A DNA stretch of 34,355 nucleotides, taken from IMG/VR virus record IMGVR_UViG_3300044634_001654, positions 1 through 34,355 of that record; one strand, 5' to 3'. The position numbers and the translations under genes were made by a program. The notes under the pieces are model-generated. The model saw nothing but the letters and a program-made list of their open reading frames with translations. It did no database searches and had not been told where the DNA came from. Shown piece after piece: positions 1-34,355 of the stretch. Origin of the DNA: a virus. Numbering within the stretch: the stretch's first letter is position 1; each line of letters starts with the position of its first letter.

Positions 1-1428
1 TTCTTTATTCAATCGTTTTTCAGCACGGTCTAATCCAGCAGCACGCATTGAAAATTTGTGGTGTGCTTTGTTTGCAGTTTTTGGATCATTGTCTAGATAG
101 GCTTTGCCAGTGATGGTAGATTGTTTATCTTGGTCTTTATCCGCTTTTTTAGCGTAAGAATAAACTGTGTCTTTGTTCAATTCAGAAAGATTAGCCTCCG
201 CCACACCTTGCTTCTTAGGTTCTAGAGCACGTTTCTCGTTAGCAGCTTTTCTGGCTTCTTCTTCTTCACGTTGCTTTCTTGCTTTTTGAAGAGCTAGTTG
301 AAGTCTTGCTGCAGCCGATCTAACTTCAATAATAGGATTACCACTCATTTCAACCGAGTCACCTACATATTGACCACGCTTATTATTAGCATAAGACTTA
401 GCCATAGCATCATTTTGATTTTTCATCTGTTGCTCAGGTGTAGATGGCTTGATTGGTTGAGGTTTAAATTTAGGTTTAGCAGCAGCACGTGCTGAAAGCA
501 TCTTTTCAGTTTCAGCTTTACGCCCTGCAGAAGTTCTTGTGTCGATTTTTGCTTGAGCATGTTCTGGTTTGCCTTTGTTGTAAGCAGCCAATGTTTTGCT
601 CATATCAATCTCATCAACTTGCTCAACTTCTTCATCATACTGACGGCCAACAAACTTCTGGATCGAAGTCAGTACGTCAGACTTCTCCACTGATTCCATC
701 TTCTCTGGGCTGATAGTTTTGCGGTGAGCTCTAACTTTACGAGTTACTGGCTTACCCTCTGCATTAACAGAGTTAACTAATTTAAAGTCAGAAGATACTG
801 CAACACCTTCTGACATGATATCTTTGAGACTCTTCATTTGTTTTCCTTCTTGTACTGACTTCCATCCGCCACCCTTGCCTTTGTACCACTTGGCAGCCCA
901 TCCATTTGCATAAGCAGATGGGTAGACATCAAACTTAGATCTGGCCAGTGACTTAGCTCTTGCCCAAAGACCTGGATTTGTAGGGACGTTCTTTTCTTCT
1001 AGGTATTCTTCTGAGTGCATATTGATATAAAAGTTAGCTTGCTTTTTATCCAAAGTAGTTGCATTATTTCTGTTTTTCAATGCTCTGACTTTTTCCAATG
1101 TTATTGGTCCATTTATCTTGGCCTTAAGCGTACCCGGAGAACCTCTCTTGCTGTGACTTTTTTTAATCAGTTCTGATGTACTGACTTCTTCTGTAGCAAC
1201 ATTAATTGGTTTACCACCCTTGCCAGATCTATCAGCAACAGGATCTTCTCTTCTTTTTCTACGTGCAGCAGCAGCCCTGTCTTCTTTATCCATTGACTGA
1301 GCCTTTGCAAGTGGCAAACATTTAGGTTTTCCTTCACCGTCTTCCCTAGCACAGTCACCTTTAATGTTTCCTTTGGTATCCATTCGGACCCATTTTTGAC
1401 TGAACCACTTGCGCAGATCTTCGTTCAT
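1..1428 (-). CDS. Large basic phage protein with DUF5872-like module, C-terminus beyond window
   Basis: The frame is open for 476 codons from an ATG at 1428 down to base 1, so the 3' end is missing. The N-terminus (MNEDLRKWFSQKW...) is followed by a Cys-containing segment (GDCAREDGEGKPKC) and an RRKRRED basic patch. At about residues 140-185 there is a SAYANGWAAKWYKGKGGGW module that I recall from many phage and giant-virus proteins (DUF5872-like). An internal Met at 837 opens MKSLKDIMSEG, which resembles a capsid-targeting/gp21 cleavage peptide. The rest is Lys/Ala/Gln-rich with probable coiled coil. Its start overlaps the upstream stop as TAATG, so translation is likely coupled. Function unknown; a late or structural role is inferred only from context. 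Confidence 0.75.
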   Translation of the reverse strand, partial: MNEDLRKWFSQKWVRMDTKGNIKGDCAREDGEGKPKCLPLAKAQSMDKEDRAAAARRKRREDPVADRSGKGGKPINVATEEVSTSELIKKSHSKRGSPGTLKAKINGPITLEKVRALKNRNNATTLDKKQANFYINMHSEEYLEEKNVPTNPGLWARAKSLARSKFDVYPSAYANGWAAKWYKGKGGGWKSVQEGKQMKSLKDIMSEGVAVSSDFKLVNSVNAEGKPVTRKVRAHRKTISPEKMESVEKSDVLTSIQKFVGRQYDEEVEQVDEIDMSKTLAAYNKGKPEHAQAKIDTRTSAGRKAETEKMLSARAAAKPKFKPQPIKPSTPEQQMKNQNDAMAKSYANNKRGQYVGDSVEMSGNPIIEVRSAAARLQLALQKARKQREEEEARKAANEKRALEPKKQGVAEANLSELNKDTVYSYAKKADKDQDKQSTITGKAYLDNDPKTANKAHHKFSMRAAGLDRAEKRLNKE

Positions 1429-2072
1429 TACATCTTTTTCTTTTTAGAATGTCCGTGCATCTCAGATACTAGAATCTCTAATGTATCTGTAGGAACTTGC
1501 TTTTCAATTCCGTGCTCAAACATAACATCATACCATGCAATGTTTCCTTCTGTATCAGGTTCTGCATGTTGTGTTGTAATTGTACGGCCTTCGCCAAATG
1601 ATTCACTCTTAACGTGAATAGCACACTGGTGTTCATAGCTGTTTCCAGGAGTGTCTTTGCCTTCCTTCATTCCCATTCTTTTACGAAGATCCTGTAGCTG
1701 TTCTTTATCTGAACCACCTGTAAGAGCTTTGAAAGCCTTCTTGGCAACCTTCTTTACTGAAGTCTTCACGTTATCCATCATGCCTTCTTCAACTGACTCT
1801 TCATTTGTTTTCTTTTTCTTTCCATAAAGACCCATCTTCATTTTCATTTTAGAAGACATTTCATCTACTGACTCAACTTCTTCTTTTGTCACACCACGTG
1901 CTTTGAGAACATCACCGTGTGTGATACGGTTAGGATCACCGTGAAACTTAGCAAGATCCTTTTCCTTCTCATTACGAGGAGTAGATCCTTCTTTACTACC
2001 CTTCATCACTTCCATTACGGACTGATAAAGTGCATCAGATACACTGAATTTTTTGTTTACATTTTGTTCCAT
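1428..2072 (-). CDS. Hypothetical late-region protein, basic, 214 aa
   Basis: I do not recognise a family. It has a charged N-terminal half with a GDPNRITHGDVLKARGVTKE segment, a Met/Lys-rich linker and an SVEEGMMDNVKTSVKK stretch. The C-terminal part reads like a small beta domain (AWYDVMFEHGIEKQVPTDTL) before a KKKKM tail. It is translationally coupled to the gene at 1-1428, and a GGAAGAAAAA-type ribosome site precedes its ATG. Proteins with this mix of acidic/basic low complexity are common near structural genes of marine T4-like phages, but the role here is unknown. Confidence 0.7.
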   Translation of the reverse strand: MEQNVNKKFSVSDALYQSVMEVMKGSKEGSTPRNEKEKDLAKFHGDPNRITHGDVLKARGVTKEEVESVDEMSSKMKMKMGLYGKKKKTNEESVEEGMMDNVKTSVKKVAKKAFKALTGGSDKEQLQDLRKRMGMKEGKDTPGNSYEHQCAIHVKSESFGEGRTITTQHAEPDTEGNIAWYDVMFEHGIEKQVPTDTLEILVSEMHGHSKKKKM

Positions 2073-2093
2073 TTTTCTTCCTTCTAGTTTTTG

Positions 2094-2666
2094 TTAATCA
2101 GAATCTATAATTTTTAGTTTTCTCTGAGCTTTGATGTTATAACTTACTGTATTAAGACTATTAGTGTGTCTTACATGCTTCTCTTTTGTATCCGTTACAG
2201 GTGGAGATTGGAGCCTCTTCATATCTTTATCTGTAACCTTATCTATTACTCTACCGTCTTCTTGACGATATTTTTTAATAATCTTCATGTGATCATCGAG
2301 ATAATTAACCTTGTCTGAAATACCCATCTTATCAGTGAATATTCTAATTTTATCTATTATCTGGCCTGCTTCTTCAATGTCTGAATCAGTACTTCTCTCT
2401 TTGGAGATAACTTGTTTTTCTAAACCAAATAACTGATCATGTAAGATAGCAGCTTTTTCTGCATGATCTGAATTAGTATCTCTTGGAAGAGATGAAAATA
2501 CTTTCTGAGCCCCTGGACACATTTCAAAATGCTTAGTTTTATATGTACCTGCAACTATCTGCTCATCAGAATCTTTTTCGATCTGTTCTCTTCCCTCACG
2601 TAAACCAGCACGTGACGAACGAACAACATCTCTGATTCTATTCTCTAACGATCTATATTGATTCAT
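2094..2666 (-). CDS. Hypothetical protein, 190 aa, charged helical
   Basis: No recognised domain. The protein is rich in Lys, Asp and Arg and predicted mostly helical (NRIRDVVRSSRAGLREGREQ at the N-terminus). It contains an FEMCPGAQKVFSSLP segment with a single Cys. It lies 21 nt upstream of the 214-aa gene and just downstream of the DUF6321-like gene, in the same transcription direction, so it is probably part of one operon running from about 4.6 kb to base 1. Confidence 0.68.
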   Translation of the reverse strand: MNQYRSLENRIRDVVRSSRAGLREGREQIEKDSDEQIVAGTYKTKHFEMCPGAQKVFSSLPRDTNSDHAEKAAILHDQLFGLEKQVISKERSTDSDIEEAGQIIDKIRIFTDKMGISDKVNYLDDHMKIIKKYRQEDGRVIDKVTDKDMKRLQSPPVTDTKEKHVRHTNSLNTVSYNIKAQRKLKIIDSD

Positions 2667-2672
2667 TGTTTT

Positions 2673-2939
2673 TTACCAAGCCTTACAAGACCAGTATCTT
2701 GCTTTTGTTTTTGGACCAGGATCATCACAATTATGTCTTGCTCTGAAACTTCTACGACGAGCAGGAATATTCTTCTTGATAGTCATATTCTTATCGCCAA
2801 AGTTTACTTTGACCACATTGCCTGTCTCATTCTTAACAAAAACTTTTGATTTCTTAACATCTCCGGCCATTGGCTTATTAAGCTGAACTGAGCGTCCTTG
2901 ATATTCTGCTTCAGAAATAAACTGTAAGAAACTTAGCAT
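2673..2939 (-). CDS. DUF6321-like small conserved phage protein with capsid-targeting-like N-terminus
   Basis: This 88-aa protein has the block KPMAGDVKKSKVFVKNETG, then KVNFGDKNMTIKK, and the end RARHNCDDPGPKTKARYWSC. I recall that block as conserved in T4-like cyanophage and pelagiphage small proteins (DUF6321). The two Cys near the C-terminus are typical. The N-terminus MLSFLQFISE|AEYQG resembles the T4 internal-protein capsid-targeting sequence, with a gp21-like site ISE|A. It overlaps the end of the 547-aa gene by 7 nt. Function unknown; virion packaging is inferred. Confidence 0.8.
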   Translation of the reverse strand: MLSFLQFISEAEYQGRSVQLNKPMAGDVKKSKVFVKNETGNVVKVNFGDKNMTIKKNIPARRRSFRARHNCDDPGPKTKARYWSCKAW

Positions 2940-4576
2940 GGAGTGTTCGCCTTCCTTTTTGCTCTCATCATTCTGGCAAAAGCTTCAACAGCTTCACCAG
3001 GTGTATCCTTCTTGTATTTATTGGTCAGTTTATCTGTACCTTCAAACCCTGCGCCAATCTCTTCTTCGACAGAAGGATGTAGTGCAAATCCACCTTGCAT
3101 TGTAATTCCAAGATCCTTTGCAGTGTAAACACCACTATATCCAGAGGCACGGTCTACGATGAAACTCTCAGAAAGAGGAGTACCATCCTCCAATTCAACA
3201 TGATTGACAAGTCCCATCTGTTGACGGGCTACTTTTGCAGCTGCTGATTGTCTCTGTTGTCTAATCTGACTAAGTGTTTTAGGAGCAGGCTCAAGATTCT
3301 TTTGCATTTGTTGAGTTCTTACTCTACTTGGTTCAGGAATAATAATAGAAGACTGTGTAGCTGGCTGTGAAACTGGCTCAGCAGCAGGTTGAGGAGTAGC
3401 AACAGGCTGCTGTGTAGATTTTGCAGCAGCTGCTTGCTTTTGTTGTCTGAAACTAGAAGTAGCCTGTGCAGAAGGAGCAGTAGGTGTCTTAATGTTTTTC
3501 TTTATCTGACTTAAGCGCTGAGCAAAGTTGGATGGTGAAGTGTATGAATTTGCAGTCTGTTGCTGCGCAGCTGGTGTTGACTGCTGCTTCGGAGCACTTT
3601 GTGTTTGTTGTTTGGGTGCAGGTGTACTGCTCACAGAACTAGGTTTAGGACTAGAAGGAGTTGCAGGCTTTTGCTGCATCTGCTTTGTCTTCAAAAGAGC
3701 TTGCTTTGTTCTTTCTTTGGACTGAATCAAAGATTGTTGATTCATCTTGTCAGAGTATTTGTCTGACTTGTCTTTTTTCTTCTTATCAGGATCAACCTTA
3801 CCGAGTCCTGAAAGTTTCTTGATACCATAAGCAGCTAAAGTTCCTACATCAAAAGCCAAATTTTCTGGTTTGGATAATGCGTGAGCGACAAGTCCACCTG
3901 CAGCAACGGTTTTAGCTGCCAATCTAATTGGAGCTGTTACAGCTGAAAGTATCTTACCTTCATACATCGAGAACATTGCATTAAGGTCTTCACTTGATAC
4001 TTTCTCACCTAGTAACTTACTGTAAATTACTGGTTGATATCCCTGTGTAAGGTTTTGAACATTGCCGTAAACACCCTTAGTAGACTTATGAGTTCTTACT
4101 GCATTGAGTCTTTTCATCTCACCAGCTTTGACTCTAGGCATTAGTCTTGTTGCAATTGCTTTGATGTTTTTGGTTCTAGGTTCTATCTGTCTGTCAATAT
4201 TCATCTTCTGTGCAGGAGACAAGTTATTATAATTAGCACCTCTTGCACCTGCGGCTCTCTTTCTCAACATAGTCTTAGCCATACGCATTGCACGGCGCAT
4301 TAGTTGATCTTGAGTTGCTAGTCTTGTCTTTTTTATATTTCGAGCGCGAGTAATTCTTGGTTTACTACGCTTCATCTGCAACGCTCTCTTGCGTCTTTGC
4401 ATGAGGGACACAACTCGTTCAATTAGAGTTTCTTCGGATTGAACCCCATTCTTCTCTACTTCTTTTGGATTCAACTCAATCTTGTCTAATGGGTTACCAG
4501 TAGCCAAAGCAAGTCCTTTTTTTGCACGGACTGCAATCACGGCAGGAGAGGTGGACTGTTCTTGTTCTTTTGTCAT
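2933..4576 (-). CDS. Large basic protein with Gln/Pro/Ala/Ser-rich linker, probable virion protein
   Basis: 547 aa. Residues ~60-180 are an Arg/Lys/Met-rich helical region (RRKRALQMKRSKPRITRAR; SPAQKMNIDRQIEP) that I recall in marine T4-like phage proteins. Residues ~290-450 form a low-complexity Gln/Pro/Ser/Ala linker. The C-terminal ~90 residues look folded (VDRASGYSGVYTAKDLGITM). No enzymatic motif is visible. The TATAAATA late promoter lies 34 nt upstream. No Shine-Dalgarno sequence precedes the ATG, which is odd because most neighbours have one. A structural or head-internal role is inferred. Confidence 0.72.
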   Translation of the reverse strand: MTKEQEQSTSPAVIAVRAKKGLALATGNPLDKIELNPKEVEKNGVQSEETLIERVVSLMQRRKRALQMKRSKPRITRARNIKKTRLATQDQLMRRAMRMAKTMLRKRAAGARGANYNNLSPAQKMNIDRQIEPRTKNIKAIATRLMPRVKAGEMKRLNAVRTHKSTKGVYGNVQNLTQGYQPVIYSKLLGEKVSSEDLNAMFSMYEGKILSAVTAPIRLAAKTVAAGGLVAHALSKPENLAFDVGTLAAYGIKKLSGLGKVDPDKKKKDKSDKYSDKMNQQSLIQSKERTKQALLKTKQMQQKPATPSSPKPSSVSSTPAPKQQTQSAPKQQSTPAAQQQTANSYTSPSNFAQRLSQIKKNIKTPTAPSAQATSSFRQQKQAAAAKSTQQPVATPQPAAEPVSQPATQSSIIIPEPSRVRTQQMQKNLEPAPKTLSQIRQQRQSAAAKVARQQMGLVNHVELEDGTPLSESFIVDRASGYSGVYTAKDLGITMQGGFALHPSVEEEIGAGFEGTDKLTNKYKKDTPGEAVEAFARMMRAKRKANTPC

Positions 4577-4609
4577 ATTTGGCTAGGAGTTGGCAGGTAG
4601 ATGATTAAC

Positions 4610-4617
4610 TATTTATA
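4610..4617 (-). promoter_or_regulatory. T4-type late promoter TATAAATA
   Basis: An exact TATAAATA on the minus strand ends 34 nt upstream of the 547-aa gene, with no -35 box at the right distance. This is the T4 gp55/gp33-dependent late promoter motif. It would transcribe the block from 4576 down to base 1. Confidence 0.8.
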
Positions 4618-4620
4618 ATA

Positions 4621-5274
4621 TTAATCGACAGCAAATATCTTATCAGATCCTACAGTAAGTCTGTGAGTATATCCAAACTGACTAAGCAATGCCTCAGTCT
4701 CACCATTTGTGGTCTCTAATGATATTACTGGTCTGAATCTTTCAATTGTATCCATTGCACCCAGAATAACATTAGGTTCATACCCCTCACAATCTAGTTG
4801 AATTAGATCGCAGTGATCCAAAGCTAGTTGATCTATTGTAAATGTTGGTACAAATGATTGCTTTGCTGTGTATTTGTTGGGATCATCTCCAACAGTATGG
4901 CATCCTACATTACCTTCATTACCATTATATACATGAAGAAGTTTATTTGTCTCACCAAGTGCAGCATTAAACTTGAATATGTTTGGTACTTGGCAATTGT
5001 TGACAAGGCAATGGAAGTTTAACGGATCAGGTTCAAACGTATATACTCTTGAAAAGTATTGTGAGAATAACATTGGGTAAAGACCACAGTTGCCACCTGC
5101 TTGAACAACAACATCAAACTTTTTACAGAATTTAAGATATCCGTCTTTATGAGAGTTTACCCACTCTGCACTAGGACCGTCCCATGCTCCAGTATCTGTC
5201 TTTGGCCACATCCAATGCGAAACACCATCTACACTTTCTTCTCTCACTCTCACCTTATCATTAAATAATTTCAT
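4621..5274 (-). CDS. FkbM-family SAM-dependent methyltransferase
   Basis: 217 aa, close to the usual core length. The Rossmann motif I region reads FDVVVQAGGNCGLYPMLFS, motif II is YTFEPDPLN, and the later LIQLDCEGYEPNVILGAMD is the classic FkbM D-x-E-G-x-E signature. FkbM enzymes O-methylate sugars or small molecules; the phage substrate is unknown. The start overlaps the preceding stop region, and the ribosome site AAAGGAT lies in the last codons of the upstream gene, so it is the last member of the late operon 8022-4621. It has no capsid-targeting-like N-terminus, unlike the three genes before it. Confidence 0.88.
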   Translation of the reverse strand: MKLFNDKVRVREESVDGVSHWMWPKTDTGAWDGPSAEWVNSHKDGYLKFCKKFDVVVQAGGNCGLYPMLFSQYFSRVYTFEPDPLNFHCLVNNCQVPNIFKFNAALGETNKLLHVYNGNEGNVGCHTVGDDPNKYTAKQSFVPTFTIDQLALDHCDLIQLDCEGYEPNVILGAMDTIERFRPVISLETTNGETEALLSQFGYTHRLTVGSDKIFAVD

Positions 5275-5275
5275 A

Positions 5276-5887
5276 TTAATCCTTTACATTCATCCCTTTA
5301 CGGACATCGTTATACAATTGTTTTGCGTGAACTTCTTTTGTACCACCAGGAAGTCCTTCTTTGAACTTACCGTAGTTACCAGTAGTGGCATGCTCTCTCA
5401 TCTTAGATGCAGACATTCCTTCAACACCTTCTGCATCCGGGTCTCTTGCACCAGCCGATACAACTGATATCTTCTTGAAGTCAAAGTGACCATGACTACC
5501 AGTTTGACCATTGTACTGATGCAGCTTATCTTTATATTCTTTTACTCTATCAGATCCAGCAACCATCACAAGATGCTCTGTTCCGCTCTTGTGTAGCTCG
5601 GATGCCTGATGCAAGAATGTTGGATGCTCTTTACTTGAAGATTTAACAGTTGTACCAGGAAACAAGTTCTTTGCATGTGTTACCTTTGCTTCTGGACTCA
5701 AAGGATTCTTCTTGGCATCTTGGCTATGGCTAAGAACAACAACATGATTACCATTATGTTTATCTGCAACTTCCTTCACCTTGTTTACAAGCTTCTCATG
5801 ACCAGCAGTTGGCGGATTCATTCTTCCGAATGCCATTACAGTAGTCTTGAGTTTTTCTTCTGCGAGAAATTGATTAAACGATATCAT
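5276..5887 (-). CDS. HIGH-motif nucleotidyltransferase (NMN adenylyltransferase / cytidylyltransferase-like) with capsid-targeting-like leader
   Basis: 203 aa. Residues 18-30 read MAFGRMNPPTAGH, the T/HxGH nucleotide-binding motif, and residues 158-164 read MSASKMR, equivalent to the ISSTxxR motif. VAGSDRV (109-115) is the central motif of the fold. These enzymes transfer AMP or CMP to a phosphorylated acceptor such as NMN or phosphopantetheine; the acceptor here cannot be read. The first ten residues MISFNQFLAE match the style of T4 capsid-targeting peptides and a possible gp21 cut LAE|E. It starts 3 nt after the ligase-like gene, in the same late operon. Confidence 0.85.
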   Translation of the reverse strand: MISFNQFLAEEKLKTTVMAFGRMNPPTAGHEKLVNKVKEVADKHNGNHVVVLSHSQDAKKNPLSPEAKVTHAKNLFPGTTVKSSSKEHPTFLHQASELHKSGTEHLVMVAGSDRVKEYKDKLHQYNGQTGSHGHFDFKKISVVSAGARDPDAEGVEGMSASKMREHATTGNYGKFKEGLPGGTKEVHAKQLYNDVRKGMNVKD

Positions 5888-5890
5888 TAG

Positions 5891-7051
5891 TTACCTTAGA
5901 AAGTTTTGTCTGCTGAATTCTTCTCTATCAACAATCTTTGTTGGTCTATTATTTACAACAGCAACAAACCCTTCTCCTTTGGTTTGAGTACCTTTGATAG
6001 ATGTCTCAAACTTCTGAGCAGGTGAGAGAGCTTCATTGTGAACATTCTTTGCAGCTTGCAAGTGATGATGAACCTGTAGAACCTTGTCAATAGAATCTGA
6101 ATTGGCTCTAACATGACTGAGTTGAGTATTCATTGCATTGGTCTTTGCCTCAATCGTCTTTGGCATTTTGACTTTTTTGATCTCTTTCTCATGTGCCTCT
6201 TTGACATGGGAATAGAAGTCATGAGCGTTTGGAGTAGTACCTTCTCTTACTGTTCTGTTAATATATGTCTTTAGATGTTCAGTATGAGGTTCAACCTTTT
6301 TATACTCAGCTGGCTTGATTGTTCTTGCAACCCTGTCAGCTTGAGCCATGTGTTCTTTAAAGTCGGCTTGTTTTGTTGTTGGGTAGTGAACCTTGCTCAT
6401 ATCTACACCAACGTCAATAGCATGAACATCTGAATGTTGTTTGAATTTAGATAGATCAGGAGTGTAGTTGGCCTTCATCGATGTTATATCTTTACCATCG
6501 TAACCAGTATGAACAGCAACTCCAAGACTAGATGCAGCAAGCTTTTTACCCTCATCAGAATGTTGGTGAGCAGTATATGTGATTGTATTAGGTTTGAAAT
6601 TTAGTTTGTTACCAGCTCTCTCTACACTACTAGCATGATGCATCAAGTCACCTTGAAATACACCAGACTTAGGTGTAATTTTAGGAAGATGATCTAATGC
6701 TTTCTTGAGATTAGAAACTAAACCAGGTGCATGACCGTGGTTGTTCTCAATGTCTTCGTGAGTGTAGTTGATCTTTGGTTCTTTGTTAAATGCAGACTTG
6801 GTCGATACAAAGAACTGGCCAGTAGCAGGGTGGTGGCCAAACACGATACTAGGGCTTCCATCATACTTCTCAGTAATAGAAGCACCACCCTTCTGACCTG
6901 TCAGGGTTTTGTGAACAGCGTTCAACGTATTAGTTGCATGTTTGTACCCAGCAGCACCAGCATTAACAATGTGGTCTTCTGCATGCTCAAGATGCATGAG
7001 TTTTTCTTCATTGGTAGCGGACTCTGCTAATAGTGCGAAGATGTGACGCAT
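5891..7051 (-). CDS. Ligase-like covalent nucleotidyltransferase (DUF6267-type)
   Basis: 386 aa. Residues 60-70 read TEKYDGSPSIV, a KxDG nucleotidyltransferase motif I with K62 as the candidate adenylylated lysine. VFQGDLM (131-137) resembles motif III, EGFVAV (360-365) motif IV, and K372 in PTKIVD motif V. I recall this family as DUF6267 in T4-like phages, annotated unknown. The N-terminus MRHIFALLAE|SATNEE is a possible capsid-targeting/gp21 site. A His-rich basic middle (~220-350) separates motifs III and IV. ATG overlaps the stop of the preceding gene by one base. DNA or RNA end joining is inferred, not shown. Confidence 0.75.
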   Translation of the reverse strand: MRHIFALLAESATNEEKLMHLEHAEDHIVNAGAAGYKHATNTLNAVHKTLTGQKGGASITEKYDGSPSIVFGHHPATGQFFVSTKSAFNKEPKINYTHEDIENNHGHAPGLVSNLKKALDHLPKITPKSGVFQGDLMHHASSVERAGNKLNFKPNTITYTAHQHSDEGKKLAASSLGVAVHTGYDGKDITSMKANYTPDLSKFKQHSDVHAIDVGVDMSKVHYPTTKQADFKEHMAQADRVARTIKPAEYKKVEPHTEHLKTYINRTVREGTTPNAHDFYSHVKEAHEKEIKKVKMPKTIEAKTNAMNTQLSHVRANSDSIDKVLQVHHHLQAAKNVHNEALSPAQKFETSIKGTQTKGEGFVAVVNNRPTKIVDREEFSRQNFLR

Positions 7052-8022
7052 TACTTTGTATGTCCAAGTGTCTTTTTGAATTCGTGCATGTGATCATCAG
7101 TATCAAGATTAACATGACTAGGTGTCAGACCGGCCTTACCTGATGGTTGAAACATGACTGTTCTATGCATTGGATTAGATGTCTTTTGACGAACTGTCCA
7201 CTTTCCTGTTCCAGACATTCTTGGAAGACCGTGGCCAGTTACATCTTTATGACCAACTCTGTAAGTGCCATGACCTTCTCCAACTTGCAAAACCTGAACT
7301 CCGTGATCTTTCAAGTATGCTTCGGCCGGGTGTAAATTTTCGTGAGACATAACAACGTTTTGAGCTTTACCACTCGCAGTAGCTTTAACTTGACCTTTTT
7401 TGCTTGGATTGTGATGAGAATTCAAATGATCAATAATTCCAGCCTTTTCAATTTCTTTAGCGTACTGAGGTCTATTCTGTCTTGATTTTTCTGGAATATG
7501 CCATCCACCTTTTTCTGAATCATGGTGGATAGTTAGTTGACCAAACGCTGCTGATGTTCCAAGTTTTACTTCGCCTGAGTGAACAGCACCAACAATAGAT
7601 CCTTGGTGAACTTCTTTTTTCTTTTTATTGAGAATAGGGACATCAGTACCAGCTGTAGATCCAGCAGGTTTATGTCCTGCAGGAACTAATCCGTGTTGCT
7701 TGAACCGTTCGAATGTCTGTGTCTCGTACTGGTGACCCTTATTCTCAGCAGTAGTACCAGGCTTATTTAATTTATTAACTGGAACTGTTGTTTTTTGTCT
7801 CGATCCAACTTTTGAAACGGTGACAGAGTGTTTACCGTTTTCAACAGAATGAGAATGAAGAACAACAGACTCACCTGAATCAGCTAGCGTATGTGTTCCT
7901 TGTTTGGAGTGCTTCTCACCACCAGGCAAGTAAGGAGTTACGTATTTCTTGACATGCCTAGCTGCGTCCATTCCAGATGCAGAAATCACAGCTTCAGCTA
8001 TAAATTGGGTAAATGTTTTCAT
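7051..8022 (-). CDS. PD-(D/E)xK nuclease-like protein with strong capsid-targeting-like N-terminus
   Basis: 323 aa. The N-terminus MKTFTQFIAE|AVISAS is nearly the T4 internal-protein targeting decapeptide (MKTYQEFIAE|A as I recall). Residues ~92-165 hold E100 in GHQYETQTFERF, D127 in TAGTDVPIL and E151-V-K153 in GEVKLGTSAAFGQ, the spacing of a PD-(D/E)xK active site. The C-terminal half is His/Lys-rich and basic, suiting nucleic-acid binding. It is the first gene after the late promoter at 8046 with a good ribosome site (CGGAGCTAAG). Nuclease activity is inferred. Confidence 0.72.
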   Translation of the reverse strand: MKTFTQFIAEAVISASGMDAARHVKKYVTPYLPGGEKHSKQGTHTLADSGESVVLHSHSVENGKHSVTVSKVGSRQKTTVPVNKLNKPGTTAENKGHQYETQTFERFKQHGLVPAGHKPAGSTAGTDVPILNKKKKEVHQGSIVGAVHSGEVKLGTSAAFGQLTIHHDSEKGGWHIPEKSRQNRPQYAKEIEKAGIIDHLNSHHNPSKKGQVKATASGKAQNVVMSHENLHPAEAYLKDHGVQVLQVGEGHGTYRVGHKDVTGHGLPRMSGTGKWTVRQKTSNPMHRTVMFQPSGKAGLTPSHVNLDTDDHMHEFKKTLGHTK

Positions 8023-8045
8023 CTTAGCTCCGAGGTATTATCTGG

Positions 8046-8053
8046 TATTTATA
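8046..8053 (-). promoter_or_regulatory. T4-type late promoter TATAAATA for the putative packaged-enzyme operon
   Basis: Exact TATAAATA, 23 nt upstream of the ATG at 8022 and immediately 3' of the terminator at 8057-8081. No -35 box. It would drive the four-gene operon 8022-4621 late in infection. Confidence 0.82.
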
Positions 8054-8056
8054 TCA

Positions 8057-8081
8057 CAAAAAAACCCACCGAAGTGGGTTT
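8057..8081 (-). terminator. Intrinsic terminator with UUCG tetraloop
   Basis: On the minus strand the hairpin AAACCCAC-TTCG-GTGGGTTT (8 bp, C(UUCG)G loop) is followed by a run of T. It ends the transcript of the 132-aa gene at 8107-8505 and insulates it from the next late promoter. Confidence 0.9.
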
Positions 8082-8106
8082 ATAATAGCGTGCAATCAAA
8101 TTGATT

Positions 8107-8505
8107 TTATAAATCAAGGCTCAGATGCTTGAGACCAGACGTTGCATGCTTCAATACTTTAGTATGAACTTCTGAAGGTAAGTCAGGATGGGCTTTTTTC
8201 AAATCTCTTTTAATATCTTTTGAAGAGGGATCCATATCATCTTTGTTTTCTGGGTTTGCAGTAAACTTAATAGTATGTCCGTCCATTTTACCATGAAACT
8301 TAATATTACCTGGATCTTCATTGTGGTGAGTCATTGTTAAATGATTTTGACCACTGCTATGAAGAACTCTGTGAGTGATATCACCATCAGCAGAGTAGCG
8401 AACACTACCTGTTTTAGCAGCTTCTTGAATATTTGATCTAAGACCAATAATTTTAGTTTTATCTTCGTGAAGAGAAATGAATTGTGAATATTTTTCGATA
8501 GACAT
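8107..8505 (-). CDS. Small late protein, possible capsid-targeted internal protein
   Basis: 132 aa, no recognised family. The N-terminus MSIEKYSQFISLHEDK is similar in style to the capsid-targeting leaders of its neighbours, and NIQE|AAK (about residues 25-31) would suit a gp21-like protease. The rest is His/Lys/Asp-rich (THHNEDPGNIKFHGKMDGHT). It is a monocistronic late unit: TATAAATA at 8535, ribosome site GGAGTAACT before the ATG, and a strong terminator after the stop. Size and arrangement resemble T4 internal-protein genes. Confidence 0.72.
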   Translation of the reverse strand: MSIEKYSQFISLHEDKTKIIGLRSNIQEAAKTGSVRYSADGDITHRVLHSSGQNHLTMTHHNEDPGNIKFHGKMDGHTIKFTANPENKDDMDPSSKDIKRDLKKAHPDLPSEVHTKVLKHATSGLKHLSLDL

Positions 8506-8534
8506 AGTTACTCCTTGTTGCTAGGTTATTCTTA

Positions 8535-8542
8535 TATTTATA
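8535..8542 (-). promoter_or_regulatory. T4-type late promoter TATAAATA
   Basis: Exact TATAAATA, 30 nt upstream of the ATG at 8505. It overlaps the stop codon of the ClpP-like gene, so early transcripts run through it while late ones start here. Confidence 0.78.
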
Positions 8543-9098
8543 AAATAATATCAGCTACCCCGAGATCAATACATTCCTGAGCTGATAGCCAGACATCTGA
8601 TGGTGGAAGCAGTTTGCGCTTAATTGTTCGCTCATCCATATCAGTGCTGCTTTTGAGGATATCTAACATCTTTTGTTTGACGAATCGTGTCTCACGTTCT
8701 GATGCTTTGATATCGTGTTCCTTGCCCTCGTACGAGGTTGAGAACTGATGGCACATGATACTTGTGTTCTTTGCAAGGACTCTATGTCCTCTTTGACCAG
8801 ATACAAATATCATAAACGCTGCACTCATCAGACTACCAATACCAATAGTTCTGATTGGAACTTCGCTAGATTTCATTAGATCAATAATTGCAAATGCATC
8901 GTAAAGATCACCACCAATACTATTAATGTAAAGTGTCAGATGTTTTTTCCTGACTGGGTTAGCGTTCTCACTAATGATCCATTGAATTACTGGAGCTGTG
9001 TTGAATTGTCCAATCTCTCCTGTCAAGTAGTGTATACCGTTCGTATACAGGTCATGTTCAATTTGGTCTTCAACATTACAAATATTATCATGTAGCAT
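8538..9098 (-). CDS. clpP: ClpP-like serine protease
   Basis: 186 aa, near the ~190-200 aa of ClpP. INSIGGDLYDAFAIIDLM (59-76) is the oxyanion/handle region. GSLMSAAFMIF carries nucleophile Ser92, CHQFS has His117, and PPSDVW supplies Asp168, so the catalytic triad is complete. A ClpP-fold peptidase in a phage could act in host takeover, head maturation or turnover of packaged peptides; no Clp ATPase is seen here. Ribosome site AAGGAAAAAT precedes the ATG. It lies downstream of the HExxH metallopeptidase in the replication transcript. Confidence 0.9.
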   Translation of the reverse strand: MLHDNICNVEDQIEHDLYTNGIHYLTGEIGQFNTAPVIQWIISENANPVRKKHLTLYINSIGGDLYDAFAIIDLMKSSEVPIRTIGIGSLMSAAFMIFVSGQRGHRVLAKNTSIMCHQFSTSYEGKEHDIKASERETRFVKQKMLDILKSSTDMDERTIKRKLLPPSDVWLSAQECIDLGVADIIL

Positions 9099-9106
9099 AT
9101 TTTTCC

Positions 9107-9574
9107 TTAATTGTTGTCAATTTGTTTAATTTTGTCGAAATCTAAAGATCCGTCTACAAAGCAATTCAATAAAAATTGTTGATATAATGATTCTTCGTAC
9201 AACATAGCCTCTCTCTCCCATGGCTGTTCTTTATACTTTAAATTCCTGTACTGAACACCTTTCCACGTATCAACTGGCTTACCCCGAACAAACCTAGACT
9301 TAAGTTCTTTTGTTGTGTATTGTTTGAGGTGAATCATTTCATGAGCAAGAGTTATCATCATATGTTCGAATGTCAGATCTTTATCGATTTCGATTTCATA
9401 ATCATATCTACCCAGGCAAGTACAATATCCATCAGCTTTAATATCATTAGCATATATCTCTAGATATATCTTATCTTTGTAATTTGGAATCAAAACATCC
9501 GCATAGAAATTAGCAGCTAGCTTAATGTACTTGATAAGATCTTTGTTATTAAACTTCCTTGTTTTGATTTTCAT
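9107..9574 (-). CDS. HExxH zinc metallopeptidase (SprT/WSS1-like fold)
   Basis: 155 aa. Residues 74-82 read ITLAHEMIH, a zinc-binding HExxH (His78, Glu79, His82), and the downstream WEREA (119-123) can supply a third ligand. The layout resembles the SprT-like small metallopeptidases found in many phages, which in cells cut DNA-protein crosslinks. Substrate here is unknown. It overlaps the small membrane protein by 26 nt and precedes clpP with an 8-nt gap, so the two peptidases are probably co-translated. Confidence 0.8.
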   Translation of the reverse strand: MKIKTRKFNNKDLIKYIKLAANFYADVLIPNYKDKIYLEIYANDIKADGYCTCLGRYDYEIEIDKDLTFEHMMITLAHEMIHLKQYTTKELKSRFVRGKPVDTWKGVQYRNLKYKEQPWEREAMLYEESLYQQFLLNCFVDGSLDFDKIKQIDNN

Positions 9575-9737
9575 CTCTGATCTTATTCAGCTCTTGAAGG
9601 GACTCAATGATGTCTATAGGAAGATCAAACATCTTTGATAGGTAAACAAATGTGTGTTGAATTGTCATTATCACAGACGTTATTACAAAAATAATTGTGA
9701 AGCTGATTGTAAAACTAACTAAACGAGTTAAATGCAT
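9549..9737 (-). CDS. Small single-pass membrane protein
   Basis: 62 aa. Residues ~6-28 (LVSFTISFTIIFVITSVIMT) form one transmembrane helix, followed by a charged cytoplasmic or periplasmic tail. It overlaps gene 41 upstream by 23 nt and the metallopeptidase downstream by 26 nt and fills the gap between them, which favours a real coupled gene. No family recognised. The ribosome site is weak. Confidence 0.6.
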   Translation of the reverse strand: MHLTRLVSFTISFTIIFVITSVIMTIQHTFVYLSKMFDLPIDIIESLQELNKIRDENQNKEV

Positions 9738-11103
9738 CTTTGAATTTACCTTTTTCTGATTTGATTCTTATTCCGGTATCTGACTTGTCGAATACAGGAC
9801 CATCGTCAACAATATCCTGCTGTGCACTTTGTTCCACATCATACAACTTCATTTTAGGTCTGTCAACACCAATTACAAATCTTCTATGTACCCCTGGGTC
9901 GTTGTATCTGTTCTTCAACTGCTTGACCATCATTTGATTGAGGTCTTGTAACTCTTCTGAGCTAATCAACGCAATCATGAAGTCAGCAGTAGCTGGAAGA
10001 CCAAACGACTCACTAGTATCTTCAAGACCAAGATCACTACTTGTAAACCCACTTCTTGTTGTCTGTGTTGCTGTTACAATAGGCACATCAAACTCAACAG
10101 CAAGTCCTCGTAATTCCTCTGCAATAGCTTTAATGTATGTGTATGAGTTAACATTTGCACCGTACTTCAACCTTGAAGAGCTACAGATATTTAGATAGTC
10201 GATGTATACTATATCTGGATGGAAGTTTCTCTTTAACTTCAATTCATTCAGCAAGTGTCTCATGTGACCTGCACCAGCAGAAGCTGTTGGGTATTCTTTA
10301 ATAATTAACTTGCCGTTTGTCTTTTCCTGAACACGTTCAATCTTCTTATCATATGATTCGCGTGGAAGAATAGTCAGCTCATCAAGCGACACATTAAGAA
10401 GGTTGGCATCAATACGTTCTGCAATTCTTTCTTCTGCCATCTCCATTGTAATGTAAAGAACATTCAATCCTGCAGATAGATTAGCAGCTGCACAGTGACA
10501 CATAAACAAAGACTTACCAACACCAGTACCTGCAAGAATTACATTCAGTGTCTTGTTTGGTAGACCACCCTTTGTAATCTTGTTAAGATAATCAAGATCA
10601 AAAGGCACTCTCTTCTCTCTTTTATGATAGAATTCATAACGAGATGCAAAGTCTTCCAAGAAGTCATGTCCAATATGTGAATCAAATGAAACAGCAAGAG
10701 CATCAGATAAGATTTGAGGAATAGCTCCCTTACCGACCTTCTCTTTATCACTATCAAGAATCTGAATCGATTTCATAATAGCGTTATAGATTGCTTTGTC
10801 TTGACAGAACTTCTCAGTCTGATCAACTAGCCAGTCCATACTATTGTTCGGTTGATCCTCAAGCTCGTTAATGAGAACTACAACCTCATTGTAGTAGCTT
10901 GATATCTCTTTATTATCGTCAAGCTCAATAGTAAGAGCTTCCTTATTTGGAAACTTATTGTACTTCTTTACGAATGTGTCTATTCCGTCATACAGAGCCT
11001 TGACAGATCTTTCAACAAAGTACTCACTCTTAAGAAAAGGAATGGCCTTACGGCCATACTCCTCATTCGAAAGAAGGTTCGATAAAATTAGCTTTTCAAT
11101 CAT
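9715..11103 (-). CDS. 41: Replicative DNA helicase gp41 (DnaB family)
   Basis: 462 aa (T4 gp41 is about 475). An N-terminal helical domain is followed by the RecA-like core with Walker A AGTGVGKS (191-198). YITMEMAEERIAERIDAN is the family's post-Walker region, and HPDIVYIDYLNI is Walker B with the DnaB-type D-Y-L. TATQTTRSGF and the RPKMKLYDV C-terminal strand complete it. It unwinds the lagging-strand template 5'-3' within the replisome, with a primase and loader not seen in this window. Its ATG overlaps the uvsX stop (ATGA), matching T4's uvsX-41 order. Confidence 0.96.
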   Translation of the reverse strand: MIEKLILSNLLSNEEYGRKAIPFLKSEYFVERSVKALYDGIDTFVKKYNKFPNKEALTIELDDNKEISSYYNEVVVLINELEDQPNNSMDWLVDQTEKFCQDKAIYNAIMKSIQILDSDKEKVGKGAIPQILSDALAVSFDSHIGHDFLEDFASRYEFYHKREKRVPFDLDYLNKITKGGLPNKTLNVILAGTGVGKSLFMCHCAAANLSAGLNVLYITMEMAEERIAERIDANLLNVSLDELTILPRESYDKKIERVQEKTNGKLIIKEYPTASAGAGHMRHLLNELKLKRNFHPDIVYIDYLNICSSSRLKYGANVNSYTYIKAIAEELRGLAVEFDVPIVTATQTTRSGFTSSDLGLEDTSESFGLPATADFMIALISSEELQDLNQMMVKQLKNRYNDPGVHRRFVIGVDRPKMKLYDVEQSAQQDIVDDGPVFDKSDTGIRIKSEKGKFKDAFNSFS

Positions 11104-12122
11104 TCACTCATTCCGTAACTGAATTCTTTCTTCGCGCACTCTTCTAATCTAGCTAGAATTTCTTCTGTGAAGTAGAGCTCAGGATTAGTATTAATTTCCT
11201 TACCAAATACCTTACGACCATCTGGTAATTCATATCGCGTAGAAACCTTCTTCATTATCTCATACTTCTCAGCAAGCTCTAGTAAGCCGTAGTATCTGTC
11301 GAGACCTTTGTTGTAAGTAAGTAGCACAGTTGCGTCTTGGTTTTCTTTAGAGAGTCTTGACTTAAAGGTTTTAATCTTGATTTGGTTTCCAATGATTTCA
11401 CCGTCTCCGTCTTTTTCTTTCTTTTTGGAGAGCATAGCAATAGTGCTTGCTGCGTACTTGAGACCCGATCCACCGCTGATTTCTTTTGTGGGAACATAAG
11501 AACCTACTACCTCATAGACATGGTTTGTGATAAGCATTGGAATTTTAACCTTTGCCAACTTCAATGTCAGAACACGGAATGCGGCTTTGATAACCTGCGA
11601 CTTCGTCATGTCTCTGACATCCTTCCCTTCCAAAGAATCTTCCATCTCTTTAGAAGTAGAAAGTAAACCCAGACTATCTAAAACAAACATCATAGGTGGA
11701 CGTTTATCTGCTGGTTGTTTCTCGTATGCCTCAATTAGTTTGAGTGCGTGTGTCTTAAACTTTTGAATCGTATCAGGCTCTGCAATGATAACTCGTGCTG
11801 TATCAATACCACGTGAACTCATCATTGATTTTGTGACTGCTGCCTCTGTGTCGTAGTAGACGACTGCTCCGTCGGGGTTCTTGTCAAGGAAGGCTCTAAC
11901 GATACCAAGAACGAAGAAAGTTTTACCAGTAGCGGACTCTCCTGCAAAAGCAGTAACTTTGTTATCAGGTACGCCACCATAGATGCTACCAGAGAGAAGA
12001 GCGTTGAGAATGTAGCTGCCAGTATCAATATAACCACCATACTCAGAACTAGCATTGCCGTCATCGGCCAGGTAAGTATCCTCATCATTTAGCTCCTTCA
12101 ATAAACTTTTCAAAAAACTCAT
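11100..12122 (-). CDS. uvsX: UvsX recombinase (RecA family)
   Basis: 340 aa; T4 UvsX is about 390. Walker A is GESATGKT (61-68), Walker B FVLDSLGLL (about 146-154), and GGSGLKYAASTI is the L2-like region. It catalyses strand exchange for recombination-dependent replication and repair. It overlaps the upstream membrane-protein gene by one base and gene 41 by 4 nt, so the three are translated as a coupled set. Confidence 0.95.
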   Translation of the reverse strand: MSFLKSLLKELNDEDTYLADDGNASSEYGGYIDTGSYILNALLSGSIYGGVPDNKVTAFAGESATGKTFFVLGIVRAFLDKNPDGAVVYYDTEAAVTKSMMSSRGIDTARVIIAEPDTIQKFKTHALKLIEAYEKQPADKRPPMMFVLDSLGLLSTSKEMEDSLEGKDVRDMTKSQVIKAAFRVLTLKLAKVKIPMLITNHVYEVVGSYVPTKEISGGSGLKYAASTIAMLSKKKEKDGDGEIIGNQIKIKTFKSRLSKENQDATVLLTYNKGLDRYYGLLELAEKYEIMKKVSTRYELPDGRKVFGKEINTNPELYFTEEILARLEECAKKEFSYGMSE

Positions 12123-13006
12123 TACATCTCCCTTATTTGATCTTTACCAATCATGATTGTACCACCTCTTATCTTACCAGTCAACTCTTTAAGTAACCTG
12201 GCACGTGATTCAATCTCTTGTTGTGTATCTTGATGTTGCTCAATCTGCTGTTCTTCAATCCTTGGTTTATTCATTCCAATGTTAGCTGCTATCAGTAAAA
12301 TAATAGCTAGCGGATCAAATACAATAACAATTAGAATAATTACCCAGCGAACTGTCTTATCCAAGAATTGAGTATCGACTTCTTCATAGAACAATTCTGC
12401 AATAAACTTGAGGGGGCCGACTTCTGCTTCGACCTTTCTAACCTGGGCGGCCAAGGGTGCCCTAGTGTCATTAAGGATACCAATCTCTTTCTGGTAGGCT
12501 TGGATTTCCTCTTGTAGGCGAGCACGGTCTTTTTGTTGTGAGCGCCGAACCACCACTGCTTTTTCTGCACCTTTTTCTGTGTCACTGCGGCCCATGATTT
12601 GGTCCACAGCCTCATCATATTGTTTAAGCGCTTTACGGTTTGCATCTATATTCTCCCTCGCTACTTTAATCTTTTCATCATATATTGCTAACTGAGATAC
12701 TACATCACTAGAAGTTGTTGTTTGATCTATGTGAGCTTTCGATAGGTATCCAAACGTTCCCATCGATGTAATAAACATTAAGGTAAGAATCGATGCAACC
12801 AAGTATGCTTTGATTGAAAACGGGGCAATGCTCCAGTTACGGTACGTCCACGATGCAGCAACTACCTTTGCAACCTCGAGTGTTCCACCCATAATAACAA
12901 CAGGCCAAAACGAAGCTGCAAAGATTGTTGTTAATCCAATAACAGAGAAGTAGGCAGCAATTGCTGAAAGTGCAATAGCAACTAACAAAGCAAGATAGTT
13001 AATCAT
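12122..13006 (-). CDS. Membrane protein with central coiled coil
   Basis: 294 aa. Three N-terminal hydrophobic segments (residues ~4-30, 34-50, 68-88) are followed by a ~110-residue coiled coil (IDANRKALKQYDEAVDQIMG onward). A C-terminal helix FLDKTVRWVIILIVIVFDPL and a charged tail complete it. I recall similar proteins beside uvsX in marine T4-like phages; function unknown. Anchoring of replication proteins to the membrane, or superinfection exclusion, would fit, but neither is shown. Coupled to uvsX by a one-base overlap. Confidence 0.8.
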   Translation of the reverse strand: MINYLALLVAIALSAIAAYFSVIGLTTIFAASFWPVVIMGGTLEVAKVVAASWTYRNWSIAPFSIKAYLVASILTLMFITSMGTFGYLSKAHIDQTTTSSDVVSQLAIYDEKIKVARENIDANRKALKQYDEAVDQIMGRSDTEKGAEKAVVVRRSQQKDRARLQEEIQAYQKEIGILNDTRAPLAAQVRKVEAEVGPLKFIAELFYEEVDTQFLDKTVRWVIILIVIVFDPLAIILLIAANIGMNKPRIEEQQIEQHQDTQQEIESRARLLKELTGKIRGGTIMIGKDQIREM

Positions 13007-13301
13007 TTTCTACAATTTTGTTTACCTTATCAATAAACGCAGTCATCTTCTTTGACCTATCAGGCCATAGTATGTACTCTTTCTCAGGATCTTTCTGAAG
13101 GTTTAGCAATAGAGGCATAATTAATTTGTACAGAGCTTCCATTCTATCTTTGTACTCTTTTGAAGTCAACGTCAATTGCTTTTCAGTTTGAATTACTTGC
13201 TGTTGCAACTGACGCTCAATTGACTTCAACTCATCCTCGCTAACAGCAGAGAATCCGAAGTCATCAGTAACATCATCTAGTGAAATGTTAATCTTTCCCA
13301 T
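12999..13301 (-). CDS. Conserved small coiled-coil phage protein
   Basis: 100 aa. The centre is a Gln/Leu/Lys coiled coil (SIERQLQQQVIQTEKQLTL), followed by EYILWPDRSKKMTAFIDKV, a stretch I recall as conserved in T4-like marine phages. Possibly a virion or replication accessory factor; unknown. It sits between the C-terminal fragment of gene 43 and the membrane protein, overlapping the latter by 8 nt. Confidence 0.78.
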   Translation of the reverse strand: MGKINISLDDVTDDFGFSAVSEDELKSIERQLQQQVIQTEKQLTLTSKEYKDRMEALYKLIMPLLLNLQKDPEKEYILWPDRSKKMTAFIDKVNKIVEND

Positions 13302-13309
13302 TTTTATTC

Positions 13310-14236
13310 CTATGCAAAGAATTGTTCTAGTGTTTGTCTACGGTCTTTGATCTGCCAACCAACTGCATCAAGAATCGACTTGATTGGTTCCAAGAATGAT
13401 TTATCAAATTGTCTCTCGTAGTCGACATATGGATGAATATTCAGCACCTTTGGTAGATCACCTGGTGATGATATCACAGAATCACGAGCTGGATTAGGTG
13501 TTCTCAGATAAGCGAACTTGATCTTATCTCCATCACGAATGATGGGATACTTTGTATCTATCTTATGCTCTCTTAACAGTGCATTGTAAATCAATGAACC
13601 CTTGACGTGAATAGGTGTAGACTTACGGTAGATCGATGATGCATCTTGGTACTTCTTCATATCTCTCACACTTCTTGGAAATGCAATCTCCTCAAAAGGC
13701 AGGGTCATAAACTCAGTCTTAAAGTCAGTGATGAATTTGATAGCTGCTTGCTCATCCTGATTCATAATTACCTCGAGAGCCTTCTTAATGTTCTTTCTAC
13801 AAGCTGCTGGTGTAGAAGAACGAACCGCTTCAATCCCTTGCATCTTCAACTTAGGTTCGCTATACTCGACTCCTTCGTTGTTGTACACGTTCAAGATGTA
13901 ATGCTTCTTACCAGTCCAGATACCTTTGTTGGCAATCGCTTCGCGCTTCATCACCATCTTCTGTTTCATCACCTGCATGTATTCACCAAGACTGGCAAAC
14001 GTATCATCAATGAATGGTTGTAGTTTCTTTTCACAAACGTTATCAAGAAACTTTACTATCTTGTGGATGTCGTGTTGATCGTCTTTGAATACACCGTCGA
14101 CCAATCTTTCAAGTCTAATATACATTGAGTCAGTGTCACATGCGATCACATAATCTTCGTTTTCTGTCTTAAATAGCTTGTTAAGGTATTCGTTGATGTG
14201 TTTCTCCATCCAACGAATTGATAGCTGACCAGACAT
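13310..14236 (-). CDS. 43: DNA polymerase gp43, C-terminal fragment (palm motif C, thumb)
   Basis: 308 aa from the first in-frame ATG. ACDTDSMY (32-39) is polymerase motif C with both catalytic Asp. EAIANKGIWTGKKHYILNVY is the KKRY-like thumb/palm segment. The last residues TLEQFFA form the sliding-clamp binding tail. The frame is open upstream through NVYFRWYQRNLAEGIT to 14308, so the ATG at 14236 is internal to the ancestral gene. GAGGGG, 6 nt upstream of it, could serve as a restart site. It lacks motif B, which is encoded in another frame at 14287-14424. Either made as a separate subunit or joined by ribosomal bypass. Confidence 0.9.
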   Translation of the reverse strand: MSGQLSIRWMEKHINEYLNKLFKTENEDYVIACDTDSMYIRLERLVDGVFKDDQHDIHKIVKFLDNVCEKKLQPFIDDTFASLGEYMQVMKQKMVMKREAIANKGIWTGKKHYILNVYNNEGVEYSEPKLKMQGIEAVRSSTPAACRKNIKKALEVIMNQDEQAAIKFITDFKTEFMTLPFEEIAFPRSVRDMKKYQDASSIYRKSTPIHVKGSLIYNALLREHKIDTKYPIIRDGDKIKFAYLRTPNPARDSVISSPGDLPKVLNIHPYVDYERQFDKSFLEPIKSILDAVGWQIKDRRQTLEQFFA

Positions 14237-14270
14237 TGTAATCCCCTCTGCAAGATTACGTTGATACCAT

Positions 14271-14290
14271 CTGAAGTATACGTTACCTAA
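14271..14290 (-). repeat. Right copy of 20-nt gene-43-derived repeat flanking the homing endonuclease
   Basis: TTAGGTAACGTATACTTCAG (minus strand) matches the copy at 15125-15144 at 17 of 20 positions. Its first five bases TTAGG are exactly the extra bases that put gene 43 out of frame here. Confidence 0.8.
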
Positions 14291-14424
14291 CCAAGAGCGC
14301 CGTAGGCACTATTCAACTGAATTTTTTTTGCCATCTGCATATTATTGCATCTTGCAATCTCGTTGATAGTTTGCCTACGGAGCTCTTGGAGGCCCTCCAT
14401 AGTTAATTGTTTAATATCTTGCAT
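14287..14424 (-). CDS. 43: DNA polymerase gp43, middle fragment carrying motif B (45 aa)
   Basis: ATG at 14424 has a strong ribosome site (AAAGGATATAA) and lies inside the end of the homing endonuclease gene. The peptide ends NMQMAKKIQLNSAYGALG then TAG. KKIQLNSAYG is the family-B polymerase motif B (fingers, dNTP binding), which both large fragments lack. Immediately after GGT-TAG the correct continuation (NVYFRW) is found if five bases are skipped from this GGT to the next GGT. So this is either a separate 45-residue peptide, the start of gp43B made by bypass, or a broken gene. Confidence 0.75.
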   Translation of the reverse strand: MQDIKQLTMEGLQELRRQTINEIARCNNMQMAKKIQLNSAYGALG

Positions 14425-15116
14425 TTATATCCTTTAGCCCTTCCTTTAGAAATGCGCAAGTCGCTTTTTATATTGCCCCACATTGTAACGAATGGGAGGG
14501 TGTGCTGTTCACAAAACAGGCCTAGCCTGTTTGTTGTATATACGTTACCATCTGGTGTTGTTATTTCATAAGTGCCGGATAGTGAGTCGATCATGGTTTC
14601 TCTGTTAGTCTTCCACATCTCAGCAAGTTTGGACTTCTCCTGCATCAATATTGAATGCTCTGGTCTTTTGGACCCAGTATTCTTTTCGACAGCCTTTTTT
14701 AGATTGTCTAATCTTTTTTGTCTGTGTTGCAACACACGTTGCTCATCCTTTGAATACCCATTTGAACGCGACTCTAGATTTCTTCTTACCACTTCAGGAT
14801 TCTTCATAGGATTTTGGTAGATGTGACGATTAGAATTAATATGATCAAACCCACCAATCCCACCTTCCATGAGGTTATAGCATAGCGGGTTCTCTATATT
14901 TTGTTCGACGAGCTCGCGCTCTTTTTGATACATCTCATCTTCATGTTGAAATACAAAAAGAACTTCTTTGATAAAGTTTGATCTACCATAGTACTTGATG
15001 GCCCGTTTGATCGCAAGCCCAGACCCCAAGTAATCATCGTTGGGATTTTCTGTCTTATGGGCTCCAATATAATAACGGTTGTTTTTCAAATTAGTTGTCT
15101 TATAAACAGTGTACAT
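14403..15116 (-). CDS. GIY-YIG homing endonuclease interrupting gene 43
   Basis: 237 aa. The N-terminal domain has VYKTTNLKNNRYYIGAHK, the GIY-YIG variant typical of phage enzymes, then YLGSG, RAIKYYGRSNF and the catalytic-Glu region QKERELV. The C-terminal part contains GNVYTTNRLGLFCEQHTLPF and GRAKGYKCKIL, a DNA-binding repeat-like segment found in Seg/Mob-type enzymes. It cuts DNA to spread itself into related gene 43 alleles. It has its own late promoter at 15151 and ribosome site AGGAGA; both lie in sequence derived from duplicated gene 43. Its 3' end overlaps the restart ATG of the polymerase. Confidence 0.92.
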   Translation of the reverse strand: MYTVYKTTNLKNNRYYIGAHKTENPNDDYLGSGLAIKRAIKYYGRSNFIKEVLFVFQHEDEMYQKERELVEQNIENPLCYNLMEGGIGGFDHINSNRHIYQNPMKNPEVVRRNLESRSNGYSKDEQRVLQHRQKRLDNLKKAVEKNTGSKRPEHSILMQEKSKLAEMWKTNRETMIDSLSGTYEITTPDGNVYTTNRLGLFCEQHTLPFVTMWGNIKSDLRISKGRAKGYKCKILNN

Positions 15117-15124
15117 TAAGTCTC

Positions 15125-15144
15125 CTGAAGTATGTATTACCTAA
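15125..15144 (-). repeat. Left copy of 20-nt gene-43-derived repeat (ALGNTYFRR remnant)
   Basis: TTAGGTAATACATACTTCAG, in the reading frame of gene 43 upstream, would encode LGNTYFR after two stop codons. The native gene has LGNVYFRW at this point, so this is a degenerate duplicate of downstream gene-43 sequence. Its end supplies the Shine-Dalgarno sequence of the endonuclease. Confidence 0.78.
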
Positions 15145-15150
15145 TGCCAC

Positions 15151-15158
15151 TATTTATA
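15151..15158 (-). promoter_or_regulatory. T4-type late promoter TATAAATA for the homing endonuclease
   Basis: Exact TATAAATA, 34 nt upstream of the endonuclease ATG and just after the stop of the polymerase N-terminal fragment. Seg/Mob/Tev genes of T4 are often expressed late in the same way. Confidence 0.75.
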
Positions 15159-15162
15159 TTAT

Positions 15163-16656
15163 TTAACTCCTTCGCACTATTTCCTCTTCAATTAATTCTA
15201 ACTTCTTCTTTGCTTCGATCATACGCTTTTTCCAAACCGTACGGTCGTTGTACATCGTCTCCATCAGTGTAGGTAGAAACCCTACATTGTTCTTACTGAA
15301 TAACGCACCATTAGGACTCATTGTCATGTTCTGATCACTAAGCGTCTTCTCAAAGTCTGAGCCAACTTGTTTATTCAGACATCTCTCAATCGTTACTTCA
15401 TCTACCACACCAATGTAAGTATCAGGGCTAATGTTGTATTGCATGATCAGATGAGGATACAGACTGTTCAAGTCGAACGAGCAAACCCACTTATGTAAGC
15501 CAACCTGAGGATCTTTTACATACCCACCAACAATTGGGCCCATCTCTGTGTCAATTGCTTGCCTCTCTTCAAGATCACCACGCTCGACGTGAGGAACAAC
15601 AATACCTCTATCCATCAGATAATTTGTAATAATGATGTCCCAGATACGAACGGTAGTGAAAGTATCGACGTAGTTGACCTTAGCATCGTATGCAATAGCG
15701 AATACTTGTTCGATGAATTTCAACTTCTCTTCTAGCTTATCAACCAACACAACGTCATGGATGTTATAGTCAACAAACCTTTCGAAGTCCTGCATATAAA
15801 ATTCATGCATCGACTCGTACTCAGAGTAGTCTAGCTTTCTTTCACCAAGCTCGTACTCAGCAATGTGATCGAGCTTGTATGATTCCTGAGGAGTATAAGA
15901 AAACTTCTTGTACAGCGCCATATAGTCAAGGACTGATATCCCGTACACATCGTATATCTTAGGCGATGTTGGATCGTTGCCTACTTGACGTTCTTTAACA
16001 ATTCCCCACGGTGAGAGTTTGTTGGCTTGCTTTGGACCAAGTACGTTGGTAATACGTTTGTACAGATAGGGAATGTCGAAGTACTCAATATTCCAACCAG
16101 TTACGACATCAGGTTTCCATTTGTTTGAGTTCCATGCTTCGAGAAACTTTTCAAGCAAATCACTTTCATTTCTACATTGAACATACACAACATCATCACT
16201 CTTTGGCTTGTATGGTCTTGTTCCAAGAACAATAACCTTGCCTTTCTTACGCATTGATAGTGTAATGATCTCCTTGTCAGCATACTCCATATTAGGAAAC
16301 CCATTGAGAGTGGACGTCTCAATGTCAAGTGATACTACATTGATATCATCGACGTTGTAGTTAACCTCACCTTTGAATAGTCCGTGTATTGCTTGGTATG
16401 TGTATAGATTTGATCCGTAGATTTCAAAACCATCAACATCCGAGTAGTTAGCCATAAAGTCTCTTGACTCCTTGACTCCTTCAAAGTCTACTTTATCAAC
16501 GTATTTGTCATCTAGTGTTTTATATTGTGATTTATTTTTAGTTTTAACAAACAGATACGGACGATACACATCACGATACTCAAATCGTTTGCCATCCTCA
16601 TATCCTCTCACATATACTTTATCACCATAAACAAATACATTTGTATAAAACTTCAT
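15163..16656 (-). CDS. 43: DNA polymerase gp43, N-terminal fragment (exonuclease and motif A)
   Basis: 497 aa versus ~900 for T4 gp43. Exo I is DIET (111-114), Exo II NIEYFD (189-194) and Exo III YNIHD (297-301). Polymerase motif A is SFDLNSLYPHLI (393-404). The frame ends at EEEIVRRS-TAA, just before the fingers helix that carries motif B. Alone it could keep 3'-5' exonuclease activity but not polymerise. Continuations lie at 14287-14424 and 13310-14284. Split gp43A/gp43B are known in some Aeromonas T4-like phages. Ribosome site GAGGTGAT precedes the ATG. Confidence 0.95.
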   Translation of the reverse strand: MKFYTNVFVYGDKVYVRGYEDGKRFEYRDVYRPYLFVKTKNKSQYKTLDDKYVDKVDFEGVKESRDFMANYSDVDGFEIYGSNLYTYQAIHGLFKGEVNYNVDDINVVSLDIETSTLNGFPNMEYADKEIITLSMRKKGKVIVLGTRPYKPKSDDVVYVQCRNESDLLEKFLEAWNSNKWKPDVVTGWNIEYFDIPYLYKRITNVLGPKQANKLSPWGIVKERQVGNDPTSPKIYDVYGISVLDYMALYKKFSYTPQESYKLDHIAEYELGERKLDYSEYESMHEFYMQDFERFVDYNIHDVVLVDKLEEKLKFIEQVFAIAYDAKVNYVDTFTTVRIWDIIITNYLMDRGIVVPHVERGDLEERQAIDTEMGPIVGGYVKDPQVGLHKWVCSFDLNSLYPHLIMQYNISPDTYIGVVDEVTIERCLNKQVGSDFEKTLSDQNMTMSPNGALFSKNNVGFLPTLMETMYNDRTVWKKRMIEAKKKLELIEEEIVRRS

Positions 16657-16680
16657 ATCACCTCGACTGCAAAGAGTTGC

Positions 16681-16709
16681 ATTATACTACAATAAAGTAA
16701 GTAACACAA
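16681..16709 (-). promoter_or_regulatory. Candidate sigma70-type promoter upstream of gene 43
   Basis: Perfect -10 TATAAT, 17-nt spacer, weak -35 TTGTGT (3 of 6). It lies in the 56-nt gap before gene 43, so polymerase could have its own early or middle promoter. Confidence 0.45.
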
Positions 16710-16712
16710 CTA

Positions 16713-17012
16713 TTATCTTATAGACGAAGCAATCTGAATACCAGAGCCAAACATACGGCTGTAGTTATTTTGAAGATCGACCGATGGTTTGTAGGTTGTC
16801 ATGATATGGTCTTCTTTGAAAGTAAATTCACTTTGTTCTGCATACGGTGCATATGGGTACAGTGAAATACCAACGCCGTCTTTTGTGGGAACAAGTTGGA
16901 CAATGCCAACATTAGTAAGTTTGTAGGAGTGGGAATGGTCTTTTGTTTTTGTGACTTCTAAGTCACCAATCAAATCTTCACCAGTAATCAATCTAACAAT
17001 ATAGAGGCTCAT
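16713..17012 (-). CDS. Small Sm/Lsm-like conserved phage protein
   Basis: 99 aa, beginning YIVRLITGEDLIGDLEV and containing LVPTKDGVGISLYPYAPYAE. I recall this pattern from marine T4-like phages as an Sm-like beta-barrel protein of unknown role. The fold would suit RNA binding; that is inference. It follows the hsp20 terminator directly, with ribosome site AAGGATTATT, so its transcript may come from read-through or an unseen promoter. Confidence 0.75.
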   Translation of the reverse strand: MSLYIVRLITGEDLIGDLEVTKTKDHSHSYKLTNVGIVQLVPTKDGVGISLYPYAPYAEQSEFTFKEDHIMTTYKPSVDLQNNYSRMFGSGIQIASSIR

Positions 17013-17027
17013 AATAATCCTTAAATT

Positions 17028-17051
17028 AAAAAGCCGGCCATTGCGGCCGGC
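17028..17051 (-). terminator. Intrinsic terminator after hsp20
   Basis: Minus strand GCCGGCC-GCAAT-GGCCGGC (7 bp, all G/C) followed by TTTTTAATTT. It starts 7 nt after the hsp20 stop. Confidence 0.92.
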
Positions 17052-17058
17052 GTACTTT

Positions 17059-17613
17059 TTACAGACCTCTTTCGTGAGCTTCTTCCATCAACAACTCACC
17101 CATTGGTTTGGTATCTTTTGATTTGCCTTTTGCAGGCTTCTCGCTGATCTCAATTTTCTTAGGTTTCTTGTGTTCTGGAATAATTCTTTCCAAGAAGATC
17201 TTTAGCATTCCGTTCAACATCTCAGCATTCTGAATCTCAACTTGGTCGTTAAGAATGAATGTGCGATTAAAAGCGCGGTTTGCAATTCCTTTGTAGAGGA
17301 AGTTTTCGTTTTCATTATCATCTGCTGTTTTACCTGCAACTACCAACTTACCATCTTCAAAAGTAATTTCAACATCAGTCTTTGCAAAACCAGCAACAGC
17401 TAGCTCAACAACATACTTATTGTCTTCTACTTTTTTGATATTGTAAGGGGGATAGTTGGGGATATTCTTTGCAACTTCGTCGTGAAGTTTAGCAAGTCTG
17501 TTGAACGAGTCATCAAACCCAACAAAGAATTTATCAAGATCCTTAGTTCCGTATTTGAAACCAGGGCCAAAGGCAAATGTATTTGCCAACGCAGTTAGTG
17601 TATCAGTAGTCAT
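17059..17613 (-). CDS. Hsp20-family small heat-shock protein
   Basis: 184 aa. The alpha-crystallin domain runs from about residue 54 to 155: YPPYNIKKVEDNKYVVELAV, AGFAKTDVEITFEDGKLVV and NRTFILNDQVEI. It ends with the LNGMLKIFLERIIPEH strand, followed by a charged tail. These ATP-independent chaperones hold unfolding proteins. They are common in cyanophage and pelagiphage relatives of T4, where a role in head or tail assembly is proposed. It is a single-gene unit with a stacked sigma70/late promoter upstream and a strong terminator downstream. Confidence 0.92.
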   Translation of the reverse strand: MTTDTLTALANTFAFGPGFKYGTKDLDKFFVGFDDSFNRLAKLHDEVAKNIPNYPPYNIKKVEDNKYVVELAVAGFAKTDVEITFEDGKLVVAGKTADDNENENFLYKGIANRAFNRTFILNDQVEIQNAEMLNGMLKIFLERIIPEHKKPKKIEISEKPAKGKSKDTKPMGELLMEEAHERGL

Positions 17614-17640
17614 TTAAGACCTCCTATTAAGCAAGGTTGA

Positions 17641-17666
17641 GAAAATGTGCCCCTGACGGCGGCACA
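17641..17666 (-). terminator. Possible weak terminator after phoH
   Basis: Minus strand stem TGTGCC/GGCACA (6 bp, 9-nt loop) followed by TTTTC, 32 nt after the phoH stop. It lies at the start of the hsp20 leader, so it may serve instead as a 5' hairpin of that mRNA. Confidence 0.45.
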
Positions 17667-17670
17667 CTTC

Positions 17671-17701
17671 TATTTATACATCATCCACTAATGATAGTCA
17701 A
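17671..17701 (-). promoter_or_regulatory. Stacked sigma70 and T4-late promoter of hsp20
   Basis: TTGACT (17701-17696), 17-nt spacer, then TATAAA, which is itself the first six bases of a full late box TATAAATA (17678-17671). The same -10 could be used by host sigma70 early and by the gp55-type late factor, giving hsp20 expression throughout infection. Confidence 0.75.
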
Positions 17702-18444
17702 CTTTTTATTGTCTCAAAGTGTAAATTTGCAACAATAAATTCTTTGACCAAGTTACTACGAACAATATCCTCAACATCAAATTCAATGTTTCTGAACGAT
17801 GGCATTCTGTTGATAATCTGGACAAAGTCTTTTAGACCGGATTGATCATGCTTTTTGTTGAGATCTGTTTGCTTGAAGTCTCCACAGAATAGAATTCTTG
17901 ATCCTTCACCGACTCTTGTAATGATCGAACTTAGTTCTTGGAAGTTCATGTTCTGGCACTCGTCGACAATAATGATCGCCTTGTCAATAGTTATACCTCG
18001 AACAAAAGAAGTTATAAGGAACTCAATATTTTTCTGTTCAACTAATCTTTCATATGCTTGATCTGTATTAAATAGGTCTTTACAGATTGCTTTATACGGT
18101 GCAAGATATACGTCTGTCTTTTCTTTCTCATCACCAGGTAAATGGCCAATCTCTCTTGATGGAACAATTGATCTAACAATTACAACCTTCTCAAAGCTGC
18201 TTTTGTGATCCATCATCTCCTCTAGTGCTTTGTAAACAGCGATGAATGTCTTTCCTGTACCTGCTGCGCCGTGCAGCATTAGCGCTTGGTGTCCTTCCTG
18301 ATACAACTCGTAAAACTTCTTTTGATTTCTCGTAAGTGGGTCAAATAATTGTAAGTCTTCGTATTTAAGTTTTAGCTTTCTTTTGTTTTGCTGGTCTGGG
18401 AATGTGTGAATGGACGCCTGTGACATTCTAGCCTGTTTTCTCAT
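17698..18444 (-). CDS. phoH: PhoH-like ATPase
   Basis: 248 aa, the usual length of the phage PhoH core. Walker A is GAAGTGKT (59-66) and Walker B is IIIVDECQNM. SRILFCGDFKQTDL and the GEGSR region are typical of the PhoH/SF1-like fold. PhoH proteins are very common in marine phages; an RNA helicase/NTPase role is proposed but unsettled. The start ATG is followed by a basic N-terminus MRKQARM. A terminator lies upstream (18472-18507), so phoH probably depends on read-through or a promoter I cannot see clearly. Confidence 0.93.
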   Translation of the reverse strand: MRKQARMSQASIHTFPDQQNKRKLKLKYEDLQLFDPLTRNQKKFYELYQEGHQALMLHGAAGTGKTFIAVYKALEEMMDHKSSFEKVVIVRSIVPSREIGHLPGDEKEKTDVYLAPYKAICKDLFNTDQAYERLVEQKNIEFLITSFVRGITIDKAIIIVDECQNMNFQELSSIITRVGEGSRILFCGDFKQTDLNKKHDQSGLKDFVQIINRMPSFRNIEFDVEDIVRSNLVKEFIVANLHFETIKS

Positions 18445-18471
18445 GGACTACCCTTTTGTTATAGTTAGAAA

Positions 18472-18507
18472 CAAAAAGAGGCACAGATCTCGCGACCATG
18501 TGCCTCT
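18472..18507 (-). terminator. Intrinsic terminator upstream of phoH
   Basis: Minus strand AGAGGCACA, 13-nt loop, TGTGCCTCT (9 bp), followed by TTTTTGTTT. It closes a very short transcription unit starting at the late promoter 18566. Confidence 0.88.
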
Positions 18508-18560
18508 GCCTTATTTGACTACTTTTCTTCTTCAGTCATCAAATTCCTTATAATCCATTT
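18472..18560 (-). ncRNA. Candidate ~90-nt late small RNA or mini-ORF transcript
   Basis: A TATAAATA box at 18573-18566 and a strong terminator at 18507-18472 bracket about 90 nt. The only ORF is a 6-codon MTEEEK with ribosome site AAGGAATTTG (ATG at 18539). The short length fits a small RNA, a terminator leader for phoH, or a decoy ORF. No known family recognised. Confidence 0.4.
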
Positions 18561-18565
18561 GAAAT

Positions 18566-18573
18566 TATTTATA
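18566..18573 (-). promoter_or_regulatory. T4-type late promoter TATAAATA
   Basis: Exact TATAAATA directly after the stop of the 73-aa gene; no -35 box. The first thing downstream is the mini-ORF and terminator, not a normal gene. Confidence 0.7.
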
Positions 18574-18576
18574 AAT

Positions 18577-18798
18577 TTAGAATCCTAGAATCATGGGGGT
18601 AAACTTCAATGGCTTACCAGGTTCGTAATCTTTACTAAAATAATCAGCCATCATCTCAAACCGGAATGCTGAATCTTCTTCACCAGCATCTGCACATTTC
18701 TTCTGAGCATCTTGTAGAAACTTGATTAGTTTGAAGTGATTGATCCCACTCTCTTTGATGGATGGACCTTGAGATCCACGGTGTGGTTTAAACATCAT
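18577..18798 (-). CDS. Small hypothetical protein, 73 aa
   Basis: The start is placed at the ATG-ATG pair (18798) because GTGGAGG lies 6 nt upstream, rather than at the longer frame's 18813. The protein begins MMFKPHRGSQGPSIKESGIN and is charged, with one helix (LIKFLQDAQKKCADAGEED). No family recognised. It overlaps the stop of the DUF2693-like gene by 11 nt, so it is coupled to it in the regA-cd transcript. Confidence 0.7.
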   Translation of the reverse strand: MMFKPHRGSQGPSIKESGINHFKLIKFLQDAQKKCADAGEEDSAFRFEMMADYFSKDYEPGKPLKFTPMILGF

Positions 18799-19054
18799 AA
18801 TCAGCCTCCACAACAGATACTGTTTGAACTGATCCTACCTGGAACGATCTCCAGGCATGCTTCTCAATATCCCACACAGAAACAACATCATTACTTTCAG
18901 TTTTTTGTCTGTCAGTCTTTTTCTCGTAGGGAGTGATAAAGCTCTCTTGGAGAGTGCAGATCATCTCGCGGGTGCTACCATCAGCTTTGATGAACACTAC
19001 CTCAAGGACATTATCCTTGAGCAGCGAGCGGATAGATTCCTTCGTGTATTCCAT
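18788..19054 (-). CDS. DUF2693-like SH3-fold phage protein
   Basis: 88 aa from the ATG with ribosome site AAAGGTGGAAAA; a longer in-frame start at 19150 lacks one. The pattern EVVFIKADGSTREMICTLQ, then NDVVSVWDIEKHAWRSFQV, matches a small SH3-like protein I recall as DUF2693, widespread in T4-like marine phages. Function unknown. Its start overlaps the end of the dCMP deaminase gene by 44 nt. Confidence 0.82.
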   Translation of the reverse strand: MEYTKESIRSLLKDNVLEVVFIKADGSTREMICTLQESFITPYEKKTDRQKTESNDVVSVWDIEKHAWRSFQVGSVQTVSVVEADYDV

Positions 19055-19496
19055 TTTTCCACCTTTCAAAGTCATTATAAAAGTACTCCGAGACCTCAAC
19101 GTTAGCCTCTGATAGCATTGTACGTGAGACCTTAAAATTAAACAACACATCTCTTGGATTATTTGGAGATACTGTTACCACTCTCTTTATACCACGTTGG
19201 ATGATTGATTTGACACATTCGTTACAGGGAAACAAAGTACAGTATAAAGTAGCACCTTCCACATTGACTGCGCTGTTATCCAAAGCATTCCGCTCAGCGT
19301 GACAGACGTATAACAGCTTGGTCTCGCGGTCATTGTATCTATCGCTAGAGTCAACGACCCCCGTGGGGAATCCATTGTATCCAACGCTTATAACCCGCTT
19401 GCGAGAATCAACTATACAACTACCAATCTTACGAGACGGATCCTTAGACCACGATGCTACAGTCTCACATAACTGAAGAAACCTAAAATCCCACAT
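19011..19496 (-). CDS. cd: dCMP deaminase (zinc-dependent)
   Basis: 161 aa from ATG 19496; a TTG at 19520 would add 8 residues, and neither has a clear ribosome site. CHAERNAL supplies the zinc His and catalytic Glu, and TLFPCNECVKSI supplies the two zinc Cys. IGSCIVDSRKRVISVGYNGF is the family's substrate strand. It converts dCMP to dUMP for dTTP synthesis. It starts 8 nt after the regA stop, so coupling to regA is likely. Confidence 0.93.
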   Translation of the reverse strand: MWDFRFLQLCETVASWSKDPSRKIGSCIVDSRKRVISVGYNGFPTGVVDSSDRYNDRETKLLYVCHAERNALDNSAVNVEGATLYCTLFPCNECVKSIIQRGIKRVVTVSPNNPRDVLFNFKVSRTMLSEANVEVSEYFYNDFERWKNGIHEGIYPLAAQG

Positions 19497-19503
19497 AATA
19501 ATA

Positions 19504-19899
19504 TTATCGTTTTTTTCCAATGTTGTACTTTGCTACTAGCTCCCACTCGTCTTTCTCTTTATGTGTGATTACTTTCACTTGAGAGAAGGGTGCAACTGGT
19601 TCACTTGATTTCTGAGGGTTGATTAGCTTGATTAGTTCCCACTCTGCCAGTAAATTGACAATAGTGTTTCTTCTGGCGACATCGTCTTCTGAGAAGTTTG
19701 AAGGCTTACCATCCAGTGCAAATAGTTCTTTGAAGTGGACAATGTAATATCTTCCTTGCTTATGAAGGATGTGACAGGATTGGAATAATTTTCTATCTTT
19801 GCGCGAAGCAACACCGATCCGTGTCAGTGTTTCTTTGATTTTAAGGAAGTCTTCTTCTGAAGCCAATGTAACTTCAATAAGACTATCAACAGTATTCAT
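19504..19899 (-). CDS. regA: RegA translational repressor
   Basis: 131 aa (T4 RegA 122). ASEEDFLKIKETLTRIGVAS, KLFQSCHILHKQGRYYIVHF and DEWELVAKYNIG correspond closely to T4 RegA as I remember it. RegA binds the initiation region of early mRNAs, including those of genes 44 and 45, and represses their translation. It keeps T4's position between 62 and 43. Confidence 0.95.
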   Translation of the reverse strand: MNTVDSLIEVTLASEEDFLKIKETLTRIGVASRKDRKLFQSCHILHKQGRYYIVHFKELFALDGKPSNFSEDDVARRNTIVNLLAEWELIKLINPQKSSEPVAPFSQVKVITHKEKDEWELVAKYNIGKKR

Positions 19900-20273
19900 G
19901 ATTGTCCACCTTTTTCTAATTTTTGTTTTATAGTGATCAATTGATCAGAAGAAAGGATTGACAACGCGCTCTTAGCTTTTTCTGGACTGTACCCATAATA
20001 TTCCATTACAGCTGCAAGATCATTATCTTCTTGCTTCTTCACCCACTTTGCAAATCGCCTGGCAGGTCTTATTGTATTTAGGAAAAAATGGAACTGGAGC
20101 TTTGAGTCCACGAGATGGTGCTGATTCATCTCGTTAGCATACATCACAGTATCAGGAAAGTAGGAAAGTGACTTGTTAATTAGAAACGGCTGATAGAGTT
20201 TCTCTACAGCCGGATCCTCCATCAAGTCTTTCTTATTTTGCGATACAGCATTAACAAAATCAAACGGAGACAT
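19896..20273 (-). CDS. 62: Clamp loader small subunit gp62
   Basis: 125 aa, shorter than T4 gp62 (187 aa) but typical of marine relatives. SPFDFVNAVSQNKKDLM at the N-terminus, SYFPDTVMYANEMNQHHLVD and AVMEYYGYSPEKAKSALSIL fit the family. It partners gp44 to load the gp45 clamp. Coupled to regA (4-nt overlap) and to the membrane-protein gene (one-base overlap). In T4 44 and 62 are adjacent; here four small genes lie between them. Confidence 0.88.
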   Translation of the reverse strand: MSPFDFVNAVSQNKKDLMEDPAVEKLYQPFLINKSLSYFPDTVMYANEMNQHHLVDSKLQFHFFLNTIRPARRFAKWVKKQEDNDLAAVMEYYGYSPEKAKSALSILSSDQLITIKQKLEKGGQS

Positions 20274-20560
20274 TAGAACATCATTCGTAACAAACCAATA
20301 GAATCGATTGTCACAAGAAGCATATAGTTAGCAAGCATACCAAAACTCTTCCTAGTCCAAGCAGCCCAAGCGTACATAGAACAACCAGCAATCCATATAG
20401 GATAGAGAATAAGAAGGGGTGGATGTGGTACCGTGGCAGCCATCGTAATACTACACCCGATAGATATAGCCCAAGCAAGCAGCTCGACAGAAAAGCGAAA
20501 ACGATTGCTAGTATAGTCACTTCGAATCCATTCGAATGTAGGTTTAAATAATTCAATCAA
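20273..20560 (-). CDS. Small polytopic membrane protein
   Basis: 95 aa starting with TTG (MIELFKPTFEWIRSDY...), the only start that keeps the N-terminus I recall from cyanophage homologues. Hydrophobic segments lie at about 26-44, 47-66 and 73-93. The stop of the upstream gene overlaps the TTG. Function unknown; it sits inside the clamp-loader operon of several marine T4-like phages. Confidence 0.75.
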   Translation of the reverse strand: MIELFKPTFEWIRSDYTSNRFRFSVELLAWAISIGCSITMAATVPHPPLLILYPIWIAGCSMYAWAAWTRKSFGMLANYMLLVTIDSIGLLRMMF

Positions 20561-20769
20561 AACGGAGCCTCATCATACTGATCTATTCTTTGTTTCTGTT
20601 GCATACGTTGATGATGTTTGTTATCGTCAGTAATAAATTCCATTCTCTTATCACATACTCGTTGGAATGGGTCAATAGGATAGAAGGGATTATCCTCACG
20701 AAACTTCTTTATGAATTCACCAATGTTATCGGCCCACTCATCTTTTGGTAATTGAACTTTGTTTTTCAT
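20557..20769 (-). CDS. Small hypothetical protein, 70 aa
   Basis: Charged and soluble (LPKDEWADNIGEFIKKFRED, NPFYPIDPFQRVCDKRMEF). No family recognised. It overlaps both neighbours by 4 nt, indicating coupled translation within the 45-44-62 operon. Confidence 0.7.
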   Translation of the reverse strand: MKNKVQLPKDEWADNIGEFIKKFREDNPFYPIDPFQRVCDKRMEFITDDNKHHQRMQQKQRIDQYDEAPF

Positions 20770-20990
20770 TCCGTATCTACTTTACTTTCTGTTTCGACCC
20801 AAACCCGAGCACCGCAGCTAAGTGGTTTGTCTGGTGAGTACACAACCTTACTAGGTCCATGTATTGTCACATTGTTAGCATACACGTTACTCTTGTATGT
20901 TTTAACAGTCAAAACAGGTAGCTTGTCTTCATCAGCAGCTCTAATGTTCTTGCGTATATGTTGTTGATTGACGTGAATAATTGTTTTCAT
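20766..20990 (-). CDS. Small conserved beta-rich phage protein
   Basis: 74 aa from the ATG at 20990 (MKTIIHVNQQHIRKN), which overlaps the preceding stop as ATGA; a TTG at 21005 is less likely. LTVKTYKSNVYANNVTIHGP and PDKPLSCGARVWVETES are patterns I recall from marine T4-like phages. Function unknown. Confidence 0.78.
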   Translation of the reverse strand: MKTIIHVNQQHIRKNIRAADEDKLPVLTVKTYKSNVYANNVTIHGPSKVVYSPDKPLSCGARVWVETESKVDTE

Positions 20991-21175
20991 TCCCAGATCA
21001 AACAATCCTTGGCATATGTTTCTGCTCGGTTATACGTATCGAAGATTTCTGCTGACGGCTCTACTCCTCGAATATAATCTGATTCGTGTAATGGTACTAC
21101 TCTGTACTTTCCATCTTCTTGGATGTATATTTTGACAACAACAGTTGAATTACTAAATTGTTTTAGTAGGATCAT
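20987..21175 (-). CDS. Small hypothetical protein, 62 aa
   Basis: MILLKQFSNSTVVVKIYIQE, then EIFDTYNRAETYAKDCLIWE. No family recognised; predicted a small alpha/beta fold. Overlaps gene 44 upstream and the 74-aa gene downstream by 4 nt each. Confidence 0.7.
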   Translation of the reverse strand: MILLKQFSNSTVVVKIYIQEDGKYRVVPLHESDYIRGVEPSAEIFDTYNRAETYAKDCLIWE

Positions 21176-22113
21176 TTAAAATCTCCTTCTGCCATTATCT
21201 CTGTCAGGCATGCAAGTATATTAATTTCGTGATCAGCAACAAACGCTGCTTTGTATTGGTATTCGGCAAGTGTGATAACTAACTGCGGGATTGAGTTGGG
21301 TTTCAAATACTGAGAAGCAGTGTCATACAACTTACGGAAGAACACAGTCTGGTCGATGTCATTGTTCTCCGCAACCCACTTACGAACCTCTGTGAAGTTC
21401 TTTACTTTGAGTAGTTCGACCAATCCCTTCAAGTTCTCTTCAGAGAAGTTTACAAGGATACCTGAATCAATCTTACCAGTAGCACTATAACGTTGCAACT
21501 CATTCAATACCCTGCGCCAGTCTGGAAAGAACTTTGTTATTACCTCAACAACAGCTTTCTGATCATACGTGATACCTTCACCGTCAAGTATACTACAAAC
21601 ACGCTTATAGAACTGAGAAGCCATCTTTGGCTTATCTTCTTTATCTATCTTGAATTCTATAACTGAACAACGAGAATGCAAAGGCTCAATAATTCGATTC
21701 TTGAAATTACAAGTAAGAATGAATCCGCAGTTCTTTGAATACTCTTCCATGAAGTTACGAAGAGCAGGCTGTGTAGAATTTGGATTGAGGTAATCAGCCT
21801 CATCAAGAATAACATACTTACGACCACCAGAAAACGAGACAGAGGACGCAAAGTCTCTAATCTCGTTTCTCAGTGTATCAATGTTGCCGTTCATTGATCC
21901 ATTAATAATAACATAATCACATTGCAACTCTTCTAACATAGCACGAGCGACTGTTGTCTTACCAACACCCGCGCGGCCAGTCAGAAGTAAGTTTGGAACA
22001 TTCTTTTGATCTACGAACTGTTGGAACGTAGCTTTAAGAGATGCAGGAAGAACGGCACTTTCAATTGTTCTGGGTCTATACTTCTCAACCCAGAGAAAAT
22101 CATCACGAATCAT
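21172..22113 (-). CDS. 44: Clamp loader large subunit gp44 (RFC-like AAA+)
   Basis: 313 aa (T4 319). WVEKYRPRTI at the N-terminus, Walker A GRAGVGKT (46-53), Walker B VILDEADYLN (101-110), sensor 1 LTCNFKNRIIEPL and the SRC arginine-finger motif in HSRCSVIEF are all present. It forms a 4:1 complex with gp62 that opens and loads the gp45 clamp. It lies 11 nt after gene 45. Confidence 0.96.
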   Translation of the reverse strand: MIRDDFLWVEKYRPRTIESAVLPASLKATFQQFVDQKNVPNLLLTGRAGVGKTTVARAMLEELQCDYVIINGSMNGNIDTLRNEIRDFASSVSFSGGRKYVILDEADYLNPNSTQPALRNFMEEYSKNCGFILTCNFKNRIIEPLHSRCSVIEFKIDKEDKPKMASQFYKRVCSILDGEGITYDQKAVVEVITKFFPDWRRVLNELQRYSATGKIDSGILVNFSEENLKGLVELLKVKNFTEVRKWVAENNDIDQTVFFRKLYDTASQYLKPNSIPQLVITLAEYQYKAAFVADHEINILACLTEIMAEGDFK

Positions 22114-22124
22114 AATAACCTCAA

Positions 22125-22802
22125 TTATCCAACGTAAGTTGAATTCTGCTCACATACAATCCAGTATTCTACATCAGACCCTCTGAAATGGCAAAGCCCT
22201 TGTGGTGATATTTTAAGGACATATTCCTCGTTCATAATCTTAAGGTTATCAGCCTTCATGATCATCTTAAATGTCTTGATAGTCTCTCCAACAACAATAG
22301 AAAAACTATTGCTGAGTGTCTGGTCATTTGGATTCTTTGGCTTGGTATCCAAAGCTTCAATAGAGAAGTTACCGTCCTTACCAACAAAAGCAATCTCTGG
22401 CAATTGCAGTACGCCGACTGCTTTCATCAGTGATTGCAACGTTGCAGATGGTAGGACCTTTTCTACAGCATCAGACGGAATATCAACCATCTTCTTAGGT
22501 GGTTGCGTAATCATTTCAGGAAGACAGTATACGTAATCCAGTTTAGTTTTTCCACTCTTAATTGTAATGTACTTCTCGTTGATCTCGAGATCAGGATCAT
22601 CGAATAGAGAAAGTACCCCTAAAAACCTTGGCAAATCCCAAATTGCAAACTGTTGCGGAATTGTCTCCGCAATGTTTGCTTTCGCTACCATAGTTTTCAG
22701 GGGTGAAATAGTCTTCAATTCATTACCAGGAGCAAAGATCAACGATTGATTAATCTGAGCAAAGCTCTTCAAAATCTGAATCGTTCTTGCGCTTAGTTTC
22801 AT
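22125..22802 (-). CDS. 45: Sliding clamp gp45
   Basis: 225 aa (T4 228). It has MKLSARTIQILKSFAQINQS at the N-terminus, AIWDLPRFLGVLSLF, then SFSIVVGETIKTFKMIMKAD and ISPQGLCHFRGSDVEYWIV, as in gp45 proteins. The trimer tethers gp43 and, in T4, also activates late transcription with gp33/gp55, which fits the TATAAATA promoters here. Ribosome site AAGAGAG precedes the ATG. Confidence 0.93.
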   Translation of the reverse strand: MKLSARTIQILKSFAQINQSLIFAPGNELKTISPLKTMVAKANIAETIPQQFAIWDLPRFLGVLSLFDDPDLEINEKYITIKSGKTKLDYVYCLPEMITQPPKKMVDIPSDAVEKVLPSATLQSLMKAVGVLQLPEIAFVGKDGNFSIEALDTKPKNPNDQTLSNSFSIVVGETIKTFKMIMKADNLKIMNEEYVLKISPQGLCHFRGSDVEYWIVCEQNSTYVG

Positions 22803-22817
22803 AATATATTATCTCTC

Positions 22818-23789
22818 TTATTTCGATTTCTTGTGTTTCAGCTTCGACTGGTCAGCTGTTGCTGATGCACCAATCGATGCCAAGTCGGCAAGTGAGCCAC
22901 CGAAGATGTAGCTACCAACGTGTTGCAGTTGCATCCATGGACAGAAGAATACTTTCGCACCCATCTTTTGAACATTGTAGCAGAACATATAGTCCTCAGA
23001 CAAGTAACGCTTGGAAGCTACCTTCTCTACATCTCTCATCTGTTTGGCACGGGCTTGCAACTCTGTAGAGTCCCCACCAGCTGCAACATCGTCCAACAAC
23101 TTGAACATATCTTCATGACCGTAACCACGATCGATAACACAATCGAAGTATGCCATGATCTCACGAGTACCGTCGAAGTGCTCTGTGCGAACGTGATCAG
23201 GCTTGTACCACAGATGTGGGAATGCCTTTTGATAGTCTTCGAATGTCTTACGACGAACCATCATGAAGCCAGTACCAATTTCCAATACCTCTACTGGTTG
23301 GTTGAGAGGAATCTCTCGTTGTGTTGTCTTAGGATTGAACACATAATCTCCAACATACTTTTCAAGGTTGTTGGGATTCTCATCAGCCATTCCTTTATCA
23401 ACGGCTTGTTTGATCTTTTCCCATGAAATACATTTCTTAGGATATGGACCACCAATAACATCATACTCACTCTCATCATTCTGCATTGCCAACAAAGCAA
23501 TAACGTCTTGTGGATTGAAACCGATATCACTATCAATAAACATCAAATGGGTGGCACCTGAGCGCATGAACTCGTCAACGCAGTAGTTACGAGCCCGTGT
23601 AACTAATGATTCGTTGAACAAAAAGAACAGTTGCAGAGGAATACCATGCTTCGTACAGATTGCTGACAAGTCAGCCACCGAGCGAGTAAACATACCTGCG
23701 CACTGGCCACCGTACATCGGGACAGCCAGGAACAACTTACGTTTCTGTAACTCTTCAATACTTACCTGCAATTTAAAACCTTCTGACAT
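22818..23789 (-). CDS. Glycosyltransferase-like protein (GT-A fold)
   Basis: 323 aa from ATG 23789, 5 nt after AAGGAG; an in-frame GTG lies two codons upstream. FLAVPMYGGQCAGMFTRSV, then THLMFIDSDIGFNPQDVIAL contains the DxD metal-binding motif, and RYLSEDYMFCYNVQKMG and FFCPWMQLQHVG follow as in family-2/Anp1-like enzymes. Widespread in T4-like marine phages. It could glycosylate DNA bases, virion protein or host surface sugar; nothing in the sequence decides. It precedes gene 45. Confidence 0.8.
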   Translation of the reverse strand: MSEGFKLQVSIEELQKRKLFLAVPMYGGQCAGMFTRSVADLSAICTKHGIPLQLFFLFNESLVTRARNYCVDEFMRSGATHLMFIDSDIGFNPQDVIALLAMQNDESEYDVIGGPYPKKCISWEKIKQAVDKGMADENPNNLEKYVGDYVFNPKTTQREIPLNQPVEVLEIGTGFMMVRRKTFEDYQKAFPHLWYKPDHVRTEHFDGTREIMAYFDCVIDRGYGHEDMFKLLDDVAAGGDSTELQARAKQMRDVEKVASKRYLSEDYMFCYNVQKMGAKVFFCPWMQLQHVGSYIFGGSLADLASIGASATADQSKLKHKKSK

Positions 23790-23791
23790 AC

Positions 23792-24286
23792 TCACTCCTT
23801 AATATATTTTTTATCATGCTCACTATTCAAACCATATGACCCGTTGTAAAGGGTCAATGCTTCTGCTTTAAACAATAGGAACTGAGCAACACGAGTCCCT
23901 TTTTGAATCCTAACTGGGCCACCACGAACATGCATTGCACCAGCCATTACACCGTTGTAGCCAGAGTCATACAGTCCGGATGTAATGAATACACCGTTAC
24001 GGTTCAGAGTTGATCTGGTAATTACCCATCCAGCCTCGTCTGCACCAACCGTTACAAGGTTCTCCATCACTACTTCGTATGTACCTTCTTCTAGGTAATA
24101 CCAATCTAAAACTGGTGCAATTTCTGTTGTTCCTCTGTGCCTCTTACCTTCTTCGCTAAGCTCAAACAATGTATTGTTGATTGCAAACACCTTACCAAGT
24201 CTCAGGTCAATCGCATTAGGTTGACTATCGCCGTCTTGTACAGCTGTTAATCTAGAGTTTGACTTCTCTCCTAGAATGTGGATCAT
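23792..24286 (-). CDS. dUTPase / dCTP-deaminase superfamily protein
   Basis: 164 aa. QPNAIDLRLGKVF is motif 1, ITRSTLNRNGVFI motif 2-like, and GLYDSGYNGVMAGAMHV motif 3, followed by IQKGTRVAQFLLF. The GxxDxGYxG motif with Asp is that of dUTPases. The Glu that dCTP deaminases carry a few residues later (LEF) is replaced here by GAM. So hydrolysis of dUTP seems likelier than deamination, but this is inference. It fits with dCMP deaminase and the DUF3310 gene in nucleotide metabolism. Confidence 0.8.
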   Translation of the reverse strand: MIHILGEKSNSRLTAVQDGDSQPNAIDLRLGKVFAINNTLFELSEEGKRHRGTTEIAPVLDWYYLEEGTYEVVMENLVTVGADEAGWVITRSTLNRNGVFITSGLYDSGYNGVMAGAMHVRGGPVRIQKGTRVAQFLLFKAEALTLYNGSYGLNSEHDKKYIKE

Positions 24287-24561
24287 TGTTGTTCACCCTT
24301 CTGTATACTGTCCTCAGCATACATCATTAAAATAATATAGTGCATGGCTTTCAATAGGTCTTTCTTGTTGTTACCATCTTTCTTTCCATACCGGCAAAGA
24401 TACTTGATAGCAGTATCTCTTGCAGTTGTATCAAGAGAGTCCATTGATTGCCAGATATCAATTACTTGAATATCTTTAGCGACATAATGTTGACCATATG
24501 TTTGATCAACATAGTCCGTCAACTCTTTTAGATATTTTGCTTCGTTATATCGATATTTCAT
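24283..24561 (-). CDS. DUF3310 family protein
   Basis: 92 aa. IQVIDIWQSMDSLDTTARDT, then AIKYLCRYGKKDGNNKKDLLKAMHYI matches the K-Y-x-x-R-Y-x-x-K...D-L-x-K-A signature of DUF3310, common in T7- and T4-like phages and often annotated as a nucleotide-metabolism protein. Overlaps both neighbours by 4 nt. Confidence 0.88.
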   Translation of the reverse strand: MKYRYNEAKYLKELTDYVDQTYGQHYVAKDIQVIDIWQSMDSLDTTARDTAIKYLCRYGKKDGNNKKDLLKAMHYIILMMYAEDSIQKGEQQ

Positions 24562-25445
24562 AGAGCATCTTCTTCAGTAACAAACCAGTCCTCATTGCGA
24601 GTGACTTCTGGTAAATAGAGGAGCATTAGTTCGTCTATTGTCTCTTTATTTGTCTTTGCAGTCAACGCTTTCTGTATGTTACCAGCATAATTAAAGTCAA
24701 CTTCTTCCTCGTACTTCCCTTCCAAGATACCCGTAGGAGAAGCATCGAACATCTTACCAGCATGAAGACCATACCAAATAGCTGCACTGCTATCCCACGT
24801 ATCGATATACTCAGCAAACTGAGACATCAAACGAATCTCATTAGGACCATCCAACATACCAAGCAAGTGAATCTTCTTACCGTTCATCTTAGCAGTATCA
24901 AGGATACCCGAGTCCTGTAGATCTTGCATGAACATAAACCGACTAACAAACCGTTGCAGTTTGTTACCCTTCTCTACTCCGTACGCATTTGGAATTGAGA
25001 GAATTGACACGCCAATATAGTCAACCAAAGAAGACTGAGCTGCCCAGTTGAATCCAGCAAACAAATCTTCTGCATCACCAATCTTAGACTGAGGACAGAA
25101 GAAAGTACCGAATCCTTTTTCCTTCAAAAGAGGGGCCATGATCTCTGCTGCATTGATTGTCTTGGCACCCTTTTCGTTAGGGTAGTCGGACATAACAACA
25201 TAGTCAGCTTTGATTCGCTGAGCCATTGTAATCAACTGGACAGAGTCATACATTGGACGACCTTGCTTATACATCTCAAATGCAGAGTTGTCAAGTATAA
25301 CTGTCGATCCGTTTTCTTTTTCTTTTAGGTAGAAGTTTGTATACAGGTCGCTAGTCTCAACAAGGTGAGCTAGCGCCAGGTGTGCTGGTGCACCGGATAC
25401 GAGATCGAGATGGGGGATGGGGGCGATGTGACAAAAGTTAGCCAT
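24558..25445 (-). CDS. dpdA: TGT/DpdA-like base-exchange enzyme (7-deazaguanine insertion)
   Basis: 295 aa from ATG 25445 (ribosome site TTGGAAAT). The TIM-barrel pattern of tRNA-guanine transglycosylase relatives is visible: VILDNSAFEM, YVVMSDYPNEKGAKT, FFCPQ, DYIGVSI, KIHLLGMLDGPNE and IDTWDSSAAIWYG. Phage DpdA proteins of this family put 7-deazaguanines into DNA, protecting it from restriction. A QueD-like gene is directly upstream and FolE is nearby, which supports this. A tRNA-directed TGT activity cannot be excluded. QueE and QueC are not in the window. Confidence 0.68.
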   Translation of the reverse strand: MANFCHIAPIPHLDLVSGAPAHLALAHLVETSDLYTNFYLKEKENGSTVILDNSAFEMYKQGRPMYDSVQLITMAQRIKADYVVMSDYPNEKGAKTINAAEIMAPLLKEKGFGTFFCPQSKIGDAEDLFAGFNWAAQSSLVDYIGVSILSIPNAYGVEKGNKLQRFVSRFMFMQDLQDSGILDTAKMNGKKIHLLGMLDGPNEIRLMSQFAEYIDTWDSSAAIWYGLHAGKMFDASPTGILEGKYEEEVDFNYAGNIQKALTAKTNKETIDELMLLYLPEVTRNEDWFVTEEDAL

Positions 25446-25447
25446 AT

Positions 25448-25825
25448 TTATTTCCAATCATCATACACATTATCAAAGTAAACTCGGCAACCGTTCTCAC
25501 CATCTTCACTGACCTCAATACGAATATCACGTCTTGGATAAGTCTCTTTGATGTATACAGCAAGTTCATTTGCCAACATCTCACATGACATATGGTTGAG
25601 TTGCAGGGTGCCTTTATTATATAGGCTTTCCAACTCACGTTTCAATAAAATAAATTCAACATCTCGGTCATCATGAAACACTTCTAATTCTACTCTGAAA
25701 TGGAAGATGTGGCGGTGTTCATTGCCCAGGAATGATACTGCAGCAAGCTTCGGATCTGTAGCTGCTGCAGGGTACTTGTGGATTCCTTCTTTCTGGAAGG
25801 TGACCCAAATAAATGATTTAGTCAT
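25448..25825 (-). CDS. queD: 6-pyruvoyl-tetrahydropterin synthase / QueD-like
   Basis: 125 aa, the usual length. EHRHIFHFRVELEV holds the zinc His cluster of the PTPS fold, and SCEMLANELAVYIKETYP followed by IEVSEDGENGCRVYF matches the C-terminal helix and Glu of QueD. The catalytic Cys position is unclear. QueD makes 6-carboxy-tetrahydropterin from the FolE product on the way to preQ0. It starts 1 nt after the nuclease-like gene and ends 2 nt before the DpdA-like gene. Confidence 0.7.
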   Translation of the reverse strand: MTKSFIWVTFQKEGIHKYPAAATDPKLAAVSFLGNEHRHIFHFRVELEVFHDDRDVEFILLKRELESLYNKGTLQLNHMSCEMLANELAVYIKETYPRRDIRIEVSEDGENGCRVYFDNVYDDWK

Positions 25826-26284
25826 TTATCCAACCTTTCTTTTGTTTATAAAGTTTAGTTTATGACGTGTTGTAACCTCAAACAAACCTTCCCGAAGATG
25901 GCCGTTATCTCGCAACCACTTAATCATATCTTCGCGAGCATACCAGGCAATCCATCCTGTTTCAACACATACGTGGCAAATGCGATCGCTTGTTTTATTA
26001 GCTGCACGCAACCAACCATCATTCTTTGTTTCCACGTAGAATGTTCCGTACTTGTTCATATTTGACTTAACGTCTATGGAATAGAAATTCTTCCAGCCTG
26101 GTTTCTTGATCTCAATATCAATACCATGCTTTTGGCTTTGGAAGTCTGATTCACGGTCAATAACTTCATATCCCCATCCAGCAAAAGCTTCGATCACAAG
26201 CAGTTCAGCTTGGCGTGCTTTTTGTACTCCGTCACCGTACGCCTCAACGAGAGTAGGTGTCCACTTCTTTGTCAATCGTTGCAT
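25826..26284 (-). CDS. PD-(D/E)xK-like nuclease domain protein
   Basis: 152 aa; start at ATG 26284 chosen because GGAG lies 6 nt upstream. QAELLVIEAFAGWGYEVIDR, then KHGIDIEIKK and FYSIDVKSNMNKYG give E...D...DxK in the order of a PD-(D/E)xK active site, followed by YVETKNDGWLRAANK. It may be a restriction-like or recombination nuclease. It lies between an HTH gene and queD, which hints at a DNA-modification context. Confidence 0.65.
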   Translation of the reverse strand: MQRLTKKWTPTLVEAYGDGVQKARQAELLVIEAFAGWGYEVIDRESDFQSQKHGIDIEIKKPGWKNFYSIDVKSNMNKYGTFYVETKNDGWLRAANKTSDRICHVCVETGWIAWYAREDMIKWLRDNGHLREGLFEVTTRHKLNFINKRKVG

Positions 26285-26299
26285 ATCAATCTCCATAAT

Positions 26300-26333
26300 A
26301 AAAAAAAGCCAGCCCAATCAAAAGAGGGCTGGC
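26300..26333 (-). terminator. Intrinsic terminator after the HTH gene
   Basis: Minus strand GCCAGCCC, 10-nt loop, GGGCTGGC (8 bp) followed by eight T. The T run is directly followed by the ribosome site of the nuclease gene, so read-through is needed for downstream genes unless another promoter exists. Confidence 0.93.
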
Positions 26334-26350
26334 ATATTCAGTTCACCAAA

Positions 26351-26593
26351 TTAGGCAAATACTTGTGTACCACCCAATGCGTATGCCATTGCAACCATAC
26401 GCTTAGAAGGAGTACCAAGACGGTAAGCTGTCTTACCATTTTTAGTCTTGTTAGTGTAGATAGAGTAGCCACGTTCACGCAACTCAGCAACGCGTGCTGA
26501 CAAGTTGGTAACACCAAACAAACCTGCGGCTTGACGGTGGGTAATCTCTTTACCAGAGTTGAAGAAGCCAATCAATTTATCATGCTGTGTCAT
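26351..26593 (-). CDS. Winged helix-turn-helix protein (HTH_39-like)
   Basis: 80 aa. GKEITHRQAAGLFGVTNLSA, then RVAELRERGYSIYTNK is a helix-turn-helix with wing, in the pattern of small phage HTH_39 proteins. It could regulate transcription; no operator is identified. Ribosome site AAAGGAATTAGT and a strong terminator downstream. Confidence 0.85.
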   Translation of the reverse strand: MTQHDKLIGFFNSGKEITHRQAAGLFGVTNLSARVAELRERGYSIYTNKTKNGKTAYRLGTPSKRMVAMAYALGGTQVFA

Positions 26594-26617
26594 ACTAATT
26601 CCTTTAAAAGTTAAAAA

Positions 26618-26827
26618 TCAAATCACCGGATCGCCGTCTCGTAAGTAGAGATTAGATGCTAAGAAGTCGAGACGAGTAGATGAGGTAGTGGTGTTAACCT
26701 CATCAATGAACTGCTGGATTTTATCCTTGTGTTGAAACTGATCCAATAAGACGAGCATTGCACTCTTCTTAGCTTCAATACTTTTTGCAGCCCATACTTC
26801 TTTAGCAAATGTTGATAAATCTCTCAT
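26618..26827 (-). CDS. Small helical hypothetical protein, possibly leaderless mRNA
   Basis: 69 aa, MRDLSTFAKEVWAAKSIEAK, then LVLLDQFQHKDKIQQFIDEV. No family recognised. A consensus promoter (26834-26862) would start the transcript at or within a base of the ATG, so translation may be leaderless. Confidence 0.72.
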   Translation of the reverse strand: MRDLSTFAKEVWAAKSIEAKKSAMLVLLDQFQHKDKIQQFIDEVNTTTSSTRLDFLASNLYLRDGDPVI

Positions 26828-26833
26828 TCCACT

Positions 26834-26862
26834 ATTATAATTAAACCAAGTTGCAAAGTCAA
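26834..26862 (-). promoter_or_regulatory. Sigma70-type promoter
   Basis: TTGACT, 17-nt spacer, TATAAT. The -35 overlaps the last codon and stop of folE. The expected start (7 nt after the -10) falls on the ATG of the 69-aa gene. Confidence 0.85.
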
Positions 26863-27542
26863 CACTTTAACGCTTGCATCTTAATATTAGAGAAGAACTC
26901 TTGCTTAACACTGTCGTTATGGAATAGACCGTGAACAACAGATGTCTGAGTCATAGAAGAGTGAGCCATTACACCACGGTTATCCATACACCCATGTGTT
27001 GCTTCAATATAGACAGCAACGTTTTCTGTATCAGTTGCCTTCATAATCTCACGTGCAATCTGGTTAACAAGTTCTTCTTGCAACTGACCACGACGACTGC
27101 ACCACTGAGCAATACGGACATACTTGGAGAGACCAATCACACGGCCTGTAGGAATGATACCAATATAGCAAACACCCTTGACAGGCTGGTGATGATGAGA
27201 ACACATAGAGCGAAGCTCAGCACGTGCAACTAACATTCCCTCAAATCGGTTCTCACCCTCATTAGGAAAAGATGTAGTATTAGGAGCTGGCTCAAACCGG
27301 CCCGCCATCAACTCATAGACATACATCTTAGCAAGTCGCTTAGCTGTATCTTTAGAGTTAGGGTCGTTGTCTGTGTCAATCAATAATGAACTAAGGACAC
27401 CTTGAAACTTGTCAGTAAGCTCTTTGATTAGCTCTGGCTTAGATTCTTCTGGAAGGTACTTAGAAATATTATCACAAGCGAAGAATCTATGGCCATCTGC
27501 TTTCATCTTCTCACGTATTGCATCAGACAAGTATTTACTCAT
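26859..27542 (-). CDS. folE: GTP cyclohydrolase I (FolE)
   Basis: 227 aa. Zinc and substrate motifs are clear: MCSHHHQPVKG, GRVIGLSKYVRI and VYIEATHGCMDNRGV with the conserved Cys. KDTAKRLAKMYVYELMAGRF is the N-terminal helical region. It converts GTP to dihydroneopterin triphosphate, the first step toward both folate and 7-deazaguanine. With the QueD-like and DpdA-like genes nearby, supply for DNA modification is the likelier purpose. Confidence 0.93.
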   Translation of the reverse strand: MSKYLSDAIREKMKADGHRFFACDNISKYLPEESKPELIKELTDKFQGVLSSLLIDTDNDPNSKDTAKRLAKMYVYELMAGRFEPAPNTTSFPNEGENRFEGMLVARAELRSMCSHHHQPVKGVCYIGIIPTGRVIGLSKYVRIAQWCSRRGQLQEELVNQIAREIMKATDTENVAVYIEATHGCMDNRGVMAHSSMTQTSVVHGLFHNDSVKQEFFSNIKMQALKC

Positions 27543-27559
27543 TATTATCCTTATTTAAG

Positions 27560-28123
27560 TTAAACCGATGCCCACACTCTACTATGTTTAGGAATAAAGT
27601 TCAACAAGAATTTCATCTGGTCTGCTAAAATATTTCTGTTTTGTAGTACGAGTGCCTCAGCTCTATCAGGGACGTACGGAACATAAGCAAGAAGCATATT
27701 GGCTTCTTCTGGTGTTCTATCATCCTTTTTGCCGTTGCATTTTTTACATGCTGTCACACAGTTCATCCAAGAGGTTGGGCCACCTCTAGATTCTGGATGA
27801 ATGTGATCTTTGGTTAAATCTGTGTCCCCAAATGACTTAATGCAATAAGCACAGGTATGCAAGTCTCTTCTAAATAAGTTTCTGTTAGAGAATACTGGGG
27901 TTCTTTTTTCGTATTTGAATTTAGACTTGAGAGCAATGATTGAAGAGACTTCAACATGGGACTGCTCACCGGTGATACGAGAAATACCACCTCTGAAAGT
28001 GTACTCCTCGTCACCGAATTCCCATGCAATCAATCCTTTGCACTTTAGCAAAACAGCGTCTTGCCAACTCATCCAATTGTTTGGGTAACCGGTGCTATCA
28101 AGTGTAAGGATTAAATTTCTCAT
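27560..28123 (-). CDS. HNH endonuclease
   Basis: 187 aa. CAYC, LTKDHIHPESRGGPTSWMNC and CKKCNGKKDDRTPEEA form the zinc-stabilised HNH domain in the middle, preceded by a RNLFRRD stretch. This version is common in T4-like marine phages and in bacteria. It may be a free-standing homing enzyme or a packaging/restriction nuclease. A late promoter lies 6 nt upstream of the ATG. Confidence 0.88.
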   Translation of the reverse strand: MRNLILTLDSTGYPNNWMSWQDAVLLKCKGLIAWEFGDEEYTFRGGISRITGEQSHVEVSSIIALKSKFKYEKRTPVFSNRNLFRRDLHTCAYCIKSFGDTDLTKDHIHPESRGGPTSWMNCVTACKKCNGKKDDRTPEEANMLLAYVPYVPDRAEALVLQNRNILADQMKFLLNFIPKHSRVWASV

Positions 28124-28128
28124 GATTC

Positions 28129-28136
28129 TATTTATA
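28129..28136 (-). promoter_or_regulatory. T4-type late promoter TATAAATA
   Basis: Exact TATAAATA, only 6 nt before the HNH ATG, so the late transcript would be nearly leaderless. No -35 box. Confidence 0.65.
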
Positions 28137-28145
28137 GTTAATTAA

Positions 28146-28274
28146 TTACATCTCCATGTAATCTTCTTTACTACATCCGCATTCTGGGCAGAGGTAGTCT
28201 TCTGCGAGTTCTTCCCATTTACCTTCTAATTCTTCATCGTGGACATGCCCACAAACAACACAAATGTGATCCAT
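28146..28274 (-). CDS. Rubredoxin (42 aa)
   Basis: A short gene: MDHICVVCGHVHDEELEGKW, then DYLCPECGCSKEDYMEM. The two CxxC(G) pairs and the YxCPxCG pattern are those of rubredoxin, one iron bound by four Cys. Ribosome site AAGGAGAATATA. It follows the rubrerythrin gene by 13 nt, so the pair can act as an electron-transfer partner set. Confidence 0.9.
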   Translation of the reverse strand: MDHICVVCGHVHDEELEGKWEELAEDYLCPECGCSKEDYMEM

Positions 28275-28287
28275 TATATTCTCCTTA

Positions 28288-28752
28288 TTAAATCACTGGG
28301 AATGTAACTGAATCAAGCTTGGCTTGATATGCAGCAGCATGACGTTTCTCAATCTTGACCAAAGCCGCAAATCTCTTCTCTGCTTTATCAAGAACAGTAC
28401 GGAATTCTTCAGCGTGTGTCTTGGATTCTGCAATTTGGTGCATCGCTTCACGAATAGCTTCTTGGTTACCTTCAACCTCAGCTTCAGATTTCATTTTAGG
28501 ATACATTTCTGTAAACTCATAAGTCTCACCGTCGATTGCTTTTTGCAAGCACTCTTTGGTCGATGGCTTACCAATCAACAATTCCAAATGACCCCATGCA
28601 TGAACAATCTCTTGATCTGCTGTGTGTTCAAAGTGTTTAGCAACATCTTCGAAACCTTCTTCACGAGCAATCTTTGCAAAGTATCGATATTTGATATGCG
28701 CCATTGACTCACCAGCCAATGCACTCTCTAAGTTCTTAAGTGTAATAGACAT
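28288..28752 (-). CDS. Rubrerythrin (diiron peroxidase), lacking the fused rubredoxin domain
   Basis: 154 aa. Four-helix diiron motifs are visible: ALAGESMAHIKYRYFAKIA, HTADQEIVHAWGHLELL and, in the second half, EAIREAMHQIAESKTHAEEF with ExxH. Rubrerythrin reduces peroxide using electrons from rubredoxin. Classical proteins carry rubredoxin as a C-terminal domain; here it is the separate next gene. It could protect the cell or the phage from oxidative stress, or act in the host as an auxiliary metabolic gene. Ribosome site AAGGAGATAAA. Confidence 0.92.
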   Translation of the reverse strand: MSITLKNLESALAGESMAHIKYRYFAKIAREEGFEDVAKHFEHTADQEIVHAWGHLELLIGKPSTKECLQKAIDGETYEFTEMYPKMKSEAEVEGNQEAIREAMHQIAESKTHAEEFRTVLDKAEKRFAALVKIEKRHAAAYQAKLDSVTFPVI

Positions 28753-28783
28753 TTTATCTCCTTAATTGTATACACGATTAATA

Positions 28784-28811
28784 TGTATACTGTATCACAT
28801 CACATTTTCAA
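28784..28811 (-). promoter_or_regulatory. Candidate sigma70-type promoter of the rubrerythrin-rubredoxin pair
   Basis: TTGAAA, 16-nt spacer, TATACA, 31 nt before the rubrerythrin ATG. A GTATAC...GTATAC repeat across the -10 and leader (28768-28790) could be an operator. Confidence 0.45.
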
Positions 28812-28844
28812 TTGATTGTTTCTATCATAACAATAGACAACATA

Positions 28845-28918
28845 TGGAGCGGGGTAGGGGATTCGAACCCCTCTAGCTAGCTTGGAAGGCTAGAACACAA
28901 CCACTATGCCAACCCCGC
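28845..28918 (-). tRNA. tRNA-Gly (TCC)
   Basis: 74 nt with encoded CCA. Anticodon loop CTTCCAA on a CTAGC/GCTAG stem; acceptor GCGGGGT/ACCCCGC. Canonical T loop. Confidence 0.95.
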
Positions 28919-28919
28919 G

Positions 28920-29024
28920 TTATTTCTTCTCTTCTTTTTTCTTACCAAATATCTTATCGTAATTGTCGTCGTATTTCTTTTTATCGGTAGGTCTTTGACT
29001 TGACCCTTTACCACCGTCTGACAT
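28920..29024 (-). CDS. Small conserved basic protein, 34 aa
   Basis: MSDGGKGSSQRPTDKKKYDD, then NYDKIFGKKKEEKK. I recall very similar tiny proteins in T4-like marine phages. Ribosome site AAGGAAGCAT. The stop lies 1 nt before the 5' end of tRNA-Gly. Function unknown. Confidence 0.8.
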   Translation of the reverse strand: MSDGGKGSSQRPTDKKKYDDNYDKIFGKKKEEKK

Positions 29025-29039
29025 ATGCTTCCTTATTAC

Positions 29040-29114
29040 TGGTCCAGCGTGAGAGAATCGAACTCCCATTTAGAAGGTAGAAGCTTCCTGTATTGTCCAT
29101 TATACGAACGCTAG
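29040..29114 (-). tRNA. tRNA-Arg (TCT)
   Basis: 75 nt with CCA. Loop CTTCTAC on GGAAG/CTTCT; acceptor CTAGCGT/ACGCTGG. Reads AGA. Confidence 0.92.
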
Positions 29115-29130
29115 AATTAATTTACTGGTT

Positions 29131-29337
29131 TTAATTTAGTTTGGAATCTAGTACGAACTTCTTTGGATCAACAGCCTTTACTGGGTCTTTGATAAATGTT
29201 ACATCGTTGAGATTGAATGAGACAATGATCTGGCCGTCTTCCGTATGCTCAACATTGAAACACTGTATCTCATGGAAGTGTTCATATATCTCAACGAACT
29301 TTTCAATCTGCTCACGCGTCAATTCCATCTTTGCCAT
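29131..29337 (-). CDS. Small acidic hypothetical protein between tRNAs, 68 aa
   Basis: Start at ATG 29337 (MAKMELTREQIEKFVEIYEH) because AAGGAG lies 6 nt upstream; the longer frame would run into tRNA-Leu. The ribosome site overlaps the CCA end of that tRNA. Beta-rich second half (GQIIVSFNLNDVTFIKDPVK). No family recognised. Confidence 0.75.
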   Translation of the reverse strand: MAKMELTREQIEKFVEIYEHFHEIQCFNVEHTEDGQIIVSFNLNDVTFIKDPVKAVDPKKFVLDSKLN

Positions 29338-29348
29338 TCTAAACTCCT

Positions 29349-29425
29349 TGGTGTGGGTAGTGGGACTCGAACCCACAGAACCCAGATTTTAAGTCTGGTA
29401 CGTTTACCAATTACATCATACCCAC
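29349..29425 (-). tRNA. tRNA-Leu (TAA), short variable region
   Basis: 77 nt with CCA. Loop CTTAAAA on CCAGA/TCTGG; acceptor GTGGGTA/TACCCAC. The variable region is only 5 nt (GTTCT), whereas bacterial and T4 tRNA-Leu have a long arm. Confidence 0.92.
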
Positions 29426-29431
29426 AAAGTG

Positions 29432-29460
29432 ATTATATAGAGAACAATCACATTAGTCAA
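29432..29460 (-). promoter_or_regulatory. Sigma70-type promoter in tRNA array
   Basis: TTGACT, 17-nt spacer, TATAAT. Expected start lies at the 5' end of tRNA-Leu(TAA), driving Leu, the 68-aa gene, Arg, the 34-aa gene and Gly. Confidence 0.88.
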
Positions 29461-29461
29461 C

Positions 29462-29535
29462 TGGTAGGTCCTGACGGTAACGCTCCGCCGTATCCCACTT
29501 GTAAGGAGGGTGTTCTGCTTTTAAACTAAGGACCC
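29462..29535 (-). tRNA. tRNA-Val (TAC) with atypical T loop
   Basis: 74 nt with CCA. Loop CTTACAA on CCCTC/GTGGG (one T-T mismatch); acceptor GGGTCCT/AGGACCT. T loop is AGCGTTA, not TTCGANT. Functional status uncertain. Confidence 0.78.
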
Positions 29536-29554
29536 AGAATCTTTATATTTAAAT

Positions 29555-29631
29555 TGGTGCCCCAGAGGAGACTCGAACTCCTAAAATTTGGTTTCTAAGA
29601 CCAACACGTATACCAATTCCGTCACCGGGGC
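29555..29631 (-). tRNA. tRNA-Leu (TAG), short variable region
   Basis: 77 nt with CCA. Loop CTTAGAA on TTGGT/ACCAA; acceptor GCCCCGG/CTGGGGC. Variable region only ATTTT, as in the other Leu tRNA here. Confidence 0.92.
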
Positions 29632-29644
29632 GATAATAATAAAA

Positions 29645-29721
29645 TGGTCCGTGTGACACGATTCGAACATGCGACAACTGCGTCCCAAACGCAGGGCTCT
29701 ACCAGGCTGAGCTACACACGG
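29645..29721 (-). tRNA. tRNA-Pro (TGG)
   Basis: 77 nt with CCA. Loop TTTGGGA with the usual G37; acceptor CCGTGTG/CACACGG with C1-G72, typical of Pro. Confidence 0.95.
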
Positions 29722-29725
29722 ATAA

Positions 29726-29796
29726 TTTATATAAGAGCACACTCGGCTAAATTTACTTTCGTACCGGATACCATAATGAATGTGCTTTTATATAAA
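29726..29796. other. Stem-closed intergenic element A
   Basis: 16-nt arms TTTATATAAGAGCACA and TGTGCTTTTATATAAA (plus strand), all pairing with one G-T, enclose 39 nt. It lies between tRNA-Pro and the large RNA. Arms and first loop bases (CACACTCGGCT) match element C. Confidence 0.7.
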
Positions 29797-30106
29797 GTGG
29801 CGGACTGAGAATACATCCTAACCTAACAACACCTCGGACATTATTACACACCTTGCGAGCATGCTTTCTTCCGACTTCCACTTAAACCCTTACGGTATCT
29901 AAGTCTGTTGCCAACATCGCCGTTTTTAAAGACAGGCAGTAGTCTTATCATCATATGATATTCTACGCCATCTATCCCGTTGACCTTGCGAGCCATTCAG
30001 GTGCGCTAACACCTTACGAAACTTCCAGCATAAACAGATTTCACCTTGCGAGTTACGTCTGACTTGATTACCTTGCGGCCCAAGTATTAGATGCCTTTCA
30101 CATATG

Positions 30107-30222
30107 ACCGAGTCAGTCTTTGCGTTTTAATGTTAGTGGGGATCGAACCCACAGTCGTTTCTTTACAAGAGAAATGGCCTACCATTAGCCTATAACAACC
30201 TACTGCGATGTGCTGACTCAGT
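30107..30222 (-). other. Helix enclosing the internal tRNA-Thr-like domain
   Basis: Arms 30213-30222 and 30107-30116 pair over 10 bp (minus strand ACTGAGTCAG with CTGACTCGGT, one G-T). They bracket the tRNA-like sequence, so it sits as a domain inside the large RNA. Confidence 0.78.
30128..30199 (-). tRNA. tRNA-Thr (TGT)-like domain without CCA, inside the large RNA
   Basis: Loop CTTGTAA with anticodon TGT on a TTTCT/AGAAA stem, T arm GTGGG-TTCGATC-CCCAC, D stem GGC/GCC. The acceptor stem has mismatches and no CCA is encoded. A normal tRNA-Thr(TGT) with CCA lies at 30701, so this copy may be structural. Confidence 0.75.
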
Positions 30223-30663
30223 TGCTGCATACGTTTTTGACATACACAATACAACACACCACGTACCTTTTGCCTCGCGAGCTACTCAGTCGTATTTCAC
30301 GATCGGTGTCTCTATTACTAGATCCACTAACCATTAACACTGCGCACTAGCCCTTAGGTGCGACCCCTCGGACATACTACACTACCCTTTCTCATACCAG
30401 TTGGCGAGTTGGTTTTGTTGTGAGGTCAGCACCACCTGTTACTCTCTAGCGACTTGCGTTTCCTTTCGGCGCTTAAATCACTAATTCTTTCCACAACACT
30501 TGCTTCATTGTTACATCCACCCGTCTTATAAGTGAACGCTGGGTCGCCCCAGTGAGCAGGCTTGCTTAGATAGACCATCTCTGGCGCAGTCCTGTAGGAG
30601 GATACCGCTTTGGGTGTGTCACCACACTTATCTTGATGAGACTAAGCTCCCATTCATTCTTCC

Positions 30664-30692
30664 ATTGTACTATACTTTTTTAAGTAGGTCAA
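30664..30692 (-). promoter_or_regulatory. Sigma70-type promoter of the large RNA
   Basis: TTGACC, 17-nt spacer, TACAAT; expected start near 30657. It sits between tRNA-Thr and the RNA and fixes the RNA's strand. Confidence 0.88.
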
Positions 30693-30700
30693 CATTTATT

Positions 30701-30774
30701 TGGTGCCCCATGACAGAATCGAACTGCCGTAACCTGATTACAAAACAGGTGTAATACCATTATACTAATAGGGC
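30701..30774 (-). tRNA. tRNA-Thr (TGT)
   Basis: 74 nt with CCA. Loop TTTGTAA; acceptor GCCCTAT/ATGGGGC. Its 5' end overlaps the last codons of the HNH gene by 10 nt. Confidence 0.93.
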
Positions 30775-31091
30775 AAATTTAAAACTCCAGCATGTACTTT
30801 TCTGTGACAATTGGCACATAAAACTACACACTTTGCAATCTCTTTCAAAACTCTTTCCTCATTGTACCCCAACATCTGAGATACGACAGCATCTTTACCA
30901 CCAAGGTGATGAAAATCTAAACAAACTGGATCAGTTTCTTTACAGCTTATACATCCAGACTTTTTATGTTCTAAAATTGTTTGTTTAGTTTTTTCTTTTT
31001 GTTGCTTATTACGCTCATCATATTTCTCTTTGTATTTTAAATAATGTTCACGAGACTTCTGACGATGATATTCTTTATCTTTATAGTCCAT
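30765..31091 (-). CDS. Small HNH endonuclease in tRNA array
   Basis: 108 aa. A basic coiled N-terminus (YHRQKSREHYLKYKEKYDER) precedes GCISCKETDPVCLDFHHLGG and CVVLCANCHRKVHAG, the HNH domain with paired CxxC. Probably a free-standing homing endonuclease of the tRNA region. Ribosome site GGAGGAAGC and a late promoter upstream. Its final codons and stop lie in the acceptor stem of tRNA-Thr. Confidence 0.87.
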   Translation of the reverse strand: MDYKDKEYHRQKSREHYLKYKEKYDERNKQQKEKTKQTILEHKKSGCISCKETDPVCLDFHHLGGKDAVVSQMLGYNEERVLKEIAKCVVLCANCHRKVHAGVLNLPY

Positions 31092-31112
31092 GCTTCCTCC
31101 ATTGGTTCGAAT

Positions 31113-31120
31113 TATTTATA
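31113..31120 (-). promoter_or_regulatory. T4-type late promoter TATAAATA
   Basis: Exact TATAAATA, 21 nt upstream of the small HNH gene; no -35 box. Confidence 0.72.
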
Positions 31121-31140
31121 ATTTCGAACCTTGCAAGGAT

Positions 31141-31242
31141 TGGTATAGCGCATTGCTCCGGTACGTGGATTCGAACCACGCTTCACGGATTAACAGTCCG
31201 CCGCCTTCACCTAGATTGCTCTACCGGAGCAATGCGCTATAC
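31141..31242 (-). tRNA. tRNA-Asn (GTT)-like with 21-bp extended helix
   Basis: Core tRNA GCTCCGG...CCGGAGC with loop CTGTTAA (anticodon GTT) and T arm CGTGG-TTCGAAT-CCACG. The acceptor is extended by 12 further perfect base pairs (arms 31143-31163 and 31222-31242), and the D arm does not pair normally. CCA falls at the end of the long helix, not at the core acceptor. Confidence 0.72.
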
Positions 31243-31248
31243 ATGGAC

Positions 31249-32103
31249 TCAAACTTCTATAAACTGGAGCTCGAAGTTATAAGCCTCGGGCTCGTAGTCT
31301 ATATATCCTCTTGGATTACACACAATACGTGTGCTACCAATCATATAATCAAACTTATGATGAGTGTGACCATGAGTCCACAGCTTGATCTGTGGATAGT
31401 CTAGAATAAATTCAGACAAGTCTGAACTGTATCCACCATTCATAATAACATCTTTCTCATACTGAGGTTTGGTTGACAACTTACTGGGACAGTGGTGGCC
31501 AACAACAACAAACTTCTGATCAAACTTACCTTCAACCATTAATCTGATATATTCTAACATTTCTTTATGGTCGACAACTGCTTCTTCAGGTGCAAACTTA
31601 GCAACACGTTCGTGTGAATTACCATCCGCATCACGGAAGTAAGTTACATTCTTTGAATTAGTCACACAACGAAAGTCATTCATCATACCTTTGATTGCGT
31701 AGATAGTGTTTGGATCTTCTTTGTTCATATCAGTCCACAATGTACCACCAATAAATGACACTCCACCCAACTGAACCATCTCTTTGTCTAAGATATGAAG
31801 ATTGACCAAATAACCAAGCCGATCACGAAGAATTGCAATAGTGTTATTGTAATCACCGTGATAATGTTCATGATTTCCCATGACATATACCACTTGAGGG
31901 AATCGCTGACAACATTCTTGAAAGAACGTATGGATTGTATTAGAGCGGAAAAACCTGTCAAATATTCCATCGTCATCTCTCTTCAAAATATCTTTGGCCA
32001 CACAAATGTCACCTGATAGAATCAAGACATCTGCACCCTCTGTATTTTCTAAACTGATTGGTCCAAATTCTAAATGGACATCACTAGCTAACGCAACTTT
32101 CAT
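31249..32103 (-). CDS. Calcineurin-like metallophosphoesterase
   Basis: 284 aa. Metal motifs in order: SDVHLEFG, VLILSGDI, VMGNHEHY, VVVGHHCPS and WTHGHTHHKFD. These dimetal enzymes hydrolyse phosphoesters in nucleotides, RNA or proteins; the substrate is unknown. Common in T4-like marine phages. It starts right after element B, whose 3' arm is followed by the ribosome site AAGGAG. Confidence 0.93.
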   Translation of the reverse strand: MKVALASDVHLEFGPISLENTEGADVLILSGDICVAKDILKRDDDGIFDRFFRSNTIHTFFQECCQRFPQVVYVMGNHEHYHGDYNNTIAILRDRLGYLVNLHILDKEMVQLGGVSFIGGTLWTDMNKEDPNTIYAIKGMMNDFRCVTNSKNVTYFRDADGNSHERVAKFAPEEAVVDHKEMLEYIRLMVEGKFDQKFVVVGHHCPSKLSTKPQYEKDVIMNGGYSSDLSEFILDYPQIKLWTHGHTHHKFDYMIGSTRIVCNPRGYIDYEPEAYNFELQFIEV

Positions 32104-32114
32104 TTGTAACTCCT

Positions 32115-32266
32115 TACCATTTGTTTAGTGCTACCGTGCAAATTTAGACATTGGGTGCTTCCCAGTCAAAGCCGATGCAGTTATATCAGGACCCGTTCCC
32201 GGCCGGTTGGGCCCGCATAGTTACAGCGTCCTGTAACGATACCTTGATAACACTAAACAAATGGTA
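32115..32266 (-). ncRNA. Stem-closed structured element B
   Basis: A perfect 16-bp inverted repeat (32115-32130 and 32251-32266) encloses 120 nt. Internal hairpins include GTTAC/GTAAC at about 32220 and TGGG/CCCA at about 32150. The 5' arm on the minus strand begins with the TACCA end of tRNA-Glu; the 3' arm abuts the ribosome site of the metallophosphoesterase. No known family recognised. Confidence 0.68.
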
Positions 32267-32336
32267 CTCCGAAGGGGAATCGAACCCCTCTTTCCGCCTT
32301 GAAAGGGCAGCGTCCTAACCGATAGACGACCGGAGC
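32262..32336 (-). tRNA. tRNA-Glu (TTC)
   Basis: 75 nt with CCA. Loop CTTTCAA on CTGCC/GGCGG; acceptor GCTCCGG/TCGGAGT. Confidence 0.94.
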
Positions 32337-32357
32337 ATGTGATTGATTACTTGTCCC

Positions 32358-32386
32358 ATTATACGCGATCAATCAACGCGAGTCAA
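32358..32386 (-). promoter_or_regulatory. Sigma70-type promoter upstream of tRNA-Glu
   Basis: TTGACT, 17-nt spacer, TATAAT; expected start about 15 nt before tRNA-Glu. The -35 overlaps the last codons of the 81-aa gene. Confidence 0.88.
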
Positions 32387-32614
32387 CCTGTTATGCCTCA
32401 CTCCAACAAACGTACCAGCAAAAGCGCCAAGTACTGCAGGAATGATCATATAATGATTCTCTGTATAACTAATTACAGCAACAACATTGAGCAATACAAT
32501 TACCGATGCCCAAAGACCAGCCCTCACTGCTTTATCATTACCTACTGCTTTCAAGTAGTAAGCAAAAATAATATCAACAAAGAACATTGCTACAAAAGTT
32601 ACAACATAATCCAT
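32369..32614 (-). CDS. Small membrane protein between tRNAs, 81 aa
   Basis: Start at ATG 32614 (MDYVVTFVAMFFVDIIFAYY) with ribosome site AGGATAAGT; the longer frame would cross tRNA-Ala. Three hydrophobic segments (about 3-19, 32-49, 55-71) and a basic tail RHNRLTRVD. No family recognised; similar proteins occur in marine T4-like phages. Confidence 0.78.
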   Translation of the reverse strand: MDYVVTFVAMFFVDIIFAYYLKAVGNDKAVRAGLWASVIVLLNVVAVISYTENHYMIIPAVLGAFAGTFVGVRHNRLTRVD

Positions 32615-32625
32615 ACTTATCCTAT

Positions 32626-32700
32626 TGGTGGACCGGCGGGGGATCGAACCCCGACTAAAGGCTTGCAAAGCCCCTGTGCTCCCATTATCACTACCAGCCC
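32626..32700 (-). tRNA. tRNA-Ala (TGC)
   Basis: 75 nt with CCA. Loop TTTGCAA; acceptor GGGCTGG/CCGGTCC. T loop TTCGATC. Confidence 0.94.
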
Positions 32701-32706
32701 AAAACT

Positions 32707-32781
32707 TGGTAGCCAATGGTGGTTTCGAACCACCGACCCACGCCTTATCAAGACGTTGCTCTACCCCTGAGCTAATTGGCT
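32707..32781 (-). tRNA. tRNA-Ile (GAT)
   Basis: 75 nt with CCA. Loop TTGATAA on ACGTC/GGCGT; acceptor AGCCAAT/ATTGGCT. Confidence 0.94.
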
Positions 32782-32786
32782 AAACT

Positions 32787-32861
32787 TGGCGGTGCCAAGG
32801 AGTAACGATCTCCTTCTTCGAGCGTGACAGGCTCGTGTGCGTCCATGAACACTTTGGCACC
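32787..32861 (-). tRNA. tRNA-Asp (GTC) with atypical T loop
   Basis: 75 nt with CCA and the Asp discriminator G. Loop CTGTCAC on CGAGC/GCTCG; acceptor GGTGCCA/TGGCACC. T loop ATCGTTA instead of TTCGANT. Confidence 0.85.
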
Positions 32862-33162
32862 AAATTCGTGCTAATTTTATTGGCGCAGTTAAAATCAGCA
32901 AACATTCAGAGACTGTTTGTGCTAGTTTAAAGTCTTGCACCGGATATTCCTCCATTAAGACCTTTTTATTAGAATAGGCTACTTGTTTCCACACAAGCCC
33001 CTAATTGAGCAGTTACTCTGTCCATCCATTTTATTCTAGGTGTCTGTGTGCAGTTAGGATTCTGCCTATCAGAGTCTGAGTATTTCTCTCGCTAACGGTC
33101 TTCTGCCACCGGATCTCTCTCGTTAATCAAACGCCATTTTAACGAAAATGGTAACGGGATCT
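32862..33162 (-). ncRNA. Structured intergenic region between tRNA-Tyr and tRNA-Asp
   Basis: 300 nt with no convincing gene. It has several hairpins: 32869-32879/32890-32900 (11 bp, its one wobble is a G-T only on the minus strand), AAAGTCTT/AAGAC-TTT near 32930-32975, and CCATTTT-AACG-AAAATGG near 33135. It would be transcribed with tRNA-Tyr from the promoter at 33267. Could be a non-coding RNA or eroded tRNAs. Confidence 0.5.
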
Positions 33163-33250
33163 TGGTGGATGATGATGGTAACGCTCCACGAACCTGACTT
33201 CCGATCTCTTGAGGTAATGGTTTTACAGACCACCGACCGGGGCATCATCC
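33163..33250 (-). tRNA. tRNA-Tyr (GTA), long variable arm, atypical T loop
   Basis: 88 nt with CCA, the length of a type II tRNA. Loop CTGTAAA on GTGGT/ACCAT; acceptor GGATGAT/ATCATCC. T loop AGCGTTA, as in tRNA-Val here. Confidence 0.8.
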
Positions 33251-33266
33251 TTTGTTTCTTATCCCC

Positions 33267-33295
33267 ATTATCTCTGAAGACCAACCAATTGTCAA
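33267..33295 (-). promoter_or_regulatory. Sigma70-type promoter, perfect -35
   Basis: TTGACA, 17-nt spacer, GATAAT; expected start about 10 nt before tRNA-Tyr. The clearest promoter in the array. Confidence 0.9.
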
Positions 33296-33304
33296 CTAGC
33301 TATT

Positions 33305-33379
33305 TGGTGCTGATGGTGAGTATCGAACTCACGACCTCTTCCTTACCAAGGAAGTGCGCTACCACTGTGCCACATCAGC
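33305..33379 (-). tRNA. tRNA-Thr (GGT)
   Basis: 75 nt with CCA. Loop TTGGTAA on TTCCT/AGGAA-type stem; acceptor GCTGATG/CATCAGC. Confidence 0.94.
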
Positions 33380-33385
33380 AAAACT

Positions 33386-33459
33386 TGGTCTGAGTGGCAG
33401 GAATCGAACCTGCACTACGAGCTTCCAAAACTCGGCGACTACCACTATCATACACTCAG
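33386..33459 (-). tRNA. tRNA-Pro (TGG), A37 variant
   Basis: 74 nt with CCA. Loop TTTGGAA on CGAGT/GCTCG; acceptor CTGAGTG/CACTCAG with the Pro-type C1-G72. Position 37 is A rather than the usual G. A Gln reading (TTG) would need a mispaired stem. Confidence 0.75.
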
Positions 33460-33467
33460 AAATAATT

Positions 33468-33543
33468 TGGTGCAACCTAGAGGAATCGAACCTCTTTCAA
33501 CGGTGCTTCAAACCGCCGCTATGACCACATCAGCTAAAGTTGC
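33468..33543 (-). tRNA. tRNA-Phe (GAA)
   Basis: 76 nt with CCA. Loop TTGAAGC on GCGGT/ACCGT; acceptor GCAACTT/AGGTTGC. G37 is unusual for Phe. Confidence 0.85.
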
Positions 33544-33548
33544 ATTAC

Positions 33549-33640
33549 TGGTACCAGCGGAAGGGATCGAACCTTCTCAAGAACGCTAATCTGGCGCTAA
33601 AAGGTGTATAAGGCCTCTCTGACTTCCAAGTCTCGCTGGC
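33549..33640 (-). tRNA. Type II tRNA-like gene, anticodon uncertain
   Basis: 92 nt with CCA. Acceptor GCCAGCG/CGCTGGT and T arm GAAGG-TTCGATC-CCTTC are normal. The variable arm AGCGC/GCGTT has a 7-nt loop. The anticodon stem AGAGG/CCTTT holds a 9-nt loop CCTTATACA (TAT if a C-A pair closes it). The D loop is only 4 nt. Isotype cannot be assigned. Confidence 0.55.
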
Positions 33641-33648
33641 ATTTAATT

Positions 33649-33723
33649 TGGGCAGAAGTAAGGGAATCGAACCCTTGACAGCGGAATCACAACCCGCGGT
33701 TTTACCACTAAACTAACAACTGC
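33649..33723 (-). tRNA. tRNA-His (GTG)
   Basis: 75 nt with CCA. Loop TTGTGAT, extra G(-1) opposite discriminator C73 as required for His. Two tandem T-T mismatches in the acceptor stem. Confidence 0.9.
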
Positions 33724-33728
33724 ATATC

Positions 33729-33804
33729 TGGCCGGTCCTGGAGGAATCAAACCCACCACTTCAACGTTCGTAGCGTTGTGTAATATTCATTTTACTAAGG
33801 ACCG
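33729..33804 (-). tRNA. tRNA-Arg (ACG)
   Basis: 76 nt with CCA. Loop CTACGAA on CAACG/CGTTG; acceptor CGGTCCT/AGGACCG. A34 would need deamination to inosine by the host enzyme. T loop TTTGATT has T for the usual C56. Confidence 0.92.
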
Positions 33805-33809
33805 AAATC

Positions 33810-33884
33810 TGGTGGTGAAGGTTGGAATCGAGCCAACGACCAACTGCGTATGAAGCAGCCGCTCTACCACTGAGCTACATCACC
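33810..33884 (-). tRNA. tRNA-Met (CAT), or Ile2
   Basis: 75 nt with CCA. Loop TTCATAC on GCTGC/GCAGT; acceptor GGTGATG/CTTCACC. Elongator Met is likely; a lysidine-modified Ile tRNA cannot be excluded. Confidence 0.88.
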
Positions 33885-34014
33885 ATATAGAAACACACTC
33901 GGCTCCCCTTACAACCATGTTCCTGTCAATTCAGGATGCACCTGGAATGAATCCAGCGGATCCCCTTGGTTGTTTGTATCTGTCAATTCAGATTGAAAGT
34001 GTGTTTTTATATGG
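33883..34014. other. Stem-closed intergenic element C
   Basis: Arms CCATATAGAAACACAC (33883-33898) and GTGTGTTTTTATATGG (33999-34014) pair over 16 nt with one G-T on the plus strand. The interior has two hairpins with the same core CTGTCAATTCAG, an ACAACCA/TGGTTGT stem and a CTGG/CCAG hairpin. It joins the CCA of the tRNA at 34012 to the first bases of tRNA-Met. Confidence 0.75.
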
Positions 34015-34096
34015 CAAACTCATTGTAGGCAGGGCTCGAACCTGCATTCGCCCCTTATAGCGAGGCTTTCTTAACCGATTAGAAGACTACGAGTTC
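34012..34096 (-). tRNA. tRNA-like gene, probable anticodon TAT (Ile), aberrant acceptor
   Basis: 85 nt with CCA. D arm TCTT/AAGA, anticodon stem GCCTC/GGGGC with loop GCTATAA (C at position 33, normally T) and T arm GCAGG-TTCGAGC-CCTGC are readable. The acceptor is GAACTC + GTAG pairing with CTAC + GAGTTT around an AAT bulge, 10 bp instead of 7. Confidence 0.55.
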
Positions 34097-34100
34097 TTGA

Positions 34101-34147
34101 GGTTAATTACTCCCCAATATGGATGCTACCTGCAGATAACATTAACC
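34101..34147. other. Short hairpin spacer
   Basis: GGTTAAT (34101-34107) pairs with ATTAACC (34141-34147) around 33 nt, between the 34012 tRNA-like gene and element D. The right arm overlaps the start of element D. Confidence 0.45.
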
Positions 34148-34253
34148 ATATAGAAACACACTACTTGTCGCCTACTTGTTCCGCTTCGTCTAGAACTTAT
34201 CGGACCCTTCGCTGACTGCCCTACAATAGGTGAGCAATGTGTTTTTATATGGT
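34145..34253. other. Stem-closed intergenic element D
   Basis: Arms ACCATATAGAAACACA (34145-34160) and TGTGTTTTTATATGGT (34238-34253), nearly identical to those of element C, with the same G-T on the plus strand. Interior 77 nt differs from C, with GTTC/GAAC and CCTA/TAGG stems. The right arm contains the CCA of tRNA-Lys. Confidence 0.75.
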
Positions 34254-34324
34254 AGGAGCACAGGGAATCGAACCCTGATTAACTGGTTAAAAGCCAGCTA
34301 CTTTAGCCGTTAAGTTATACTCCC
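34250..34324 (-). tRNA. tRNA-Lys (TTT)
   Basis: 75 nt with CCA. Loop CTTTTAA on a CTGG/CCAG-type stem; acceptor GGGAGTA/TGCTCCT. Confidence 0.93.
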
Positions 34325-34329
34325 GTATT

Positions 34330-34355
34330 TGGTCCCTCGCCCAGGATTCGAACCT
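34330..34355 (-). tRNA. Partial tRNA, 3' end only
   Basis: CCA, acceptor 3' strand and the T arm (CTGGG/TTCGAATCC) are visible before the window ends. Isotype cannot be read. Confidence 0.85.

Follow-up and report, generated by a model that had tools for sequence, protein, structure and literature searches.

The window analysed in this study was the whole 34,355-nt stretch of IMG/VR record IMGVR_UViG_3300044634_001654 (positions 1 to 34,355), and the source phage is a marine T4 relative. The block flagged in the original prediction lay at 2673–8505, with its genes on the minus strand. From its upstream end, it encoded a 132-aa protein (8107–8505) with the off-register leader MSIEKYSQFISLHE/D (8464–8505; the slash marks the putative cut); a 323-aa protein (7051–8022) with the leader MKTFTQFIAE/A (7993–8022), nuclease-like as an unproved assignment; a 386-aa ligase-like protein of DUF6267 (PF19782; 5891–7051) with MRHIFALLAE/S (7022–7051); a 203-aa cytidyltransferase-like or NMNAT-like protein (5276–5887) with MISFNQFLAE/E (5858–5887); and an 88-aa protein (2673–2939; phrog_7595, E = 2.5e-13) with MLSFLQFISE/A (2910–2939). 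The leader was not found on two genes inside the block, an FkbM-type methyltransferase (4621–5274; PF05050, E = 4.9e-14) and a gene for a 547-aa basic low-complexity protein (2933–4576; phrog_23027). A 476-aa protein without leader (1–1428, minus strand; phrog_727) extended past the window edge. The reading frames and N-termini originally listed were confirmed exactly as written. Four genes in 2673–8022 fitted the capsid-targeting rule exactly, and the fifth candidate, at 8107–8505, was off-register relative to the decapeptide rule. No match to known-defence profiles of PADLOC was found for six cassette proteins.

The leader rule was defined by four positions: hydrophobic or aromatic residues at 4 and 7, L or I at 8, and E at 10. 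This four-position form was the loose rule, and the aromatic form of the leader was the tight rule. Five of the 47 window genes matched the four-position rule against a null mean of 0.11, and 0 of 20,000 shuffles reached five. Only 2 of the 253 internal Met contexts of the window fitted it. The proposed search for the leader elsewhere added one gene, UvsX (MSFLKSLLKE), as the fifth match, which is probably due to chance. UvsX was rejected as extra cargo: its start fitted the loose rule only, and the tight aromatic form was absent here and from the copies of S-SZBM1, HTVC008M, and Melnitz. Because UvsX fits too, the leader rule alone is not proof.

T4 was used as the positive control. The T4 leader given in the original prediction was correct: ipII and ipIII in NC_000866 begin MKTYQEFIAEA. 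The rule selected ipII and ipIII (MKTYQEFIAE), alt, and gp24 from T4, and the tight-rule matches in T4 were internal proteins. The cassette shows the leader pattern of IPI, IPII, IPIII, and Alt, whose capsid-targeting sequence is cut by gp21, with MKTFTQFIAE/A here versus MKTYQEFIAE/A in T4. Propeptides of T4 internal proteins span 10–19 residues, that of IPI included. The off-register leader of the 132-aa protein resembled the IPI leader, which begins MKTFKEF. Its aromatic pair and phi-x-E site (L/I-H-E) were kept in five related loci (L009 and L011–L014): MSIDKYSQYISIHE.

The leader was conserved over dozens of divergent phages. Of 2884 ORF starts, 125 showed it, compared with 3 among 7991 internal starts. 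Among DUF6267 representatives, 61% had the tight leader, against a rate of 0.06% for internal Met contexts, an enrichment of about 1000 times over background. The leader positions and the Glu were kept among proteins at 32–64% identity. Unrelated protein families had the leader in common, and it was restricted to certain gene families. Homologues of the cytidyltransferase also carried it, as did neighbouring HAD-phosphatase and P-loop-kinase proteins of relatives. Most homologues of the 323-aa protein kept it as well (MKTFITFLKEA, MRSFKFFLSEG, MIKFKSFLKEQ, MKSFRAYIVEG). In the literature, no paper was found that describes this leader in marine T4-like phages.

The T4-type late-promoter-like sequence TATAAATA occurred eight times on the minus strand of the window and not on the plus strand, and the reversed control gave two occurrences. 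Three of these pattern matches, all on the minus strand, lay shortly before the 132-aa gene (8535–8542), about 24 nt before the 323-aa gene (8046–8053), and shortly before the 547-aa gene (4610–4617). The prohead protease gp21 was searched for in the 34,355-nt window and not found, as is possible for a fragment. Of 15 related records, 9 encoded a gp21-family protease, among them those of HTVC008M, Melnitz, and DLP6. A ClpP-like gene at 8538–9098 was rejected as the leader protease; it matched Clp/ClpP-type proteins, and relatives have a separate gp21-family protease.

Homologues of the cytidyltransferase-like protein have been detected in published virion proteomes of S-SM1, S-SZBM1, S-SCSM1, and S-CREM2. 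All four detected copies carried a leader of the same type, and those of S-SM1, S-SZBM1, and S-SCSM1 are encoded at an equivalent place after gp41. The proteome reports contain neither a packaging signal nor a connection to DUF6267. S-SZBM1 and S-SM1 differ from the present cassette in that their DUF6267 neighbour has no leader, and the leaderless neighbour of S-SZBM1 was missing from the detected virion list. In S-SZBM1, the motif failed to predict virion detection across the genome: one of five carriers was detected. Conservation within families, not individual matches, was therefore relied on. SSZBM1_139, SSCSM1_89, and SSCSM1_90 are virion proteins of the block without leader, so the leader is not the sole way into the head. 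The 547-aa protein sits where relatives have the virion proteins SSZBM1_139 and SSCSM1_92, a link by position and not by sequence. The 476-aa protein shares phrog_727 with a detected virion protein of S-CREM2, gp160.

The similar N-termini could be coincidental amphipathic helices or the product of translation-start bias, and the virion detections could reflect contamination by abundant late proteins. The loose-rule match of UvsX fits this explanation, as does the failure to detect leader-bearing S-SZBM1_191 and _192 in virions, and co-purification or contamination was allowed for by the authors of two proteome papers. Against it stand the retention of the same positions and Glu at 32–64% identity and on unrelated families, the enrichment in DUF6267, the identity of the tight-rule matches in T4, and the presence of the cytidyltransferase in four independent proteomes. 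This explanation is very improbable. The claim of capsid targeting is well supported by the T4 control, leader conservation, gp21 in related records, and the four virion proteomes. The cassette proteins are very likely T4-type internal proteins, packaged in the head through the leader.

The DUF6267 protein matched positions 2–372 of the 376 of PF19782 (E = 2.6e-96; 323.7 bits versus a cut-off of 27). Homologues occurred in 471 deposited phage records, mostly cyanophages. The leader preceded the conserved domain in 56 of 67 representatives, with a linker of varying length, and in the structural model (pLDDT 93) it was set apart from the folded domain. The 11 leaderless representatives, ten of them cyanophage-type, required only three changes on the tree. 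The sequence motifs expected of ligases and other covalent nucleotidyltransferases (motif I KxDG, motif IV EGxV, and the motif V Lys) were all present, and K62, D64, G65, E360, G361, V363, and K372 were invariant in 65 sequences. The best PDB fold matches were ligases, weakly (E 0.2–0.8), and the search for sequence relatives in the PDB gave unrelated weak matches only. Alignment with hhalign to T4 Rnl2, Rnl1, and gp30 gave nothing significant; in Rnl1, only the EGYVAV stretch aligned, with EGFVAV of DUF6267 (E 0.09). The original description as ligase-like held at the motif level, with weak fold matches. Since there was no significant ligase fold or profile match, DUF6267 is called ligase-like and was not filed as a ligase.

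In the nuclease slot, D127, E151xK153, and Q162 were invariant or nearly so in ten homologues of the 323-aa protein. The PD-(D/E)XK criterion is a D...ExK signature within an alpha-beta core fold. The model of this protein (pLDDT 68) was too poor for use and gave no fold match, and no PDB sequence relatives of the profile were found. In Melnitz, the cytidyltransferase protein carries the domain of the 88-aa protein as its C-terminal part.

The packaged proteins might work inside the particle, in core or scaffold assembly or in DNA ordering, with their folds retained or degenerate, and not be injected as enzymes. Basic low-complexity proteins adjoin the block, relatives of them are found in virions, and T4 IPIII influences head morphogenesis. 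Yet both DUF6267 (K62, D64, G65, E360, K372) and the cytidyltransferase have invariant residues of catalytic type, and T4 IP1–3 act in the host (PMC12373910). DUF6267 is also kept by cyanophages without leader, and this points to catalysis rather than structure as its role. A function confined to the particle is thus unlikely.

The 203-aa protein scored above the cut-off for PF01467 (Pfam) and TIGR00125 (NCBIfam), and the HIGH-type motif GRMNPPTAGH and SASKMR were kept in its homologues. The assignment as nucleotidyltransferase was thereby borne out at the superfamily level. No PDB sequence relatives were found. Its strongest PHROG match was phrog_3041, a generic cytidyltransferase (E = 1.9e-65); the proteome authors named the homologue NMNAT, and NMN specificity is a putative property given by annotation only. 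In relatives, the neighbouring P-loop kinase matched Zeta_toxin/AAA_33 as well as a PHROG annotated as polynucleotide kinase, the HAD proteins matched a polynucleotide-kinase PHROG, and the kinase was fused to the nucleotidyltransferase in 11 loci. Kinase and HAD genes were not found in this window.

The original prediction had placed the cargo's action on nucleic-acid ends or on NAD and nucleotides. The end-processing part was strengthened by the polynucleotide-kinase-like neighbours in relatives; the NAD alternative has a lower probability. The NMNAT-like protein could remake NAD+ at entry, against NAD-depleting defences or for NAD-dependent enzymes. A nucleotidyltransferase–kinase fusion is the architecture of NadR, and NAD salvage serves phages as a counter to NADase defences (PMC9503650). 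The HIGH-superfamily membership, the kinase fusion resembling NadR, and the naming by proteome authors favour this reading. Unlike in NadR, however, the kinase is of the Zeta/AAA_33 type with a polynucleotide kinase PHROG match, the constant partner is the ligase-like DUF6267, and no NAD-salvage partner was seen in the block. With the HAD matches and the generic PHROG assignment also against it, an NAD-directed role is less likely than end processing. Processing or repair of nucleic-acid ends early in infection is the likeliest function, put forward tentatively: the cassette has a ligase-like enzyme and a HIGH-superfamily adenylyl/cytidylyltransferase, and relatives add polynucleotide-kinase-like P-loop and HAD proteins.

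In the proposed mechanism, the cassette proteins would be made late, and the 10–14-residue N-terminal capsid-targeting sequence would draw each into the prohead. The residues at 4 and 7 belong to this targeting step. A gp21-type prohead protease would cut the leader after Glu, with L/I at 8 and E at 10 as its site. The mature proteins would remain among the packaged DNA and exit with it at injection. The cargo may then act on nucleic-acid ends, processing or repairing them, in the early stage of infection. Late-promoter-like sites, several cargoes per phage, and a gp21-family protease (here in relatives) are shared with T4 internal proteins. In contrast to the small, fast-evolving anti-restriction proteins of T4, the cargo is large, enzyme-like, and conserved in marine T4-like phages. 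No sequence similarity to T4 internal proteins was seen outside the leader.

In cassette relatives, the grouping of proteins similar to ligases, P-loop kinases, and HAD phosphatases resembles the Pnkp/RNA-ligase tRNA repair of T4 and the Pnkp-type healing and sealing of ends in bacteria. The T4 end-repair set is made after infection, whereas the cassette set would arrive together with the DNA, and DUF6267 has no detectable homology to T4 ligases. More speculatively, the leader might be an interchangeable address tag that loads an end-healing-and-sealing set in a widespread marine T4-like lineage; repair of RNA or DNA to counter host defence would then start at DNA entry, before phage gene expression. 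The set so envisaged comprises ligase-like DUF6267, PNK-like kinase, HAD phosphatase, HIGH-superfamily adenylyltransferase, and a putative nuclease.

If this is true, the T4 internal-protein system would grow from a few small anti-restriction proteins of E. coli phages to a conserved enzyme set of marine phages. For the virion-borne NMNAT-like proteins that several groups have reported without a mechanism, the leader would be the packaging signal that was missing. It would also provide a simple sequence rule, given its frequency at ORF starts over internal starts, for finding candidate injected proteins.

The window was a linear virus fragment of 34,355 bases with T4-like replication genes (gp41 helicase, UvsX, and gp43) and weak DNA-level similarity to marine T4-like phages. 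The original prediction was that five genes between 2673 and 8505, the cassette, begin with a T4-type capsid-targeting leader, a decapeptide ending in Glu. All five ORFs were present on the minus strand with the claimed N-termini. The leader was exact in the 323-aa ORF (8022–7051, MKTFTQFIAE-A, hyphen at the presumed gp21 cut), the DUF6267 ORF (7051–5891, MRHIFALLAE-S), the 203-aa nucleotidyltransferase ORF (5887–5276, MISFNQFLAE-E), and the 88-aa ORF (2939–2673, MLSFLQFISE-A), and off register in the 132-aa ORF (8505–8107, MSIEKYSQFISLHE-D). An FkbM methyltransferase (5274–4621) and a 547-aa basic protein (4576–2933), both on the minus strand inside the cassette, had no leader. TATAAATA occurred 8 times on the minus strand and 0 times on the plus strand of the window (2 in the reversed control), about 24 nt ahead of the 8022 gene and closely upstream of the 8505 and 4576 genes. 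By consensus match, these sites are late-promoter-like, putative promoters. Another TATAAATA site belonged to an ORF (14403–15116) reading like a GIY-YIG homing endonuclease, between the two ORFs (15163–16656 and 13310–14236) into which the gp43 DNA polymerase gene is split (13310–16656, minus strand). Directly upstream of the cassette, 8538–9098 (minus strand) encoded a leaderless ClpP-like protease (PF00574) that also matched ClpP-type head maturation proteases.

A leader rule was derived from T4 mutational work, in which residues 4 and 7 serve targeting and residues 8 and 10 processing (PMC9026906). The rule fitted 5/47 window genes; composition shuffles averaged 0.11, and 0/20,000 reached 5. 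UvsX, one of the five, was regarded as a chance match. Internal Met contexts of the window fitted in 2/253 cases. Among 3335 T4 start codons, the tight rule, which demands F or Y at both 4 and 7, matched ipII and ipIII (both MKTYQEFIAEA), gp61.1 (MKTFKEFIKED; NC_000866, 19130–18966), and a single start inside uvsW (MLLEFKQFLYEA; 114210–114440). The gp61.1 and uvsW-internal frames could, from their N-termini, be unrecognised T4 internal proteins. The looser rule added alt and gp24, which are gp21 substrates, together with several starts that correspond to no annotated gene. T4 ipI (MKTFKEFTSTTT...) was not picked up among these 3335 starts; leaders whose cut site lies further along therefore also occur. 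The 132-aa protein appears to have one of these, since the aromatic pair and L/I-H-E are retained in its relatives.

The leader was then followed across 80 IMG/VR loci with DUF6267 homologues, plus annotated phages. The permissive rule found it in 56/67 DUF6267 representatives (80% identity) against a 4% background, and the tight form, M-x(1,4)-F-x-x-[FY]-[LI]-x-E, in 61% versus 0.06% of internal Met contexts. After 70% clustering, leader-bearing clusters had F at position 4 in 32/35 and F/Y at position 7 in 34/35. On the maximum-likelihood DUF6267 tree, leader presence required three changes (shuffled mean 10.4, 0/500 as low). Of the leaderless proteins, 10/11 were of cyanophage type, beginning directly with M[AS]KNTHLEHLED. 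The structure model predicted the leader as a separate low-confidence helix ahead of a domain with pLDDT 93. Conserved and apparently separate, the leader therefore behaves as an address tag attached to a conserved enzyme-like domain. In the closest relative (L009:9566–11834), DUF6267 was interrupted: a 223-aa ORF (10106–10777), resembling an inserted mobile element, separated the N-terminal part (to 10063) from the C-terminal part. In S-PM2, AJ630128 splits a DUF6267-cytidyltransferase fusion into two genes (p138/p139, L018:7983–9762), probably through a frameshift in the older sequence; the later record LN828717 has the DUF6267 match in one piece.

Pooled over the fetched loci, the tight leader stood near the start of 125/2884 ORFs versus 3/7991 internal starts. 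The carriers comprised DUF6267 (58, 4 of them fused to cytidyltransferase), 17 further cytidyltransferases, 10 members of the nuclease-slot family, 5 copies of the 88-aa domain, a P-loop kinase, and a HAD family with DxDxT that formed a cluster of 11. The HAD protein and the kinase matched different PHROGs named polynucleotide kinase (E = 8e-9 and 2e-6; HTVC008M kinase copy, 8.5e-8). HAD ORFs adjoined DUF6267 in 11/16 cases, 51 homologues had the cytidyltransferase no more than 1.5 kb from DUF6267, with the two fused in 5, and kinase domain and cytidyltransferase shared one ORF in 11 loci. Because many loci share ancestry, the carrier and neighbourhood counts do not represent independent events.

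The predicted enzyme identities held in part. The 203-aa protein is, by sequence, a HIGH-superfamily nucleotidyltransferase. DUF6267 (PF19782, E = 2.6e-96; family entry without stated function) had K62, D64, G65, E360, G361, V363, and K372 invariant in 65 sequences, corresponding to ligase motifs I, IV, and V. Each of the six best PDB matches to its modelled fold was an RNA or DNA ligase, and RNA ligases appeared among the first weak viral matches outside the family, none significant in either search; its profile had no significant match to T4 ligase profiles. The name "ligase-like" therefore holds at motif level. The 323-aa protein retained D127, E151xK153, and Q162, compatible with a PD-(D/E)XK nuclease; its fold model was too poor to be informative.

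Cytidyltransferase homologues were present in purified virions of four cyanophages: S-SM1 T4-GC190 (PMC3037559), S-SZBM1_140 (PMC9146016), S-SCSM1 ORF91 (PMC9602691; GenBank note), and S-CREM2 gp154 (PMC10665884). All four (4/4) bore the leader (MKKFSAFLNEA, MRFRQFIIEA, MKSFLQFLKEA, and MKNFSSFLTEA, respectively), which the available parts of these reports do not mention. The S-SZBM1 list of detected proteins lacked the leaderless DUF6267 neighbour (141) and protein 142. This packaging evidence has limits: the authors of two studies state that co-purification cannot be excluded, leaderless SSZBM1_139, SSCSM1_89, and SSCSM1_90 were also detected, and only 1/5 motif carriers genome-wide in S-SZBM1 was detected. 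Two small S-SZBM1 genes with perfect leaders, SSZBM1_191 (MKSFKSFLSES) and SSZBM1_192 (MKTFKQYITEA) (OL473597, 122311–123125), adjoin a virion structural gene and are candidate small internal proteins; neither was detected in the published proteome. Virion-detected S-CREM2 gp156 (L107:8013–8726), a hypothetical protein near the cytidyltransferase gene, matched NTP_transf_2 above the cut-off (E = 3.4e-4) and is possibly another packaged nucleotide enzyme. The expected gp21-family protease was absent from the window fragment and found in 9/15 related records.

In the most probable mechanism, cassette proteins would be made from late transcripts, and the leader would bind the prohead core. A gp21-type protease would cut after Glu during maturation, and the enzymes would stay in the head and be ejected with the DNA. 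The model is T4 IP1-3, which are ejected with DNA and inhibit GmrSD nucleases (PMC12373910); the leader sequence is observed in the cassette and the virion detection in published work on cyanophage homologues, and we infer cutting and injection. In open-licence papers, nothing linked capsid-targeting sequences to cyanophages or other marine T4-like phages, except a T4 review mentioning a cyanophage in one reference title alone, and DUF6267 was not mentioned; such absence is weak evidence. The packaging mechanism belongs to a known kind; what seems to be new is the cargo and how broad it is. As to function, the main rival, NAD resynthesis, is slightly less probable than early nucleic-acid end repair. 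The latter is favoured, because ligase-like, kinase-like, HAD, and adenylyltransferase-like proteins are kept together, and may, tentatively, be what the cassette provides.
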